Assembly: GCA_949298075.1 (NCBI GenBank)
Contig: CASFVA010000066.1
Location: 62,001-126,000 of the forward strand
Reading direction: 5' to 3'
Origin: an uncultured Lentisphaeria bacterium
Lineage (GTDB): Bacteria; Verrucomicrobiota; Lentisphaeria; Victivallales; Victivallaceae
Length of the DNA: 64,000 nucleotides
Shown here: positions 1-64,000 of the stretch, in pieces
How the letters are laid out: each line of letters begins with the position of its first letter
How positions within the stretch are numbered: position 1 is the first letter of the stretch
Program-made: the position numbers and the translations under genes
The notes under the pieces: model-generated
Told to the model about the DNA's origin: nothing
Database searches by the model: none
Seen by the model: the letters and a program-made list of their open reading frames with translations, nothing else

Positions 1-2
1 GT

Positions 3-299
3 TCGGCCCTGATCGGCGGCGGACTCGGCCTGACCGCCGCGCTGTCCGTTCTGGCGGCGACCGCGTTCCGGAATCCGGCGGTCCTCTCCGCAATGCCGGC
101 CGCAGCGCTGCTGGTGTGTTACCTGACGGCGGGAGCGCTGTGGTTTCCCATCCAGCTGCTGATGCTGGACTTCTTCGCCGACCAGATCGGAGTCGGGTGC
201 TACCGTGAGCGCCCGCACTCCCGCCTGAGCGCCAGTCGGCCGGCCGGCCGGAACCGCCGGCTCAAACGGCGTGCAACCGCCGGCGGGAGGCGGGAATGA
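3..299 (+). CDS. C-terminal end of a membrane protein, possibly MreD (partial)
   Basis: The reading frame is open from the window edge to a TGA at 297-299; the 5' end lies outside. The visible 98 residues hold two strongly hydrophobic stretches rich in Leu, Ala and Gly, then an aromatic segment (WFPIQLLMLDFF) and an Arg-rich basic tail. The stop overlaps the start of the downstream PBP2 gene as ATGA, so the two are translationally coupled. In many bacteria mreC-mreD-mrdA is the order of the rod-shape operon, and MreD is a small polytopic membrane protein, so MreD is the best guess from position. The residues themselves carry no decisive motif, and another membrane protein is possible. Confidence 0.5.
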   Translation, partial: SALIGGGLGLTAALSVLAATAFRNPAVLSAMPAAALLVCYLTAGALWFPIQLLMLDFFADQIGVGCYRERPHSRLSASRPAGRNRRLKRRATAGGRRE

Positions 300-2161
300 A
301 TCGGAGGAACTTCGCCGCCGCCTCTCCGGCGATTCTGGGTCTGCCCCGGCTGCGGGTGATCGTACTTTTCGGCGTGATGCTGGTCGCGTTCGGCGTCATT
401 GCGGTCACCCTGTTCATGGAACAGATTCAAACCGGCGAAACCCATCGGTCCAAAATTCTCCGTCAGTCAGTCCGCCGCATCCGGATTCCGGCCCGGCGCG
501 GCAGCATCTTCACCCGGGACCAGCAGCTGCTGGCCGGCAACCGGCCGGTTTACAACCTGTTGTTCTACCCCGAGGAAATGCGGCAGCGGCGGCTGCGGCT
601 AACCATCGACTACATCATGTCCGCCGCCGACCGGATCGCCGCCGCAACCGGCCGCCGGCACGACCTCGACCGGGATCAGGTGCTGCGCCATCTCAACACC
701 CGGCCCGGATTGCCGCTGGAGGCATTCACCGACCTCACGCCTGCGGAAATCGCCAAGGCGCTGGAATGCATGCGGGAATTGCGGGGCACCGGAATTCAGG
801 TGGACAGCGTGCGCAGTTATCCCGGCGGCCCCCTGGCGGCTCATCTGATCGGCTACACCCGGCTGGACAGTCCCCGAGAAGCCGAGGACCGGGCCGATTT
901 CTTCTATTACGTGCCGGACCAGACCGGCTGCTCCGGAGTTGAAAAGGCTTTCGACACCCTGCCGGAAAGCCTCGGACTGCCCGAAACTCTGCCCGGACTG
1001 CGAGGTCGCCCCGGCTATTCCCTGGCCCAGGTCGACCATCTCGGATTCATCCACCGCCATCTGATTGAAAAAATCGAACCGATTCACGGCAACAATGTCA
1101 TTCTGACTATCGACAGCCAGGCTCAGCGCACCGCCGAGGCGCTGCTCGCCGGACGCCGGGGAGCGCTGGTCGCTCTGGATGCCGACACCGGCGACATTCT
1201 GGCGGCAGCGTCAACGCCCGGTTTCGATCTGAGCCGTTTTTCACCCCGGATTCCGGCCTCCTACTACAAGGAACTGCTCGCCAATCCCGGCCGGCCGCTG
1301 GTCAACCGGGCTTTTTCCGGAGTGTACACGCCCGGATCGATTTTCAAAGTGCTGAGCGCAATGGCCTTTTACGATGCCGGAGTGGACCCCGCCGCCACCG
1401 TGCGCTGTGACGGCTCCGTGACCGTCGGCAATGCCGCGATCCGCTGCGCCGCCTACCGGCGGGGAGGTCACGGCGAAGTGAATTTTGTCAACGCACTGGC
1501 CTGGTCCTGCAATTCCTACATGATTGAGAACGCGCTGAAAACCGGTCCGGACCCCATCCGACAGGCGGCGGAATCGGCCGGAATCGGACGCAAAACCGGG
1601 GTGGAACTCTCCGAATCCGCCGGAGTGTTTCCGTCCGACGCCGCCAAGCGCCGGCGTTTCGGCACCCGGTGGAACCGTTACGACACCGCGCTGCTCTCAA
1701 TGGGCCAGGGCATCATCGCGCTGACGCCGCTTCAGGCGGCGCTTTACTGCGCCGCCATTGCCAACGGCGGAACCATGTACCGGCCGCACCTGGTCGACAG
1801 CGTGGTGGATGGCTTCGGCACGACGCTCTACCGGCGCGTTCCGGTTGAAACCGGCCGGCTGGCAGTATCCGAAGCGGCACTGGAACAGGTGCGCCGCGGC
1901 ATGTCGGACGTGGTCAATACGCCCGAAGGTTCCGGCCGCCGGGCCGCAGTCGAAGGACTGACCGTCTACGGCAAAACCGGTTCAGCTGAAGTGGGTTCGC
2001 GGGAAAACCGCCGACTTACCACCTGGTTCATTGCCTTTGCCGCCCACCGCGGACGCACCGTGGCGCTGGCGGTGGCGATCGAGGGTGGAGCCAGCGGCGG
2101 AGCCGACTGCGCCCCGATCGCGGGTGATTTTCTGCGGAGTTATCTGCTGAACGGGCGATGA
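296..2161 (+). CDS. mrdA: Penicillin-binding protein 2, peptidoglycan transpeptidase
   Basis: Class B PBP of 621 aa, the normal size for PBP2, which crosslinks peptidoglycan during cell elongation. One N-terminal membrane anchor lies at about residues 20-44, followed by a dimerisation domain and the transpeptidase domain. The three penicillin-binding motifs are present: SIFK with catalytic Ser348 and Lys351, SCN at 404-406, and KTG at 560-562. The ATG overlaps the stop of the preceding MreD-like frame by four bases. The 3' end overlaps the convergent nudC by 22 bases. FtsI is the alternative, but the N-terminal RGSIF region and the neighbour favour PBP2. Confidence 0.93.
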   Translation: MNRRNFAAASPAILGLPRLRVIVLFGVMLVAFGVIAVTLFMEQIQTGETHRSKILRQSVRRIRIPARRGSIFTRDQQLLAGNRPVYNLLFYPEEMRQRRLRLTIDYIMSAADRIAAATGRRHDLDRDQVLRHLNTRPGLPLEAFTDLTPAEIAKALECMRELRGTGIQVDSVRSYPGGPLAAHLIGYTRLDSPREAEDRADFFYYVPDQTGCSGVEKAFDTLPESLGLPETLPGLRGRPGYSLAQVDHLGFIHRHLIEKIEPIHGNNVILTIDSQAQRTAEALLAGRRGALVALDADTGDILAAASTPGFDLSRFSPRIPASYYKELLANPGRPLVNRAFSGVYTPGSIFKVLSAMAFYDAGVDPAATVRCDGSVTVGNAAIRCAAYRRGGHGEVNFVNALAWSCNSYMIENALKTGPDPIRQAAESAGIGRKTGVELSESAGVFPSDAAKRRRFGTRWNRYDTALLSMGQGIIALTPLQAALYCAAIANGGTMYRPHLVDSVVDGFGTTLYRRVPVETGRLAVSEAALEQVRRGMSDVVNTPEGSGRRAAVEGLTVYGKTGSAEVGSRENRRLTTWFIAFAAHRGRTVALAVAIEGGASGGADCAPIAGDFLRSYLLNGR

Positions 2162-2976
2162 CGCTCGACGAAGCTTTCAATAATCCGGCGGGCAATGCTG
2201 CCGGGCGGCGGAATCTCGGGCAGGGCGTCGGCCCGGAACCAGCCGAGCGTTTCAAGTTCCGTACCGTCGGGTCGGGCCTCGCCTTCGAGATAGTCGGCGC
2301 TGAATCCCAGCATCAGCGAATTGGGGAACGGCCAGCTCTGGCTGTCCAGATAACGGAAATTGCCGACTGTGATGCCGGTTTCCTCCCGGATCTCCCGGAC
2401 AATCGCCTGTTCGACGCTTTCACCGGCTTCGACAAAACCGGCGATCAGTCCGTAAATGCCGGGCAGGAAATTGCGGTTGTGAGCCAGCAGAATCTCGTTT
2501 CCGCGCAGCACCGCCACAATCACCGCCGGGGCAATCTGGGGATAGAACCGGGTCCGGCAGCGCGGACATACCAGCGCACTGTCGTTTTCCGATTCGGTCA
2601 GCGCTTCGCCGCAGGCGCCGCAGAACCGGTGCTGCCGTCGCCAGACCGCCAGTTCGCGGGCGCGGCAGATGGCCCCGGAGGAACCGGCCGGCAGATTGGC
2701 CAGGGCAAGGCGGGTTTCCACGACTGAAAATCCCTCGGGCAGGTCGGCGAATCCGGCGGCTTCCACCCCGAAGCAGCAGATTCCGTTGAGCTGGCCGACC
2801 GCAATCGCCTCACCGGGCAGATCAATCGCATCCAGCACGTCAGCGACGGACGGCAGCCGACCGTCGGGACCGAGCAGCACCTCCCGCCCGTGGAAAGCAA
2901 CCAGCACGGCCGGCTCCCGCAGCTGTTTCCAGTCAGTGTAACGGCGCGGAGCGGCAGCCGGAACGAAGATCGGCAT
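2140..2976 (-). CDS. nudC: NAD(H) pyrophosphatase, Nudix family
   Basis: 278 aa. NudC hydrolyses NAD(H) to NMN(H) and AMP and can remove NAD caps from RNA. A zinc ribbon uses Cys119, Cys122, Cys137 and Cys140. The Nudix box follows with the full pattern Gly180, Glu186, Arg194-Glu195, Glu198-Glu199 and Gly201. After it stands SQSWPFP (212-218), matching the NADH-specific SQPWPFP array of NudC with one Pro to Ser change. The gene begins 15 bases after the stop of thi4, on the same strand, with no clear promoter between, so it is probably part of the TPP-riboswitch transcript. Its 3' end overlaps convergent mrdA. The ribosome binding site is weak, consistent with read-through translation from thi4. 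Confidence 0.93.
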   Translation of the reverse strand: MPIFVPAAAPRRYTDWKQLREPAVLVAFHGREVLLGPDGRLPSVADVLDAIDLPGEAIAVGQLNGICCFGVEAAGFADLPEGFSVVETRLALANLPAGSSGAICRARELAVWRRQHRFCGACGEALTESENDSALVCPRCRTRFYPQIAPAVIVAVLRGNEILLAHNRNFLPGIYGLIAGFVEAGESVEQAIVREIREETGITVGNFRYLDSQSWPFPNSLMLGFSADYLEGEARPDGTELETLGWFRADALPEIPPPGSIARRIIESFVERHRPFSR

Positions 2977-2991
2977 GATCGGCCGCCGGAA

Positions 2992-3777
2992 TTATTTCGC
3001 CAGCCGGGCCGCCGCCAGCTCCGCCACCCGTTTTCCGGAAAGCATCATGCCGCCGAAAATCGGCCCCATACGATAACCTCCGGCAGTGTTGTTGGCACTC
3101 ATGCCGCAGGCAAAAAGTCCGGGGAAGTATTCCCGGGTGTTCTCCACCGTCGAAGCCTCGCCGGAATCCACCCACATCGGCTTCTCGCCCAGCACACCGC
3201 CGGTCGGGGTGTCGAGCTTGATGCCCGCCTTGGCGGCGGCTAAATTGATGATTTCACTCGGATGACCGGTGCCGTCGATCACCGCCCGGGCCAGCACAGT
3301 CAGCGGATCGACGTGCATGCCGAGCCGCTCCACCGGAGTCCAGTTGATGACCAGCCCGCCGATCTGACCGGACTTGAACACGATATCCTCGACGCTGACG
3401 GCGTTGAAGATCCGGGCTCCGGACTTCATGCAGCCGAAAATCAACCCGGACGCCATCTCCACCGAATCCAGCGTGTAGTATCCCGGGTGGTCGGGAATCG
3501 GAACGTAATTGATATTGAAGTCGTCCAGAATGGGGCGGGCGGCCTCCTGCACCACCACCTCGTTGAAAAGCATGCCGCCGCCCCAGGTGCCGCCGCCGGG
3601 AGCGAGTTTGCGTTCGAAGATCGCGGCTTTGTAACCGGCCTCGGCCAGGTACCGGGCGGCCACCAGCGCCGACGGACCGGCCCCGACCAGGGCGACGTCG
3701 AGGTCGAGGTTTTCCTGCAGCTTGGCGGCGAAGCGCGACACGATCGCGCTGGAAATCACGTGTTCAATAACGGCCAT
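2992..3777 (-). CDS. thi4: Thiazole synthase Thi4 family, probably sulfide-dependent
   Basis: 261 aa. Thi4 makes the adenylated thiazole carboxylate precursor of thiamine from NAD and glycine. The N-terminal half has the FAD/NAD-type dinucleotide motif GAGPSALVA (about 32-40) and a GGGTWGGGM loop. At the position of the yeast suicide cysteine (Cys205 in its CCMDPN context) this protein has His155 (GMHVDP), as in methanogen Thi4 enzymes that take sulfur from free sulfide and turn over many times. The start at 3777 follows an AAGGAG site; an upstream in-frame start at 3888 falls inside the riboswitch and is rejected. A TPP riboswitch and promoter lie directly upstream, and nudC follows after 15 bases. 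Confidence 0.95.
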
Positions 3778-3884
3778 TTTCCACTCCTTAAACCAGTTGA
3801 ACCGGCTTGAAAATCGTTCGGCGGCACGCCGGCCCGGGGAGAGGATGCCCGGAATCGCGGCGGAAAGCAGGCAGACCGTCGCCG

Positions 3885-3970
3885 CCACGCGTTCCCTCCG
3901 CCGGCATGATCCGGATCAGGTTCCCCGGGTATGATCTCAGTCCGGAACCGTTCCGGACACCCCGCGCCGC
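3885..3970 (-). ncRNA. TPP riboswitch (THI box)
   Basis: Read on the minus strand, the leader of thi4 contains the conserved THI-box elements in order: a GGGGTG segment, CTGAGA followed by ACCC, then GAACCTGATCCGGAT, ATGCCGGCG and GGAGGGA, closed by a CGCG/CGCG P1 pairing (3963-3966 with 3888-3891). It begins about 10 bases after the predicted -10 element. Between the aptamer and the thi4 start a GC-rich dyad at about 3800-3830 is followed by GATTTT, which could act as a weak intrinsic terminator; the mechanism is not certain. Thiamine diphosphate binding should lower expression of thi4 and probably nudC. Confidence 0.95.
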
Positions 3971-3979
3971 AATCCGGTT

Positions 3980-4008
3980 AATATACCACACCGCGGCCAT
4001 TATTGCAA
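3980..4008 (-). promoter_or_regulatory. Sigma70-like promoter for thi4-nudC
   Basis: On the minus strand: -35 TTGCAA at 4003-4008, a 17-base spacer, and -10 TATATT at 3980-3985. Transcription would start near 3973, immediately before the TPP riboswitch. Confidence 0.75.
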
Positions 4009-4033
4009 CCCGCCGGCAAGTTTTCCGCGCCGG

Positions 4034-5329
4034 TCAGCGAATGCCAGAAGAAGTGGGACGGGGCAGCAGAACAAAGCTGCTCAGGGTGATGGCCCAGGCA
4101 TCGTCGGGCCGCATGGTCTTGGCCTCGTGCCCGGGACCCCAGGAGTCGGTGTAGACGATCTCGCCGGTCTTGTCATTGTAGCCGTTGATAACGCGCAGAT
4201 GGAATCCGATTTTATCGCCGGCGGCTTTTTCCAGTTCCGGGAACGTCATCACGCCCCAGCACACCGGCACTCCCCGGCTGACGTTGGCCCGGATTCCGTT
4301 GATGAAACGGGTCCGCCCCCGGGTGTCGCGGGCCCGCAGCGCCTTGAAAAGTTCGTAGTCGAACTGGGGAAATCCGGAGATGCGCCCGATCTTCATCTCG
4401 GCCTTCCCGGCGCGGCGGGCCAGCCGGTTGTAGTCCCGCAGCGTGCCCGCGCCCTTGCGTCCCTCAAAACCGTCGTACTTGTACAATTCGTCATAACGGT
4501 ACCCGAGGCGGGGTCCGCTGCGCCGGAATATTTCGTCCACTTTGTCGGACGCGGTTCCCCCGGCGGCCCTGGTATCCATGATCTGGGCCACCACATGCTG
4601 GTCGATGTCGGATCCGTAATACCCCAGCACCCGGGCCGCCACCGCCGGCACACAGTAGCCCTTGCTGCCCTGATCCACCATCGGGAGCAGGAAAAAGCGG
4701 GCGCCGTCCTCCCGGGTCCGGACCCGTTTGGCGAGCTCCGCGACATCGGCAATCCCGGTGCGCATCTGCTGACGGATCCGGCCGCCACCGCCCGGCGGAT
4801 CGAAATCGACGGTGATGTATTCCGGACTGTTCCGGTCATTGCTGTAGCGCATGGACAGCACCACCTGGTCATTCTGCCAGGAATTCTGCCGGATTACCGA
4901 ACGGTTCAGGCTCGAACTTTCCCGCCGCGGCGGCCGGCCGTCAAAGCGCTCGGAAAAGCGGGCGGTCAGATCGCGGACCGCGTCGTTGAATTCGCGCATG
5001 TTCCATTTGCCGTGATCGCCCCGGCTGTAGATCGACACGGAGACGTTCTCGAGCCGGCCTTCTTCGGAACACTCAATGCTGATCTCCTGAACCGGATAAC
5101 CCAGCCAGACCAGCTTGGATTTGGAGCCTGGCGAGTACACAATCCGGCGTTTGGTGGAATCAAGAAAGCGGAAGGTTTTCGGATAATTCCGGGCGAGATC
5201 GGCGACGGTGGTTTTCCAGAGCCCGCCCTCCGCCGCCGAGTCGAGCCACTCGGCCAGATCGGCGGCACCGGCGGCACCGGACAGAACCAGTACGGCAAGC
5301 AGCAGGTGAAAAAGTCGGGTCAGCTTCAT
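4034..5329 (-). CDS. Exported C39-like (papain-fold) cysteine peptidase
   Basis: 431 aa with a Sec signal peptide (basic MKLTR, hydrophobic core, cleavage near AGAAD at residue 22-24). The N-terminal half (to about 200) is unrecognised and may be a prodomain or binding domain. The C-terminal half resembles peptidase C39-like proteins: Gln220 in VDQGSKGYC, nucleophile Cys226, His377 in GFHLRVINGY and Asp395 in YTDSWG. It probably cleaves a peptide or protein outside the cytoplasm; no ABC transporter or bacteriocin precursor is adjacent. The start at 5329 has GGAGTG upstream and lies 86 bases after the predicted transcription start; the longer frame to 5431 would begin upstream of it. Substrate unknown. 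Confidence 0.8.
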   Translation of the reverse strand: MKLTRLFHLLLAVLVLSGAAGAADLAEWLDSAAEGGLWKTTVADLARNYPKTFRFLDSTKRRIVYSPGSKSKLVWLGYPVQEISIECSEEGRLENVSVSIYSRGDHGKWNMREFNDAVRDLTARFSERFDGRPPRRESSSLNRSVIRQNSWQNDQVVLSMRYSNDRNSPEYITVDFDPPGGGGRIRQQMRTGIADVAELAKRVRTREDGARFFLLPMVDQGSKGYCVPAVAARVLGYYGSDIDQHVVAQIMDTRAAGGTASDKVDEIFRRSGPRLGYRYDELYKYDGFEGRKGAGTLRDYNRLARRAGKAEMKIGRISGFPQFDYELFKALRARDTRGRTRFINGIRANVSRGVPVCWGVMTFPELEKAAGDKIGFHLRVINGYNDKTGEIVYTDSWGPGHEAKTMRPDDAWAITLSSFVLLPRPTSSGIR

Positions 5330-5421
5330 AACAGAACACTCCGGTTTCGTTTTGAGTTTTGCAACCGCAATCGCACGGCCGGCGGACCGCCGGATTGGCT
5401 TCCGGGGGGCCGGGACGGCTA

Positions 5422-5450
5422 AATATATCACCGCCGCGTGCGCCTTTCAA
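5422..5450 (-). promoter_or_regulatory. Promoter for the C39-like peptidase gene
   Basis: On the minus strand: TTGAAA at 5445-5450, 17-base spacer, TATATT at 5422-5427. It sits back to back with the dxr promoter, with only about 10 bases between the two -35 elements. Confidence 0.75.
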
Positions 5451-5460
5451 CCCAATGGAG

Positions 5461-5489
5461 TGGAAATATCCGAACGGCCGTGCTATCTT
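5461..5489 (+). promoter_or_regulatory. Promoter for dxr
   Basis: TGGAAA at 5461-5466, 17-base spacer, TATCTT at 5484-5489. Predicted transcription start near 5496, which supports the dxr start at 5565 and rules out in-frame starts further upstream. Confidence 0.6.
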
Positions 5490-5564
5490 ATTAGCAGTCC
5501 CGCACCAGACCCGGGCGGAACAAAATCCGGACCTTACAAAGCCAAACCACAGGATTACTTATTT

Positions 5565-6740
5565 ATGCCGGAACCTATCAAGCTCCAAACCGCCGGCGGT
5601 CAGCCCCGCCAGCGGGTGGCCGTGCTGGGGGCCAGCGGCTCCATCGGGCGGAGTGCGGCCGCCGAACTGGCGGCTCACCGCGACCGTTTTGAAGTCGTCA
5701 CCCTGGCCGGCAATCACAATCTGACCGAACTGGTTTCCCAGGCCCGCCGGCTCGGCGCCCGACGGCTGGTCACCGCCGATCCGGACCGGCTGGACGAACT
5801 GCGCCGCACTGCACCGCCGGGAGTCTCCTGCGCGGCCGGGGAAAACGCGCTCATTGAGGCGGCCGCCGCGCCCGACGTCGACATCGTGCTGTGCGCCATT
5901 GTCGGCATTGCCGGAGTCAATCCGGTGCTGGCCGCCCTGCGGGCCGGCAAGCGGGTGGCGCTGGCCAGCAAGGAGGTGCTGGTGATGGCCGGCGACCTGG
6001 TGATGGCCGAGGCCGGAGCCGGCGGCATTCTGCCGGTGGACAGCGAGCACTCCGGCGTTTTTCAATGCCTGGCCGGACGCGCTCCGGAGGAAATCAACCG
6101 GATCTGCCTGACCGCTTCCGGAGGACCTTTCCTGCACTGGCCGGCGGACCGGATCGCCCGGGCGACCATCAGCGACGCGCTGGCCCACCCGACCTGGAAC
6201 ATGGGCAACAAAGTCACCATCGATTCGGCTTCAATGATGAACAAGGCGCTCGAACTGATCGAAGCGCACCACCTTTTCGGAGTTCCCGGCGACCGGCTGG
6301 GCGTGGTCATCAATCCTCAGTCGGTCATGCATGCCTTCATTGAACTGACCGACGGAACCGTGATTGCCCAGCTGGCGGTGCCGGACATGCGCCTGGCCAT
6401 CCGCTATGCGCTGAGTTATCCGGAGCGGCTGCCCGGAACAGTGCCCGGACTGGACTGGGGAGCGCTTGCCCGTCTGGAGTTTTTTGAACCCGACCGCACC
6501 CGTTTCCCGGCGTTGGACTTCGCTTATGCGGCGCTGGAGGCCGGCGGCACCGCCGGCACAGTCATGAACGCGGCCAACGACGTTGCGGTGGAACGTTTCA
6601 AACGCGGCGAAATCACCTTCCCCCGCATCTGGGAAATTATCGGAGCAGCGATGGAGGCCGTGCCGGTCGAGCCGCAGCAATCCATCGGCCAGCTTCATGA
6701 AATCGACCGCCGGGCCCGGGAATTGGCCCGCAGACTATGA
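5565..6740 (+). CDS. dxr: 1-deoxy-D-xylulose 5-phosphate reductoisomerase
   Basis: 391 aa, normal length. DXR converts DXP to MEP with NADPH, the first committed step of the MEP isoprenoid pathway. The NADPH-binding loop GASGSIG is at about 22-28. The metal-binding motif DSEH is at 159-162 (PVDSEHSGVFQ), then SGGPF and the NMGNKVTIDSASMMNKALE segment, all diagnostic. The chosen ATG has AGGATT upstream and lies after the predicted promoter; the 71-residue upstream extension has no family similarity. The stop overlaps the next gene as ATGA. Confidence 0.97.
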   Translation: MPEPIKLQTAGGQPRQRVAVLGASGSIGRSAAAELAAHRDRFEVVTLAGNHNLTELVSQARRLGARRLVTADPDRLDELRRTAPPGVSCAAGENALIEAAAAPDVDIVLCAIVGIAGVNPVLAALRAGKRVALASKEVLVMAGDLVMAEAGAGGILPVDSEHSGVFQCLAGRAPEEINRICLTASGGPFLHWPADRIARATISDALAHPTWNMGNKVTIDSASMMNKALELIEAHHLFGVPGDRLGVVINPQSVMHAFIELTDGTVIAQLAVPDMRLAIRYALSYPERLPGTVPGLDWGALARLEFFEPDRTRFPALDFAYAALEAGGTAGTVMNAANDVAVERFKRGEITFPRIWEIIGAAMEAVPVEPQQSIGQLHEIDRRARELARRL

Positions 6741-8362
6741 TTCCGGCTGCGGCCGGGAAAAATCCGGCGGCCTTTGAGCTGAGGTTCTGGCTGCTGCTGC
6801 TGTTTGCGGCGCTGATCCGGGTCATGCTGCTGAGCTCCGATTTCGCCTATGACGAAATCTGGACTCTGGAGCAGTACGCTCCCCTGCCGGCCGCGGAAAT
6901 TCTCACTGATTTATCCCTGCCCAACAATCACCCGCTCAACACTCTGCTGGTCAAGACGGCCGCGGCCGTCTCCGACGCGATCGCAGTGCTGCGGCTGCAC
7001 TCCTGTCTGGCGGGGGTTGCCGCCGTGGCCCTGCTCGGACTGGCGGTGGCCCCGCTGGCCGGAAACGGTGCGGCGCTCTGGAGCATGCTGCTGCTGGCTT
7101 TGTCGGCGCCGGCGGCGGTCTACGCCCAGCAGGCGCGCGGATACAGCTTGCAGCTCATGTTTCTGGCGCTGTTCTGCTGCGGACTCGTCCGGCAGTCCCG
7201 TCCGGAAAAGCCGGACGGCTTCCGATACTGGCCGGAAGCCGCCGTGGCTGCTGGCGGCATCGGAGCCATGCTCACGCTCAGCAGTTCCGCCCTCTTTCTG
7301 CTGCTGCTGGCCGCGGCGGGCTGGGCCATCCGGCGGCGGCCGCCGGAGCGGACCATGGCGTTCACACTGGCGGCCGGGATCGCAGCCGGAGCTGTTTATG
7401 TCTGGTGGTTCCGCGATGCTCTGGCGGGCACCGCCCGCTGGGGAACGCCGCTGCCGGACGCCGCCGCCTGGCTGACCTTTTTCGGTGAACGGCTCGGTGA
7501 TTTTCTGACTCCGGCGCTGGCCGTGCTCGTGCTGGCCGGCGCGGCAACGGCGTTCCGGGTGACCGGTCCGCTGCTCGGAGCTGCGGTGCTGTCGCTGGTC
7601 TCGGCGTTCTGGACCTGCGGCGGCGGCGCCCGGGTCTATCTGCCGCTGGCCGGAATTTTCGCCGCAGTCGCCGGCATCGGCGCCGACCGGCTGCTCCGGC
7701 GTCTGGATTCCCGGCCGCAACTGCGCGGAACAGCCATGCTGCTGATCATTGCCGCGGCCGGCTCCGGATACTTCATTCAGCTCAAAAGCTGGCGGCTGCC
7801 GGAGTGGAGCACGGTGTTCGACGCGGCGGCGGTCAATCCGCCCGAAGTGCTCATCGTCTATCCGGCCACCGCCGGCTTTCCGCTGGCGTGGAATACCGGG
7901 AGCCAGGCGACCGTGGATCATGCCGTCCGATTGAACGCGGTGAAATCGGACGCCCTGCTCGTCTTCGACACTCCGGGCCGGATCAACGGCATGGATTTCT
8001 CCGGCAATGAAACCGCATTCCAGGTCGCCGCCGCCGGCCGGCCGGTGACCGCCGGAGCCGCGACAGGACGGCTCTACCGACTGACGCCGCTCACCGCGGC
8101 GCCGGCTCCGGACGACGGCGTGGTCGCGGTGGTTCCGCCGGTGGTCTCCCGCGAACAGCTGAACGCGCTGGAAAACATGCTCCGGAACACCGGAATGGAC
8201 TGGCTCCGGCTTAATCCCTGGCTGCGTCCGGAATTCCGGACCGTCGCCGGCATCCGCTGCGGCAGCTTCTGGGGCGGACGGGTGCCGGACTCCGGCGCCG
8301 CCGGGCTGACGGAACTTATGGCCGGCCGGCTGCCGGTGAAATTCTACCGCATCAGCGATTAA
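6737..8362 (+). CDS. GT-C fold membrane glycosyltransferase (PMT/ArnT-like)
   Basis: 541 aa with about ten hydrophobic segments covering residues 15-330 and a soluble C-terminal part. The first extracytoplasmic loop carries FAYDEIWTLEQY with the Asp-Glu pair typical of the GT39/GT83 (PMT_2) superfamily, which transfers sugars from polyprenyl-phosphate donors on the outer side of the inner membrane. A second motif, NNHPLNTLL, resembles the HPP region that follows in this family. It is coupled to dxr by an ATGA overlap, although no biochemical link beyond polyprenyl supply is evident. A terminator follows directly. Acceptor and sugar are unknown. Confidence 0.75.
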   Translation: MIPAAAGKNPAAFELRFWLLLLFAALIRVMLLSSDFAYDEIWTLEQYAPLPAAEILTDLSLPNNHPLNTLLVKTAAAVSDAIAVLRLHSCLAGVAAVALLGLAVAPLAGNGAALWSMLLLALSAPAAVYAQQARGYSLQLMFLALFCCGLVRQSRPEKPDGFRYWPEAAVAAGGIGAMLTLSSSALFLLLLAAAGWAIRRRPPERTMAFTLAAGIAAGAVYVWWFRDALAGTARWGTPLPDAAAWLTFFGERLGDFLTPALAVLVLAGAATAFRVTGPLLGAAVLSLVSAFWTCGGGARVYLPLAGIFAAVAGIGADRLLRRLDSRPQLRGTAMLLIIAAAGSGYFIQLKSWRLPEWSTVFDAAAVNPPEVLIVYPATAGFPLAWNTGSQATVDHAVRLNAVKSDALLVFDTPGRINGMDFSGNETAFQVAAAGRPVTAGAATGRLYRLTPLTAAPAPDDGVVAVVPPVVSREQLNALENMLRNTGMDWLRLNPWLRPEFRTVAGIRCGSFWGGRVPDSGAAGLTELMAGRLPVKFYRISD

Positions 8363-8384
8363 ATCCCGCCGGCCGGGATTGCTT
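8362..8384 (+). terminator. Intrinsic terminator after the dxr operon
   Basis: Seven-base-pair stem AATCCCG (8362-8368) with CGGGATT (8374-8380), five-base loop, then GCTTTT. The stem starts within the stop codon of the glycosyltransferase and its 3' side overlaps the -35 of the next promoter. Confidence 0.55.
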
Positions 8385-8407
8385 TTAGCCGCACCGCCGG
8401 TTATATT
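8379..8407 (+). promoter_or_regulatory. Promoter for lolC-lolD operon
   Basis: TTGCTT at 8379-8384, 17-base spacer, TATATT at 8402-8407. Predicted transcription start near 8414 is downstream of the ATG at 8410, so lolC must start at 8440. Confidence 0.7.
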
Positions 8408-8439
8408 AGATGGAATACACAGAACAACGGAATTTCATC

Positions 8440-9705
8440 ATGTTCACAGAACTGTTTCTGGCCGGGAAATATCTCAAGCCGCGCCGCAGCGCGGTCTCCT
8501 TCATCACTCTGATCAGCATCATCGGCGTCATGCTCGGCGTTGCGGTGCTCATGGTCGTGCTGGCGGTGATGACCGGCTTCACCGATCTCATGAAGTCCAA
8601 GCTCATCGAAACCCAGGCGCATTTCCAGGTGCGCAACCCCCGTTACGTCATCAGCGCGCCGGGTCCGGTGGTCGAAGCGGTCCGCAAAGCCGGCGGCGAG
8701 GCGGCGCCGGTAATCCAGAATCCGGCGCTGGTGCAGCTGGATCGCCGCCGGCTCGATACCCAGACCATGGTTTTCGCCGCGCCGCCGGAAGAACTGGCCC
8801 GCAAGCTCGACCTGCCCGGCAAACTCAAAGCCGGCCGGTTCGAACTGGAAAACCGCCGAATCCTCATCAGCTCCGTCATGGCCGGACTCTGGGGTCTCCG
8901 GGTCGGAGACAAACTGCTTCTGCATTCCTCGAAACGCCTGGCCTCGCTGGTGCGTTTCAAGCCGGAGGGCGGCGTGGAGCTGAATCCCGAAAGTTCGGCC
9001 TATCTGCCCACCGAATACACGGTGGCCGGCATCTATTCGCTCGGCAAATATGACTTTGACCGCAGTGTGCTCTTCATGGGGCTCGATGACGCGGCGGAGC
9101 TTTTCGACCTGCCCTGGGGCGCGGCCACCTCGGTCTTCTGCTGGGGACCGGATCCCTTCGACCAGAACCGACTGGTCAGCCGGGTCCGGGAGGCGCTGCC
9201 TTATCTCGCCGTATCCACCTGGGAGGACAACAACCGCCAGATCCTTGACGTGCTCGCCGTCGAAAAACGGATGATGTTCTTTCTGCTGATCTTCATCGTG
9301 CTGGTGGCGGCGTTCAGCATTGCCAATACGCTGATAACTTCCATTTACCAGAAAACCCGTGAAATCGGTCTGCTCAAGGCGCTCGGCGCCACCGACGGGG
9401 CGGTGACCAGGGTCTTCGTGCTGCAGGGTTTTCTGATCGGCGTCATCGGCAGTCTGCTGGGAACCGGGCTGGGATATCTGATCATCCGGTTCCGGAATCA
9501 CATTCTGGAACTGGCTTCAAGCTGGTTCAACATGCAGCTGTTCCCGAAGGAGTTTTACTTTTTCAATTCGCTGCCGGCCCATATTGTGCCGGGCGACGTC
9601 GGATTCATTATCGGCAGCAGCATTCTGCTCTGCACTTTCGGAGCTCTGCTGCCGGCGTTGCGCGCGGCCCGGCTGGATCCGGCCCAGGCGCTGAGGTACG
9701 AATAA
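8440..9705 (+). CDS. lolC: Lipoprotein-releasing ABC transporter permease LolC/LolE
   Basis: 421 aa FtsX/MacB-type permease. With LolD it extracts mature lipoproteins from the inner membrane and hands them to LolA. The layout is typical: one membrane segment at about 20-45 (a run starting FITLISIIGVMLGVAV), a large periplasmic domain, then three membrane segments in the last 150 residues, with the conserved KTREIGLLKALGA cytoplasmic coupling segment. The ATG at 8440 is chosen over 8410 because the latter precedes the likely transcript start. One base separates its stop from lolD. A single LolC/E gene suggests a homodimeric (LolF-like) transporter unless a second copy lies elsewhere. Confidence 0.9.
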   Translation: MFTELFLAGKYLKPRRSAVSFITLISIIGVMLGVAVLMVVLAVMTGFTDLMKSKLIETQAHFQVRNPRYVISAPGPVVEAVRKAGGEAAPVIQNPALVQLDRRRLDTQTMVFAAPPEELARKLDLPGKLKAGRFELENRRILISSVMAGLWGLRVGDKLLLHSSKRLASLVRFKPEGGVELNPESSAYLPTEYTVAGIYSLGKYDFDRSVLFMGLDDAAELFDLPWGAATSVFCWGPDPFDQNRLVSRVREALPYLAVSTWEDNNRQILDVLAVEKRMMFFLLIFIVLVAAFSIANTLITSIYQKTREIGLLKALGATDGAVTRVFVLQGFLIGVIGSLLGTGLGYLIIRFRNHILELASSWFNMQLFPKEFYFFNSLPAHIVPGDVGFIIGSSILLCTFGALLPALRAARLDPAQALRYE

Positions 9706-9706
9706 A

Positions 9707-10399
9707 ATGGCGGGGGAAAACATTATCGATCTGACGGCGGTGCGCCGGAGTTACCGCTCAGGGAATACGCATCTGGAAGTGCTCCGGGGCGTGACCTATT
9801 CCCTGCGCCGGGGGCAGTGGTGCTGCATCTACGGAGCTTCCGGCAGCGGAAAAACCACGCTGCTCAACCTGATTGGCGCGCTGGAGCGGCCCGACTCCGG
9901 AACCATCCGCATCGGCGGAGTCGACGTGAGTTCCTTCGGGCGGCGGGCGGCGGCCAGGTTCCGGGCGGAGCGTATCGGTTTTGTGTTCCAGGCCTACCAC
10001 CTGCTGCCGGAACTCACCGTGCTCGAAAACGTCGCACTGCCCGCCCGGCTGATCGGAGTGCCGGCCCGGACGGCCCGGCTCCGGGCGGCCGAATGGCTGG
10101 AAAAAGTCGGACTTGAGGAGCGCATGCACCACCGGCCCAATGAACTTTCCGGCGGCGAGCAGCAGCGCGGCGCCATTGCCCGGGCGCTCATAAACCAGCC
10201 CGAACTGCTGCTGGCGGATGAACCCACCGGCAACCTGGACGCCGCAACCGGAACCGGGGTGCTGGATTTGTTCGAATCCCTGCGCGCCGCTGATCCCGGC
10301 CGGTCGATCATTATGATTACTCACAACCGCGACATCGCCGGCCGGGCCACCGTCGTCGCCGAATTGTCAGATGGACTGCTCAGGGAGTGCGAATCATGA
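9707..10399 (+). CDS. lolD: Lipoprotein-releasing ABC transporter ATPase LolD
   Basis: 230 aa ABC ATPase of the LolD/MacB class. Walker A is GASGSGKT (43-50), the signature is [15 protein letters not shown], Walker [13 protein letters not shown], and the switch His lies in MITHNRD. The Q-loop segment [17 protein letters not shown] is characteristic of LolD. It follows the permease by one base and overlaps the next gene by four (ATGA). It powers lipoprotein release; the many lipoproteins encoded at 37-43 kb would be clients. Confidence 0.95.
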
Positions 10400-11400
10400 T
10401 TGTCAAAAAGCATTATGTTTTCGGACCGATTGCGTCACGCCGGCTGGGGATTTCACTCGGAATCGATCTCGTGCCCCCCAAGACCTGTCCGCAGAACTGC
10501 GTATACTGCGAGGCCGGGGCGACCACCAATCTCACCCTGGAGCGCCGGGAATACGTGCCGGTCGACACCGTAATCGCGGAACTGGATGAAGTGCTGGCCG
10601 CCGCTCCGAAACTCGACTTCATCACCTTTTCCGGTTCCGGCGAACCGACGCTCAACAGCGGTATCGGCCGGGTGATCCGCCATCTCAAGCGTCATTATCC
10701 GCAGTACCGGGTGTGCCTGCTCACCAACGCCATGCTGCTGGATGATCCCGCGCTGTGCCGCGATCTCGCGGAACTGGATCTGGTGGTGCCGTCGCTCGAC
10801 GCCTCCTGCGCCGCTGAATTTGAAGCGGTTAACCGGCCGGTTCCGGGAGCGGATTTTGACCGCTTCGTCGCAGCGCTGACCCGGTTCACCCACCAGACGC
10901 CGGTGCGGGTGGAACTGGAAATTTTCATCGTTCCGGGAGTCAATGACTCCGACGCCTCAATCGCGCGGTTCGTCGAACTGACCCGGGGCATGCGGCTGGA
11001 CGCCATCCAGCTCAACACCCTGGACCGGCCCGGAGCCGTTGCCGGACTCCATCCCTCCGCTCCGGACAACACCCGCCGCTTCATCCGGGCGTTGTCGCCC
11101 TATTTTGAGGTGGAGGCGGTCGGACCGTTCCGCTACCGGACCGCCCGTCCGGACGCCTGTCCGGTCAGCGATCCGGAACGGCGCATCATCGATCTGATCA
11201 CGCGGCGGCCGGCAACGGTGCCGGATCTGGCCCTGGCTCTGGGCCGCGGCGACGACGAGGTTCGCCGCCATTTGGACGACCTTTTCAAGCGGGGACTGGT
11301 CGCGGTCGAACGCCGGGAACGCGGTGATTTCTACCTGCCGGCGGGACCGGAGCGGACAGCGGAAAGCCGAGGTGACGGCGAAAACCGCCGGCAAGGCTGA
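10396..11400 (+). CDS. Radical SAM protein of the COG0731 (TYW1-like) family
   Basis: 334 aa. The radical SAM cluster motif is CPQNCVYC with Cys31, Cys35 and Cys38 (CX3CX2C), followed by SGSGEPTLN, which is the GGE-like SAM-binding strand. The N-terminal VFGPIASRRLGISLG segment is typical of the COG0731 group, whose archaeal members include the wyosine synthase TYW1; bacterial members are mostly uncharacterised. The last 70 residues look like a winged helix (RRPATVPDLALALG). The ATG overlaps the lolD stop as ATGA; a GTG at 10387 is the alternative. No substrate can be named. Confidence 0.8.
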   Translation: MIVKKHYVFGPIASRRLGISLGIDLVPPKTCPQNCVYCEAGATTNLTLERREYVPVDTVIAELDEVLAAAPKLDFITFSGSGEPTLNSGIGRVIRHLKRHYPQYRVCLLTNAMLLDDPALCRDLAELDLVVPSLDASCAAEFEAVNRPVPGADFDRFVAALTRFTHQTPVRVELEIFIVPGVNDSDASIARFVELTRGMRLDAIQLNTLDRPGAVAGLHPSAPDNTRRFIRALSPYFEVEAVGPFRYRTARPDACPVSDPERRIIDLITRRPATVPDLALALGRGDDEVRRHLDDLFKRGLVAVERRERGDFYLPAGPERTAESRGDGENRRQG

Positions 11401-11428
11401 TTTATCAACAAATAATTCTGGTGAATAT

Positions 11429-12487
11429 ATGAAAACATCGTATCTGCGTCCGGAAATCGGGGCGCTGACCGGTTATACCCCGGGTGAACAGCCCCGAATT
11501 CCCGGTCTCATCAAGCTCAATACCAATGAAAACCCTTATCCGCCCTCGCCGCGGGTGGCGGAGGCGCTGAAAGCGTTCAATCCAGCCGATCTGCGCCGTT
11601 ATCCGGCGCCGGCCTCGGACGAACTGCGCAGTGCCATCGCCGCCTTTCACGGAGTAGGCACCGACCGGGTAATCATCGGCAACGGATCCGATGATCTGCT
11701 GACCATGATCTTCCGTGCCTTCACCGATCCGCAGCGTCCGGCGGCGGCTCCGGAGCCGTCTTATTCGCTCTATCCGGTGCTGGCGGCGATGCAGGGAGCG
11801 CCGTTCATCCGGATTCCTCTTCAAGGGGAGCGTTTCGAACTGCCGAGTGACTTCAGCGCCCGGGCCGCGGCGGCCAATCTGCTGCTCATTGTCCGGCCCA
11901 ATGCGCCCACCGGCAACAGTTTTCCGCTGAATACCATCCGGGAAATCTGCCGTGAATTCGACGGTATGGTGGTGATCGACGAGGCCTACGCCGATTTCGC
12001 CGACGACAACGCCATGGCGCTGGCGGCTGAACTGGACAACGTGGTGGTGACCCGCACTTTTTCAAAAAGCTATTCCCTGGCCGGACTGCGGCTCGGATAT
12101 GCAGTCAGCTCGCCGGCAGCCATTGAGGCCATGATGAAGCTCAAAGACTCCTACAATGTCGACCGGCTCACCCAAACGCTCGGGCTGGCCGCTTTCCGCG
12201 ACCGCGACCATCTCCGCCAGACCTGCGCCGCGATCCGGACCCAGCGCGACCGGCTGCGGTCCGAATTGCTGAAGCTGGGTTTTCAGGCGCCGGAGTCGCA
12301 GAGCAATTTTGTTTTCGCCGCGCCGCCGGACGGCGACGGTGAACGCTATTTCCGCGGACTGCGTTCCGAAGCGGTGCTGGTGAGGTACTTCCCGGGACCG
12401 GTCACCGGTCGCTACGTCCGCATCACGGTCGGGACGCCGGACGAAATGGACCGGCTGCTGGAGATTACCCGGAGGATGTTTCAATGA
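11429..12487 (+). CDS. hisC: Histidinol-phosphate aminotransferase
   Basis: 352 aa class I/II PLP aminotransferase. HisC converts imidazole acetol phosphate and glutamate to histidinol phosphate. Signature elements are KLNTNENPYPPSP near the N-terminus, RPNAPTG, DEAYADF and the PLP lysine Lys213 in TFSKSYSLAGLRLGY. The ATG follows a short AT-rich gap of 28 bases after the radical SAM gene. No other his genes are adjacent. The downstream gene overlaps by four bases (ATGA). Related aromatic or cobalamin aminotransferases are less likely given the N-terminal motif. Confidence 0.9.
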   Translation: MKTSYLRPEIGALTGYTPGEQPRIPGLIKLNTNENPYPPSPRVAEALKAFNPADLRRYPAPASDELRSAIAAFHGVGTDRVIIGNGSDDLLTMIFRAFTDPQRPAAAPEPSYSLYPVLAAMQGAPFIRIPLQGERFELPSDFSARAAAANLLLIVRPNAPTGNSFPLNTIREICREFDGMVVIDEAYADFADDNAMALAAELDNVVVTRTFSKSYSLAGLRLGYAVSSPAAIEAMMKLKDSYNVDRLTQTLGLAAFRDRDHLRQTCAAIRTQRDRLRSELLKLGFQAPESQSNFVFAAPPDGDGERYFRGLRSEAVLVRYFPGPVTGRYVRITVGTPDEMDRLLEITRRMFQ

Positions 12488-13269
12488 TCGGGTTCCGCCG
12501 TCTCGCCGCCGGCCTGCTGGCCGTGCTCTGCGCCGGCGGAGCCGCCGGCGCCGATCTGCGGATTCTTGACGCCACCGGTTCCGGACTGACTCCGCTGCGC
12601 GAGGGGGCGCTTCAGTACTCCCTCGGCGGCGGCGGCAGTGTTACCGTCAACCGGCTCACGCCGGACTGGGCCATCGAAAAGCTGCTGGCCGGCGATGCCG
12701 ATCTGGCGGTGCTGGAGGAAAAGGCGATTCCGGCGGATTTCAACGGCCTCCGCCGCCGCTTCGCGGTGGAGGCGCTGGCGGTTTACGTCAACTCCGCCAA
12801 TTCCCTGCGAAAAATTTCAGCCGCCGACCTCCGGCAGGTGCTGGCGGAGGATCAGCCGACCTGGCGCCGGCTCAACGACGATCCGGCCCAGATTCATCGT
12901 TACAGTGTAAAACCTGAGGGATCCGGCTCCCGGCTCGCCGCTGAAATCTTCGGCAGGGCACTGTCGCCGGCGGTGTTCAAAGTGGGATCCGCCCGGGAGG
13001 CGGTGTTGCTGACCGCCTCGGATCCGGCCGGACTGGCCGCGGTGCGGTTTCTGCCCGAACCGCCCGCCGGTGCGGTGGCGCTCGCGGTGGACGGGGTGCT
13101 GCCGCTGATCAAGACGATCAAAGACGGCAGTTATCCGCTCCGGCAGATCTACTGGGTGATCGTCCGGCCCGGCGCCGGTCCGGCGGCGGCCTCCTTTCTG
13201 CGTTACATGGCCGGCAACGGATTCTACGACCTGCTGCTGGACGACGGACTGTTCCCGGTTTTCGACTGA
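12484..13269 (+). CDS. Periplasmic substrate-binding protein, PstS-like fold
   Basis: 261 aa with a Sec signal peptide (about 22 residues, cleaved near AAGAD). The body resembles a PBP-like phosphate/anion-binding domain: DATGSGLTPL, LLAGDADLAVLEEKAIP, VYVNSANSLRKISAADLRQVLAED, and GSGSRLAAEIF. The segment on local residues, competing with -LRQVLAGE-type motifs in PstS families, is typical. No ABC permease or ATPase is adjacent and the protein is shorter than PstS, so transport is not assured; a signalling or scavenging role is possible. It is coupled to hisC by an ATGA overlap and ends the operon. Confidence 0.65.
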   Translation: MIGFRRLAAGLLAVLCAGGAAGADLRILDATGSGLTPLREGALQYSLGGGGSVTVNRLTPDWAIEKLLAGDADLAVLEEKAIPADFNGLRRRFAVEALAVYVNSANSLRKISAADLRQVLAEDQPTWRRLNDDPAQIHRYSVKPEGSGSRLAAEIFGRALSPAVFKVGSAREAVLLTASDPAGLAAVRFLPEPPAGAVALAVDGVLPLIKTIKDGSYPLRQIYWVIVRPGAGPAAASFLRYMAGNGFYDLLLDDGLFPVFD

Positions 13270-13302
13270 GAAAATCAGGGGCTCCGAACGCCGGTCCGGG
13301 TT

Positions 13303-13330
13303 TTGCATCGCGCCGGACCGGTGATATATT
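13303..13330 (+). promoter_or_regulatory. Promoter for the CDP-dideoxysugar operon
   Basis: TTGCAT at 13303-13308, 16-base spacer, TATATT at 13325-13330; the same CCGGTGA-TATATTAG context occurs at other promoters in this window. Predicted start near 13337, 38 bases before ddhA. Confidence 0.7.
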
Positions 13331-13374
13331 AGTTTGCGGGTGCTTTTTTGGAACAACACAATCGCGGGGTTGAA

Positions 13375-14181
13375 ATGAACAAATCCATGCCTCCGGTGAT
13401 GATTCTCTGCGGCGGCCGGGGCACCCGGCTGCGCGAAGTCACCGAACTGCTGCCCAAACCGATGGTTCCGGTGGGCGAACAGCCCATCATCTGGCATATC
13501 ATGAAAACCTATGCGGCGTTCGGAGTCCGGCGGTTTATTCTGTGCCTGGGCTACAAGCGCGAGGCTTTCGTCGACTATTTCATGAACTACCATCTGCGGA
13601 CCAGCGACGCCACCATCACCCTCGGTCACGAACCCCGGCTGCGTTTCCACGGCGACCACGCCGAATCCGACTGGGAAGTGACGCTGGCCGGAACCGGTCT
13701 CGACACCATGACCGGCGGCCGGGTCGCCATGGCGGCCAAATACCTTGCTCCCGGCGACGACCACTTTTTCCTCTCCTACGGCGATGGCGTCACCGACCTC
13801 GACATCGCCGCCATGCTGGAGCGCCACCGCGGCTCCGGCAAGGCGCTGACCGTCTGCGCGGTGCATCCGGCGGCCCGGTTCGGAGAACTGCTGCTCACCG
13901 GAGACACAGTTCGCGGATTCGCCGAAAAACCGGCCCAGATCCGGGGATACATCAACGGCGGCTACATGGTGCTGTCGCGCCGGTTCGTCAGCGACTACCT
14001 CGCGCCGCGGCCGGACCTGGTGCTGGAGCGCGAACCCATGAGCCGCGCCGCCGACGCCGGTGACATGGGGGTGTTCCGGCACGATGGCTTCTGGCAGTGC
14101 ATGGACAATCCCCGCGAATATCAGCTGCTCAACGACCTGTGGTCCGCCGGCCGGGCGCCCTGGACCCGATACTGGAAATAA
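13375..14181 (+). CDS. ddhA: Glucose-1-phosphate cytidylyltransferase
   Basis: 268 aa nucleotidyltransferase (RfbF/DdhA). It makes CDP-glucose from CTP and glucose-1-phosphate, the entry to CDP-3,6-dideoxyhexoses. The nucleotide-binding start CGGRGTRLREVTELLPKP and the following MVPVGEQPIIWHIM are diagnostic of this enzyme rather than of dTDP- or UDP-glucose pyrophosphorylases. The FLSYGDGVTDLD segment supplies the metal-binding Asp. The ATG at 13375 has GGGGTTG upstream; a TTG 27 bases earlier is less likely. ddhB begins four bases after its stop. Confidence 0.95.
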   Translation: MNKSMPPVMILCGGRGTRLREVTELLPKPMVPVGEQPIIWHIMKTYAAFGVRRFILCLGYKREAFVDYFMNYHLRTSDATITLGHEPRLRFHGDHAESDWEVTLAGTGLDTMTGGRVAMAAKYLAPGDDHFFLSYGDGVTDLDIAAMLERHRGSGKALTVCAVHPAARFGELLLTGDTVRGFAEKPAQIRGYINGGYMVLSRRFVSDYLAPRPDLVLEREPMSRAADAGDMGVFRHDGFWQCMDNPREYQLLNDLWSAGRAPWTRYWK

Positions 14182-14185
14182 ATTC

Positions 14186-15262
14186 ATGTTCAACGGCGTC
14201 TATCAACACCGCCGGGTGCTGGTCACCGGCTTCTCCGGATTCAAAGGTTCCTGGCTCACCGGATGGCTCAACCGGCTCGGAGCCGAGGTCGCCGGAGTGG
14301 CACTGCCGATGCCCGATCCGAGTCATTTCGCCCTGACCGCCCCGAAAATCGCCGCCGGCTGGTTCGATCTGCGGAACGACCGGAAACTTCAGGAGCTTTT
14401 TGCCGCGTTTAAACCGGAAATTGTCTTCCATCTGGCGGCGCAGCCGCTGGTGCGCGCCTCCTATGCCGATCCCGTCGCCACCATCGACATCAATGTCACC
14501 GGCACAGCCCGGGTGCTGGAATCCTGCCGCCGGACACCATCGGTGCGGGCGGCGGTGGTGGTCACGTCCGACAAGTGCTACGAGAACCGCGAAACCGGCG
14601 TGCCCTGCGTTGAAACCGATCCCATGGGAGGCGCCGATCCCTACAGCGCCTCCAAGGGATGCGCCGAATTGGTGACTGCCGCGTTCCGGAGTTCGTTTTT
14701 CTCCGGTTCCGACAGTGCCAGAGTGGCCAGCGTCCGGGCCGGCAACGTGGTCGGCGGCGGCGACTGGGCGGCCGACCGGCTGGTGCCCGACCTCATGCGG
14801 TCGGCCGCCGCTGGAAAAGTGGAACTGCTGCGCCGTCCTGAAGCGGTGCGTCCCTGGCAGCATGTGCTGGAACCGCTGGCAGGATATCTGTGGCTGGGGA
14901 CTCGGCTGCTGTCCGGCGATTCCGGAGCGGCGTCCGGCTGGAATTTCGGTCCCGATGAGACCGAACCCCCGCTGAACGTGGCCGCCGCCGCCGCCGAACT
15001 GGCCCGTCACTGGCCGGAAATACGCTTTGCGGCGGCGGAGCAGCCGGAGGCGGCGCTTCCCGAGGCCGGCGTACTGAGGCTGAGTTCGGAAAAGGCGCGC
15101 CGCGAACTGGGCTGGCATGCGGTCTGGAGCACGGCCGAGGCCTTGAAATACACCGCGCTATGGTACCGGGACTACTACCGTTCCGGAGTTGTCAACACCG
15201 CCGCCGACTTCGACCGCTATCTCGGCCGGGCGCTGGAACTGGAGCTGCCATGGACAAAATAA
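14186..15262 (+). CDS. ddhB: CDP-glucose 4,6-dehydratase
   Basis: 358 aa extended short-chain dehydrogenase (RfbG/DdhB). It oxidises and dehydrates CDP-glucose to CDP-4-keto-6-deoxyglucose using bound NAD. The Rossmann motif is VTGFSGFKGSW, typical of CDP-glucose dehydratases, and the catalytic YxxxK lies in DPYSASKGCAE. The HVLEPLAGYL segment after WxxPWQ-like residues (RPWQHVLEP) is also a family marker. The ATG is placed at 14186, just after ddhA; the frame extends upstream within ddhA but is out of context there. The 3' end overlaps ddhC by 13 bases. Confidence 0.95.
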   Translation: MFNGVYQHRRVLVTGFSGFKGSWLTGWLNRLGAEVAGVALPMPDPSHFALTAPKIAAGWFDLRNDRKLQELFAAFKPEIVFHLAAQPLVRASYADPVATIDINVTGTARVLESCRRTPSVRAAVVVTSDKCYENRETGVPCVETDPMGGADPYSASKGCAELVTAAFRSSFFSGSDSARVASVRAGNVVGGGDWAADRLVPDLMRSAAAGKVELLRRPEAVRPWQHVLEPLAGYLWLGTRLLSGDSGAASGWNFGPDETEPPLNVAAAAAELARHWPEIRFAAAEQPEAALPEAGVLRLSSEKARRELGWHAVWSTAEALKYTALWYRDYYRSGVVNTAADFDRYLGRALELELPWTK

Positions 15263-16590
15263 AGCGTCTGCATGATGAAATTCTGGCCAAAGTCAGGGAA
15301 TACTATCAGCTGGCTCACGCCCCGGAACAGCATCGCGAACTGATTCCCGGCGAAACCGCGATTCATTACGCCGGCCGGGTATATGACGCCGGAGAAATGG
15401 TCAATCTGGTCGATGCCGCGCTGGAATTCTGGCTCACTCCCGGCCGTTATGCCCGCGAGTTCGAACGCAGACTGGCCGCCATGCTGGGAGTACGCTTCGC
15501 GCTGCTGGTCAATTCGGGCAGCTCAGCCAATCTGCTGGCGTTCACGGCGCTGACTTCGCCGCTGCTGGGCGACCGGGCAATCCGGCGGGGTGACGAAGTC
15601 ATCACCGTGGCCTGCGGATTCCCGACCACGGTGGCGCCGATCATTCAGTTCGGCGCGGTCCCGGTTTTCATCGACATCGAGCCCGGCACCGCCAACCTCG
15701 ACCCGGATCAGCTGGAAACCGCCCGTTCATCCCGCACTCGGGCGGTGATGTGTGCGCATTCGCTGGGCAATCCCTTCCATCTCAAGGCGGTGAAGGCCTT
15801 CTGCGACCGCCACGGGCTCTGGCTCATCGAAGACAACTGCGACGCGCTCGGCGCCCGTTACGCCGGCCGGCTCACCGGCACCTGGGGCGATATCGGCACT
15901 TCAAGTTTTTATCCGCCCCACCATCTGACCACCGGCGAGGGCGGCGCGGTCTACACCGACAATCCGCTGCTGGAAAAGATCCTGCAGTCGCTGCGCGACT
16001 GGGGACGCGACTGCCGCTGCGCTCCCGGCGTGGACAACTCCTGCGGACACCGCTTCAGCGGCCGGTACGGCACCCTGCCCGAGGGCTACGACCACAAATA
16101 TGTCTACAGCCACTTCGGTTTCAATCTCAAGGCGACCGACCTGCAGGCCGCCGTCGGCTGCGCCCAGCTGGACAAACTTCCGGAGTTTGTCGCCCGGCGC
16201 CGGGCCAACTTCGACCGCCTTTACGCGGAGTTGCAGGGGATCGACGCCCTGCAGCTGCCGGAGTGGTATCCGGAAAGCGAACCCTCCTGGTTCGGCTTCC
16301 TGCTGACGCTGACCGACGCGGCGCCGTTCACTCGCAACGATCTGGCCCGGCACATGGAATCCCGCCGGATTCAAACCCGGAACCTCTTCGCCGGCAATCT
16401 GACCCGCCACCCCTGCTGCACCGCGTTGACCGCCGGCCGGGACTACCGGATCGCCGCGCCGCTGGTTCACACCGATAAAATTATGAACGACGCCCTCTGG
16501 ATCGGAGTCTACCCGGGCATGGACCCCGCCCGGCTGGATTACATGGCCGGTGTCATCCGCGACTTTGCCGCCGCCGGAGGCCGTCCATGA
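15250..16590 (+). CDS. ddhC: CDP-4-keto-6-deoxyglucose 3-dehydratase (E1)
   Basis: 446 aa RfbH/DdhC. This PMP-dependent iron-sulfur enzyme removes the 3-hydroxyl of CDP-4-keto-6-deoxyglucose. It has the fold of DegT/DnrJ aminotransferases but the PLP lysine is replaced by His224 (SFYPPHHLTTGEGG), the E1 hallmark. The [2Fe-2S] ligands also match the known CX57CXCX7C spacing exactly: Cys197, Cys255, Cys257 and Cys265. The reductase partner (E3, DdhD), normally needed to deliver electrons, is not encoded in this window. Overlaps ddhB by 13 bases and the next gene by four (ATGA). Confidence 0.97.
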   Translation: MDKIKRLHDEILAKVREYYQLAHAPEQHRELIPGETAIHYAGRVYDAGEMVNLVDAALEFWLTPGRYAREFERRLAAMLGVRFALLVNSGSSANLLAFTALTSPLLGDRAIRRGDEVITVACGFPTTVAPIIQFGAVPVFIDIEPGTANLDPDQLETARSSRTRAVMCAHSLGNPFHLKAVKAFCDRHGLWLIEDNCDALGARYAGRLTGTWGDIGTSSFYPPHHLTTGEGGAVYTDNPLLEKILQSLRDWGRDCRCAPGVDNSCGHRFSGRYGTLPEGYDHKYVYSHFGFNLKATDLQAAVGCAQLDKLPEFVARRRANFDRLYAELQGIDALQLPEWYPESEPSWFGFLLTLTDAAPFTRNDLARHMESRRIQTRNLFAGNLTRHPCCTALTAGRDYRIAAPLVHTDKIMNDALWIGVYPGMDPARLDYMAGVIRDFAAAGGRP

Positions 16591-18386
16591 GAGTGGCCGA
16601 CTACATTTTCAAAACGTTGGCCGACCGGGGGATCCGGCAGGTTTTCGTAGTCACCGGCGGCGGCGCCATGCACCTCAACGACGCCCTCGGACGCGAACGG
16701 CGGATTCAATACGTCTGCCCCCTGCACGAGCAGGCCGGGGCTTTCGCGGCGGAGGGCTGGGCCCGGATTTCCGGGCTGCCGGGAGTGCTGAGCGTAACTT
16801 CCGGCCCCGGCGGGACCAATGCCCTGACCGGCGTCGCGGGAGCCTGGCTGGACTCCATCCCCATGATCGTAATTTCCGGGCAGGTCAAGCTTGCAATGAC
16901 CACCTCGGTCTGTCCGGAACTCGGCCTGCGCCAGCTCGGCGACCAGGAGCTCAATATTGTGGACGTGGTGCGTCCGATTACCAAATACGCGGTCATGCTG
17001 CGGAGCGCCGCCGACATCCGGCGGGAACTGGACAAAGCCTGGACCCTCTGCAGAAGCGGCCGGCCGGGACCGGTCTGGCTGGATGTGCCTCTGGATATTC
17101 AGGCTGCGGAAATCGATCCGGACAAGCTTCAGCCCTGGACGCCGGAACCGGAACTGCCGCCCCCCGATCCGGTGGTGCTGCGATGCGTGGCGGACCGGAT
17201 GGCCGCCGCCCGCCGGCCGGTGATCATGGCCGGACTCGGCGTCCGGCACGGCCACGGCGTAGAAATGTTGAAAACTTTGGCGGGACAGCTCAATATTCCG
17301 TTGCTGACCGCAATTTCCGGCATCGATCTCATCGACTCCGGACACCGCCTTTTCTGCGGGCGGCCGGGAATCCTCGGCGAGCGGGCGGCCAATTTCATCT
17401 TGCAGAATGCGGATCTGCTGCTGGTCATCGGCACCCGGATGGGGATCCGGACCATCGGCTACTCCGGCACCGGGACCGCCCGCGCCGCTTACAAAATCAT
17501 GGTGGACGCCGATCCGGCGGAATTGCGGAAACCGACGTTCCGGCCGGATCTGGCAGTCAACGCCGATGCCGGAGAATTTCTGCGCGCCCTGGTCAAACGG
17601 CTGCCAGCGGCGCCGGAGAACAATCCGGAGTGGCTGGCCTACTGCCGCCGACTTCGGGAGCAGTATCCAATCATCACCGCGGCACACCGCAATCGCACCG
17701 ATTATGTCTCAAGTTATGTGCTGCCGGAACTGCTGAGCCGGTTCTGTCCTGACGACGCCATTGTCGTCACCGGCAACGGCACCGCCTACACCAGCACATT
17801 TCAGGCGATTCCACTGAAAACCGGCATGCGGATGTTCGCCAACGCCGCCTGCGCCTCCATGGGTTACGGACTGCCCGCCGCCATCGGCGCGGCGCTGGCG
17901 GGCGGCGGCCGCGAAGTGCTCTGTCTGACCGGCGACGGCAGTTTGCAGATGAACCTTCAGGAACTTCAGACGCTGCGCCGGCTGAATCTTCCGCTCAAGC
18001 TTTTCGTCTACAACAACGCGGGCTACCTCTCAATCAAACTGACCCAACGGTCGTTTTTCAACGGCCATTTTGTGGGTTCGGAATCCGGTTCCGGGGTGAC
18101 GCTGCCCGACCTCGAACGCCTCGCCGGAGCATATGGCCTGCCGTTCCGACGGCTGCACTGCAACCGCGAAGCGGAAGAGCTGCTCCCCGAAATTCTGGCG
18201 GAGTCCGGTCCTGTGGTCATCGAAGTCATGACCGATCCCTTTGAAGTGCTCGGCCCCAAGGCGGCCACCCGACAGCTTCCCGGCGGCAAACTGGTTTCGG
18301 CTCCGTTGGAGGACCTCGCCCCCTTCCTCCCCCGGGAGGAATTCCGGCACAACATGCTCATCGATCCGGTAAAGGAGGATTTCTGA
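16587..18386 (+). CDS. ThDP-dependent acetolactate synthase-like enzyme, YerE-like
   Basis: 599 aa with the three domains of the acetohydroxyacid synthase family. Glu48 (PLHEQAGAFAAEG) is the cofactor-activating glutamate; the C-terminal domain has the ThDP/Mg motif GDGSLQMNLQELQTL and NNAGYLSIKLTQRSFF. This last segment is typical of the sugar-pathway branch rather than biosynthetic IlvB. Right after ddhABC the best-known homologue is YerE, which transfers an activated acetaldehyde unit from pyruvate to a CDP-3,6-dideoxy-4-ketohexose on the way to yersiniose. I infer that role; no regulatory IlvN subunit is adjacent. Coupled to ddhC by ATGA. Confidence 0.75.
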   Translation: MRVADYIFKTLADRGIRQVFVVTGGGAMHLNDALGRERRIQYVCPLHEQAGAFAAEGWARISGLPGVLSVTSGPGGTNALTGVAGAWLDSIPMIVISGQVKLAMTTSVCPELGLRQLGDQELNIVDVVRPITKYAVMLRSAADIRRELDKAWTLCRSGRPGPVWLDVPLDIQAAEIDPDKLQPWTPEPELPPPDPVVLRCVADRMAAARRPVIMAGLGVRHGHGVEMLKTLAGQLNIPLLTAISGIDLIDSGHRLFCGRPGILGERAANFILQNADLLLVIGTRMGIRTIGYSGTGTARAAYKIMVDADPAELRKPTFRPDLAVNADAGEFLRALVKRLPAAPENNPEWLAYCRRLREQYPIITAAHRNRTDYVSSYVLPELLSRFCPDDAIVVTGNGTAYTSTFQAIPLKTGMRMFANAACASMGYGLPAAIGAALAGGGREVLCLTGDGSLQMNLQELQTLRRLNLPLKLFVYNNAGYLSIKLTQRSFFNGHFVGSESGSGVTLPDLERLAGAYGLPFRRLHCNREAEELLPEILAESGPVVIEVMTDPFEVLGPKAATRQLPGGKLVSAPLEDLAPFLPREEFRHNMLIDPVKEDF

Positions 18387-18389
18387 ATC

Positions 18390-19361
18390 ATGCCGACCAA
18401 AACCATCAGCATCGCCACGAGCTGTTACAATGAAATCGGAAATATCCGCGCCTTTTACGACCGTTGCCGCGCCGCGATAGCCGCCGTTCCCGGCGATTAT
18501 GACTACGAGTTTGTGGTGGCCGACAACCTCTCCACCGACGGCACCCGCGAGGAACTGCGCCGGATCGCCGCCGAAGATCCCAAATTCAAAGTGATTCTCA
18601 ACGCCAACAATTTCGGACACATCCGCTCACCGTTCAATGCGCTGCTCAACACCTCGGGCGATCTGGTGTTCTATCTGTGCAGCGATTTGCAGGAGCCGCC
18701 GGAGCTGCTGGGCGAATTTCTGAAAAAGTACGATGAAGGCTGTCTGGTGGTGTGCGGCGTGCGTTCCGGCACCCGGGCCGGATTCCTGATGGAGCAGCTG
18801 CGCCGGCTCTACTACAACGTGCTGGGCAAACTGGCGCCGGGAGAAACCGTTATTCCCCGCTTCACCGGTTTCGGGCTCTACGACCGCCGGTTCATTGCCG
18901 CACTCCGCCAATACCGCGATCCTTATCCGTATTTCCGCGGCCTGGTTTCCGAAATCGGTTTCCGCCGCGGCGAAGTCGAATTCATCCAGGACAAGCGCCG
19001 CCACGGCGTCACCAAAAACAACTTTTTCACCCTCTACGACATGGCCATGACCGGACTGGTCAATCACACCCGGCTGCCGTTGCGGCTGGCGACGTTCACC
19101 GGGGCCCTGGTCGCGCTGGGCTGTCTGATTGTGGCGCTGGTGTACCTGGTGCTCAAGCTGATCCGCTGGGAGACCTTTTCGCTCGGGCTGGCTCCGCTGG
19201 TCATCGGAATGTTCTTCCTCGGCGCGGTGCAGCTGCTTTTCATCGGTGTGATCGGCGAATATCTCGGCGCCGTCTGGCTGCAGGTAAAAAACCGTCCGCT
19301 GGTGATTGAAGAGGAGAGGATAAATTTTCATGATGACGTCCGCTCCGACCGCAATTCCTGA
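18390..19361 (+). CDS. GT2 glycosyltransferase with C-terminal membrane segments (GtrB/DPM1-like)
   Basis: 323 aa. The N-terminal 220 residues are a GT2 catalytic domain: SIATSCYNEIGNI, VVADNLSTDGT, and a metal site around CSDLQEPPE. Two membrane helices follow (about 235-260 and 275-300), then a short basic tail, as in polyprenyl-phosphate hexosyltransferases of the GtrB/DPM1 type. Start has GGAGG upstream (stop of the ThDP enzyme at 18386). Its place between the YerE-like enzyme and the SDR suggests transfer of a sugar in the same glycan, but substrate is unknown. The 3' end overlaps the SDR gene by 32 bases. Confidence 0.8.
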   Translation: MPTKTISIATSCYNEIGNIRAFYDRCRAAIAAVPGDYDYEFVVADNLSTDGTREELRRIAAEDPKFKVILNANNFGHIRSPFNALLNTSGDLVFYLCSDLQEPPELLGEFLKKYDEGCLVVCGVRSGTRAGFLMEQLRRLYYNVLGKLAPGETVIPRFTGFGLYDRRFIAALRQYRDPYPYFRGLVSEIGFRRGEVEFIQDKRRHGVTKNNFFTLYDMAMTGLVNHTRLPLRLATFTGALVALGCLIVALVYLVLKLIRWETFSLGLAPLVIGMFFLGAVQLLFIGVIGEYLGAVWLQVKNRPLVIEEERINFHDDVRSDRNS

Positions 19362-20298
19362 TTCCGCTTCCGCTCCGGAATGGGCGGGACTCCGGATCTT
19401 CATGACCGGAGGCACCGGATTTTTCGGCCGCAGCCTGCTGTCGGCGCTCGCCCGCGGCTGGTTTCCCGGCGCCCGGTTCACCCTGCTGGCCCGCCGTGCG
19501 GAGGAACTGGCCGCGGAACGACCGGACTGGGCCAGACTGCCCGGAGTGGAATTTCTGAACGGCGACGTCCGCGACTTCGCCTTTCCGGATCAGCCCTGCG
19601 ATGCCATAATCCACGCCGCGACGCCGGCCCTCACCACGGTGCCAGACGCTGAAATGACGTCAATCATTGTTGACGGCACCCGCCATGTGCTGGAATTGGC
19701 CCGCCGGCATGGTGTCAGAAAAGTGCTGATGATCAGTTCCGGCGCAGTCTACGGACCCCAGCCACCCGGACTCGACCGGATTCCGGAAAGTCATCCTCCC
19801 CGGCCGGTCACCGCCTACGGCCGCGGCAAACTCGCGGCGGAACGATTGCTGCTCGATTCCGGAGTGCCGGTCACCGTCGCCCGCGGCTTCGCCTTCACCG
19901 GGCCGCATCTCAATCGCGACATTCACTTCGCCATCGGCAATTTCATCCGGGACGCGCTCGCCGGACGCCCGGTGCTGATCCGCGGCGACGGCACACCGGT
20001 GCGCAGTTATCTTTACGCCGACGACCTGATTGAACAGCTGGGCGTCATGCTGCTCCGGGGAGCTCCCGGCGCCGTCTACAATCTGGGATCACCCGAAGCG
20101 GTGTCGATCCGGGAACTGGCGGAACTCTGCAACGCGGTGCTGGGCAACCGCGCCGGACTCCGGATTGCGGGTACACCGCACCCGGAATCACCGGTTCAGC
20201 GCTATGTGCCTGATGTCGAACTGGCCCGGCGCGAACTCGGACTGGTCCCCCGCGTTCCACTGCCCCGGGCCATCGAACTCAGCGCTCGTGCCGACTGA
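19330..20298 (+). CDS. NAD-dependent epimerase/reductase (extended SDR)
   Basis: 322 aa. The Rossmann motif is GGTGFFGRSLL near residue 27, and the catalytic YxxxK is in TAYGRGKLAAE. The preceding SSGAVYG holds the catalytic Ser. As last gene of the ddhABC operon it is a candidate for the final 4-keto reductase or epimerase, comparable in position to YerF or Abe/Prt-type enzymes, but sequence alone does not fix the product. The start (ATGATG, 19330 or 19333) lies inside the GT2 gene after GGAGAGG. The next gene is convergent. Confidence 0.75.
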   Translation: MMTSAPTAIPDSASAPEWAGLRIFMTGGTGFFGRSLLSALARGWFPGARFTLLARRAEELAAERPDWARLPGVEFLNGDVRDFAFPDQPCDAIIHAATPALTTVPDAEMTSIIVDGTRHVLELARRHGVRKVLMISSGAVYGPQPPGLDRIPESHPPRPVTAYGRGKLAAERLLLDSGVPVTVARGFAFTGPHLNRDIHFAIGNFIRDALAGRPVLIRGDGTPVRSYLYADDLIEQLGVMLLRGAPGAVYNLGSPEAVSIRELAELCNAVLGNRAGLRIAGTPHPESPVQRYVPDVELARRELGLVPRVPLPRAIELSARAD

Positions 20299-20363
20299 TC
20301 CCGCCGGACGCCGGACTCCAGTTCAGCAAACGGCCGTAGTCCGCTCCGGCGGCGGAAAACGGA

Positions 20364-20855
20364 TTACTCCACGACCACGTCAAGGATTTCCACCGTTTCA
20401 GTCGGCACATCGCGATGCGGATAGCGTGTGGCGGTCGGCACCGCGGCGATTTTATCCACCACCTCCATGCCCTCGGTCACCCGGCCGAAGACACAGTAGC
20501 CGTAGTGCTGGGGCGTCGGCGCCTTGAAATCCAGGAAGTCATTGTCCACCAGATTCACAAAAAACTGGCTGGTGGCGGAATCCACCACGTTGGTCCGGGC
20601 CATCGCCAGCGTGCCGCGCCGGTTGCTCAGGCCGTTGGCGGCTTCATTTCGCACCGGAGGATTGCCGGCCTTCTGATTCAGGTTTTTATCGAGGCCGCCG
20701 CCCTGGATCATGAAGCCGGGAATCACCCGGTGGAAAATCGTGCCGCGGTAGAATCCGGATTTGACGTAATCCAGAAAGTTCCTGACCGTGGCCGGAGCCT
20801 CTTTTTCAAACAGCTCGACTTTGAAATCACCCAGACTGGTTTTGACCGTAACCAT
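20364..20855 (-). CDS. Peptidyl-prolyl cis-trans isomerase, cyclophilin type
   Basis: 163 aa single-domain cyclophilin without a signal peptide, so cytoplasmic (PpiB-like). It accelerates proline isomerisation during folding. Active-site residues are visible: FHRVIPGFMIQGG with Arg43, and SATSQFFVNL with Gln97 and Phe98-Phe99. The start at 20855 follows AGGGAGCAG; two upstream in-frame Mets (in MSISRN and MVNFRE) are also inside the transcript but have weaker signals. It has its own promoter, with a near-perfect TTGACA. Confidence 0.93.
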   Translation of the reverse strand: MVTVKTSLGDFKVELFEKEAPATVRNFLDYVKSGFYRGTIFHRVIPGFMIQGGGLDKNLNQKAGNPPVRNEAANGLSNRRGTLAMARTNVVDSATSQFFVNLVDNDFLDFKAPTPQHYGYCVFGRVTEGMEVVDKIAAVPTATRYPHRDVPTETVEILDVVVE

Positions 20856-20903
20856 AAACTGCTCCCTGAAATTTACCATGTTCTGATTCCGGCTGATACT
20901 CAT

Positions 20904-20932
20904 AACATACGCCGCCGCGGCCCGGTTGTCAA
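20904..20932 (-). promoter_or_regulatory. Promoter for the cyclophilin gene
   Basis: On the minus strand: TTGACA at 20927-20932, 17-base spacer, TATGTT at 20904-20909. The -35 overlaps the 3' end of the upstream oxidoreductase gene. Confidence 0.75.
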
Positions 20933-22053
20933 CCCCGCCGGCCCGGGAGTTCAGCCGGAACCGGTCGGAATACCGGATCCCGGGGCAGCGGATTCTGACG
21001 ATGACACTCCTCAATGATCCGGACCTGCCGCCGCACCTGCTCCAGCGTAACTTCCAGCGGAGCACCAGCGGTCAGGTGGCAGTACAGGTTGATGTAAAAG
21101 TCGCACCCCCAGGAATCTACCGATTCGGCCATGGGCGGGACCTCCCATTTGCGTTCATGAAAATGAAGCTTTTCCACGCAATATACCGGCAGTCGACCGG
21201 GCCCCTCCAGCGGAGTGGCAATCAGCCGCTGCTCCGGCGCCTCGTCAGGAATGAAATATTTCCAGACCATTTCGGCGGCGTCAGCCCGGAGTCCGCCGCA
21301 GGTGCCGCGGATCTCATAGATGGCACCGGGGAAGGCGCAGCACCGGGAAACCTCCAGATCAATGGTCGGATGCCCGGCCCCGGCCAGCAGCAGCTTCACC
21401 TGATCCTCGGCGTTGCCGAAGGAATTGGCGCGGTCCATCCGGCAGAATACGGTTTCAGGATCAGCGTCGCCAAAAAACTGCAACGCCTGGTCCAGCGGAT
21501 GCGGACCAGTGTTCATCAACTCTCCGCCGCCGAACTCCTGCAGCGTCTGCCAGTCCCAGCGGCGGCTGAATCCGTTGTAAGCGATCCGCACCAGCACCGG
21601 GCGACCGAGAATTCCTGACCGCATCACCTCCAGCGCCTTGCGGAATATCGGCCGAAACCGCGATTGCTGAAACACCGCAAGCCGCCGGCCGGCGCGACGC
21701 GCCACCCCCATGATGGCGTCCACTTCGGCCACCGTTCCGGCCAGCGGTTTTTCGCAAAGCACGTCATGACCGGATTCCAGCGCCTCAATGCCAACCGGCA
21801 CATGGTCGCGACTCAACGTGGCGTTGACGATCAATTCAATGGCCGGATCCGCCAGCAGCCGGCGGTAATCGGAATAACTCCGGAAGCCATCGGCCGGAGT
21901 CACGTCCTCCAGATTGCAACGCTCCGGAATGTAATCCGCCACCGCTACGACCTCGTAGCGTTCCCGGAGCGGTTCGAGAGTCTCCAGCAAATGCCGGTGG
22001 ATGTTCCGGCCGCTCCGGCCCTGACCGATAATGCCGACTTTTATGCGACGCAT
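20929..22053 (-). CDS. Gfo/Idh/MocA family oxidoreductase
   Basis: 374 aa NAD(P)-dependent sugar or cyclitol dehydrogenase-like protein. The Rossmann motif is KVGIIGQGRSGRNIH at the N-terminus; the family-wide EKPL motif appears in VLCEKPLAGTVAE. The C-terminal part carries a GGGELMNTGPHPLDQAL segment with the conserved His of the substrate site. Start at 22053 follows GAGGAATC; the 55-residue upstream extension is not conserved. It lies 61 bases after a second Gfo/Idh/MocA gene and below an AraC regulator, suggesting a small sugar-catabolic operon. Substrate unknown. Confidence 0.85.
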   Translation of the reverse strand: MRRIKVGIIGQGRSGRNIHRHLLETLEPLRERYEVVAVADYIPERCNLEDVTPADGFRSYSDYRRLLADPAIELIVNATLSRDHVPVGIEALESGHDVLCEKPLAGTVAEVDAIMGVARRAGRRLAVFQQSRFRPIFRKALEVMRSGILGRPVLVRIAYNGFSRRWDWQTLQEFGGGELMNTGPHPLDQALQFFGDADPETVFCRMDRANSFGNAEDQVKLLLAGAGHPTIDLEVSRCCAFPGAIYEIRGTCGGLRADAAEMVWKYFIPDEAPEQRLIATPLEGPGRLPVYCVEKLHFHERKWEVPPMAESVDSWGCDFYINLYCHLTAGAPLEVTLEQVRRQVRIIEECHRQNPLPRDPVFRPVPAELPGRRG

Positions 22054-22114
22054 GATGGTTGATTCCTCATAAATTTTGATTATAAACGGCAAACTCCGTC
22101 GTGGTCGTGCCGTC

Positions 22115-23020
22115 TCACGCCTTAAAGACCGGTTCGAAACTGCCGGTTGCCGCCGAACGCTCCGTCGCCGCCAGCATGGCCATGATCTCAAACGATTCGG
22201 TCTCCGGCACTCCGGCACCTTTGCCCCGGAAAAACGCCGCCACTTCCCGGAGCAGCATCACATAAAACGGAGTGCCGCCGCCAACCTGAAACATGACCTC
22301 CCGTTCCCGGTCGTCCCGGATCACTCCGCCATAACGCAAGGAACCGGCAGTCAGCTCCACCGTGCCGCGCCGGCCGTCACCGTACACCACATGACAGACC
22401 CCGCCCTTGCGATCGCCGGAAAAGCGGACCGCGACCGCGCCGGGCCCCATGATCCGTTCCAGCATTTCAAAAGAATGCACGCCGTACCAGATGACTGATG
22501 ATCCGGCCGGAGCGCTACCCAGCGGCCCCCAGACCACCGCCGACTCCGGCGTCACCCCGGACTCCAGCGCGGCGGTGAGTGCGACATCCCAGCGCAGCGG
22601 CGAAGCCGTAAACCAGCGCAGTCCGCATTTGCGGGCGGTCTCGCGCATCGCCGCCGCCTGTTCAAGGGTGTCGGCCCAGGGCTTGTCGAGAAAAACCGGT
22701 TTGCCCAGTTCCGCACAACGCTCAAAGTATTCCCGATGAAGCGACGGATCGTTGATTTCAATCATGATCGCGTCGCAGTCGGCAACTGCGGTATCGAAGT
22801 CTTCCGTGACCAGCATGCCCAGCGACTCCAATTCCCGCCGGCGCGCCGCCAGTCCGTCCCGGCCCTGAAACGGCGTTTCAAAACTCAGGCAGCGGGTGGC
22901 ACGCATTCCCAGCCGGCCGGCGACCGCCGCCCGGGCGGGATCCTGCATGAAGCGGGGAAACTCCACCGCGTGACTGGTATCGAGTCCGATGAGTGCAACT
23001 TTAATGTCGTCTGAAACCAT
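22115..23020 (-). CDS. Gfo/Idh/MocA family oxidoreductase (divergent)
   Basis: 301 aa. The N-terminus KVALIGLDTSHAVEF keeps the Rossmann strand but lacks the usual GxGxxG, having GLDTSH instead; such a form occurs in a subset of the family. The EKP motif is changed to LDKPWADT. The C-terminal domain contains the VIWYGVHSFEMLERIMG stretch with the likely catalytic His. The start has a strong GGAGGTTGCC site. It probably acts with the downstream Gfo/Idh/MocA gene (61 bases away) on one substrate. The weak dinucleotide motif makes me less sure that it is an active dehydrogenase. Confidence 0.8.
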   Translation of the reverse strand: MVSDDIKVALIGLDTSHAVEFPRFMQDPARAAVAGRLGMRATRCLSFETPFQGRDGLAARRRELESLGMLVTEDFDTAVADCDAIMIEINDPSLHREYFERCAELGKPVFLDKPWADTLEQAAAMRETARKCGLRWFTASPLRWDVALTAALESGVTPESAVVWGPLGSAPAGSSVIWYGVHSFEMLERIMGPGAVAVRFSGDRKGGVCHVVYGDGRRGTVELTAGSLRYGGVIRDDREREVMFQVGGGTPFYVMLLREVAAFFRGKGAGVPETESFEIMAMLAATERSAATGSFEPVFKA

Positions 23021-23078
23021 GGCAACCTCCCTGTTTCACCAGACGCCGGCCGGGACACAACCGTCCGGTTTCACCGTT

Positions 23079-23106
23079 AATATACGGCAAGACGACGCAT
23101 TTGAAA
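23079..23106 (-). promoter_or_regulatory. Possible promoter for the Gfo/Idh/MocA pair
   Basis: On the minus strand: good -10 TATATT at 23079-23084, with a weak -35 TTTCAA at 23101-23106 and 16-base spacing. The poor -35 would suit an activator-dependent promoter, and an AraC-type gene lies next door. Confidence 0.45.
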
Positions 23107-23195
23107 TGGCTTTTATGATGAAGCGATGTCGTTTTTGATCATGATCCGGCAGACAAATTCCCAACGGATTCTCCGTCCAGCGTTCCTTGGAAGGC

Positions 23196-24011
23196 TTATT
23201 CCGACTGGCCGTAAAGTTCCCGCAAACGGATCGGCGCCACGATGCGATGCTTGTGGAAAATCCGGGAGAAGTGGTAGGGATCCCGAAAACCGCAGGCCCA
23301 GGCAATCTCGCTCACCCTCAGCCGGGAACCGGTCAGCAGCTTTTCCGCCCGGCGCAACCGGCATTCCAGCAGATACTGTCCAGGCGACCAGCCGGTGATT
23401 TCCCGGAACCTCCGGCGGAAATGAACGTAGGAAAATCCCAGTGCGGCGGCTTCCGCCTCAAAATTCCAGTCGCGGCCGGGATCGGAGGCGATGGCCTCAC
23501 ACAACCGGTCGAAACCAGCAACCTGGGGCAGCATGCCGCGACCGCCGGCCGGCTGTTCCCGGAGCTGAAGCAGCAAATCCTCCAGTTTCAGCACTGCGCG
23601 AGCCTGCCGGGAAAAGTCGGGACGCTGCAGCAGCCCGACCACTTCGCGCACCGCGCTCAGAAAAGGAACATTGAACACAATAGGCGTAAACAAATTCCGC
23701 TCCCGCACCTCCAGCAGGCCGGACTCCAGATAACGCCTCACCCGACCGCCCCGGAAACAGATGTGGGCCTGTCGCCGCAGCTTTCCGCCGGGCGATCCGT
23801 AGGAAAAACAGACCCCGGGCCACGTCACAAACACCACCGGCGCCACGCCGTACTCAACCGGATGACCATTAACGCGGACGTAAATTTCTCCCTCGAACAC
23901 ATACTGAATGCCGTAGTAACCTTCAAACCGACGTTCACAGACGGCAGTCGCGGTCGGACCGCTGATGCCGACCGTGACAAAATCCAGATCAGCAAAATAA
24001 CCGGGATTCAC
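23196..24011 (-). CDS. AraC family transcriptional regulator
   Basis: 271 aa. The N-terminal two thirds look like a cupin-type ligand-binding domain (YGIQYVFEGEIYVRVNG, then GVCFSYGSPGG). The C-terminal 100 residues hold the paired helix-turn-helix of AraC/XylS: WNFEAEAAALGFSYVHFRRRF and the strongly typical VSEIAWACGFRDPYHFSRIFHK. It likely controls the two oxidoreductase genes downstream on the same strand. The start is a GTG at 24011 with no ATG available upstream in frame; a GGAGG lies about 21 bases before it, closer to an ATT codon at 24020, so the exact start is uncertain. Confidence 0.88.
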   Translation of the reverse strand: MNPGYFADLDFVTVGISGPTATAVCERRFEGYYGIQYVFEGEIYVRVNGHPVEYGVAPVVFVTWPGVCFSYGSPGGKLRRQAHICFRGGRVRRYLESGLLEVRERNLFTPIVFNVPFLSAVREVVGLLQRPDFSRQARAVLKLEDLLLQLREQPAGGRGMLPQVAGFDRLCEAIASDPGRDWNFEAEAAALGFSYVHFRRRFREITGWSPGQYLLECRLRRAEKLLTGSRLRVSEIAWACGFRDPYHFSRIFHKHRIVAPIRLRELYGQSE

Positions 24012-24064
24012 CTGATGTTCAATTTCGGCCGGGACCTCCCGGCCGACCTCCTTTCCAGCTGTTC

Positions 24065-24092
24065 AATATACCATCGCAAACGGCGGTGTCAA
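24065..24092 (-). promoter_or_regulatory. Promoter for the AraC-type regulator
   Basis: On the minus strand: TTGACA at 24087-24092, 16-base spacer, TATATT at 24065-24070. Divergent from the uxs promoter about 55 bases away. Confidence 0.7.
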
Positions 24093-24145
24093 CACCTGAA
24101 CCTTCCGGAAGCCCCGGAAAAAACCGCCGCGAAAGCCGGAGTCTC

Positions 24146-24174
24146 TTGCAAACCGTCATCGTCCGGTGTATATT
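24146..24174 (+). promoter_or_regulatory. Promoter for uxs
   Basis: TTGCAA at 24146-24151, 17-base spacer, TATATT at 24169-24174, followed by AGCAC. Predicted start near 24181, giving a 64-base leader. Confidence 0.75.
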
Positions 24175-24244
24175 AGCACAAAATTGAGGCGGCGAAGTCC
24201 GGATTCCCAAGTCCGGCGCCGTCCAACCCCGGAGTGGATTTTTA

Positions 24245-25216
24245 ATGGGCAACAAGCGCATACTGGTCACCGGCGGAGGAGGTTTCCTCGGCAGCCGCCT
24301 CTGCGAAAAACTGCTGGAACTGGGCCACGAAGTCATCTGCGTGGACAACTTCTACACCGGAGCAAAACGCAACATCTACCACCTGCTGGACGATCCGCGA
24401 TTCGAACTGATCCGGCACGATGTGACTTTTCCGCTGTATGTCGAGTGCGACGAAATCTACAATCTCGCCTGTCCGGCGTCGCCGATTCACTACCAGCGCG
24501 ACCCGGTGCAGACCGTCAAGACCTGCGTCCACGGCGCAATCAACATGCTCGGACTGGCCAAGCGCCTGAACGCCAGAATTCTGCAGGCTTCAACCAGCGA
24601 GGTTTACGGCGATCCCCGGATTCATCCCCAGGTCGAGGAATACTGGGGGAACGTCAATCCAATCGGCCCGCGCTCCTGCTACGACGAAGGCAAGCGGTGT
24701 GCTGAAACCCTGTTCGCCTGCTACCGGATGCAATGCAAACTGCAGGTCAAAGTGGTCAGGATCTTCAACACCTACGGTCCGCGGATGCATCCCCACGACG
24801 GCCGGGTGGTCAGCAATTTCATTCTTCAGGCCCTGCGCAATGCCGACCTCACCATCTACGGCGACGGCTCCCAGACCCGGAGCTTCTGTTACCGGGACGA
24901 TCTCATCGACGGCCTGATCCGGATGATGGCGACGCCCGACGGGGTCACGGGCCCGCTCAACCTCGGCAATCCGGAGGAGTTCACCATTCTGCAGCTGGCC
25001 GAAACCATCATCGAACTCACCGGATCCGGTTCGAAAATCGTCCGGAAACCGCTGCCGGCGGATGATCCCCGCCAGCGCCGTCCGGATATTTCCAGGGCGG
25101 AGCGGCTGCTGGACTGGCATCCGACCACTCCGCTCCGGCAGGGACTGGAGGCCACCATTGCCTATTTCCGTCAACTGCTCAGAGAAGATCCCGGTTTCTG
25201 CCTTCAGGAGGAGTAA
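24245..25216 (+). CDS. uxs: UDP-glucuronate decarboxylase (UDP-xylose synthase)
   Basis: 323 aa extended SDR. UXS oxidises, decarboxylates and re-reduces UDP-glucuronic acid to UDP-xylose. The NAD-binding site is [13 protein letters not shown] (8-20), the catalytic Ser and Glu lie in [10 protein letters not shown], and the YxxxK is in [11 protein letters not shown], a UXS hallmark that separates it from ArnA (YxxSK) and from Rml[20 protein letters not shown] is also characteristic. It stands alone between a divergent regulator and a convergent kinase gene. A link to glycan genes elsewhere in the window is possible but not shown. Confidence 0.92.
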
Positions 25217-25275
25217 CGGATTTTCTCTTCCGGCCCGGCTCCGCCGCACGCATCCGGCGGCCCGGCGCGGCCGGA

Positions 25276-27699
25276 TTAATGCTCCAGCGACGCCGAAACC
25301 GTTCCGACGGAGTGATCCGGGTTTTCGAGGTACTGCTGAATGGGACGGCGGTTTGCGGCCATCCGGCCGCTGAAGTCGGTCTCCTCAACGTAAAACCATC
25401 CGGTGGACGGCAGATGAACGAAGACGTGGAGAAATTCCCGGCCGTCCCGCGACGTGAACACCTTGCCCGAGCGGATGAGTTTCATCCTCTGCAGCAGTGC
25501 CGGATCCGGAAATGACGGAAACTCCATTGCAGAACCGGCAGTCCGGCCGGCCGCCGGCGTGACCACCTTGAATCCGGACGGCGTCCCCCTCACTTCAATC
25601 AGAATCCGCCCGTCGGAGTTGATCAGCCGCCGCGAGATGGTGGCGGGCGCCTCCGCAGCCTTGTATTCACGCATCAGATTAACCAGCACCGCCAGCGGCA
25701 CATCCAATGCGGCCACTCCGTAAAAACGGTGATCGGAGCCGATAATCGCCATGGAACAGGTCAGTATCGCTTCGCCTCCGGCTCCCGAATCGGCGTAAGG
25801 CATACCCCAGATCGCCCGGTCCGGTTTCCGTCCGGCCTCCAGATACCACGGACGCAGCCGCCCATCATAGGCCGGTGGATAGTCGGTGTTGCCGGGGAAA
25901 TCCAGATGCAGGCCGTCGGTCAGGGTGAAGTAGGCAAAGCGCACCGGCAGACGCTGTTCGGCATAGGCCCGGCGGCCGGCGGCGGCATCAAGGTAGCGTT
26001 CGTTGCGGAGACTGCGGAATACGGTCAGCCGCAGACGGTTGTACAGCGGGACCAGCCTGCGGAGTTCGCCAAGCTGTTCCGGAGTGACCCGGCCGTCGGG
26101 AGTCAAATAAGCAATGCGGTCCAGGTTGAGTTCAGCCTCGGCGAAGGGCATTTTGACACCGCCGTCACGGGCGGTCACGGCGGCCAGACGGTCCAGCGGA
26201 ACAAAACGGGACAAATCCCCATCCGACTCCAGCCGGTTGGCGAGCAGCAACGCGATATCGGAGTTGAGCACCGCCAGCTGAGTGGAGAGATAGGAAAACT
26301 GCCGGTCAATTTCACTGCTCAGCGCAAAAGCCTGACCGTAGACCGCGGCGACCACCGCATCCCGTTGGCGTTCCAGCACCGCCCGCCGGGCGACGTCAAC
26401 GAAAAATCCGATGGCGACCAGGCTGACCGCCAGCACAACGCTGAGCAGCGCAGCGGTCAGCACAATCCGCCGGTGGCGGCGGCACCAGCGCCGGATCCGG
26501 GTGAAAAAATTGTCAGGATTGGCCGTAACTTCGCTGCCGCGCATGAAACTGCGAATGTCGTCAGCCAGAGCCTTGACAGTCTGATAACGGCCGGCGGGAT
26601 CATTCGCGGTCGCCTTGGCAATGATCGCGGCCAGGTCGCGGGGAATCCGCAGTCCGAAGCGGTGGACCAGCGGCTCCATCTGGTGCTGCCGGACTTTCCG
26701 GACCACTTCCGTCACGGACTGGCCGGTGAATGCCTGACGCAGCGCAACCAGTTCAAACAAAATCAGGCCGAGCGTGTATATGTCGGAACGGGCGTCGCAT
26801 TTCAACCCAAGCAGGTTTTCCGGAGAAGTGAACCGGGGAGTGCCCATGACTTTTTTTCGCGGCTCTCCGCTCTGCTCATCCATCCGCCGGGCGATGCCCC
26901 AATCCATGACGTAGACCTCGCGGAACTCCCCGACCATGATGTTTTCGGGTTTGAGATCGCAGTGCACCACTCCCCTGGAGTGTACATAGTCCATCGCGTC
27001 GCACACCCGCAGGAAAATATCCAGCCGGTAGAACAGCGACTCCTCCTCATCGAACGCGGCAGCCCCTGCGCTCTGGTAACGGGCGCAGACCTTGTCCAGA
27101 TATTCCTTGAGCGACCGGCCGCGCAGCAGTTTCATCGCCAGATGCAGGCCGTTCCGGTCATCGGTATTGAGGCTGTAGATCGGAATGACCGCCGGATGTT
27201 CAAGCGAAGCGGTCACCAGCGCTTCCGACACGAAATTCTCCCGGGCCGCCGGATTGTCATTGAGTTCCGGACGCAGAGATTTGAGCGCCACCTTGCGTTT
27301 AAGAGCAGTATCCACCGCCAGGGAAATCACGCCCTGTCCGCCCTCGGCAAAGACGTTCCGGATCTCGTAACCGGCATGAACGTCGCTCAGCCGGCCGGCG
27401 CCGGACGCCGCCGGCCCGTCGGCCTTGCTGTCGTGAACGGTTTCCTCGGCCTCAATTTCCCGGTCGAGATTACGCCGTTTCCGACCGAACAGGCTGGAAA
27501 TCAGCCAGGTCGAAGACCAGCCCAGCGCCGGATCAACGCCGGCGCCGCGGTTGGCCGCGGCCCCCCCGGAGCCGGATGTACCCGGCTCCGGCGGCGGCAG
27601 CTTGACCGTGACATCCCAATCACCGTCAGCGCTGCATTCCCCCGACTCCGGCAGCGGAACGGCCGGATCTTCCGGCGGCTGATCCCCCCGACGGGCCAT
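25276..27699 (-). CDS. Membrane Ser/Thr protein kinase with C-terminal dCache-like sensor
   Basis: 807 aa. A low-complexity N-terminus (1-105) precedes a Hanks-type kinase domain (about 110-385): Gly-rich FAEGGQGV, Lys140, catalytic loop HCDLKPEN with Asp248, and DWG (266-268) instead of DFG. HCD makes it a non-RD kinase, so activation-loop phosphorylation may not be needed. One membrane helix (about 412-434) follows a basic RRWCRRHRR stretch, then about 370 extracytoplasmic residues with YDGRLRPWYLEA and YGVAALDVPL, resembling dCache sensors. Predicted role: sensing an external small molecule and phosphorylating cytoplasmic targets. Its ATG overlaps the hydrolase stop as TGATG; a GTG one codon earlier is possible. 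Confidence 0.88.
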   Translation of the reverse strand: MARRGDQPPEDPAVPLPESGECSADGDWDVTVKLPPPEPGTSGSGGAAANRGAGVDPALGWSSTWLISSLFGRKRRNLDREIEAEETVHDSKADGPAASGAGRLSDVHAGYEIRNVFAEGGQGVISLAVDTALKRKVALKSLRPELNDNPAARENFVSEALVTASLEHPAVIPIYSLNTDDRNGLHLAMKLLRGRSLKEYLDKVCARYQSAGAAAFDEEESLFYRLDIFLRVCDAMDYVHSRGVVHCDLKPENIMVGEFREVYVMDWGIARRMDEQSGEPRKKVMGTPRFTSPENLLGLKCDARSDIYTLGLILFELVALRQAFTGQSVTEVVRKVRQHQMEPLVHRFGLRIPRDLAAIIAKATANDPAGRYQTVKALADDIRSFMRGSEVTANPDNFFTRIRRWCRRHRRIVLTAALLSVVLAVSLVAIGFFVDVARRAVLERQRDAVVAAVYGQAFALSSEIDRQFSYLSTQLAVLNSDIALLLANRLESDGDLSRFVPLDRLAAVTARDGGVKMPFAEAELNLDRIAYLTPDGRVTPEQLGELRRLVPLYNRLRLTVFRSLRNERYLDAAAGRRAYAEQRLPVRFAYFTLTDGLHLDFPGNTDYPPAYDGRLRPWYLEAGRKPDRAIWGMPYADSGAGGEAILTCSMAIIGSDHRFYGVAALDVPLAVLVNLMREYKAAEAPATISRRLINSDGRILIEVRGTPSGFKVVTPAAGRTAGSAMEFPSFPDPALLQRMKLIRSGKVFTSRDGREFLHVFVHLPSTGWFYVEETDFSGRMAANRRPIQQYLENPDHSVGTVSASLEH

Positions 27700-28514
27700 C
27701 ACACCCGGGCGGGAAAACCGCAGTTGGTTTTGAGAAACTCAGCGGCCAGATCCGCCCAGACCACCGTCTCCGGGCAAGTGTCGCGCAAACCCAGACCATG
27801 CGGCCCCCGGGGGAACACATGCAGCGCGGCAGTCAGGCCAAGACCCCACATCGCCCGGGCAAACGCGATGGAGTTTTCCACCGGAACCCCCTCATCCGTG
27901 GCGGTGTGCCACAGATAAGCCGGCGGCGTTCCGGAGTGAACCCGGGTGTCGAGCCGGAACTCAGCCAGCACATCGGGATCAGCGGACCGTTCTCCCAGCA
28001 GCTTGTCGCCGCTGCCGGCATGGCCGAAGGTGTCGAAACGGATCACCGGATAACAGAGAATCATGGCGTCAGGACGACTGCTTTCGCGGTCAATCTCATC
28101 CCCGGCGTCGGCATTGATCTGACCGGCGATGGTTCCGCAGCAGGCCGCCAGATGGCCGCCCGCCGAAAACCCGAGAATCGCAATTTTATCCGGAGCCACA
28201 CCCCATTCGGCGGCCCGGCGCCGCACTATGCGGATCGCCCGCAGCGCATCCCGCTGCGGCTCGGGGTAACGGAACGGCGCCACCCGGTAATGCAACACCA
28301 CCGCGTGAAAACCCAGCGCATTGAATTTTTCGGCAATCGGATCGGCCTCATGCGGCGCCCGGTTGCAGTAACCGCCGCCGGGCAGTACCATCACCAGACC
28401 GAGCGTACCGACACCCGCAGGCAGCAAAAAGGTTTTGAGGTAAGGAACAAAATCTGCAGCGGGCGCCCCGGGATCCGCGACCGTTCCAGGCCAAAGGGCG
28501 ATGAGTTCAGACAT
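27699..28514 (-). CDS. Alpha/beta hydrolase, carbohydrate-esterase-like
   Basis: 271 aa, no signal peptide. The oxyanion motif LPGGGYCNRAPHE and the nucleophile elbow GFSAGGHLA (Ser117) match the BD-FAE/acetyl-esterase group of bacterial carbohydrate esterases and lipases. The probable acid is in ATDEGVPVENS and the His in RGPHGLG. It most likely removes acyl groups from small carbohydrate esters in the cytoplasm. Start at 28514 has AAGGAG upstream. It is translationally coupled (TGATG) to the kinase gene, an unusual pairing, and lies 63 bases after the aminotransferase gene on the same strand. Confidence 0.82.
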   Translation of the reverse strand: MSELIALWPGTVADPGAPAADFVPYLKTFLLPAGVGTLGLVMVLPGGGYCNRAPHEADPIAEKFNALGFHAVVLHYRVAPFRYPEPQRDALRAIRIVRRRAAEWGVAPDKIAILGFSAGGHLAACCGTIAGQINADAGDEIDRESSRPDAMILCYPVIRFDTFGHAGSGDKLLGERSADPDVLAEFRLDTRVHSGTPPAYLWHTATDEGVPVENSIAFARAMWGLGLTAALHVFPRGPHGLGLRDTCPETVVWADLAAEFLKTNCGFPARV

Positions 28515-28577
28515 GGCTTAAAACTCCTTAGATTATTCCAAAATGCTTCTCGCAATTCCGGGGATTCCCGACCCCGG

Positions 28578-29765
28578 TCAGCGCTTGCGCATTATTTTCA
28601 GGGCGCGCTCCATGCGGACCAGCGCCTCAGCCAGTTCCTCCCGGCTGGCGGCGTAGCAGCAGCGCACGAACCCCTCGCCGCCCGGACCGAAAGCAACACC
28701 GGGAACCACCGCGACATGCTCGAGCTGGAGGAGCTGCGACGCAAATTCCGTGCAGTCCAGTCCGGTGGAGCGGATCGACGGAAACGCGTAGAACGCTCCC
28801 TGCGGCATCCGGCATTCCAGACCGATACGGTTGAGTCCGGCGACGAAGAAATCCCGCCGCTCCCGGTAACTTTCACGCATCTCACCCATCGCGCTTTCAC
28901 CGTTGTCAAGCGCTTCGATCGCGGCTTCCTGAGCGACCGTCGGCGCACACATGATCGCATACTGGTGAATTTTCATCATCGCATCAATCAGCGGAGCCGG
29001 TCCGCAGGCGTAGCCCACCCGCCAGCCGGTCATGGCGAACGCCTTGGAAAAACCGTGCAGAAATATCGTGCGCTCCTTCATGCCCGGCAGCGACGCGATG
29101 GACACATGTTCACCCTCGTAGGTGAGTTCAGAGTAAATTTCATCGGTCAGCACCAGCAGATTGTGTCGTTGTGCGATTTCCGCGAGCCGCTCCAGCCGGT
29201 CGCGCGGCATTACCGCCCCGGTTGGATTGCAGGGAAAATTGAAAAGCACCGCCTTGGTCCGGGGAGTGATCGCCGCCTCCACCGCTTCGGGCGACAAGGC
29301 GAAATCCTCCTCGACCCGGGTGGTGATCGGCACCGGAACGCCGTGGGCCATGCGGATTTCCGCCGGATATGAGACGTAACAGGGTTCGGAATAGATCACC
29401 TCGTCTCCCGGATTGATGATCGCCCGCAGCGCAATATCCACCGCCTCGCTGACGCCAACCGTCACAATGCACTCGGTGGCGGGATTGTAGCGGGCATGGT
29501 AGTTTCGCTCCACATAAGCCGCGATCCGCCGCCGCAGCGCCGGCGTACCGAGATTGGAGGTGTAGGCGGTATGGCCGCGCTCAATCGAATAAATGCCGCT
29601 CTCGCGAATCGTCCACGGCGTGGTGAAGTCCGGTTCCCCGACGCCGAGGGAAATCACGTCGTCCATGGTATTGACCAGGTCGAAGAACGCCCGGATTCCG
29701 CTTTTGGGCAGCGTCGCAATATGATCGGCGACAAAAGTTTCAGAAACAGACTTTGAGCCGCTCAT
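28578..29765 (-). CDS. PLP-dependent aminotransferase, class I/II
   Basis: 395 aa. N-terminal SLGVGEPDFTTP, then FNFPCNPTGAV, TDEIYSEL and the PLP lysine Lys241 in HGFSKAFAMTGWRVGY place it in the aspartate/aromatic aminotransferase (AAT-I gamma) group common in bacteria and archaea. Exact amino donor is not determinable. It starts inside the 3' end of the Lrp-type regulator gene (26-base overlap); an ATG 12 bases earlier (29777) is an alternative. The coupling suggests that the regulator responds to the amino acid handled here. Confidence 0.85.
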   Translation of the reverse strand: MSGSKSVSETFVADHIATLPKSGIRAFFDLVNTMDDVISLGVGEPDFTTPWTIRESGIYSIERGHTAYTSNLGTPALRRRIAAYVERNYHARYNPATECIVTVGVSEAVDIALRAIINPGDEVIYSEPCYVSYPAEIRMAHGVPVPITTRVEEDFALSPEAVEAAITPRTKAVLFNFPCNPTGAVMPRDRLERLAEIAQRHNLLVLTDEIYSELTYEGEHVSIASLPGMKERTIFLHGFSKAFAMTGWRVGYACGPAPLIDAMMKIHQYAIMCAPTVAQEAAIEALDNGESAMGEMRESYRERRDFFVAGLNRIGLECRMPQGAFYAFPSIRSTGLDCTEFASQLLQLEHVAVVPGVAFGPGGEGFVRCCYAASREELAEALVRMERALKIMRKR

Positions 29766-30222
29766 AATCCTCGTCATCCTGCATGATTTTGCCGGATTCC
29801 TTGTACTTGCGCAGCATGAATCCGGTTGAAGTGGAAAGAACTCCGTCGATGGTGGCCAGCTTGGCCGCCACAAAATTGGCGACCTCCTGCAGCGAACGGC
29901 CGGTCACAGTGAGCAGCAGGTCAAAACTGCCGGAAACCAGAATGAGATCCGTGACTTCAGGAAACTTGGCGATCCGGCGGGCCGCCGAATCAAATCCGCC
30001 CTCGCGGCGCGGAGTGATCTTGACTTCAATCAGTGCCTTGACCGCGGCATCGGGCAGCATCGCCTCATTCAAAACCACGGTATAACCGCAGATCACCCCC
30101 TCTTTTTCCAGCTCATCCATGGCGGCGGCGACGGCAACCGGTTCGGCGTTGAGCCGGGAGGCAATCTCCTCCAGCGGCATCCGGGCGTTTTCACGCAGAA
30201 TTTTAATCAATTCATTCTTCAT
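29740..30222 (-). CDS. Lrp/AsnC family transcriptional regulator
   Basis: 160 aa. An N-terminal winged helix (LIKILRENARMPLEEIASRLN) is followed by the beta-alpha RAM domain that binds amino acids (ALIEVKITP, then LILVSGSFDLLLTVTG). It is of typical size. The gene overlaps the aminotransferase by 26 bases, an arrangement known for Lrp-type regulators and their target aminotransferases. It begins 22 bases after the stop of cdsA, so may be co-transcribed with it. Likely ligand is an amino acid; unknown. Confidence 0.9.
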   Translation of the reverse strand: MKNELIKILRENARMPLEEIASRLNAEPVAVAAAMDELEKEGVICGYTVVLNEAMLPDAAVKALIEVKITPRREGGFDSAARRIAKFPEVTDLILVSGSFDLLLTVTGRSLQEVANFVAAKLATIDGVLSTSTGFMLRKYKESGKIMQDDEDYERLKVCF

Positions 30223-30244
30223 TTGAACACCTGTGATTCCAATA

Positions 30245-31102
30245 TCAGAATATCAACAACAGAAAATAGGTCAGAATGCCATTGTAAATCAAACTGTCCG
30301 CCACGTCGAACGCCCCGCCCATCCCGGGAATCCACGCCCCGGAATCCTTGATCCCGGCAGCCCGCTTGAGCGCCGACTCGGTCAGGTCGCCAAAGAAACT
30401 GCCGATTCCCAGCACCACTCCGAAAACCGCCGCCTGCCACCAGGACGCCGGCTGGCACAGCTGACACAGCAGCAAAGCAACTCCGACGGCCAGCAGCAGT
30501 CCTCCGAAAAAGCCCTCCCAGGATTTTTTGGGACTGATGGAAGGGGCGATCTTGTGATTGCCGCCCGGCAGCAATCGTGCCGAAAGCATGCCGGCGATAT
30601 AGCCGCCGGTATCCATCGATTTGGAGACCGCGATCACAAAAAACAGCAGGGAAACCCTGCCGCCCCCATATTGGTACGGATAAAGCGAAGCCAGAGGCAG
30701 GAAACTTGCCGACAGCAGAAACACCACGCCGGCCGACACCAGAATCCCGGCAAAGAGCCCCGGACGCCGCAGCAATACCAGCAGCCAGGCCAGCAGAACC
30801 AGTGCCGGAAGCAGCGCAATCACAGCCACCCGGATCGCAAAGTACAGCTCATTCCACCCTTTCTCACCCCAGAACAAATGGGGAGTGCCCGCCAGCCAGA
30901 CCACCGCAGTCACCCCGGCGGTGAGCAGGGGCGCCGTCGGCACCCGGAGCGTCTGAAGCATACGGCACAGCTCCAGCGTCAGCAGCACCCCGATGACCGG
31001 CACCAGCGCAACAAAGAGCCATTGCCCGTACGGCGGCCAGAAAAACAACACCGCCAGCAGCGCGAGACACAACGGAAAACTGATCAGCCGCAGTTTAAAC
31101 AT
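30245..31102 (-). CDS. cdsA: Phosphatidate cytidylyltransferase
   Basis: 285 aa, about eight membrane helices. CdsA makes CDP-diacylglycerol from phosphatidate and CTP for phospholipid synthesis. The C-terminal signature region is recognisable (GDLTESALKRAAGIKDSG then PGMGGAFDVADS) but differs from the classical PGHGGxxDRxD: His is Met and DRxD is DVAD. The KRxxGIKDSG part and both metal-side Asp residues (Asp in KDSG and the two in FDVAD) are kept. The start overlaps gmhA by eight bases. The upstream neighbour in many genomes is uppS, which is not here. Confidence 0.88.
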   Translation of the reverse strand: MFKLRLISFPLCLALLAVLFFWPPYGQWLFVALVPVIGVLLTLELCRMLQTLRVPTAPLLTAGVTAVVWLAGTPHLFWGEKGWNELYFAIRVAVIALLPALVLLAWLLVLLRRPGLFAGILVSAGVVFLLSASFLPLASLYPYQYGGGRVSLLFFVIAVSKSMDTGGYIAGMLSARLLPGGNHKIAPSISPKKSWEGFFGGLLLAVGVALLLCQLCQPASWWQAAVFGVVLGIGSFFGDLTESALKRAAGIKDSGAWIPGMGGAFDVADSLIYNGILTYFLLLIF

Positions 31103-31742
31103 CGAACAACTCCGCCTCCACCGCCAGACAGATGGCGTGATAAACCGGCAGATGCAGCTCCTGCACTCGGTAGGTTTCGCTTTCGGGCACAGCGATGACG
31201 ATGTCGGCGTACCTTTCGCAGATGCCGTGCCGGCTGCCGGTCAGCAGAATGCTTCTGACCCCCCGCACCCGCGCCGCAATCAGTGCGGTCCGGATGTTGG
31301 CGGCATTGCCGCCGGTGGTAATGCCGATGAACACGTCTCCGGACCGCCCCTGCGCCCACAGCTGCTGAGCGAACATCAAGTCGGCGTCGACGTCGTTGGC
31401 GAACGCCGTGCAGAACCCCGGGTGGGACAGCAGTGAAATTGCCCGCAGACCGCCCTGCAGTTCCGAGGCCACCGTCACGCCCTCCTCTCCGAATTCGGCG
31501 GCGAATTTTGCCATCTCATCCGCAGGAAGCGTCCGACGCGACTTGAATCCCTTGAGCAGCTCGCCGCAGATATGGTCGGCGTCGGCCGCGCTGCCGCCGT
31601 TGCCGGCCACCAGCAGCGTTCCGCCGGACCGGTAGGCGGCGACAATGGCGTCAATCGCCTCTTTCAACGGGGCAGCCACAGCGGCCAGCACGGGATAACG
31701 GCCGGTCAGTTCGCTGATTCTGGTCTCGGTTGCGGCACTCAT
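31095..31742 (-). CDS. gmhA: Sedoheptulose-7-phosphate isomerase (SIS domain)
   Basis: 215 aa SIS-domain protein. GmhA converts sedoheptulose-7-phosphate to D-glycero-D-manno-heptose-7-phosphate for LPS heptose. Visible features: LLVAGNGGSAADADHICGELLKGF (substrate loop and metal/His side chain), GITTGGNAANIRTAL, and LTGSRHG. The HldA-like kinase for the next step is at 47.7 kb, which supports this assignment over DiaA. The start at 31742 follows GGAGACC; the open frame continues far upstream antisense to lepA but lies beyond the predicted promoter. Overlaps cdsA by eight bases. Confidence 0.88.
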   Translation of the reverse strand: MSAATETRISELTGRYPVLAAVAAPLKEAIDAIVAAYRSGGTLLVAGNGGSAADADHICGELLKGFKSRRTLPADEMAKFAAEFGEEGVTVASELQGGLRAISLLSHPGFCTAFANDVDADLMFAQQLWAQGRSGDVFIGITTGGNAANIRTALIAARVRGVRSILLTGSRHGICERYADIVIAVPESETYRVQELHLPVYHAICLAVEAELFDV

Positions 31743-31784
31743 GATGCTGGTCTCCGGAATTGTTGACAAATTTGCATATTCATT

Positions 31785-31813
31785 AAAATACCCGGCCGGG
31801 ACCTTTTTTTCAA
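31785..31813 (-). promoter_or_regulatory. Promoter for gmhA-cdsA and downstream genes
   Basis: On the minus strand: TTGAAA at 31808-31813, 17-base spacer, TATTTT at 31785-31790. It could drive the whole minus-strand run down to the kinase at 25276, as no gap there exceeds 63 bases. Confidence 0.6.
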
Positions 31814-31869
31814 GAAAATACCGAAAAAAAGCGGCGGTCCGCCGCCGGCCGGCGGTCGCCGGCGGCATG

Positions 31870-31898
31870 TGGCAATTTCCGGTTCGCCGTGCTATATT
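31870..31898 (+). promoter_or_regulatory. Promoter for lepA-yceD
   Basis: TGGCAA at 31870-31875, 17-base spacer, TATATT at 31893-31898. A GC-rich nested dyad (about 31836-31866) lies just upstream, between this promoter and the divergent gmhA promoter. Confidence 0.65.
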
Positions 31899-31937
31899 AT
31901 GTGGAATGTATTGACAAGCGACAGGTGACTCCGATTT

Positions 31938-33749
31938 ATGGCAAAACTTGAACATATCCGCAACTTCTGCATCATCGCCCATATCGACCACGGCAAATCG
32001 ACGCTGGCCGACCGGATGCTCGAACTTACCGGCACCGTCGCCGCCCGCGACCTCACCGACCAGCTGCTCGACGGCATGGACCTCGAACGCGAACGCGGCA
32101 TCACCATCAAATCTCATCCGGTGCGCATGAACTACGATCCCGGCGACGGGATCACTTACGAACTCAATCTCATCGACACCCCCGGACACGTCGACTTCAC
32201 CTACGAAGTCAGCCGGAGCCTCAGCGCCTGCGAAGGCGCCATTCTGCTGATCGACGCCACCCAGGGGGTGCAGGCGCAGACGGTGGCCAACGTCAATCTG
32301 GCCTTTAACCAGAACCTCAAGGTGATTCCGGTCATCAACAAGATCGACCTGCCCGCCGCCAATCTGCCGCTCTGCTACGAGCAGATGGAGGAAATCCTGG
32401 CTCTGCCGCGCGAAGAGGCGCTTGCGGTTTCCGGGAAAACCGGCGAGGGCGTCGCCGAGTTGCTGCGGGCGGTGATCGGGCGGATTCCCCCGCCGGTGCT
32501 GCCGGCGGAAACCGGAGCCTCGGCGCTGATTTTCGACTCTCAGTACGATGCTTACCGGGGAGTGGTGAATTTTCTCCGGGTGCACCGGGGAATTTTCCGG
32601 CGCGGCACGAAGATCCGGCTCTTCAGCAACGGCATCGAGAGCGAAATCAAGGAAGTCGGTTTTTTCAGTCCGACCATGCGTCCGTGCGACGAACTTGCCG
32701 CCGGCAGCGTCGGCTATGTGATTCCGAACCTCAAGAGTCCCTCCGACACCCGGATCGGCGACACCATGACCGACCTGGCCGACCGCTGCCGCCAGCCGCT
32801 GCCGGGATTCCGCGAGGTGCGGCCGATGGTGTTCAGCGGAATTTATCCCATCGACACCGCCGACTACGACCAGCTCAAGGCGAGCATGGCCAAACTCCAG
32901 CTCAACGACGCGGCGTTTGTATATCAGGCTGAAAGCAGCGCGGCGCTGGGATTCGGCTTCAGGTGCGGTTTCCTCGGACTGCTTCACATGGAAATCATCC
33001 AGGAGCGGCTCCGGCGCGAATACAACATGGACATCATCACCACCTATCCCTCGGTGATCTACCACGTCTACATGAAGTCAGGCGAAAAACTCGACATCGA
33101 CAATCCGGTCTATCTGCCCGATCCCTCCGGAATCGACCGCATTGAGGAGCCGATCATCACCTGCCGGATCATGACTCCGACCACCTACATCGGAGACATC
33201 ATGAACCTGGTCATGAGCAAACGCGGCGTCTGCACCGACACCGCCGGTGTCGACGCCGCCCATGTGATAATTTCCGCTGAACTGCCGATGCACGAAATTC
33301 TGATCGACTTCCACGACAAGCTCAAGTCCCTGACCCGGGGTTACGGCAGCATGGACTACGAACCGGCCGGATACCGTCCGGGCAAACTGGTCAAACTTGA
33401 CATGCTTGTCAACGGCGAACCGGTGGATGCGTTCAGTTCGATTGTCCACGTGGACATGGCCTACGAACGCGGCCGTCAGATTGCCGAGCGGCTCAAGGAG
33501 GCGATTCCGCCGCAGATGTTCCAGATTGCGATTCAGGCGGCGATCGGCGGCAAGGTTATTGCCCGCGAGACCATCCGCCAGCTGCGCAAGAACGTGCTGG
33601 CCAAGTGTTACGGGGGCGACATCACGCGCAAACGCAAGCTGCTGGAAAAACAGAAGGAGGGCAAGAAGCGCATGAAGCTGATCGGCCAGGTCAATATTCC
33701 GCAGGAGGCGTTTGTGGCGGTGCTCAAAGCCCAGGAGTTCAACAAATGA
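31938..33749 (+). CDS. lepA: Elongation factor 4 (LepA)
   Basis: 603 aa translational GTPase, full length. EF4 binds ribosomes and affects back-translocation and initiation. G motifs: AHIDHGKST (14-22), DTPGHVDF, NKIDLP. The lepA-specific C-terminal domain is present, ending with RKNVLAKCYGGDITRKRK and QVNIPQEAFVAVLK. Start has AGGTGA upstream. Its stop overlaps the start of the YceD gene as ATGA. Confidence 0.98.
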   Translation: MAKLEHIRNFCIIAHIDHGKSTLADRMLELTGTVAARDLTDQLLDGMDLERERGITIKSHPVRMNYDPGDGITYELNLIDTPGHVDFTYEVSRSLSACEGAILLIDATQGVQAQTVANVNLAFNQNLKVIPVINKIDLPAANLPLCYEQMEEILALPREEALAVSGKTGEGVAELLRAVIGRIPPPVLPAETGASALIFDSQYDAYRGVVNFLRVHRGIFRRGTKIRLFSNGIESEIKEVGFFSPTMRPCDELAAGSVGYVIPNLKSPSDTRIGDTMTDLADRCRQPLPGFREVRPMVFSGIYPIDTADYDQLKASMAKLQLNDAAFVYQAESSAALGFGFRCGFLGLLHMEIIQERLRREYNMDIITTYPSVIYHVYMKSGEKLDIDNPVYLPDPSGIDRIEEPIITCRIMTPTTYIGDIMNLVMSKRGVCTDTAGVDAAHVIISAELPMHEILIDFHDKLKSLTRGYGSMDYEPAGYRPGKLVKLDMLVNGEPVDAFSSIVHVDMAYERGRQIAERLKEAIPPQMFQIAIQAAIGGKVIARETIRQLRKNVLAKCYGGDITRKRKLLEKQKEGKKRMKLIGQVNIPQEAFVAVLKAQEFNK

Positions 33750-34213
33750 TCAAATTTTCACTGGCCAGACTCGACCGGGAGCCGATCGAACTGGAGGGGG
33801 TGGAACCCCCGGAATTTCTCGGTCTGGAGCCGGATGACCCGCTGACCAGCTGCGGACCGGTTTCCTATCGCCTCGGCGTGGACAAGGTTTCCGGCGGAGC
33901 CCTGATCCGGGGTGAATGCCGAGGAGAGGTGTCCGGGATCTGCGGCCGCTGCCTGGAGCCGGTGGTCCGGAAAGTGGAGGCGCCGGACATCGAACTCTTT
34001 CTCGAACTCGACGGCTCCGGCGACGAAGTCGACATCTCTGAGGACATCCGCGAGGAACTGGCCGCCGAGCTGCCGATGAATCTGCTTTGTTCCGATGACT
34101 GCCGGGGGCTGTGCCCGGTCTGCGGCGCCAACCGCAACCGGCAGAGTTGCAACTGTTCCGCGCCGGAGTCCGGTTCCGGTGCCTGGAGCGCCCTGGACAA
34201 TCTGAAACTGTAG
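33746..34213 (+). CDS. yceD: YceD/DUF177 family protein
   Basis: 155 aa. DUF177 proteins are linked to 23S rRNA or ribosome metabolism in bacteria and plants. Visible markers: ICGRCLEPV in the middle and a Cys-rich end, DDCRGLCPVCGANRNRQSCNC, likely a zinc site, plus the WSALDNLK tail usual for this family. In most bacteria yceD is followed by rpmF (ribosomal protein bL32), but the 80 bases downstream and the next gene contain none. Coupled to lepA by ATGA. Confidence 0.88.
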   Translation: MIKFSLARLDREPIELEGVEPPEFLGLEPDDPLTSCGPVSYRLGVDKVSGGALIRGECRGEVSGICGRCLEPVVRKVEAPDIELFLELDGSGDEVDISEDIREELAAELPMNLLCSDDCRGLCPVCGANRNRQSCNCSAPESGSGAWSALDNLKL

Positions 34214-34293
34214 CCGGTTCCGGGACGGAGCGGTTTCCGTTGCCGCGCCGTCCGGCGGATCCGGCAGCTCACCTGGGGGAGACGGCGCCACTT

Positions 34294-35958
34294 ATGAAAA
34301 CTCCGACGCAACACGGCAAACCGTGGTATCTCGACTTTCTGTTTGTGCTGGCGGTGCTGGTAATCTTCGCCCTCACCGAGGCGCGGCTGGCCGTCGGCGG
34401 AGAAAACCATTTCGAGCATACAAAATTTTTCACCTTGAAGTCGCTGGCTTTCATGCTGTTCGCCGCCGCTCCGCTGCTGATGCTGCCGGAAGGCTGGAGC
34501 CGGCGGTACAGCTGCACGGTGATTCCGCTGGTGCTGGCGGCGACCGCGGCGCAGATCATTCTGCTGCTCTTCTACATTCTGCCGGTGGAAAAGAGCCTGA
34601 TCGCCATTCTGACGCTTTCTCCGGGTGGAGAATACCTTGAGTTCATCCGTTCAGTCCTGCCGAGCCGGGTGGGCGGCGCCGTGCTGCTGGCGGTGGTGCT
34701 GATCATCGCCACCGCCGTGCTGTCCTGCCGGCTCAAAACCGCGCCGGACCGGGCGGGACGCTGGCTGGGAGCGGCCGCCATGCTGCCTTTTCTGGCCGGA
34801 GCGGGAATATATGCCGGACGCGGTGAAATCCGGGAGGCTTTCAACTTCACCACGCTCACCCGGCTGGGCGTGGCGGCGGTCGACTACCGGAATTCGCTGC
34901 GGGACTACGTTGAAATGGCCGCCGCCCCAGAGGTCCCGCCCGGACTGCGGCGACTGGATGACTCCAATCTGCTCGGAGTGATCGTGATCGGGGAATCCGC
35001 GGGCCGCCGCCATCACTCGCTCTTCGGATACCGCAGAGAAACCACGCCTCAACTGGAGTATTTCCGGAAGTTCGGTTCGCTGGCGGCCTTCGGCAATGTC
35101 TGGTCGCCCTCGGTGCACACGGCCACTTCGCTGCCGTATTCGTTCAGTTTCGCCACGCTCGATGAACCGCGGCGCAAACCGGGCATTTCGCTGTGCGACC
35201 TGTACCGGCGGGCGGGATTCCGGACGGTGCTGATTTCCAACCAGCTCCGCCACGGCCAGTTCGACACGCCGGCGAGTCTGATGTTCCGCAACGCCGACCG
35301 CGCCGTCTACGTGCGGGAACTGGAACCCGGTCCGCCGGACGACGCCAAACTGCTGGAATACCTCGAAACCGAACTTGTCGCCGAGCCGGTTCCGACCATC
35401 GTCTTTCTGCACCTGATGGGCAGTCACACCCCGTTCGAGCAGCGCTGTCCGCCCGGGGAAAAGCGGTTCACCGCAGCCGACGATCCCCCGGAAAGCTACA
35501 CCTCGGAACGGTTCCGGAACATGGCCAATGCCTACGACAACTCCATTGCCTACACCGATCAGCTGCTGGGACGGCTGATCCGTCGCCTCGACCGGGGAAA
35601 CCGCCCGGCCTTCATGGTCTACTTTTCGGACCACGGCGAGGCGGTCTATCCGGAAATGACCGAGTGGATCGCCCGTGACGCCTCCCGCGTGGAGTGCTAT
35701 GAAGTTCCGCTGGCGGTCTGGCTTTCCAACTCGTACATCGGCTCCCGGCGCGGTTTCATCGACACCCTGCGCCGCAATGCGTTCCAGCCTTTTCAGACCG
35801 ACCGGCTGATCTACGCACTGCTGGATTTGGCCCGGATCACCTACGAAGGATTCCCCTCCACGGAAAATCTCTTTTCCGTCACTTACCGGCCGCGCCCCCG
35901 CTTTCTGCGCAACGGCACTCAACCCGAACGTGCGCTGCCGCCGCCGGATGGACTCTGA
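34294..35958 (+). CDS. Phosphoethanolamine transferase (EptA/CptA-like)
   Basis: 554 aa. Five N-terminal membrane helices (to about 175) precede a periplasmic alkaline-phosphatase/sulfatase-fold domain. Active-site elements: GES (Glu234), a Thr nucleophile in SPSVHTATSLPYS (Thr276 or Thr278), and the metal ligands in YFSDHGEAVYP. Such enzymes move phosphoethanolamine from phosphatidylethanolamine to lipid A, LPS core or other glycans. The acceptor is not clear. Start at 34294 has GGGGGAG 12 bases upstream; only about 80 bases separate it from yceD. It ends 12 bases from the convergent gcvT. Confidence 0.88.
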   Translation: MKTPTQHGKPWYLDFLFVLAVLVIFALTEARLAVGGENHFEHTKFFTLKSLAFMLFAAAPLLMLPEGWSRRYSCTVIPLVLAATAAQIILLLFYILPVEKSLIAILTLSPGGEYLEFIRSVLPSRVGGAVLLAVVLIIATAVLSCRLKTAPDRAGRWLGAAAMLPFLAGAGIYAGRGEIREAFNFTTLTRLGVAAVDYRNSLRDYVEMAAAPEVPPGLRRLDDSNLLGVIVIGESAGRRHHSLFGYRRETTPQLEYFRKFGSLAAFGNVWSPSVHTATSLPYSFSFATLDEPRRKPGISLCDLYRRAGFRTVLISNQLRHGQFDTPASLMFRNADRAVYVRELEPGPPDDAKLLEYLETELVAEPVPTIVFLHLMGSHTPFEQRCPPGEKRFTAADDPPESYTSERFRNMANAYDNSIAYTDQLLGRLIRRLDRGNRPAFMVYFSDHGEAVYPEMTEWIARDASRVECYEVPLAVWLSNSYIGSRRGFIDTLRRNAFQPFQTDRLIYALLDLARITYEGFPSTENLFSVTYRPRPRFLRNGTQPERALPPPDGL

Positions 35959-35970
35959 TCCGGAGAGCCG

Positions 35971-37074
35971 TCAGATTTTTGCCCGGAGACTGGTATCCTT
36001 CACCAGCGGCAACGGCGTCACCCGGGCCGGCAGCCGGTCACTGCCGGCGGCCAGCTCCAGCAAAGTTCCGGGCGCCGGGTCCGGACCGGATTCGAGATTG
36101 CAGAGTGCGCAGGCCGCACCCAGTGACGGGCCGAACGCGCCCGAGGTCACCACTCCGATTTCCCGTCCCGCGGCATCGAACACCGCCGCACCGGCCCGGG
36201 CGGCCCGACGGCCATCCAGCCGGACCGCCACCGCCCGGCGCGGGGATTTCTGCGCAATCAGGGCGGAACGTCCGATGAAATCGCGGTCGCCTTCGAGCCG
36301 GATCAGCCCCTGCAGCGAACAATCCAGCGGCGTCCACTCCCGGCGCAGTTCATGCCCGTAGAGAGCGTACCCCATTTCCAGCCGCAGGGTGTCCCGGGCT
36401 CCCAGTCCGGCGGGACGGACCGGATCGGTCTCCAGCAGCAAAGTCCAGAGTTCATCGGCGTATTCAGCATCGAAGTAAAGCTCAAAGCCCAGCTCGCCGG
36501 TGTATCCGGTGCGGCTGACAATACAGCGGATGCCGTCCAGCTCCTGGAAGTTCCAATGATAATAGCGCGGGAGTCCGGCGGCCTCCAGGCCGAGCCGCCC
36601 CAGCACCTCCGCCGAACGCGGCCCCTGCAGGTCGAGTTTGGCCAGACGCTCCGAAAGGTCGCTGAAATCCACCTGCTCCGGCAGCCGTTCGCGGAAAACG
36701 GCGGCGTCGGAATCAATGTTGCCGGCATTGACCACAATGAAAAAATCCTCCGGCTCCATCCGGTAGACGATGAGATCGTCAAGCACTCCCCCGGTCGCCT
36801 CCAGCAGCAGGTTGTAGCGGCAGGATCCGACGGCGAGGTCGGAAACCGGCCGGGCCAGCGCCAGATCCAGCGCCGCCGCGCAACCGGGACCGCTGATCCG
36901 GAACTCTCCCATGTGGCAGATGTCGAACACGGAACAGGCGGTGCGGGTGTGGCGGTGTTCGGCCAGAATGCCGCCGGGATACTGCACCGGCATGTTCCAG
37001 CCCGAGAACGGCACCATCTTGGCGCCGAGTTCAAGATGAAAGTCGCGAAGCGGAGTGTTTTTCAATGCGCTCAT
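35971..37074 (-). CDS. gcvT: Glycine cleavage system T protein (aminomethyltransferase)
   Basis: 367 aa, normal for GcvT, which transfers the aminomethyl carbon from lipoyl-H-protein to tetrahydrofolate. N-terminal FHLELGAKMVPFSGWNMPVQY and SVFDICHMGEFRISG are diagnostic; the folate-site segment YTGELGFELYF follows. gcvH and gcvP are not in the window, so either they lie elsewhere or this copy stands alone. Start at 37074 has GGGAG upstream and lies downstream of the predicted transcript start at about 37143. Confidence 0.93.
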   Translation of the reverse strand: MSALKNTPLRDFHLELGAKMVPFSGWNMPVQYPGGILAEHRHTRTACSVFDICHMGEFRISGPGCAAALDLALARPVSDLAVGSCRYNLLLEATGGVLDDLIVYRMEPEDFFIVVNAGNIDSDAAVFRERLPEQVDFSDLSERLAKLDLQGPRSAEVLGRLGLEAAGLPRYYHWNFQELDGIRCIVSRTGYTGELGFELYFDAEYADELWTLLLETDPVRPAGLGARDTLRLEMGYALYGHELRREWTPLDCSLQGLIRLEGDRDFIGRSALIAQKSPRRAVAVRLDGRRAARAGAAVFDAAGREIGVVTSGAFGPSLGAACALCNLESGPDPAPGTLLELAAGSDRLPARVTPLPLVKDTSLRAKI

Positions 37075-37149
37075 GGTCAGAAATCTCCCGCCGGATGACC
37101 GGACGCCGCCGCGGCGGCCGGTCATCCGGGATTAATAAATGTCGGAAAT

Positions 37150-37178
37150 AATATACGCCCCGCAACCGCTGAAAGCAA
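37150..37178 (-). promoter_or_regulatory. Promoter for gcvT
   Basis: On the minus strand: TTGCTT at 37173-37178, 17-base spacer, TATATT at 37150-37155. Confidence 0.65.
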
Positions 37179-37230
37179 CCCCCCGCCGCGCGGACCGGCC
37201 GGATATTTCAGCAAATTGTCCGGAAACAGT

Positions 37231-37259
37231 TTGCAAAAAAAACAGAGCAAGGATATGTT
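37231..37259 (+). promoter_or_regulatory. Promoter for the lipoprotein/CsgG/LpoB cluster
   Basis: TTGCAA at 37231-37236, 17-base A-rich spacer, TATGTT at 37254-37259. Predicted start near 37266, so the first gene must start at 37297 rather than at the in-frame ATG at 37216. Confidence 0.7.
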
Positions 37260-37296
37260 ATCACCGGCAGAAAAACCCACTGGGAGCAACGGAAAA

Positions 37297-37659
37297 ATGC
37301 ATGGAAAATCCGCAAGTCCGGTAGTCCGGTTCCGCATCGCCGTCCTGGCGCTGATGCTGCTCCTGCCGGCCGGCTGCGGTCCGGCTCCGGAAAGTGAGCT
37401 GGCGGCGGAAGGCGGCCCCGCCGGCGAAACCCTGCGCCGGCTGGCGGTCAAGGCGCTGCGCGAAACCGGCGTGGAGAGCCGCAAGCCGCTGGTGACCGTC
37501 GACCGCCGGCTCGGGCCGGGCGACTATCTGGTGACGGTGATCACCGACAGCGGCCGCTCCTGCGGCGGACGGCTGTTCCGGGATCGTGCCCGCTTCCGGC
37601 TGACGCTGGATCCGGCATCGGTGCACCGCCGTGAACTCACGGTCAAAATCAGGCAATAG
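37297..37659 (+). CDS. Small putative lipoprotein, first gene of envelope cluster
   Basis: 120 aa. The signal peptide ends in LLPAGC with lipobox Cys27. The mature part is about 90 residues, mostly predicted beta strands in its second half (DYLVTVITDSGR, then RFRLTLDPASVHRRELTVKIR). I do not recognise a family. It starts the seven-gene plus-strand cluster at 37.3-43.2 kb, 33 bases before the CsgG-like gene. In gammaproteobacteria, COG3014/LpoB/YcfL neighbourhoods often include a small lipoprotein of similar size, but I cannot show homology here. Start has GGGAGC upstream. Confidence 0.75.
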   Translation: MHGKSASPVVRFRIAVLALMLLLPAGCGPAPESELAAEGGPAGETLRRLAVKALRETGVESRKPLVTVDRRLGPGDYLVTVITDSGRSCGGRLFRDRARFRLTLDPASVHRRELTVKIRQ

Positions 37660-37692
37660 CTTCAGCATGGGAAAACATAAAGGAAAACGATC

Positions 37693-38514
37693 ATGACGGG
37701 ATTGAACTGGTTCCGGTGGCTGGCGGCGCTGCTGGCGGCGGCCGGCGTACAGGCCGCGGACATCCGCGTAGCGGTGTTTGATTTCACCACAATCGACATT
37801 CAGGGTCAGAAGTTCTATGAATTCCGGGACCGGGGACCGGATGAAAAAAATCATGACTCGCTCTCCGACGCCGACCGGGCGGTCATCGATGACCGGATGC
37901 TCGGAATGGTGAAAATGATCGACGCCGATCTGGCAGCCTACAAGATCGTCCACGACATCAACCGCAACGACCAGGAAAACGACCGCGATCGCGCACGGCG
38001 GGATGAACTGGCCGACCGGATTCTCCGGACTCAGCAGCGCTCAGTGGTGATCGGAGCGGAATACATGATCGCGGCGCTGAATCAGTCCCCGGCGCTCAAG
38101 GTCATCGACCGCGGCAGTCTCGCCCGGGGGCTGCGGGCAATTGAGACCGGACGCCCCGGAGTGGAGTGGGAAAAGGCCGTCTCCGAATTCGGCAGAGTCA
38201 GCGGCGCCACCCACATTCTCTACGGTACCGTGGCGGACTTCCAAACCAAAAGCAACCGGTTCTCCGGTTACGGCGTTCTCACTGAGCAGGTGGTGTATTC
38301 GCTCGATCTGGTCATAAAGCTGGTTGACACCTCAAACGGTGAGGTGATCTTTTCCGGTGTGTTCACCGGCCGCGACCGCGATCTGAAAACCCAGTTCGCC
38401 CAGCGGATTGATTCGGGTCGGTTTGAGCGGATGATGAAAAGCGCGGTCAGTCAGGCCGCCGAAGCCATCAATCAACAGTTGGCCGTCCCGGCGGCCGGGG
38501 AGAAACAGCCATGA
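37693..38514 (+). CDS. CsgG-like exported protein
   Basis: 273 aa with a Sec signal peptide ending VQAAD but no lipobox Cys, unlike CsgG. The mature start IRVAVFDFTT, then EYMIAALNQSPALKVIDRG, and ATHILYGTVADF followed by VYSLDLVIKLVDTSNGEVIFSG reproduce the CsgG/HfaB periplasmic domain pattern, in which the protein forms or caps an outer-membrane pore. The lack of lipidation suggests a soluble periplasmic partner. An insertion rich in Asp, Asn and Arg (about 60-105, partly repetitive with DR and ND) follows the first strand. Overlaps the next gene by four bases (ATGA). Confidence 0.75.
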   Translation: MTGLNWFRWLAALLAAAGVQAADIRVAVFDFTTIDIQGQKFYEFRDRGPDEKNHDSLSDADRAVIDDRMLGMVKMIDADLAAYKIVHDINRNDQENDRDRARRDELADRILRTQQRSVVIGAEYMIAALNQSPALKVIDRGSLARGLRAIETGRPGVEWEKAVSEFGRVSGATHILYGTVADFQTKSNRFSGYGVLTEQVVYSLDLVIKLVDTSNGEVIFSGVFTGRDRDLKTQFAQRIDSGRFERMMKSAVSQAAEAINQQLAVPAAGEKQP

Positions 38515-39830
38515 TCGGATTATTGCAACGGACTCTGGGGCTGGCGGCCGCCGCCGTTATCGTGACCGCCGCGACGGCAGCTGAACGGATCGCGGTGGCC
38601 GAACCGCGGGCCGGCCATGGAATTACGGAAGCGGAAATAGCCGGCATTTCCGACTACATTGAAAGCAAGCTCGGCGGTGAATACGAAATCTACTCGCGCA
38701 GTGCGCTCAATGCCATAATCCGGGAGTGGGAACTCACCAACTCCGGACTGATGCTCGACGATGCCGGACGGCAGGAACTCAACCAGCGCGCAGTCAGCCG
38801 ACTGCTGGTCTACACCGTGTCAAAACCGGGGTCGCGCTACATTCTGACCCTCATGGTGGTTAATCCCGAAACCGGGAAAATTGATTCCGACCACCGCGCC
38901 AGCGTCGAAGCTCCCACCTTTGACCAGCTTATCGGACGGATCGACCACGCGCTGGCCCGGGCCGGCCTGCTGGCCGGAGCCGAGGCCCGGAAAATCAAAC
39001 GTCTGGCCCTGCTGCCGACCGAGATGGCGGCCGGAACCGAGCCGCAGATCGGCGGCAAGTTCAACCGTCTGCTCGGTTCCTGGCTGCTGAAGGCCGGCAG
39101 CTTTGAACTTCTCAGCCGCGAGGATCTCGCCAAAATCGCGGCGGAAACCGGTCTGGTCGAGAGCGTCTGGGCTGATTCCGGACAGCGCGCCGCAGTCGGC
39201 CGTCTCCAGCTCGGGGACTACATCATCGTGTCAAAGATCACCCGTTTCCAGAGGCGGGCCGCCACCACGGCGACGGCGATTGCCGGAACCTCCGCGGCCC
39301 GGATTTTGATTGACCTGGAGCTTCAGGTGAAAATACTGGAGGTCGCCACAGGACAGATCATCGCCAGCGAGGATCTCACATTTTCGCTCAACAGCCGCGA
39401 CATTCCGGCCACGTCCCGCCGGGACTGGACCGTTGCCGACTACGATGACGACATTCTGAAAACCGCCGCCGCGCATACCGGCGCCACGTTGCTGGAGCGG
39501 CTTGATCCGCTCCGGATTGCCGCCGTCGACGGCAAAACCGTCTATCTCTCCCGCGGGGCGGGAGCCGGAGTTGAAGCGGGGGCCGTTTATCAGGTGTTCG
39601 CGCCCGGCAAAGCCTTCAAGCATCCGGTAACCGGTAAAGTGATCGGAACCACAGAAACCGAGGTCGCGACTATCCGGGTCAATCGGATCATGCCCGGAAC
39701 CGCCGCCGCCGAAATCGTCAAATCCAGCGGAGAAATTCCAGTCGGCGCCGTCTGTCGCGCTGCCACGCCGGCTGCAGCTCCGGAGGCCGAAACGGCAGCA
39801 CCGCCGCCAGCGTATCCGGCGGCCACCTGA
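38511..39830 (+). CDS. Exported protein with CsgG-like region and FlgT-C-like end
   Basis: 439 aa with a Sec signal peptide (cleaved near ATAAE) and no lipobox. The N-terminal 150 residues and the middle (IKRLALLPTE, then GSFELLSREDLAKIAAETG, then LGDYIIVSKITRF) look like two copies of a CsgG/TolB-type alpha-beta unit. The C-terminal part, VDGKTVYLSRGAGAGVEAGAVYQVF then TGKVIGTTETEVATIRV, resembles the C-terminal domain of the flagellar H-ring protein FlgT. The tail is a Pro/Ala-rich linker. No flagellar genes are present in the window. Likely a periplasmic part of the same assembly as the preceding protein. Confidence 0.7.
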   Translation: MIGLLQRTLGLAAAAVIVTAATAAERIAVAEPRAGHGITEAEIAGISDYIESKLGGEYEIYSRSALNAIIREWELTNSGLMLDDAGRQELNQRAVSRLLVYTVSKPGSRYILTLMVVNPETGKIDSDHRASVEAPTFDQLIGRIDHALARAGLLAGAEARKIKRLALLPTEMAAGTEPQIGGKFNRLLGSWLLKAGSFELLSREDLAKIAAETGLVESVWADSGQRAAVGRLQLGDYIIVSKITRFQRRAATTATAIAGTSAARILIDLELQVKILEVATGQIIASEDLTFSLNSRDIPATSRRDWTVADYDDDILKTAAAHTGATLLERLDPLRIAAVDGKTVYLSRGAGAGVEAGAVYQVFAPGKAFKHPVTGKVIGTTETEVATIRVNRIMPGTAAAEIVKSSGEIPVGAVCRAATPAAAPEAETAAPPPAYPAAT

Positions 39831-39856
39831 AGCACCGGCAGGGAGTCCGCATTCTC

Positions 39857-41371
39857 ATGAGCATTGCTTCCGCGTTCAGGCCGCCGCCGCGGTGCCGCTG
39901 GCTCCGCTTTGCGCTGCTGCTGGTGCCGCTGTTCGCCGGCTGCCGGACCGAATACGGAGCGGACGACCAGCGGAAACTGGCGGAACTCTATTACTCCGGC
40001 CGCCTCGATGAGGCGGCGGAACTGGCTACAGCCATCAGCGAGAACGAAGCCGACTCCACCGGAAGCGACGCTCTGCTCTGGCACCTGGAATCCGGCAACG
40101 TCAACCTTGACGCCGGCCGCAGCGAAGAATCGATGCGCAGTTTGGACCGGGCGGAAAAGCTGCTTTACGGCTACGACTCCGAGGGGCGCCTGCGACTGCA
40201 TGAAATCGGAGCCTCCGACTATACCGGCACTCTCGCCGACCGGCTGACCCTGCATCTGCTCAAGGGTTTCAATTACCTCAACTCCGGGAGAGTGGAGGAT
40301 TTTCTGGTTGAGATCCGGCGCATGCGCCACTCCCAGTTCCGCTATCTGCTCCGGGATTCCGATGCTGAAATGCGCCGTTACGACATCGACAACCACGGCC
40401 GCGCCGACGCGCCGACGCTCGCGGTAAGCCGGGCGCTCGCCGACGGTGAGCGGGCAACGGTATTCAAGGCGGCCTCCGGAAGCGACTATCAGGAATACAG
40501 TCAGCGCCGGCGGCCGGCGCTGAGCATACTTTTCAATCCGCTGGCATTTTACCTGTCGGCGGTGGGCTATTATCTGAACAACGAGTGGGATGAGGCTCTG
40601 ATTGATCTCAACTATCTCAACCGGATTGATCCCGAAAACGCCCTGTTCCGGCGCGATCTCAAGACGCTGAGCGTCATGCTCGGCGATCCGGTGCCGGCCG
40701 GACTGGAAGCCGTTGATCCCGATACCGGCTCTCCGGGCGACCAGGTGGTTTACATCATCTACGCTCAGGGCAGGCCCTGCGGCTGGAAAGACCGTCAGGC
40801 CGCTTTCCACCTGCCCGGCCAGGTGCCGGCCAGCTGGAAGTTCAGTCTGCCCGATTACCGCCGGTTCGATGGGGGACGGCTGACTGCGAGGTCCGGCGGC
40901 CGGAGCGGTGCCGGAGTGCCGCTGGCCGACATGGGGGAAATCATGCGGGAAGAGTTCTGGCAGCGTGACATCTCGGGGCTGATCGACCGGGCAGTGGCGG
41001 TCACCCGCTCCACCACCATCGCACATGAAGCCGCCAAAGTCCAGCTGGCCGCCGCGCTGGCCATGGCGGATTCGGATTTCAAACCGCTGGCGGTGGCGCT
41101 CGCCCGGGCGCAGGTCGCCGCCACCAGCCGGGCAATAATCCGACAGACGGACTGGCGGCGCTGGCTCACCGTGCCGCGCCACTACCAGCTGCTCCGGCTG
41201 CCGTTGGGGGAACCGGGACAGCGCAGCATTGAGCTGCAGGTGCTCAACCGCGACGGCAGGGTGATCGAACGCCGGGAATTCACCCCCTCCGACGATGCCA
41301 ACCGCGTGTTCATCTACGTCCGGGAACTCGACGGCTCCCGGCGATTCAAATTCTGGGAGAGTCTGGAATGA
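39857..41371 (+). CDS. COG3014-like TPR lipoprotein
   Basis: 504 aa. Lipobox LFAGC with Cys29. The N-terminal half is helical and TPR-like (LYYSGRLDEAAELATAIS, LESGNVNLDAGRSEESMRSLD, YYLNNEWDEALIDLNYL). The C-terminal half includes QVVYIIYAQGRP and a final beta region with DWRRWLTVPRHYQLLRLPL, which matches the DxRSWxTLP region of COG3014 proteins. COG3014 genes sit near lpoB and ycfL in several gammaproteobacteria, and both follow here. It may be an outer-membrane scaffold for the exported CsgG-like proteins. Its stop overlaps the next frame as ATGA. Confidence 0.75.
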   Translation: MSIASAFRPPPRCRWLRFALLLVPLFAGCRTEYGADDQRKLAELYYSGRLDEAAELATAISENEADSTGSDALLWHLESGNVNLDAGRSEESMRSLDRAEKLLYGYDSEGRLRLHEIGASDYTGTLADRLTLHLLKGFNYLNSGRVEDFLVEIRRMRHSQFRYLLRDSDAEMRRYDIDNHGRADAPTLAVSRALADGERATVFKAASGSDYQEYSQRRRPALSILFNPLAFYLSAVGYYLNNEWDEALIDLNYLNRIDPENALFRRDLKTLSVMLGDPVPAGLEAVDPDTGSPGDQVVYIIYAQGRPCGWKDRQAAFHLPGQVPASWKFSLPDYRRFDGGRLTARSGGRSGAGVPLADMGEIMREEFWQRDISGLIDRAVAVTRSTTIAHEAAKVQLAAALAMADSDFKPLAVALARAQVAATSRAIIRQTDWRRWLTVPRHYQLLRLPLGEPGQRSIELQVLNRDGRVIERREFTPSDDANRVFIYVRELDGSRRFKFWESLE

Positions 41372-42030
41372 TGCAGCTCCGCAAACATGCAATACCGATT
41401 TTGATTCAATCGACAGGAATGGTTATGAGGCCGCTTTTTTTCCTGCTGCTGTCCGCCGGACTGGCTGCCGGACCGGCCGGCTGCGGCAGTGCCGCCCGGA
41501 GAATTGATCCGGGATCATCCGAATCGCTGGTCACCTTGAGCGGAATCGATCCGTCCGAATGGCGGCAGGCCGCGGCGGACTCCGCCGATTCGCTGTTGGC
41601 CTCCGGCGCGCTCCGCCGCAAAGACGGTCAGGCGCCGGTGGTAATGATCGGCCGCATTCGCAACCAGACGCTGATGCATCTTGAAACCGGACTGCTGACC
41701 GACAAGCTGCGTCAGGCAATCGGAGCTTCAGGACAGGCGGCGGTAACTTCGGCGGTCGGAGCCGGAAGCAATATCGATCTGGCAGTCCGCCGCATCCGGT
41801 CCAAGGAACTGGACGATCTTTTCCATCAGGGCACCGTTCCCCGGCGCGGCACGGTGATCGCACCCAATTTCAGTTTGTCCGGCGCCATCATCCAGCAGAT
41901 GTCGGAATCCGGCCGGACCGAGGAAAGTTACTTTCTGTTTCATCTGGTTCTGACCGACCTCGCCACCGGTGTGGCGGTCTGGGAGCACAACACCGAGTTC
42001 GCCAAACAGGCAACCCGGCCGCTAATGTAA
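41368..42030 (+). CDS. LpoB-like lipoprotein, copy 1
   Basis: 220 aa (or 201 aa if started at the ATG at 41425, which has AGGA six bases upstream and gives a more normal signal peptide). Lipobox region AGPAGC. The mature protein matches the LpoB fold: VVMIGRIRNQTLMHLETGLLTDKLRQAI, DDLFHQGTVPRRGTVIAPNFSLSGAII, then LVLTDLATGVAVWEHNTEFAK. E. coli LpoB is the outer-membrane activator of PBP1b. This copy lacks the long disordered Pro-rich linker of E. coli LpoB that spans the periplasm. About 45 % alike by eye with copy 2 downstream. Confidence 0.82.
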   Translation: MMQLRKHAIPILIQSTGMVMRPLFFLLLSAGLAAGPAGCGSAARRIDPGSSESLVTLSGIDPSEWRQAAADSADSLLASGALRRKDGQAPVVMIGRIRNQTLMHLETGLLTDKLRQAIGASGQAAVTSAVGAGSNIDLAVRRIRSKELDDLFHQGTVPRRGTVIAPNFSLSGAIIQQMSESGRTEESYFLFHLVLTDLATGVAVWEHNTEFAKQATRPLM

Positions 42031-42105
42031 ACCAGCAGAGCTGTCAACCGCGGGCAACCGCCGCCGAACCGGCGGTCGGTCCCCCAGCAAAGGAGAAAAG
42101 AATAA

Positions 42106-42582
42106 ATGACCAGATTTTCGCTGATTCCGGCCGCGCTGGCGGCCGCCGCCGTGCTGCTGGCCGGTTCCGGCTGCCAGGACACGGTCAACACCGCCGAAAA
42201 CACGGCCAAAAGCATGCGGCTGGATCCGGTGGAGGCCAGGTGCTTCGTCACTGACAACTTCTGCCGCGACCGGCTGCGTCCCCTGGGAGTCAACCGCACC
42301 GTCACTCCGGAAGGATTCATGCGTGTTCAGATCGCCATTCGCAGCGAGCGTTACGGCTTCTGGCCGGAGTTGTGGAGCTGGTTCATGGGCGACAACCCCT
42401 ATCATGTGAGTTACCGGTTCGAATGGCTGGACGCCAACGGCATGCTGGTGCGCACTGCCGCCGGAGCGTGGCGAAACGAAATTTTCCTGCCCGGAGAAGT
42501 CAGATATCTGCAAAGCACGGCGCCCAACGCCAACTGCCGTGATTTCGTTTTCAGTGTCAAAGAGAATTCAGCATCCAATTAA
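42106..42582 (+). CDS. ycfL: YcfL-like (DUF1425) lipoprotein
   Basis: 158 aa. Signal peptide with lipobox-like LLAGSGC (Cys at about 22). The mature part resembles YcfL: FMRVQIAIRSER, YHVSYRFEWLDANGMLV and a C-terminal LQSTAPNANCRDFVFSVK, where YcfL proteins have the APxxxxxDFRV pattern. In E. coli ycfL directly precedes lpoB; here it lies between two LpoB-like genes, keeping the link. Function unknown. Start has AAAGGAG upstream. Confidence 0.82.
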   Translation: MTRFSLIPAALAAAAVLLAGSGCQDTVNTAENTAKSMRLDPVEARCFVTDNFCRDRLRPLGVNRTVTPEGFMRVQIAIRSERYGFWPELWSWFMGDNPYHVSYRFEWLDANGMLVRTAAGAWRNEIFLPGEVRYLQSTAPNANCRDFVFSVKENSASN

Positions 42583-42610
42583 ACCGAATCAGCGGAGAAA
42601 GGACCTTTTC

Positions 42611-43231
42611 ATGAATCTGTTTGTAAAACGCTCAGCGGTTATGCTGACGGCCGCCGTGCTGGCCGCGGGAGCCGCCGGCTGCGGAAGTTCGGCCCGCCGG
42701 ATCGATCCCGCCACCCAGGGCATCACCACTGTGCGGGATGTCAACACCAGCGACTGGCAGGACGTCGCCGCCCGCAGCATCGATTCGCTGCTGGCCTCCG
42801 GCGCGCTGACCCGTCCGGACGGCCGCAAATCGATTGTCATGATCAACACCGTGGCCGACCGCACCGGCCGCCGGGCCAACACCCGGATTCTGACCAATAA
42901 AATGCGTCAGGCCATGCTGGCCTCCGGCAAAGCGGTGGTCACCACTGCAGTCGGGGCGCAGGGAGCCGAGGATTCCGCCACCCGCCAGGTGCGGGAGCTG
43001 GAAAACGACGATCTGTTCAATCCGGCGACCGTGCAGAAGCGCGGCACGGTGCTCGCCCCGGATATCAGTATCTCAGGAGAAATCATCCGGGAGGAGACCC
43101 GGTCCGGACGCACCGTCGAAAGCCTTTTCATGTTCCACGTCGTAGCCACCGACCTCGCCACCGGACTGGCGGTCTGGGAGGATACTTTCGACATCTCCAA
43201 ACAGGAGACCGAAAATATTTTCGGCTTCTGA
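42611..43231 (+). CDS. LpoB-like lipoprotein, copy 2
   Basis: 206 aa. Signal peptide ends GAAGC. Shares with copy 1 the mature N-terminus GSxARRIDP, the SIDSLLASGAL region, a LTNKMRQAMLASGKAVVTTAV stretch, DDLFNPATVQKRGTVLAPDISISGEII and ATDLATGLAVWEDTFDISKQ, so the two arose by duplication. Predicted outer-membrane lipoprotein acting on a class A penicillin-binding protein, or on the exported cluster proteins. Start at 42611 has GGAGAAAGGA upstream. A bidirectional terminator follows. Confidence 0.85.
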   Translation: MNLFVKRSAVMLTAAVLAAGAAGCGSSARRIDPATQGITTVRDVNTSDWQDVAARSIDSLLASGALTRPDGRKSIVMINTVADRTGRRANTRILTNKMRQAMLASGKAVVTTAVGAQGAEDSATRQVRELENDDLFNPATVQKRGTVLAPDISISGEIIREETRSGRTVESLFMFHVVATDLATGLAVWEDTFDISKQETENIFGF

Positions 43232-43239
43232 CTTCCGAT

Positions 43240-43284
43240 AAAAAAACGCCGCCGCTCCGGAAGCCCGGTGCGGCGCTGTTTTTT
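43240..43284. terminator. Bidirectional intrinsic terminator
   Basis: A run of seven A, a CGCCGC stem start, a GC-rich loop region, GCGGCG and then CTG and six T. It lies between the converging lipoprotein cluster and the KDO/OstA operon and can serve both strands. Confidence 0.85.
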
Positions 43285-43350
43285 CGGCCGGTGCCAGCCG
43301 GGAAAGTCCGGCCTGTCTCCGGAAGCCCGGTCAGCCGGAAACTTCCCGTT

Positions 43351-45636
43351 TTATTCGCGTCCGGTGTCGGTGCGACCCTCGGTCTGAAACACCCCGTCGG
43401 CGGTGTTGAAGATAATACGGTCGGCGTACTGCCGGATGTTGGAGGCACTCAGCCAGGGCCGGTTGGGCGGAATGGCGGTGATCACCACCTCGCGGGTGGC
43501 GGCCCGGTACTCCGCCCGGTCGCCGCCGGCCTTCTGAAATTCACCATCCTCCTCCCGGCGGGTCATGAGCACATCGTATTCGGCCAACGCCCGGTCCATG
43601 GCCAGCCCTTCGCCGATTACAAGCCGGCTGGGCAGAGAACTCTCGCTGCTCAGGGCAAAGGGATCGGCGTCGATGTCCTGGTCCGCCTCCGCCGCCGGAC
43701 GCTCCGGAACGGCAAACAGATAGAGGTCGCGGCAATCCAGCCGGCTCTGCTCATCATACAGACTGACCCTGCCGTGAAACTCCGACGCATTGGACTTCAG
43801 GTTGACAATACCCTGGTCCGCCTTGAGGGTGCGGCTGCCCCTGGAGCTGCCGACCAGATCATGCAGAGAAGCAGTCCGGTCTCGGCCGGACGCCGTGTCC
43901 GGACCGGCACCGCTCCGGGGCGCAGTCAGATTGACCGCGGTCAGATTGCCGTCGCACAGAGCTCGGACTAACCGGGTGCCGCCGGACTGGAAGACTCCGG
44001 GCGCCGGCGCCGCTCCCTCCGGGAGCGCCTCGAAATACATGGTCATCCGGTCGGTGGAGAGTTCGGCATCAGGATCGCGCATTTTGACCCGGCCGATCGC
44101 CACCGCCCGGTCCAGGCGTTTTCCTTCCGACGAGGAGCCGCCCAGCAGCGGATTGAAGTCGGACGACGTCCGGGCCGGCCCTGCCGGTGCCGGACGGTCG
44201 GCCAGATAGAGTTCCAACCGGTCGGTGGTCAGAACCGTGCGGGCATCACTGATCCTGACGTCGGGATAGAAATCCAGCCGGTTGCCGGTGTAATTGAAAT
44301 CGGCGAATCCGGCGGTGAGGGTCGTGGGACCGCGCTCCGGATCATCGGCCTTTTTGCTTACGATTTGCAGATGGTCGTAAGCCCTGACCCGGTCCAGCTC
44401 ACGCCTGCCGCCGCCGGGACCGTCTTTCGCACCGGACCCGGACAAAAAGAATTCCATGCGGTCGCAGCTGAGTGTCATCTGGGGATCATCACCCTGCACC
44501 TTGCCGACCAGCTCTCCCCGGTTGGCGGCCAGGTCAAAGAAACCGTTGTCCCCGGAGAGCGTCCGCACCGCCCCCTCCGCGTCGGGAGCCTCTATCCGGC
44601 AGCCGCCATCGGCGTACATTTTCTGCTCCGGACGCAAAAGCCGGAAACGGTCGGCAGTCATCTTTTCGCCGCCGGCGCTCTCCAGCCGGGGCCGGATTTC
44701 GTCGCCGGTCACCGTCAAAAGTCCCGTGGACATCTCGTACTCAAGGTGATCGGCAAACAACCGGTTGACGCCTCCGCCAGGCGCGGCCGGCGCGTCCGAG
44801 ACCTGCACATTGCCATCGGCGAGAATCCGGGAAATGCCGCTGGCGGCTTTCATCGTCGCGGGCAGCATGTCGCTGCTGACAGCGTCGGAATCACCGGATT
44901 TGCGTTCGATGAAAAGCGTGAGCCGGTCACACTCCAGGCGGCCACGCTCCTCCAGCAGGACCACGCTGCCGATCAGCATGATCTGGTTGCGTTCGAGGTC
45001 GATCAGCAGCGAGTCCCCGGTAGCGGTCACATACTCATTTTTGATCGGGAGCTGCCCCCCGATGAACCGGCGGGGGTCGCAGTTCTCCTGCCGCAGCACA
45101 ATCTTGACATCGCTGGTCACCAGAACCGTGCGCCGCTCAAAATCAACCCGATAACCGATGCCGTCCAGATCAAGCTGGGGCGACCGGAAATAGACATTGT
45201 CGTTGCCCGAGGCCATCCGGCGCTCAATGTCAATTTCGCAGGCAGGGGAAAAAATCACTCCGTCGCTGTAGGCGTTGCGCTGCCAGGACCAGAAATCCGC
45301 CACCTCGCGCAACGGTGCTTCCAGCGGATAGGGCGGCGACTTGCGCCAGTTGTCCATGATCGTGTCGACGTCGGAGCCGCGCCGGATCACATCCAGCACC
45401 ACGTTCTCGCCTTGCAGCAGACGGCCGCGACGACTCGCCCGGTCAATGAACACCATGATCTGGAGCAGCCGGTCGCCACCCTCGGCATCCGGCTTGTTGT
45501 AAACCGGGATCTTGGCGTTCTCCAGCCGGAGATCCCGCAAATCGTCGATGTTGTCGGCGCCCCGGACCGGTGTCGCCGTTCCTGCAGCCAGCCCGAGCAC
45601 CGCCGCCCCGAGCACCGCCGTCAGCCGGCGTTTCAT
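43351..45636 (-). CDS. OstA/LptA-like LPS transport protein, very long
   Basis: 761 aa with a Sec signal peptide ([10 protein letters not shown]... cleaved near VRGAD). The body is made of repeated OstA-type beta units, such as SDGVIFSPACEIDIERRMASG, YVTATGDSLLIDLERNQIMLIG, LFADHLEYEMSTGLLTVTG and DCRDLYLF. Such proteins bind or bridge LPS between inner and outer membrane. It is about four times longer than E. coli LptA (185 aa), so one chain could form a long periplasmic bridge or combine several LptA/LptC units. Low-complexity Gly/Asp linkers separate blocks. It overlaps kdsC (ATGA), matching the kdsC-lptC-lptA order of proteobacteria. Confidence 0.8.
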   Translation of the reverse strand: MKRRLTAVLGAAVLGLAAGTATPVRGADNIDDLRDLRLENAKIPVYNKPDAEGGDRLLQIMVFIDRASRRGRLLQGENVVLDVIRRGSDVDTIMDNWRKSPPYPLEAPLREVADFWSWQRNAYSDGVIFSPACEIDIERRMASGNDNVYFRSPQLDLDGIGYRVDFERRTVLVTSDVKIVLRQENCDPRRFIGGQLPIKNEYVTATGDSLLIDLERNQIMLIGSVVLLEERGRLECDRLTLFIERKSGDSDAVSSDMLPATMKAASGISRILADGNVQVSDAPAAPGGGVNRLFADHLEYEMSTGLLTVTGDEIRPRLESAGGEKMTADRFRLLRPEQKMYADGGCRIEAPDAEGAVRTLSGDNGFFDLAANRGELVGKVQGDDPQMTLSCDRMEFFLSGSGAKDGPGGGRRELDRVRAYDHLQIVSKKADDPERGPTTLTAGFADFNYTGNRLDFYPDVRISDARTVLTTDRLELYLADRPAPAGPARTSSDFNPLLGGSSSEGKRLDRAVAIGRVKMRDPDAELSTDRMTMYFEALPEGAAPAPGVFQSGGTRLVRALCDGNLTAVNLTAPRSGAGPDTASGRDRTASLHDLVGSSRGSRTLKADQGIVNLKSNASEFHGRVSLYDEQSRLDCRDLYLFAVPERPAAEADQDIDADPFALSSESSLPSRLVIGEGLAMDRALAEYDVLMTRREEDGEFQKAGGDRAEYRAATREVVITAIPPNRPWLSASNIRQYADRIIFNTADGVFQTEGRTDTGRE

Positions 45637-46151
45637 CGGCGGTACCTCGCCATCAGCGTTTCGAGACGGCCCTGCTCCTCCAGCAGCCGGTGCAACGCTT
45701 CGCAGACGGCGCCGTGTCCGCCCGGAGCCCGGGTGCGCCAGCCGGCGACCTCGTCGAGTTCCGGCATGGCGTCGGCGACCGCCACGGCGACGCCGACCCG
45801 GCGCATGACCGGCATATCCACGACATCGTCGCCGATGTACATGCATTCGGCCGGAGTCACCCCCAGTTCCGGACACAGTTTTTCAAAAGCGGTCAACTTA
45901 TCCAAAGCGCCTTCAACGTAGAAATCCAGCCCGAGATCCTGAGCCCGGCGGCGGGAAGCGGCGTCGGAGCGCCCGGTAAGCACTCCGACCCGCAGTCCGG
46001 AGCGCATGGCGAGTTTGATCCAGTGACCGTCGCGGACATGGAAGAATTTCATCAGTTCCGAACCGCCGTATCCCAACTTGCCGTCGGTCAGAACGCCATC
46101 CACATCCAGAATGATCACCTTGACGTTCCGGAACTGCTCACTGGAGATCAT
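45633..46151 (-). CDS. kdsC: KDO 8-phosphate phosphatase
   Basis: 172 aa HAD phosphatase without a cap. It dephosphorylates KDO-8-phosphate. Nucleophile Asp16 and Asp18 in [12 protein letters not shown], the second motif LTGRSD, and [12 protein letters not shown] are as in KdsC. It overlaps kdsA by 14 bases upstream and the OstA-like gene by four downstream. Confidence 0.95.
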
Positions 46152-46950
46152 GGAGCTCCCTCACTTTCGCCAGCACTTCGCGGATGGTCTGGAAATCCAG
46201 GGAATTGGGACCGTCCGACCAGGCCTGATCCGGACGCGGATGAACTTCGGCAAACAGCGCGTCGATTCCAACCGCCGCCGCCGCCCGGGCCAGCGGAAAC
46301 ACAAATTCCCGCCGGCCGCCGGAAGCATTGCCCAGCCCGCCGGGCAGCTGCACCGAATGGGTCGCATCGAACACCACCGGAACGCCGAAGCCACGCATGG
46401 TCACCAGCGAGCGCATATCCACCACCAGATTGTGATAACCGAAGCTGGAGCCGCGCTCAGTAAGCATCACCTGGCGGTTGCCGGTGGAACGGACTTTTTC
46501 GACTGCCCCCAGCATGTCTTCCGGAGCCATGAACTGCCCCTTTTTGATATTGACCGGCCGGCCGCTCGCCCCGGCGGCAACCAGCAGATCAGTCTGCCGG
46601 CACAGAAAAGCCGGAATCTGCAGCACATCAACCGCCGCCGCCACCGCCGCCACATCGCCGCTCTCATGCACGTCGGTAATCACCGGCACACCGAATTCAC
46701 GACGTACGGCCCCGAGCATCTCAAGACCGGCGGCCAGTCCGGGTCCCCGGCGCGACGCGCCGCTGGAACGGTTGGCCTTGTCGTATGAGGCCTTGAACAC
46801 ATATTGCACGTCAAGCTCCCGACACAGCTCCTTGAGATAGCCAGCCGTTTCCAGGCAAAGCTCCAGGGATTCAGCCATGCAGGGACCGCCGAACAGAGTC
46901 AGCCGGCCGCCGCCGACCACGATGTTTTCATTGATTTTAACGGTTTCCAT
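46138..46950 (-). CDS. kdsA: KDO 8-phosphate synthase
   Basis: 270 aa. KdsA condenses phosphoenolpyruvate with arabinose-5-phosphate. FGGPCMAES carries Cys24 at the metal position, placing it in the metal-dependent class (E. coli has Asn there). [26 protein letters not shown] and [11 protein letters not shown] complete the active site. The ATG at 46950 is preferred; a TTG at 46959 is the alternative. It begins six bases before the end of kdsB on the message. The arabinose-5-phosphate isomerase kdsD is not in the window. Confidence 0.95.
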
Positions 46951-46955
46951 AAGTT

Positions 46956-47702
46956 TCAACCATTGGCTTGCGCCTCTTCCGCCAGGCGGCGCTCCGCCGC
47001 GGCGAGATCGGCGGGCGTATCAACGCCGATGCTTGTCAGATCAGAAGTGTGCACGTGGATTTTCATACCGTTTTCCAGCGCCCGCAGCTGTTCGAGTTTT
47101 TCGCAGCACTCCAGCCGCCCCGGCGGCAGAGCCACAAAGCGCTCCAGCGCGGCCCGCCGGTAAGAGTAGATGCCCCAGTGGAGCCAGACGCCGCCGTCAG
47201 CGCCGCCCTGACGCAGAAACGGAATCATCGAACGGCTGAAATAAAGCGCGGAACCATCGGCGCCGAATACCACCTTGACATTGTTTTCCGTCATGGTTTC
47301 CCGGTTGCCGGGCACCGCCACGGTGCCCATTTCCAGCTCCGGACGGGCTTTCATGATCCCGATCAGCTCGTCGATCACCGAAGTCGGAATCAGCGGTTCA
47401 TCGCCCTGAACGTTGATGACGATATCCACCGGCAGTCCGGTCAGCCGGACCGCCTCGGCGATCCGGTCGGTTCCCGACGGATGATCGGACCGGGTCATCA
47501 CCGCCCGGCCGCCGAACGCCTCCACTGCCGCGCGAATCCGCTCATCGTCAGTCGCCACCAACACCACGTCGGCGCCGGAGGCCGCCGCTTTCTCATAAAC
47601 ATGCTGAATCATCGGCCGTCCGGCCAGTTTCGCCAGCGGCTTGCCGGGAAACCGGCTGCTGCTGTAGCGCGCCGGAATCACCACTGCGACCATGTCACTC
47701 AT
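46956..47702 (-). CDS. kdsB: CMP-KDO synthetase
   Basis: 248 aa. KdsB activates KDO with [22 protein letters not shown] at the N-terminus and [10 protein letters not shown] are diagnostic; [13 protein letters not shown] and [10 protein letters not shown] follow near the C-terminus. Two adjacent ATGs (47705 and 47702) follow GGAGG; the second has better spacing. Overlaps hldA-like gene by eight bases. Confidence 0.96.
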
Positions 47703-48744
47703 CATTAGCCTCCGCCTCACCGGAAGATTGATTGATAAAATCCCTGACCGCCGCCGCCAGCTCATCAAAACCGATGGGCGCGGTCCCCATTTTGCCGACC
47801 ACCACGCCGGCGGCCAGATTGGCGATTTCAGCGGCGTTCTTCGGCTTGGCACCCGAGATCAACGCCAGCGTGTAGGTGGCGGTAACCGTATCCCCCGCGC
47901 CGGAGACGTCGAACACCTCCCGGGCGCGGGTCGGAATCACCCGCACCTTGTTGCTCTTCCGGCAGTAGAGAGCCATGCCCTGGGCCGCCAGTGAAATCAA
48001 CAACTGGTCCGGCTCCCACAATTCGAAGAGCCGGGCGGCGGCAGCGGCCAGCCCGCTGTCATGCTCCGGATCGGCCACGCCGCCGGAATCCGGCACACCC
48101 GAAAGCGAAAACGCCTCGCTCCGGTTGGGCTTGATCACCGTCAGCCCTTTGACCGGAGTCACTCCGCCCGGTTTCGGATCCAGCGCCGTAACCACCCCGT
48201 GACGGCGGGCTTCGCCGATGATTTCCTCCAGCATCCACGCCGCGAGCACCCCTTTGGCATAATCCTCAAAAATCACCGCGTCCAGTTCACCCGCCCGGAT
48301 GGCGTCCACCACCCGGTTGACCATGAGGCGCCGCAGCTGGTCATCCAAATCCATCCGGTCTTCAAAATCCTCGCGGAGCAGCTGCTGCGAACCGGCCACC
48401 ACCCGGCGCTTTTCCGTAGTGCGCCGCGTCCGGTCAGTGACAATTCCGGCGGTATCGATGGTTTTTTCCCGGAGCAGCACGGCGATCTCCCGACCGGCGG
48501 GATCGTCACCGGCCGCACCGAAAGCGCTGGCCCGAGCCCCCAGCCGGGCCAGGTTGAGCATCACGTTGGCGGCTCCGCCGGGACAGCAGGTCCGTTCCCG
48601 GATGTTGACCACCGGCACCGGCGCCTCGGGAGAAATCCGTGTGACCTGCCCCCACAGGTAGACGTCCAGCATGATGTCTCCGATCACGGCAATCCGGCCC
48701 CGCCGGAACCGTTCAAGGATGGCTTCACTGTTTTTTTTCAGCAT
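47695..48744 (-). CDS. hldA: Heptose-7-phosphate kinase (HldA / HldE N-domain-like)
   Basis: 349 aa PfkB-type ribokinase-fold protein. VIGDIMLDVYLWGQVTRISPEAPVPV is a strong HldE/RfaE kinase marker; CCPGGAANVMLNLARLGA and the ATP/anion motif DVSGAGDTV follow. The nucleotidyltransferase half of fused HldE is absent, so an HldC/HldE-C partner must be elsewhere. With gmhA at 31 kb it supplies the heptose branch of LPS core. Start at 48744 has GGAGAAG upstream and overlaps the preceding gene by 20 bases. Confidence 0.9.
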   Translation of the reverse strand: MLKKNSEAILERFRRGRIAVIGDIMLDVYLWGQVTRISPEAPVPVVNIRERTCCPGGAANVMLNLARLGARASAFGAAGDDPAGREIAVLLREKTIDTAGIVTDRTRRTTEKRRVVAGSQQLLREDFEDRMDLDDQLRRLMVNRVVDAIRAGELDAVIFEDYAKGVLAAWMLEEIIGEARRHGVVTALDPKPGGVTPVKGLTVIKPNRSEAFSLSGVPDSGGVADPEHDSGLAAAAARLFELWEPDQLLISLAAQGMALYCRKSNKVRVIPTRAREVFDVSGAGDTVTATYTLALISGAKPKNAAEIANLAAGVVVGKMGTAPIGFDELAAAVRDFINQSSGEAEANDE

Positions 48745-49225
48745 TGTTCTTCTCCAGCTCCCGCTCCCTGAGCAGCAGCGAATTGATGTACCCGGAAGTG
48801 TCGAGCCGGCTTTCGGCGGAAAACACATATCCCCTCCGGATCCGGGCCAGCACTTCCGCCATGCTGTTCACCGATTTCTGCAACGCGGTCAGCTCCTCGT
48901 GGGAGAGTCCGGCGGCGTTGCTCCGCAGATAGGGCGCCAGCTGATCAAGGTTCCAGGCCACCAGCCTGACTTCCAGATAGGCGGTTGCGTCAACCGAAGT
49001 CGGATTGATGTTGTGCGCCAGATTCCGGGTGCCGTCAAAGGAGGAGAGCAGGTTGAGCCGCCGCACCTGGAGAGCCATCGCCTTTTCCCGGTTCAGATAA
49101 AGCGGAATGCTGATCGCCAGAGTAAGTTCGGCAATCAGAATCAGAATAAATATAATCACCGCCGACGCCGCAACGTAATCCCGTTTGAACCGGGCCGACT
49201 GTACGGGTAATTTGGCCACTTGCAC
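48725..49225 (-). CDS. Unknown single-pass membrane protein leading the KDO operon
   Basis: 166 aa. One membrane helix (about 19-43, starting VAASAVIIFILILIAEL), a short basic N-terminus on the cytoplasmic side, and about 120 outer residues predicted mostly helical with coiled-coil character toward the end (LLLRERELEKNNAEKK). I do not recognise a family; size and topology resemble LptC, but the outer part looks helical rather than beta. It is the first gene after the promoter and overlaps hldA by 20 bases. Start is GTG at 49225 or a second GTG at 49219. Confidence 0.75.
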   Translation of the reverse strand: MQVAKLPVQSARFKRDYVAASAVIIFILILIAELTLAISIPLYLNREKAMALQVRRLNLLSSFDGTRNLAHNINPTSVDATAYLEVRLVAWNLDQLAPYLRSNAAGLSHEELTALQKSVNSMAEVLARIRRGYVFSAESRLDTSGYINSLLLRERELEKNNAEKKQ

Positions 49226-49260
49226 ACCTCTGTCGAAAGCGCTGAAAATCCGCGCTTCTC

Positions 49261-49289
49261 AATATACATTGCCACGGTGGATTTTTCAA
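49261..49289 (-). promoter_or_regulatory. Promoter for the KDO/heptose/OstA operon
   Basis: On the minus strand: TTGAAA at 49284-49289, 17-base spacer, TATATT at 49261-49266; the -35 overlaps the 3' end of the HAD phosphatase gene. Predicted start near 49254, 30 bases before the GTG of the first gene. Confidence 0.75.
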
Positions 49290-49987
49290 TCCGCCGGGGC
49301 GTTCCAATCCAAAATCGGCCAGCCGCGAAGTTCAGCTTCACGCCGCAGTCCCGCCGCCGGATTGACCGCGTGGGGAAAACCGACGTGCCTCAACAGCGGC
49401 AAATCGTTGACGCTGTCGCCATAGGCCGCCATCGCCTCGAACGGCACGCCGAACTCCCTTGATATCGCGGCGGCCGCCGTCACTTTGCCGGAACCGACGT
49501 AACTGCCGGCGGCCAGGCGTCCGGTAAACCGTCCGCTTTCGAGTTCGAGCGGCGTGCCCCACAACCGGTCCACGCCGAAGAACTCCGCAACCGGACGGGC
49601 AATCTCGGCATTGGTCGAAGTCAGAATCACCGTCGGCAGACCGGCCGCCCGGCAGGCCCGGACGTAAGCCAGCGCCCGGCTCCGCACCCGGGGCCGCACG
49701 ACTTCCTCAAAGTGCCGCCGGGACCACTGCGCCACCTCCTCCGGAGTCCGGCCGATGACATCCCGCAGCTGGAACCGCATGAACCGGCCCTCGTCCAGCT
49801 CTCCCCGTTCGTAATCGGCCATAAAGCGCGCGGCGGCAGCGAGATCCGCGGCGGGTGCGATTCCGGAAGCAACCAGAAACTCTTTCCAGGAAACATCGCA
49901 ATCGAGGTCGATCAGCGTATAATCCATGTCAAAAATCTGGAGCCGGCCCGGACAATCCGGTGCCACCCCGCCGGTCTGATCTGTCAT
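49286..49987 (-). CDS. HAD-IB family phosphatase (SerB-like)
   Basis: 233 aa. Nucleophile Asp20 and Asp22 in FDMDYTLIDLD, motif II LTSTN, and motif III GKV...AYGDSVNDLPLL. A helical cap follows motif I, as in phosphoserine phosphatase and related HAD-IB enzymes. It follows pdxB by about 60 bases on the same strand. Because pdxB is next to it, a substrate in serine or pyridoxal metabolism is conceivable but not shown. Start at 49987 has AGGAACAG upstream. Confidence 0.85.
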   Translation of the reverse strand: MTDQTGGVAPDCPGRLQIFDMDYTLIDLDCDVSWKEFLVASGIAPAADLAAAARFMADYERGELDEGRFMRFQLRDVIGRTPEEVAQWSRRHFEEVVRPRVRSRALAYVRACRAAGLPTVILTSTNAEIARPVAEFFGVDRLWGTPLELESGRFTGRLAAGSYVGSGKVTAAAAISREFGVPFEAMAAYGDSVNDLPLLRHVGFPHAVNPAAGLRREAELRGWPILDWNAPAD

Positions 49988-50047
49988 TCTGTTCCTTTGA
50001 GTCTGCATTTCCGGTTCTCCGGGAACCGCCGTCAGTGTGACAGCGGC

Positions 50048-51154
50048 TCAAATCAGTTGAAAACCGAGCGCACCCAGCAGCCGCCGGGCCTCGGCAGAAC
50101 CGCCCCGAACCCGGTAAGCGAAAAACTCCCGGCGCAGCGGATAACCTCCGCGCAGCGCTTCAAAGCTGCCGGGATCATTCCGCAGCCGCTCCGTGTCCAA
50201 ACGGAGGTCGTAGGAGGCGTTGACCGCCGTCCGGATCTGCTCGTCCGTGTCCGCTGCGGCATCCAGTTCAATCAGCGAAACTTCCGGCTCCGGCAATTCC
50301 GGCACTTTCCAGTCGATCAGCTCGGACAGGCCGAGCGCCGCGGCAACCGCCCGCACCGCCATGCCGGTGCCGTTGGCTTTGCCGTCCGTCGAATAACCGG
50401 CGACGTGCGGCGTGGCAAAAGTCGCCAGTCGCAGAATTTCCCGGTCAATGTCCGGCTCGTTTTCCCAGACGTCAAGTGCCGCCGCGCCAATTCTGCCCGT
50501 TCTGAGAGCGGCAAGCAACGCGGCGGAATCCACCGCTTCGCCCCGGGCGGCGTTGATGAACACCACATCGTCGCGCATCGCGGCCAACCGTTCCACCTCG
50601 ATCAGATGAAAGGTCGGATGCCGGCCGCCCCGCTCCAGCGGAACATGCACGGTGATGAAATCCGATTCACCGCAGATCTCGTCGAGCGACACAAATCCGC
50701 CCGAGCCTTCCCGTTCCTCCCGCGGCGGATCGTTGAGCAGAACTTTCATATCCAGCGCCGCCGCCGCCGCCGCCACCAGCCGGCCGACATTGCCGACACC
50801 GATCACGCCGACCGTGCGGCCCCGGAACGGCCGGCCGCTGTTGACCACCGCGCTGACAAAATACTGCGCCACCGAAGCCGCGTTGCAGCCGGGTGCGCTG
50901 CTCCAGCCAATGCCGAGCCGGTCCAGCTCCCCGCCGGCGATGTGGTCGTAGCCGATGGTGGCGGTGGCGACAAACTTGACCGCGGAGCCGGCCAGCAGCC
51001 GGGCGTCGCACCGGGTCCGGGTGCGCACAATCAGCGCATCGGCGTCGGCAACGTCGGCCGGAGCAATGTCCCTGCCCGGCAGCAGAACCTCCCTGGCAAA
51101 GGGGGCGAACACTCCGGACAGAAACGGAATTTTGTTGTCGGCAACGATTTTCAT
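50048..51154 (-). CDS. pdxB: Erythronate-4-phosphate dehydrogenase
   Basis: 368 aa D-2-hydroxyacid dehydrogenase. PdxB acts in DXP-dependent pyridoxal phosphate synthesis. N-terminus MKIVADNKIPF is the PdxB form; NAD motif GVIGVGNVGRL; catalytic Arg in NAARGE, Glu in WENEPDID and His in PHVAGYSTDGK. The C-terminal 90 residues form the PdxB dimerisation domain. It starts eight bases after the stop of arnC, so it is probably in the arn operon. dxr, which shares the DXP branch point, is elsewhere in the window. Confidence 0.92.
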   Translation of the reverse strand: MKIVADNKIPFLSGVFAPFAREVLLPGRDIAPADVADADALIVRTRTRCDARLLAGSAVKFVATATIGYDHIAGGELDRLGIGWSSAPGCNAASVAQYFVSAVVNSGRPFRGRTVGVIGVGNVGRLVAAAAAALDMKVLLNDPPREEREGSGGFVSLDEICGESDFITVHVPLERGGRHPTFHLIEVERLAAMRDDVVFINAARGEAVDSAALLAALRTGRIGAAALDVWENEPDIDREILRLATFATPHVAGYSTDGKANGTGMAVRAVAAALGLSELIDWKVPELPEPEVSLIELDAAADTDEQIRTAVNASYDLRLDTERLRNDPGSFEALRGGYPLRREFFAYRVRGGSAEARRLLGALGFQLI

Positions 51155-51162
51155 GACGCACC

Positions 51163-52128
51163 TCAGTCGGCTGACTTGCGTCCGACGATCCGCTCAATGA
51201 AGAAACGGGGACGGGCCCGGACGTCAGTGTAGATGCGCCCGATGTATTCGCCGATCACTCCGATGCCGATCATCTGCACTCCGGTGAAGACAAACAGCAC
51301 GGCGAAAAGCGTGAACACCCCGCCGTTGGCCCAGGCGTCGCCGGAGGGCAGCAGCCGCCGGACCACAATGTACAAACTGAGCAGGAAGCCGCAGAAACCG
51401 GTCAGCAGTCCGAAATAGGTCAGCATGCGCAGCGGAATGGTGGTCATGCAGGTGAGCAGATTGAACTGCAGATTGATAAGTTTCCAGAGCGAATACTTCG
51501 ACTCCCCCACCGCCCGTTCGGCATGGGCGACCGGTATCTCGCAGGTGTTGCGGGCGAAGCTGTTGCCCAGCACCGGAATAAACGTGCTGCGCTCATTGCA
51601 CTGCAGCATCGCCTCCACCACCCGGCGCCGGTAGGCCCGGAGCATGCAGCCGTAGTCGGACATCTTCACTCCGGTGGCCAGCCGGGCAAAATAATTGACC
51701 ACCTTGGACGAGGTCCGCCGGAACAGCGTATCGCGCCGGTGCTGCCGCACCGTACCGACCACATCGTTGCCGAGGTCGGCCGCCTCAATCAGCCGGGGAA
51801 TCTCCTCGGGCGGATTCTGCAGGTCGGCGTCGATGGTAATGATCAGCTCGCCGCGGCAGAACGAAAACCCGGCCATGATCGCCGCGTGCTGCCCGTAATT
51901 GCGGTTGAGAATGCAGCCGATCACCTGATCCGGATGCCGGTCGGCGGCAGCGGTGATGATTTCCGCCGAACGGTCGCGGCTGCCGTCGTCCACCATGATG
52001 AACTCATAACGGATGCCGGTGCTTTCCAGCGTCCTGACCGTCCGGTCGATAAGTTCCTGAAGGCAGCCCTCCTCGTTGTAGACCGGAACCACCACTGAAA
52101 CAAACTGAATTTTTCCCGAATCGCTCAT
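51163..52128 (-). CDS. arnC: Polyprenyl-phosphate aminoarabinose-type transferase, ArnC-like
   Basis: 321 aa GT2 enzyme. [18 protein letters not shown] and [12 protein letters not shown] start the catalytic domain; [15 protein letters not shown] gives the DxD-type site; two C-terminal helices follow, ending [21 protein letters not shown], all typical of ArnC/PmrF. In E. coli it loads 4-deoxy-4-formamido-arabinose onto undecaprenyl phosphate. Start at 52128 follows GGGGAG. It sits between arnT and pdxB. Without arnA or arnD the sugar carried could differ. Confidence 0.9.
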
Positions 52129-52150
52129 TATCGTATCTCCCCATTGAGTG

Positions 52151-53983
52151 TCATGGCTTCTGCGGCTCGTCGCCGGTCCCCGACTCGGACGGAGCCGCCG
52201 GCAGCGCCGGAATTTCCACCAGCCACATCCGCCATTCCTTGGCGGGCTTGCGTCCGGTAAGCGAAATTTTCCGTTCCCGGCGGAGCGGCCGGTCAAGATC
52301 AAGCTCAACTCCCAGTTCGTTCATGGTATTGGCCAGCGCCGTGAGCATGGCTTCGCGGTTGCGGGTCAGCAGGGCCAGCCGGCGGCCGGGAGTCTCGTCC
52401 GCCCAGGCTCTCAGCACTTCAGCGGGCTGATCCTCGGCAAACTCCGGCTGGAGAACCCGGGCCGGGCGCTGAAGATCAAGGTAATAAACTCCGCTGGCAT
52501 AGGGTTCAATCGCAAAAAACACCAGCTGTTCCGGCTCAATGCCGTTTTGTTCCATAAAGTCCCGGAGTTCCAGGAAAAACGGCTTCTCGGAGCGGTAAAC
52601 CGTAAATGACGGCAGCACGCAGCTGAACATCGCCACCACCAGGATCGCCGTCCCGACCACCATCGACGCCACCCGGGGCGGCAGTCCGATCCATCGGGAT
52701 ACCGAGCAATTTTCCGGCGGCTGATCGAGCAGCATCACACCCAGTACCAGCAATCCGGACAGCGGCAGCGTCACCATGGTGATCAACGGAAGCGGCGTCC
52801 CCGGAAACATCAGATTCCAGACCGGCAGCGCCACCAGCGACGCCAGCGCCAGCGCACCGGCGGTCAGCGCAATATAACGCATAATCTCCACCGCCGGCCG
52901 AGTCCAGCGTAGTTCCGCCGCGGGCGACAGAATGCCCGCCGCCCCGAACATCGCGCAGAACGGCGCCAGCGGCAGAAGATAATACCAGCGCCGCGACTGG
53001 GATAGACAAAAGAGTACAAACATCAGCACCGCGCCCAGCGCCAGCATGCCGGCTTCGCGCGACAGCCGCTTCCGGTTGCGGATCAAGCCGGCCACGGCGA
53101 CGATGATCAGCGGACTCCACGGCAGCATCAGCCTCGGCAGCTCATAAATGTAGGTGTAAACCGGATCGCGGTGGTCGAACGCATTGAACACCCGGACAAT
53201 GTTTTCCCGCCAGACCAGCTCCCATCCCGACAGGTCGTGGTCCGGAGGCGGAGCCAGCGGAGCCGCCGGTTCAAGCCAGGCCGCCAGTCCGAATGGCAGG
53301 GCGTAGATCGCTGCCGCCAGCAGAAACGCGACCAGATTGGACCATTTGAGATGCGCCTTGAACCGGCCGTGATCCAACGCATAGGGCGCCACCACCACAA
53401 ATGGCATTACCAGCGCCGGCAGTCCCTTGGCCAGAGCACCGACAAACGCGATCAGATAAAAGCCGAAATATCCCCGGAATCCGGGCTGCTTCTCCACCTG
53501 GAAAAACCACGCCACCGCCAGCACAATCGCCGCCAGATTGGCCATATCGGCGGCGGCGCAGCGCGCCCAGAACAGAAAACCGTAGCTGGAGAGCAGCAGC
53601 CAGCCGGTCAGCAGCGCAATCCGACGGTCGAAAAAGCGCCGGGCCAGCGCCATGGCGCCATACAATCCGGCGAGTCCGGCCAGGGCGCTCGGGATCCGGG
53701 ACGCCAGCTCCCCGCCGTCCAGCAGCCACGCGAACGGCAGAATGAACCAGTAGGTGAGCTGCGGCTTGTCAAAATAAATCCGCCAGTTGATTGCCGGATG
53801 CAGGACATCCCCGGTCAACAGCATTTCCCGGCTGATTTCCGCCCAGCGGTTCTCCGAACCCCACAGCGCATTGTGACCGAGAAAAATCCCCATCGCCAAC
53901 ACGGCGAAAATCCAGAACAACGCTTCGCTGCGCCTGGATGTTGTCGCGTCGCCGCCGATGTCGTAGCCTTTTAATTCAGTCAT
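52151..53983 (-). CDS. arnT: ArnT-like lipid A glycosyltransferase
   Basis: 610 aa GT83/PMT-type polytopic protein with about a dozen membrane helices and a soluble C-terminal domain. The first periplasmic loop has [14 protein letters not shown], with the catalytic acidic pair region of ArnT, then [11 protein letters not shown]. It transfers 4-amino-4-deoxy-L-arabinose (or a related sugar) from undecaprenyl phosphate to lipid A outside the inner membrane. Start has a weak site; it begins 17 bases after arnB and is followed by arnC after 22 bases. Confidence 0.9.
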
Positions 53984-54000
53984 GATGGTTTTCCGTTGCC

Positions 54001-55140
54001 TCAGCGTGCCAGCAGTTCGCGGATCGCCGCCACCACGTCCCCGACGTCGCCGTCAGTCATGTCAGGGAAGAGCGGCAGCGACAGAATATGATCGCTGTTG
54101 TACTCGGTATCAGGCAGGAAGCCGGGCTGATAACCGTAGGTTTCCCGGTAGTATTTCTGCAGGTGGACGCAGCGGAAGTGCAGACCGCTGCCGATGTTGA
54201 GCGCCTTGAGTTCGGCCATGAACTCATCGCGGGTGTACTTGGGAGTATCCACCCTCACCACGAACAGGTGCCAGGCCGACTTGAAATCGTAGCCGGACGG
54301 ATCACCCAGCGGACGGATTTCCGGCATATCGGCGAAAGCCGCCCGGTACTGCATGGCCAGCTCGGTGCGCCGGGCATTGATGGCGTCAATCCGCCGGAGC
54401 TGGCTGAGTCCAAGCGCCGCCGACATGTCGGTGAGATTGTACTTGTAACCCGGCTCCACCACCTCGGCCTGGGGAGAGCGGCCGCGGTTCTGCCGGTCAA
54501 AAGCATCCATGACGATGCCGTGGAACTTCCAGCGCCGGATCGCCGCCGCCATCGCCTCGTCGGAAGTCACGAACATGCCGCCTTCGCCGCAGGTCACGTT
54601 CTTGATGGCGTGGAAACTGTAAATCGCGTGCTCCGCGCCGATATGGCGTCCCTTGTAACAGGTGCCGAGCGCGTGGGCGGCATCCTCCACCACCGGGATG
54701 CCGCCGGCCACCGCCCGGATCGCGTCAATATCCACCGGAACCCCGGCGAAGTGGACGGGAACAATCAGCTTCGTCCGGGGCGTAATCGCCGCCGCAACGG
54801 CATCAGGACGCACCAGCAGCGTCTCGCGGTCCACCTCAACCAGCACCGGCCGGGCGCCGACCAGTTCAATCATGTTGGCGATCGACACCCAGGTCATCGA
54901 AGGCGTAATCACCTCGTCACCCGGACCGATGTTCAGAACCTTGAGCAGCAGATGCATGGCGGCAGTGGCGCTCGACAGCGCCACGCCGTAACGGTTGCCG
55001 GTGAGACGGCAGACCTCCTGTTCAAAAGCGGCGTTGGCCGGTCCGTTGGTGATCCAGCCGGACTTCAGCACGTCAGTGACCGCCTCAATGTCGGCGGCCG
55101 TGATCGCCGGACGGGTAAAGGGCAGAAAATCCTTGCGCAT
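54001..55140 (-). CDS. arnB: UDP-4-keto-pentose aminotransferase, ArnB-like
   Basis: 379 aa DegT/DnrJ/EryC1 PLP enzyme. N-terminal [13 protein letters not shown] is a typical ArnB start. The PLP lysine is Lys180 in [32 protein letters not shown] and [14 protein letters not shown] are conserved. In E. coli it makes UDP-L-Ara4N from UDP-L-Ara4O using glutamate. First gene of the arnB-arnT-arnC-pdxB run; the supplier of the 4-keto sugar (ArnA) is not in the window. Confidence 0.9.
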
Positions 55141-55246
55141 AATTTCATACCTTATATTGGGCCGGAGCAGAAACGGAAGATTGCCAATCTGACATCCGCC
55201 GCCCCGGGGTTTGGTTGTCCATACTGCGGAACCTGATTCGTCAAGT

Positions 55247-56083
55247 TCATTTCACCGGCGAGGGGAGGTCCGCCGGGCCATTCTGCCGCTCCCGGCGTTT
55301 CGCCTCCCGCCACAACTCCTCCAACCGCTCCGGCGATGCGGTCTGCGGTGCCTCGCCGGCGGCTTTCAACGTCTGCTCCACATAACGGAACCGGGATTCA
55401 AATTTGCGGTTGGCACTCCGGAGCAACGCTTCGGCCTCCTCCCCTTTCCGGAACCGGGTCAGGTTGACCGCGGCAAACAGCAGATCACCCAGTTCTTCGT
55501 CAACCGCCGCCGGATCCCGGGAATCAAAGGCCTGCCGCAGCTCGCCGCACTCCTCCTCGATCTTGGTCATGACCCCGGAGGCTTCCGGCCAGTCAAATCC
55601 GACTTCCGAAGCAGCCCGCTGCAGCGCCGCCGCCCGGTCCAGCGCCGAGAGGCTGCGCGGCACCCGGTCCAGGACCGACTCCGGCCCGGCGCCGCCGTGC
55701 TCGCGCGCCTTGATCTGCTGCCACAGGCCGGCGACCTCTTCCGGAGTTTCAGCGCGGGCCGATCCGAACACGTGTTCGTGGCGGCGGATCATTTTGGCGA
55801 TGATGCCGCGCCAGACGTCTTCCATACTGAACTCGCCGCGCTCCCCGGCCACCACCACCTGGAACAGCAGGTTCATCAGCACATCGCCCAGCTCCTCGCA
55901 GATGTCGGCGGGGCAGCCGCGGTCGAGCGCGTCCAGCAGTTCTGCCACCTCTCCGACCAGATGGCGCTTAAGGCTGTCCCGGGTCTGGCGCCGGTCCCAG
56001 GGACAGCCATCGGGAGCCCGCAGCCGCCTCAGAATCGCCAGCAGCGAGTCAGCGGTGGGGGGATATTCCGGAGTATTGTCCAT
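55247..56083 (-). CDS. mazG: Nucleoside triphosphate pyrophosphohydrolase
   Basis: 278 aa with two MazG domains. It hydrolyses (d)NTPs to NMPs and pyrophosphate. [27 protein letters not shown] and [13 protein letters not shown] form the first metal site; [12 protein letters not shown] and [12 protein letters not shown] the second. The extra C-terminal stretch is charged. Its start overlaps the bamA stop as TGATG, so the two are coupled. Confidence 0.95.
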
Positions 56084-58404
56084 CAGAACGTAAATCCGAC
56101 GTTGAAGTGAATCCGGAACTTGCTGGAGTTGTCCGTGTTGTTCAGAATCGGATAAGCCAGGTCCAGCTTGACCGGGGCGTTGATCACCGGCAGCCGGATG
56201 CGCAATCCGTAACCGGCGCCGATGTTGATCTGATTAAACGCCAGAGTGTAGCTGTTGCGCCAGGCGTTGCCGACGTCGATGAATGCCGCGCCCCGGATCG
56301 GTCCCCAGATCGGATGCGACACTTCGGCAGTCATCAGCAGCATGGTCTGGCCGCCGATGTTCTCATCATTGTAGGTCGGGGAAACTGTCCGGTATTCGAA
56401 GCCGCGCAGCGAATCACTTCCGCCGAGGAAGTAACGTTCAAAAATCGGCACCGCTCCTCCGCGGGAAAACGTCGCCACCGTGCCGATCTTGCCGCCGACC
56501 ATGGCGATGATGGCCTTGTCGAAGAAACTCATGTAATAGCTGCCCTTGCCCTCGAGGCGGTAGAAGTTTTCGGTGGAGCCGAAAATCTTGGGTGACACCG
56601 CCGCGAAGAAATTGAGATTGTATCCTTCCGTCGGCTCAATGAGGCTGTCCCGGGTGTCCCGGCTGAGCATCAATGAAACCTGACTGACGTTCTGAGTGCC
56701 GTCGAGATTGTTTTCACGCATGTACTTTTTCAGAGCTCCGCCGACGTTGTTGACCCGGACCACTTCAAACTTGTAACCGGCGGCAATGGAGGTGAAGTCA
56801 TCAAAAATCTTGCGCTGCAGCGAGGTGCGTCCGCCGACCCGGGTTTCATCCCATTCGTCGTATTCGACGATATTCATGTAGCCGGCCAGCTCAAACCGCA
56901 GCGGCAGGTCAAAGAGCCACGGTTCGACGAAATCGACGTTGAATCCGGCATTTTCAATACCGTAAATTCCCTGAATGCGCAGCCGCTGGCCGCCGCCGTA
57001 AAACCAGTTGGAGGGGTTGAACAGATCGAAGTTGCTGCTGGAAATCTCAGCCATGCCGAACACACTGTTGACGTCGGAGGCGCCGGCGCCGATCCGGAAA
57101 TTGTACCGTGACCCTTTTTCCTCAACCCGGACCTTGACGTCCTTTTCGTCCATGGCGTCGGCATTGACCGCGTCGATCTCCACCTTGTTGAAATACCCCA
57201 TGCCCATCAGCCGCTGGCGGCTGACCTCAATCCGGTTGCGGTCGAGCGGATCACCGGGCTGAATGGCCAGTTCGCGCCGGATCACCTTGTCCCGGGTGTC
57301 GGTGTTTCCGGAGATGTCCACCCCGCGGACATAGTATTTGCGCCCCTCGGTGATCTCAAACGTCACAGCCACCGTATGATCCGCGAAATTTTCCACCCGG
57401 TTGACCCGGCACTGCACATCGGCGTAGCCGAGCGTCTCGTAAAGACTGACAATCCGGCGGGCGGCGGCCTCGGCGGCAGCCCGGCTGAACACCGAGCCGG
57501 CGACAAAAGGCAGCAGCGGAGCCAGTTCCTCCCCGGAATACACGGTATTGCCCTTTACGGCAACTGAAGCCACTTTATACGGTTCGCCTTCGACAATCCG
57601 GAAGTTGAGGTTGACGTATTCCGGATCCTCGGGATCAGGCGCAATGGCGACTTCCTCGACTTTGAAATCGAGGTAACCGGCATCGTGGTATTTGTCCCGG
57701 AGCCGGGCTTTGTCCAACTCCAGTTCGGCACGGTCGAACAAGCCCTGATTCAGATAGTCGTTGATGAACGGCAGCCAGTTGAGATAACTGTAACGGTTGG
57801 CAATCGAATGGCGCAGATCGCGCTGCGAGAATACTTCGGCCCCTTCAAACGTCACATCATCAACTTTCAGACGCAGATTTTCCTCAATCCGGATGTCGAC
57901 AATCACCTGGCCTTCGCCGTCCGGAACCACCACCGGAGTCACTTTGGCATCACGGTAGCCTTTTTCCAGATACTCCTTGCGAATGGCGTCCAGCGTCTTG
58001 CGCAGCTCAATATCGTTGAGCAGTCCGCCCTCGGCCACGGTGACCAGCTTGCGCAGATCGTTGGTCGTCAGCTTGGCGTTGCCGGTCACCCGGAGCGTGG
58101 AAATCCGGGGCTTGAGCCGGACCCGGAACCTGACTGCAACCTTGTCGCCGGGCAGCTCCGTAACTTCCGAGACCACGTCCGCAAAATTGCCGGTGTTGTA
58201 AAGCCGCTTGGTATCGGCGTCAAGGATGTCGCGGGTGAATTCCAGTCCCGGACGCAGCTGGATGTTGGCCGTGAGCAGATCCTCGGAAAGCCTCTGCACA
58301 CCGGACTGTTCAAATTCGACCCGGGCCACCTCGGTCGCCGCCGCCGTCAACGCCGCAGTCAGCAACAACCCGCCGCCCAGCGTCAGTTGTAAAATCCGGA
58401 ACAT
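56083..58404 (-). CDS. bamA: Outer membrane protein assembly factor BamA
   Basis: 773 aa. Signal peptide (cleaved near ALTAAAT), five POTRA domains (to about 410) and a 16-strand beta barrel. The L6 motif is SLRGFEYR within FLGGSDSLRGF, and the last residue is Phe (VGFTF), the usual outer-membrane signature. BamA inserts beta-barrel proteins into the outer membrane. The start at 58404 follows GGGGAT; nine codons upstream another ATG exists. In most bacteria skp or lpx genes follow; here mazG does. Confidence 0.96.
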   Translation of the reverse strand: MFRILQLTLGGGLLLTAALTAAATEVARVEFEQSGVQRLSEDLLTANIQLRPGLEFTRDILDADTKRLYNTGNFADVVSEVTELPGDKVAVRFRVRLKPRISTLRVTGNAKLTTNDLRKLVTVAEGGLLNDIELRKTLDAIRKEYLEKGYRDAKVTPVVVPDGEGQVIVDIRIEENLRLKVDDVTFEGAEVFSQRDLRHSIANRYSYLNWLPFINDYLNQGLFDRAELELDKARLRDKYHDAGYLDFKVEEVAIAPDPEDPEYVNLNFRIVEGEPYKVASVAVKGNTVYSGEELAPLLPFVAGSVFSRAAAEAAARRIVSLYETLGYADVQCRVNRVENFADHTVAVTFEITEGRKYYVRGVDISGNTDTRDKVIRRELAIQPGDPLDRNRIEVSRQRLMGMGYFNKVEIDAVNADAMDEKDVKVRVEEKGSRYNFRIGAGASDVNSVFGMAEISSSNFDLFNPSNWFYGGGQRLRIQGIYGIENAGFNVDFVEPWLFDLPLRFELAGYMNIVEYDEWDETRVGGRTSLQRKIFDDFTSIAAGYKFEVVRVNNVGGALKKYMRENNLDGTQNVSQVSLMLSRDTRDSLIEPTEGYNLNFFAAVSPKIFGSTENFYRLEGKGSYYMSFFDKAIIAMVGGKIGTVATFSRGGAVPIFERYFLGGSDSLRGFEYRTVSPTYNDENIGGQTMLLMTAEVSHPIWGPIRGAAFIDVGNAWRNSYTLAFNQINIGAGYGLRIRLPVINAPVKLDLAYPILNNTDNSSKFRIHFNVGFTF

Positions 58405-58512
58405 ATATCCCCGTTCTCCTGTATTTTCCACGCGGCCGCAGCTCCGTGAACCGCCTGTTCTCCATCCCGCCGGCTCCGTGCGCCGGCGTCCCTGTCTTCC
58501 AGGTGCCGGACG

Positions 58513-59943
58513 TCAGCCGGCGACACCGGAACCGGGAGCGAACTCGTCACTGCACGGAGCCGCCGGAACGAATTCCATGCGCGACGGATAAAACAACAAT
58601 TTCAGATTGCCGGTGCGTCCGTTACGATTTTTCTCAATGATCCATTCGGCTTCGACGCCGGCGCCGTCGGCGACGGTTTTGGACTCCTCGCGGTCGCGGT
58701 GCAGAAAAGTGACGATATCCGCATCCTGTTCGATCGTCCCCGATTCCCGCAGATGAGCAAGCTTGGGACGCAACGGCTTGTTGCCGGCGTTTTTGTCGAC
58801 CTCGCGGTTGAGCTGAGCCAGAACCAGCACCGGAATTTTGAGGTCCTTGGCCAGCTTTTTGATGCCTCCGGAGATTTCGGCCACCTCGTTCTGGCGACTC
58901 TCGGCCCGCCCGTCGGAGTGCATCAGCTGAAGATAATCTATGACAATCAGTTCAATGTTGTGCTGAACCTTGAGCCGCCGCGCCTTGGCCCGGAGTTCGG
59001 CAATGGTGAGTCCGCCGGTGGGATCGATGAAGATTTTCGCCTTCTGCAAAGCGGAAACCGCACCGGTCAGCTTGGTGAGATCACGCATGTTAAAGGAATG
59101 ATTCCAGAACACGTTTTCCGAAATCTGAGCCTGGGTGCAGAGCAGCCGGCGGGCGATCTGCTCACTAGTCATTTCCAAACTGAAGAAGGCCACGCAGCGC
59201 GGCCGGGTGGCGTGCAGTGCGACGTTGCGAATCACATTGAGCGCCAGACTGGTCTTGCCGATGGAGGGCCGGGCGGCCAGCACGAACATTTCGCCGGGTT
59301 TGAGTCCGCCGGTAAACTCGTCGAGCTTGGCGAAACCGGTTGGAATGCCGACTTCAACCCTGCCTTCCTGAATATCCTCGAGCGCCTTGAATTCGGCGGC
59401 TATAATATCGCGCACCGCCACGATGGTCTGTTTCTCATCGGCATGGCGCACGGCGTAAACGTCGTTTTCGATTTCGTCAATCAGCCGGGAGGCGTCAACG
59501 TCAGCATCGTAACATTTGAGCAGCGCGTTGGAACACACCCCGATCATCCGGCGAAGCATCGCGTATTTCTGTAAAATGCGGCACCAGGATTCGAAATTGA
59601 CGGTAGTGGGAGCCGCCAGCTCCAGCTCGGCCAGGAAAAGTTCGCCGCCGATGGTGTCGAGCCGGTTCTTTTCCTTGAGGCGCTGGGCGACAGAAACCAG
59701 GTCGGGCTTGACCTTGCCGTCGCCGTTGAGCTCCAGCAGCGTCGCATAAATTTCGCGATGGGACGGCGTATAGAAAACCGCCGGCGAGGTTCCGAGCACT
59801 TCAACCGCCAGATCGATGCAGCTCTCGGGCTCGCGCAGCATGGCCGACAGAACCGAGCGTTCGACCCGGTCGGCATGCGGCTGCAGCCGGTCGGGGACAC
59901 CCCCGGCCGGCAGCGACGGCGCTTTTCCTCCGCGTTCCTCCAT
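58513..59943 (-). CDS. dnaB: Replicative DNA helicase
   Basis: 476 aa. N-terminal helical domain (RVERSVLSAMLREPESC) then a RecA-type motor with Walker A AARPSIGKTS (223-232), Walker B LIVIDYLQLM and the QLNREVDK motif. DnaB unwinds DNA at the replication fork. It follows rplI by eight bases, as in many bacteria (rpsF-ssb-rpsR-rplI-dnaB). A stem CGCCGGC/GCCGGCG lies upstream of the gene's 5' neighbour bamA (58470-58490), without a clear U tract. Confidence 0.97.
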   Translation of the reverse strand: MEERGGKAPSLPAGGVPDRLQPHADRVERSVLSAMLREPESCIDLAVEVLGTSPAVFYTPSHREIYATLLELNGDGKVKPDLVSVAQRLKEKNRLDTIGGELFLAELELAAPTTVNFESWCRILQKYAMLRRMIGVCSNALLKCYDADVDASRLIDEIENDVYAVRHADEKQTIVAVRDIIAAEFKALEDIQEGRVEVGIPTGFAKLDEFTGGLKPGEMFVLAARPSIGKTSLALNVIRNVALHATRPRCVAFFSLEMTSEQIARRLLCTQAQISENVFWNHSFNMRDLTKLTGAVSALQKAKIFIDPTGGLTIAELRAKARRLKVQHNIELIVIDYLQLMHSDGRAESRQNEVAEISGGIKKLAKDLKIPVLVLAQLNREVDKNAGNKPLRPKLAHLRESGTIEQDADIVTFLHRDREESKTVADGAGVEAEWIIEKNRNGRTGNLKLLFYPSRMEFVPAAPCSDEFAPGSGVAG

Positions 59944-59951
59944 GACGGTCG

Positions 59952-60404
59952 TCAGCCCCGGACCACCCAGACCTTGACCTTGCCTTCCACCTCGGAGTGG
60001 AGTTTGACTTCGACCTCAAAGCCGCCGAGCGACTTGATCGGGGGATCAACTTTGATGCGCGAATGATCAATGTCAAAGCCCTGCGCCTTGAGTTCGTCGG
60101 CAATCATGCGGGCGGTCACCGAACCGAAGAGCTGATCGTCCTCAGTGGCCTGCATCGCAATTGAGATTTCCAGTCCGGCGAGCTTTTCGGCAAGCGCCTG
60201 AGCGTCGGCCAGTTCCTGAGCGCGGCGCTGGGCGATCATCGCCTTGCGTGATTCGACCAGCCGGAGGGTTCCGGGAGTGGCCTTGGCAGCGAGACCGCGG
60301 GGCAGCAGATAGTTGCGGGCATAGCCGGGAGCGACATGAACCTCGTCGCCGGCCAGACCGAGCTTTTCAATATCGTCGAGGAGAATCAATTTTACCTGAG
60401 CCAT
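59952..60404 (-). CDS. rplI: 50S ribosomal protein bL9
   Basis: 150 aa. The N-domain signature appears as GLAGDEVHVAPGYARNYLLPRGLA, with a central helix and a C-terminal rRNA-binding domain ending VKVWVV. Member of the rpsF-ssb-rpsR-rplI-dnaB order. Confidence 0.97.
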   Translation of the reverse strand: MAQVKLILLDDIEKLGLAGDEVHVAPGYARNYLLPRGLAAKATPGTLRLVESRKAMIAQRRAQELADAQALAEKLAGLEISIAMQATEDDQLFGSVTARMIADELKAQGFDIDHSRIKVDPPIKSLGGFEVEVKLHSEVEGKVKVWVVRG

Positions 60405-60422
60405 GGTGTTACTCCTTATACA

Positions 60423-60656
60423 TCAGTAGACCAGGGCGATGATCCGGGCGCGCTTGACCGCGATCGAAAGCATCTTCTGGTGGTCGAGGCAGTTGCCGGT
60501 AATCCGGCGCGGCATGATTTTACCCTTCTCGGTCTGAAACTTCATCAGCGTTTCGGCATCCTTGAAATCGATGTAGTTGACCTTCGCCTCGCAGAAGCGG
60601 CAAATTTTCGGCTTCGCCGCGGCACGGCGGCGACCTTGTCTTTTCTGACCCTGCAT
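60423..60656 (-). CDS. rpsR: 30S ribosomal protein bS18, zinc-ligand form
   Basis: 77 aa. NYIDFKDAETLMKF and GKIMPRRITGNCLDHQ are the S18 core. Cys19 and Cys22 (CRFC) plus Cys and His of NCLDHQ form a likely four-residue zinc site (C+ form). The start is reached 72 bases downstream of ssb. Confidence 0.97.
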   Translation of the reverse strand: MQGQKRQGRRRAAAKPKICRFCEAKVNYIDFKDAETLMKFQTEKGKIMPRRITGNCLDHQKMLSIAVKRARIIALVY

Positions 60657-60728
60657 AAGAATCCTTTCTTACTGCTGTGAGCTTGCTTTTATTTTATGGT
60701 TTGGTTGTCTCTTTGATGAAATTACGCG

Positions 60729-61286
60729 CTAAAACGGAATATCGTCCACCATGGCGTCGTCGCCGGCGCCGGCCTCCGGCATCGGCGGAGCTTCCGGCGG
60801 AGCTTCACGCCGGGCGGGACGTCCGCCGTAGGCCCCCTCGGAGCGGGGTCCGTACTGGGGACGTGGCGGCTGATAGTCACCCTCGGAGCGGGGCGCATAA
60901 TACTGACCGGCTCCGGCTTCGGGAGCGGATCCGGACTGGCCGCCGTCGGAGTTGCGCCGGTTCATGAACTGAACCTGTTCCGCCACCACCCGGAGGCGGG
61001 AACGCTGGCCGCCGCCATTGCGGTCCTCCCACTGATCCAGCTGCAGACGTCCTTCGACCAGCACCTGGGATCCCTTGGCCAGGAACTGCTTGCAGTTGTT
61101 GGCGCTGCGTCCCCAGACCACGACGTCGACAAAGCAGGTGTCCTCGGACTCCTGACCGCCGGCGGTGACAAAGCGGCGACTGACCGCCAGCCTCAGTTCG
61201 CAGACGCTCTGCCCGCTGGGCAGGCCGCGCAAATCGGGATCACGGGTCAGGTTTCCCAGCAGAAAAACTTTATTCAGGGATGCCAT
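60729..61286 (-). CDS. ssb: Single-stranded DNA-binding protein
   Basis: 185 aa. An OB-fold (FLLGNLTRDPDLRGLPSGQSV to about residue 110) is followed by a Gly/Pro/Arg/Tyr-rich disordered linker and the acidic tip DDIPF, which recruits repair and replication proteins. A repeated YGPRSEG-type element occurs in the linker. Start has GAGGAG upstream. Confidence 0.97.
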   Translation of the reverse strand: MASLNKVFLLGNLTRDPDLRGLPSGQSVCELRLAVSRRFVTAGGQESEDTCFVDVVVWGRSANNCKQFLAKGSQVLVEGRLQLDQWEDRNGGGQRSRLRVVAEQVQFMNRRNSDGGQSGSAPEAGAGQYYAPRSEGDYQPPRPQYGPRSEGAYGGRPARREAPPEAPPMPEAGAGDDAMVDDIPF

Positions 61287-61382
61287 AGTGACTCCTCCGC
61301 GTATCTTCCGTATTAAAAACCATTCTCACCGCGACCGCCGCCGAAGCGGAACGGCCCGGAGACGATCGCCTGGACCTGGAAC

Positions 61383-61712
61383 TTATTCCTCGCCGAGCTT
61401 GACCGGTTCGGCCGGAACGTTGGCCGGACGGTCGTAAACCACGGTAAGGCTGCGCAGCACCCGGGCGTCGAGCTTGTACTTCTCCTTGATGTCGGCCAGT
61501 TTGGAGGGGGCGACTTCAAAAATGAAGTTGAAATAGAGCCCGGCCCGGCGCTTGTCGATCTCATAGGTGAACTGACGCCGGCCCATCGGCACGACGGACT
61601 CCATTTTGCCGCCGAGCGAACCGATCAATTCCTCAAATTCCCGGCAGAACGCCGCGCCCTCATCATCCGCACGGCGGATGTCCAGAATGTATACCGCTTC
61701 GTATTTTTTCAA
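61383..61712 (-). CDS. rpsF: 30S ribosomal protein bS6
   Basis: 109 aa. bS6 binds 16S rRNA with bS18. KKYEAVYILDIR, YEIDKRRAGLYFNFIFE and the C-terminal part are family features. I place the start at a TTG (61712), which gives the usual MKKYEAVYIL N-terminus and has TGAGG upstream. A GTG at 61724 is possible but has no binding site. No ATG is available. The stop of pth lies in between (61721). Confidence 0.93.
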   Translation of the reverse strand: MKKYEAVYILDIRRADDEGAAFCREFEELIGSLGGKMESVVPMGRRQFTYEIDKRRAGLYFNFIFEVAPSKLADIKEKYKLDARVLRSLTVVYDRPANVPAEPVKLGEE

Positions 61713-61720
61713 AATAAACC

Positions 61721-62371
61721 TCACTGAACTACTTGATGGTTATCATTTCCAACTTTGTTCAAATCCTCATCCGCCGGCCGGGCATTGACCGAATTCATTG
61801 CCCGGGACAGCCCGACACTCAGCACCAGTTTGACTGCCGCTGCCGCCCGGTCCACTGCGGCGGAAAACTGTTCAGCCTCCACACCGGTGAAACCGGAAAG
61901 CACATAATCGACAACTCCCCGGGCTCCGGGCCGGCCGATGCCGACCCGCAGCCGCCGGAAATTTTCGCTGCCGAGTTCGGCGGCAATCGACTTAAGTCCG
62001 TTGTGACCGCCGTCGGAACCGCCGGCCCGCAGCCGCAGACGTCCCAGCGGCAAATCGAGATCATCGACCACCACCAGCACCTCTTCCGGCGCGATCCGGA
62101 GCCGGCCGCACAATCCGGCAACCGCGAGTCCGCTCAGATTCATATAGGTCTGGGGCAGCTGGAACACCAGCGGGCGTCCCCGAAACCTTCCGGAAAAAAT
62201 CCGGCTCTGAGCGACATGACCCGGTTCGAACCGTCCGGCGGGGAAATCCGCCAGGATCCGTTCGACCACCATGAATCCCGCGTTGTGGCGGCTGTTCCGG
62301 TATTCGTCACCGGGATTCCCCAGCCCGACCACCAGTTTGACCGCAATGTCGGCTGCGCCGGAAATGGCCAT
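61721..62371 (-). CDS. pth: Peptidyl-tRNA hydrolase
   Basis: 216 aa. Pth frees tRNA from stalled peptidyl-tRNA. VVGLGNPGDEYRNSRHNAGF with catalytic His29, QTYMNLSG and VVDDLDLPLGRLRLR are the active-site segments. Starts six bases after rplY and is followed by rpsF. rplY-pth is a common pair. Confidence 0.97.
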   Translation of the reverse strand: MAISGAADIAVKLVVGLGNPGDEYRNSRHNAGFMVVERILADFPAGRFEPGHVAQSRIFSGRFRGRPLVFQLPQTYMNLSGLAVAGLCGRLRIAPEEVLVVVDDLDLPLGRLRLRAGGSDGGHNGLKSIAAELGSENFRRLRVGIGRPGARGVVDYVLSGFTGVEAEQFSAAVDRAAAAVKLVLSVGLSRAMNSVNARPADEDLNKVGNDNHQVVQ

Positions 62372-62377
62372 AACGGA

Positions 62378-63034
62378 TTACTTCTTCTCTTTGTTCTCTT
62401 TCTCGGCGGCGCGTGCCTCGGCCTTGGTTTCGTTGATGGCTTCAGGAGCCGCGGGCGTCTCTTCAGAGGAGGCCTCGGATTCCTCACGCGGCCGGACCAC
62501 ATGGAACACCACGGTTTCCGGATCGATATTGGCCTTGACTCCGGCGGGCAGCTCCAGCTGGGCCACCGTCAGGGCGTCGCCGATCTGAAGGGCGGTGACG
62601 TCGCCGCGGATCAGTTCCGGCAGATCGGCGGGACGGCAGATCACCGGCAGTTCGTGCAGTTCCTGTTCGAGGATGCCGCCGTGGGAGGCGCCGTAGGATT
62701 CGCCAAACGGATGAATGGCCACCGTGGAGTGGATTTCGGCATTGAGATCAACCGCCTGGAAATCAATGTGGACCACGTAGTTCTTGAGGTGGTTGTACTG
62801 CACCTCGCGAACCAGGGCCGGAGTCTGACGCTCTTTTTCGACCAGGGTGACCATGTGGGAGTGGAGCGCTGAAAAAACCTTCCAATGGTCGGCGTTGACC
62901 GCGACGGCGCGCGGTTCGACACCCTTGCCGTAGATGATCGCCGGAATCATTCCGGCGTGACGCAGACGACGCGACGCGTTGTTGCCGAACTCAGCGCGCG
63001 CCTCCACTTCGATCTGGTGATTTTCCTTGCTCAT
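62378..63034 (-). CDS. rplY: 50S ribosomal protein bL25 (CTC/TL5 type)
   Basis: 218 aa: an N-terminal 5S rRNA-binding domain (EVEARAEFGNNASRRLRHAGMIPAIIYG) and the TL5-type C-terminal beta domain, ending in an acidic and Lys-rich tail (AEKENKEKK). Start at 63034 has AGAAAGGA upstream. Confidence 0.96.
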   Translation of the reverse strand: MSKENHQIEVEARAEFGNNASRRLRHAGMIPAIIYGKGVEPRAVAVNADHWKVFSALHSHMVTLVEKERQTPALVREVQYNHLKNYVVHIDFQAVDLNAEIHSTVAIHPFGESYGASHGGILEQELHELPVICRPADLPELIRGDVTALQIGDALTVAQLELPAGVKANIDPETVVFHVVRPREESEASSEETPAAPEAINETKAEARAAEKENKEKK

Positions 63035-63077
63035 GGAGATCCTTTCTCTAATTGGTTTTGAGCTTGAAATCCGAAAA

Positions 63078-64000
63078 TTACTTTTTGATGTAAAACAGCG
63101 ACGAAATCGATTTTCCGTCGTGAATGCGGCTGATGGCCTCGCCGAGCAGCGGAGCGAGGCTGATGACCTTGATCTTGCCGTTGAGCGTATCGGTAATCGG
63201 CACGGCGTCGGTGGTGATCAGCTGTTCAATTTCCGGGGTGGCGAGCAGTTTTTCCTTGCCGGTCTCATTGAGGAGGCAGTGTGAAACCGCGGCGTAAACC
63301 CTGGTGGCGCCGTTGGCGCGCAGAATTTTAGCGGCAGCGCAGAGAGTTCCGGCGGTACTGGTGAGGTCGTCGGTAATGACGCAGATGCGGTCTTTGACAT
63401 CGCCGACCAGATGGCTGGAGGCGACGGTATTGGCATCAATGCGGCGTTTGGTGACGACGGCAAAACCGGCCTGGAGCATATCGCCATAATACATGGCCAT
63501 CTTGGTGCTGCCGGAATCGGGAGCGACAACTACGCCATGGTCGCCGATCAGGGATTTGATGTAGGGCACCAGCACCGGACGGGCGTAGAGATGGTCGACG
63601 GGAATGTCAAAAAAGCCCTGGATCTGCTGAGCGTGGAGATCGACGGTCAGGATGCGATCGGCTCCGGCGACGGTGAGCAGATTGGCAACGAGTTTGGCAG
63701 TGATGGGGACGCGGGGTTTGTCCTTGCGATCCTGCCGGGCGTATCCGAAGTAGGGAAGCACGGCGGTGATGCGGGCGGCGCTGGCGCGCCGGGCGGCATC
63801 GATCATGATGAGGAGCTCCATCAGGTTGTCGTTGGGCGGATTGCAGGTCGGCTGGATCAGAAAAGCGTCGGCCCGACGAACATTCTCCTCGAACTGCACG
63901 AAAATTTCGCCGTCGGGGAAATGGGTGATGTGCACTTTGCCGAGATTAACGCCGAGGTAATTGGCGATCTTCTGTGACAGCTCCGGATGAGCGCATCCGG
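63078..64000 (-). CDS. prs: Ribose-phosphate pyrophosphokinase (5' end outside window)
   Basis: About 307 residues are visible and the frame stays open to the window edge; only the first few residues are missing. Prs makes PRPP from ribose-5-phosphate and ATP. The part near the edge reads AHPELSQKIANYLG, then THFPDGEIFVQFEENVRRADAF, PYFGYARQDRK, DLHAQQIQGFF and VITDDLTSTAGT (PRPP-binding loop). The last has T-S-T in place of the usual DTAGT core, a small change. An internal GTG at 63935 is not the true start because the upstream residues are conserved. Confidence 0.95.
   Translation of the reverse strand, partial: GCAHPELSQKIANYLGVNLGKVHITHFPDGEIFVQFEENVRRADAFLIQPTCNPPNDNLMELLIMIDAARRASAARITAVLPYFGYARQDRKDKPRVPITAKLVANLLTVAGADRILTVDLHAQQIQGFFDIPVDHLYARPVLVPYIKSLIGDHGVVVAPDSGSTKMAMYYGDMLQAGFAVVTKRRIDANTVASSHLVGDVKDRICVITDDLTSTAGTLCAAAKILRANGATRVYAAVSHCLLNETGKEKLLATPEIEQLITTDAVPITDTLNGKIKVISLAPLLGEAISRIHDGKSISSLFYIKK

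Follow-up and report, generated by a model that had tools for sequence, protein, structure and literature searches.

What does a bacterium build from LpoB- and YcfL-family lipoproteins encoded beside CsgG-like proteins, if the synthase that LpoB is known to serve is missing? In Escherichia coli, lpoB and ycfL are neighbours, and LpoB is named for activating PBP1b. The question is raised by a gene cluster in a 64,000-nucleotide stretch of DNA from an uncultured Lentisphaeria bacterium (the window; positions 62001-126000 of its contig, in a genome of 2.33 Mb that is 87% complete). A preliminary description of this DNA had proposed that the cluster encodes a periplasm-spanning assembly joining a pore or ring to peptidoglycan synthesis.

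The window contains seven plus-strand open reading frames between 37297 and 43231, which are tightly packed and run in one direction, with an overlap of 4 bases between g2 and g3 (Table 1). They encode two LpoB-family proteins, one YcfL-family protein, two CsgG-family proteins, one TPR-like lipoprotein and one small exported protein. The flanks carry a gcvT gene on the opposite strand and a convergent gene with weak Pfam matches to LptD_N/LptC. The terminator proposed earlier is well supported, as none of 200 shuffled sequences folded equally well. The proposed promoter did not hold up: our promoter scan, with a listing threshold of 9/12, did not list it, and the region's 2 promoter-like sites are no excess over shuffled sequence (mean 1.4). 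These results indicate that the cluster is real, with seven co-directional genes and a strong terminator, and, as described below, it recurs in relatives.

Table 1. Features of the cluster, in window coordinates.
Feature	Position	Strand	Evidence
Weak promoter-like site, unsupported	37231..37259	+	TTGCAA-17-TATGTT, 8/12 to consensus by eye
g1, small exported protein, 120 aa	37297..37659	+	No Pfam family; lipobox-like PAGC in the window copy
g2, non-lipidated CsgG-family protein, 273 aa	37693..38514	+	PF03783, 4.9e-6
g3, non-lipidated protein, 439 aa: N-terminal region, CsgG/TolB-like domain, FlgT_C/TsaP-like C-terminal domain	38511..39830	+	PF03783, 6.5e-11
g4, "COG3014" lipoprotein, TPR-like, 504 aa	39857..41371	+	Lipobox Cys29; TPR_2 0.011, sub-threshold
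g5, LpoB-family lipoprotein, 201 aa	41425..42030	+	PF13036, 2.7e-26
g6, YcfL/DUF1425 lipoprotein, 158 aa	42106..42582	+	PF07233, 2.9e-11
g7, LpoB-family lipoprotein, 206 aa	42611..43231	+	PF13036, 2.9e-21
Intrinsic terminator	43240..43284	+	Fold of 43234-43290: -30.3 kcal/mol, z -3.9

The preliminary description counted five lipoproteins, which is borne out for g4, g5, g6 and g7, whose lipobox cysteines are clear by eye, but not for g1. Cys29 of g4 is invariant among 25 aligned sequences, and C23 of the g6 family in 16 sequences, with a C-x-x-TVNT motif at and after the lipidated cysteine (alignment A6). Relatives of g1 occur in five other genomes, each immediately before g2. The lipobox pattern flagged one of the five, doubtfully, and none was seen by eye in the relatives at L033, L035 and L036. 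Because the PAGC of the window copy is thus only doubtfully common to its relatives, g1 is best termed exported. The pattern is narrow, flagging 18 of 29 g4 rows, 12 of 22 g6 rows and 19 of 26 LpoB rows. The two CsgG-related proteins look non-lipidated, in line with the preliminary description: g2 and g3 of the window show no lipobox by eye, and among their relatives the pattern occurs in 2 of 10 (g2) and 2 of 19 (g3), doubtfully in each case.

For g4, TPR_2 is the sole Pfam match, and the best structure match of its profile is a TPR protein (3.7e-4); COG3014 serves here as a putative family label. The same gene is the anchor of the conserved cluster. The proteins g5 and g7, which share 51% identity, are the only PF13036 matches in the window's genome, g5 being the extra copy of the window's subtype. 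Both fall short of the NCBIfam LpoB equivalog TIGR02722 (94.2 bits for g5 and 102.2 for g7; cut-off 110.55), and the solved domain of LpoB, 4q6z, is recovered by the LpoB profile (1.7e-5); the profile's matches to antibody chains were dismissed as chance. E. coli LpoB, which has a TolB-N-like fold, reaches from the outer membrane to PBP1b by a long disordered arm (PMC6220978, PMC7267771, PMC9593243), and crosses the periplasm by 54 unstructured residues, about 145 Å (PMC9593243, PMC6220978). From the lipid cysteine to the conserved strand, the window copies have 48 and 49 residues and 23 aligned relatives 48-78, compared to about 83 residues before that strand in chain 2mii of E. coli. Thus the window proteins have a short arm, and some relatives a longer one.

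Both g2 and g3 exceed the Pfam CsgG cut-off of 20.8 bits (26.4 and 42.4 bits, respectively). For g2, FlgT_M also matched below threshold (8e-4), and a PEGA domain is present at the C-terminus in some relatives (L133, 1.5e-7). In the PDB, the g2 profile hit no CsgG entry, and its single match, an NADH oxidase (0.0043), was taken as chance. The g3 family profile aligned to the CsgG chain 4uv3 (1.3e-4) over residues 57-188, so that the match presumably stops before the second membrane hairpin is complete. Its C-terminal domain matched TsaP in 3jc8 (7e-14), an entry of the type IV pilus machine, and the LysM protein 6ve2 (1.1e-11), and Pfam finds no LysM domain in g3. The FlgT-C-like end attributed to g3 is sub-threshold in Pfam (FlgT_C, 0.0049, 17.7 bits, cut-off 27); the family profile matches the flagellar protein 3w1e (E 5.4e-4) over the junction of that protein's middle and last domains. 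The three parts occur together in the window type of g3, and the other aligned g3 proteins lack either one end or the other.

Comparisons between the family profiles joined g2 to g3 (E 2.4e-5) and g3 to LpoB (E 9.9e-5, probability 58%). Those of g2 and LpoB were not joined (probability 0.7%), and YcfL and LpoB matched over the signal peptide only; the parts therefore do not all share one fold.

Relatives of the window's g4 were found in 28 of the 60 genomes of the relatives set, the window's included. The module is dispensable, because 32 of the 60 genomes, many of them of the same genus, gave no match to this g4. Iterative profiles recovered the full g1-g7 order in four genomes (the window's, G032, G026 and G019), and g1-g5 in G052 and G057; the short contig found in G005 carries g4-LpoB-YcfL-LpoB. 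A second g4 subfamily (alignment A4) was then used as the query for a scan of named genome contigs, from which 80 loci were kept. Nearly all are from gut bacteria or from genomes titled as Lentisphaerota, with seven from Methyloprofundus or mussel-symbiont methanotrophs, one labelled Kiritimatiellota and one Opitutales. Each denominator counts only loci that no contig end truncates (74, 72, 68 or 62 testable of 80), and since 30 loci (L033-L062) share contigs with some of L100-L179, the counts were taken from the 80 named loci only.

Downstream of g4 in these loci lie YcfL in 64/74, LpoB in 67/74 and both in 59/74; upstream, a g3 relative is present in 57/72 and g2 in 38/68. All five genes are present in 31 of 62 testable loci; g2-g3-g4-YcfL-LpoB is the typical order, and variants without one or more members occur. 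Three features set the window type apart: g1, an additional LpoB gene placed between g4 and YcfL, and a g3 with all three parts. In a FastTree tree of 103 g4 rows of at least 380 residues, which has long branches, the window sequence and five relatives form one group (support 100) on a long stem, separate from the other Lentisphaerota sequences. The preliminary description named two outcomes that would speak against it, namely no significant family match for the CsgG-like pair and genes that are not kept together in relatives. Neither was observed, as the genes are co-conserved and both CsgG-like proteins score above the Pfam cut-off.

A related order occurs in Gammaproteobacteria. Among 369 genomes of the class to which the methanotroph genome G060 belongs, inferred from the title of its record to be Gammaproteobacteria, 62 gave a match to the A4 profile. 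In 20 loci, mostly the best-scoring among these 62 genomes, LpoB lies near g4 in 19; both YcfL and LpoB are there in 15, and 7 have a g3-like gene. One gammaproteobacterial g3 (L222) combines matches to CsgG (6.9e-21) and LpoB (1.5e-8) in one protein, with FlgT_C and FlgO matches below cut-off. At L236 and L237, lipoproteins of the LPP20 (FlgP) family adjoin LpoB and g4, and one of the three is above the Pfam cut-off. Among 27 gammaproteobacterial genomes with g4 relatives, UB2H, the domain typical of PBP1b, was found at 4e-17 or better in 20 and was absent in 7.

We then looked for the partners that the known systems would require. GT51 (PF00912), the domain of class A PBPs, is absent from 56 of the 60 genomes of the relatives set, the 87% complete genome of the window included, with 10 of 14 controls positive; it is present in four. 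The LpoB family occurs in 43/60. LpoB matches are strong (E 1e-10 or better) in 31 genomes, 28 of which lack GT51, as do 25 of the 28 genomes with g4. In 21 genomes reached via the named loci, GT51 was present in 7/7 methanotrophs and in 2/14 others, and the complete chromosomes of the Lentisphaerota strains zth2 (g4-YcfL-LpoB) and WC36 (g4-LpoB) have none. Three of the relatives' four GT51 proteins were scanned with Pfam: BiPBP_C was clear in one, below cut-off in one and missing in one. Weak UB2H matches appeared in 32/60 genomes, including the window's, with 10 above cut-off (best 5.3e-6), and none lay on a GT51-bearing contig; they were set aside as UvrB/Mfd on frame size only (327 to 1400 aa), so that none of the UB2H matches in the 60 genomes is convincing. 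SEDS proteins, in contrast to GT51, are present in all 60.

Of the other partners, the curli protein CsgF was found in none of the 60 genomes, with a positive E. coli control, and FlgI of the flagellar P-ring in 6/60, in 2 of the 28 genomes with g4 and not in that of the window. Secretins are present in 60/60, with seven in the window's own genome; being universal, they were rejected as a discriminator.

Therefore, since the synthase PBP1b was not found in these bacteria, the cluster probably builds a different, undescribed structure under the outer membrane. The module is unlikely to be a conventional curli pore or PBP1b activator, and the proposed link to LpoB/PBP1b-type peptidoglycan synthesis was not sustained, GT51 being so widely absent although LpoB is common. 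The missing GT51 and CsgF may still be compatible with peptidoglycan contact or with activation of another synthase. LpoB proteins are kept beside the same partners in a bacterial group almost devoid of class A PBPs, and because almost no member has one, the role of LpoB here is most probably not textbook PBP1b activation, which would make the LpoB annotation misleading in these bacteria. Loss of class A PBPs is known for Planctomyces and Chlamydiae from a paper whose main text does not mention Lentisphaerae (PMC8406291). Our literature searches found no description of LpoB persisting without class A PBPs, no paper on the seven-gene cluster and nothing under COG3014.

Comparison with known systems shows which parts are shared. 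With the E. coli LpoB/YcfL/PBP1b neighbourhood, the cluster shares PF13036 proteins whose profile finds 4q6z and a YcfL-type gene alongside; it differs in the partner enzyme, the missed equivalog cut-off and the shorter arm of the window's copies. The Vibrio H-ring consists of the lipoproteins FlgO and FlgP and the soluble FlgT (PMC7990780, PMC6375700). The cluster resembles it in combining a soluble FlgT-like protein, whose profile matches 3w1e, with outer-membrane lipoproteins. Unlike that system, it belongs to a genome without FlgI, the window has no LPP20/FlgP protein, and FlgT_C of g3 stays under the Pfam cut-off. The curli channel shares the CsgG-family domain with g2 and g3 but differs in CsgF, found in no genome of the set, and in lipidation, for which g2 and g3 lack a lipobox. 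TsaP of type IV pili shares the C-terminal domain of g3 but differs in LysM, unmatched in g3, and in its secretin, which the window cluster lacks.

We therefore considered, with a rough probability of 45%, that the module forms an outer-membrane-anchored periplasmic scaffold or ring, resembling a flagellar H-ring without a flagellum. Such a module would comprise four or more outer-membrane-type lipoproteins (the TPR-like protein, YcfL and the two LpoB-like proteins), located on the periplasmic side of the outer membrane, and two or three soluble proteins of the periplasm that have CsgG/FlgT-like domains. The TolB-N-like domains would line up next to one another to form a ring or patch, in the manner of CsgG and FlgO/FlgP/FlgT, with g4 as a possible hub, and the resulting scaffold or collar would fasten an envelope machine to that membrane, acting neither as a pore nor via PBP1b. 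The conserved order at the named loci favours this reading, as do the g2-g3 and g3-LpoB profile links with the double match of L222, and the g3 profile connects CsgG, 3w1e and TsaP, all proteins of ring assemblies. GT51 and FlgI are absent from most genomes of the set and CsgF from all, while SEDS is universal. Against the scaffold stand the profile pairs that did not join, the occurrence of LPP20 near two gammaproteobacterial loci only, and the dispensability of the module. The periplasm-spanning assembly of the preliminary description thus stays plausible in its FlgT-like part, through 3w1e and TsaP, whereas its pore and PBP1b links find no support.

Other readings share some of this evidence. 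That the LpoB-like proteins activate another enzyme of peptidoglycan synthesis, for example a SEDS/class B PBP pair, with the other proteins tuning it, is somewhat unlikely in our judgement. Universal SEDS means that peptidoglycan polymerases exist, LpoB is conserved within the cluster, and the UB2H in gammaproteobacteria with the cluster suggests that the g4-YcfL-LpoB trio could have originated next to PBP1b; yet the gene set is confined to 28 genomes when SEDS is in all, and the window's arm is short compared to 2mii, but not so in every relative. If g3 instead acted as TsaP, the module could be a collar around a secretin of type IV pili or type II secretion. The TsaP and 6ve2 matches and the universal secretins agree with this, but universality has no discriminating power, g3 has no LysM domain, no secretin gene was noticed in those named neighbourhoods that were inspected for one, and the CpaF-like ATPase seen by eye downstream at L133 was not recurrent. 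We hold this collar to be distinctly doubtful.

A secretion pore of the curli type in the outer membrane, its substrate yet to be found, would account for the CsgG scores and for the alignment to 4uv3, but that alignment presumably stops short of the second hairpin's end, and with no CsgF, seemingly non-lipidated g2 and g3, and no CsgG structure among the g2 matches, the idea is very improbable; the pore of the preliminary description lacks support on the same grounds. A loose series of unrelated exported genes would explain the variants that lack members, but an order kept across tens of genomes, and a related one in Gammaproteobacteria, leave hardly any room for it.

For the scaffold or ring that we favour, a broader and frankly unlikely version is that the "LpoB" family is at root a structural part of an undescribed ring or collar, with PBP1b activation as a later gammaproteobacterial use; that ring or collar would draw on building blocks common to the H-ring, the curli channel and LpoB, and its spread would have been across a phylum that lacks class A PBPs. 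Because g4, YcfL and g3 also lie beside LpoB in Gammaproteobacteria, they are candidates for a part, so far unrecognised, that the lpoB-ycfL neighbourhood may itself play. A search of the genes neighbouring the cluster returned one recurrent extra gene, the remainder being mainly antisense or local families.

The g4-YcfL-LpoB cluster, in which g4 encodes the TPR-like lipoprotein, was also found in seven methanotroph genomes, those of Methyloprofundus and of mussel symbionts (loci L101-L104, L107, L108, and L168), and in six of the seven it is preceded by g3, a CsgG-family gene. The methanotroph g4 proteins exhibited 47-49% identity to a Victivallales query and, in the g4 tree, were placed among the Lentisphaerota sequences (supports 97, 94, and 88). 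This identity and placement suggest horizontal transfer.

An extra lipoprotein gene lies about 2.7 kb downstream of the g4 start at 27 of the 86 loci examined. Its product gave no match in a Pfam scan and has an IAVMPFLDQRG-like strand, which by eye is TolB-like in appearance. At two gammaproteobacterial loci (L236 and L237), LPP20-family lipoproteins adjoin LpoB and g4.

Coordinates of additional features in the window and in related loci
Feature	Location	Strand	Matches	E-value
Convergent gene downstream of the cluster	window 43351-45876	-	LptD_N, LptC-related
g2 with a C-terminal PEGA domain (E-value of the domain given), as in some relatives	L133:4059-5276			1.5e-7
Extra lipoprotein gene, example	L124:6524-7297
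Extra lipoprotein gene, example	L133:11469-12233

Both matches of the convergent gene exceeded the cut-off (29.5 and 22.7 bits, respectively), and its predicted product is LPS-transport-like.

The few GT51 proteins of Lentisphaerota that were scanned (L063, L065, L066, and L187) resemble PBP1C. In the Pfam searches, BiPBP_C was clear in those of L063 and L187, fell below the cut-off in that of L065, and was not found in that of L066.

Secretins occur in all 60 genomes of the relatives set, and the 2.3-Mb genome containing the window has seven secretin-domain matches.
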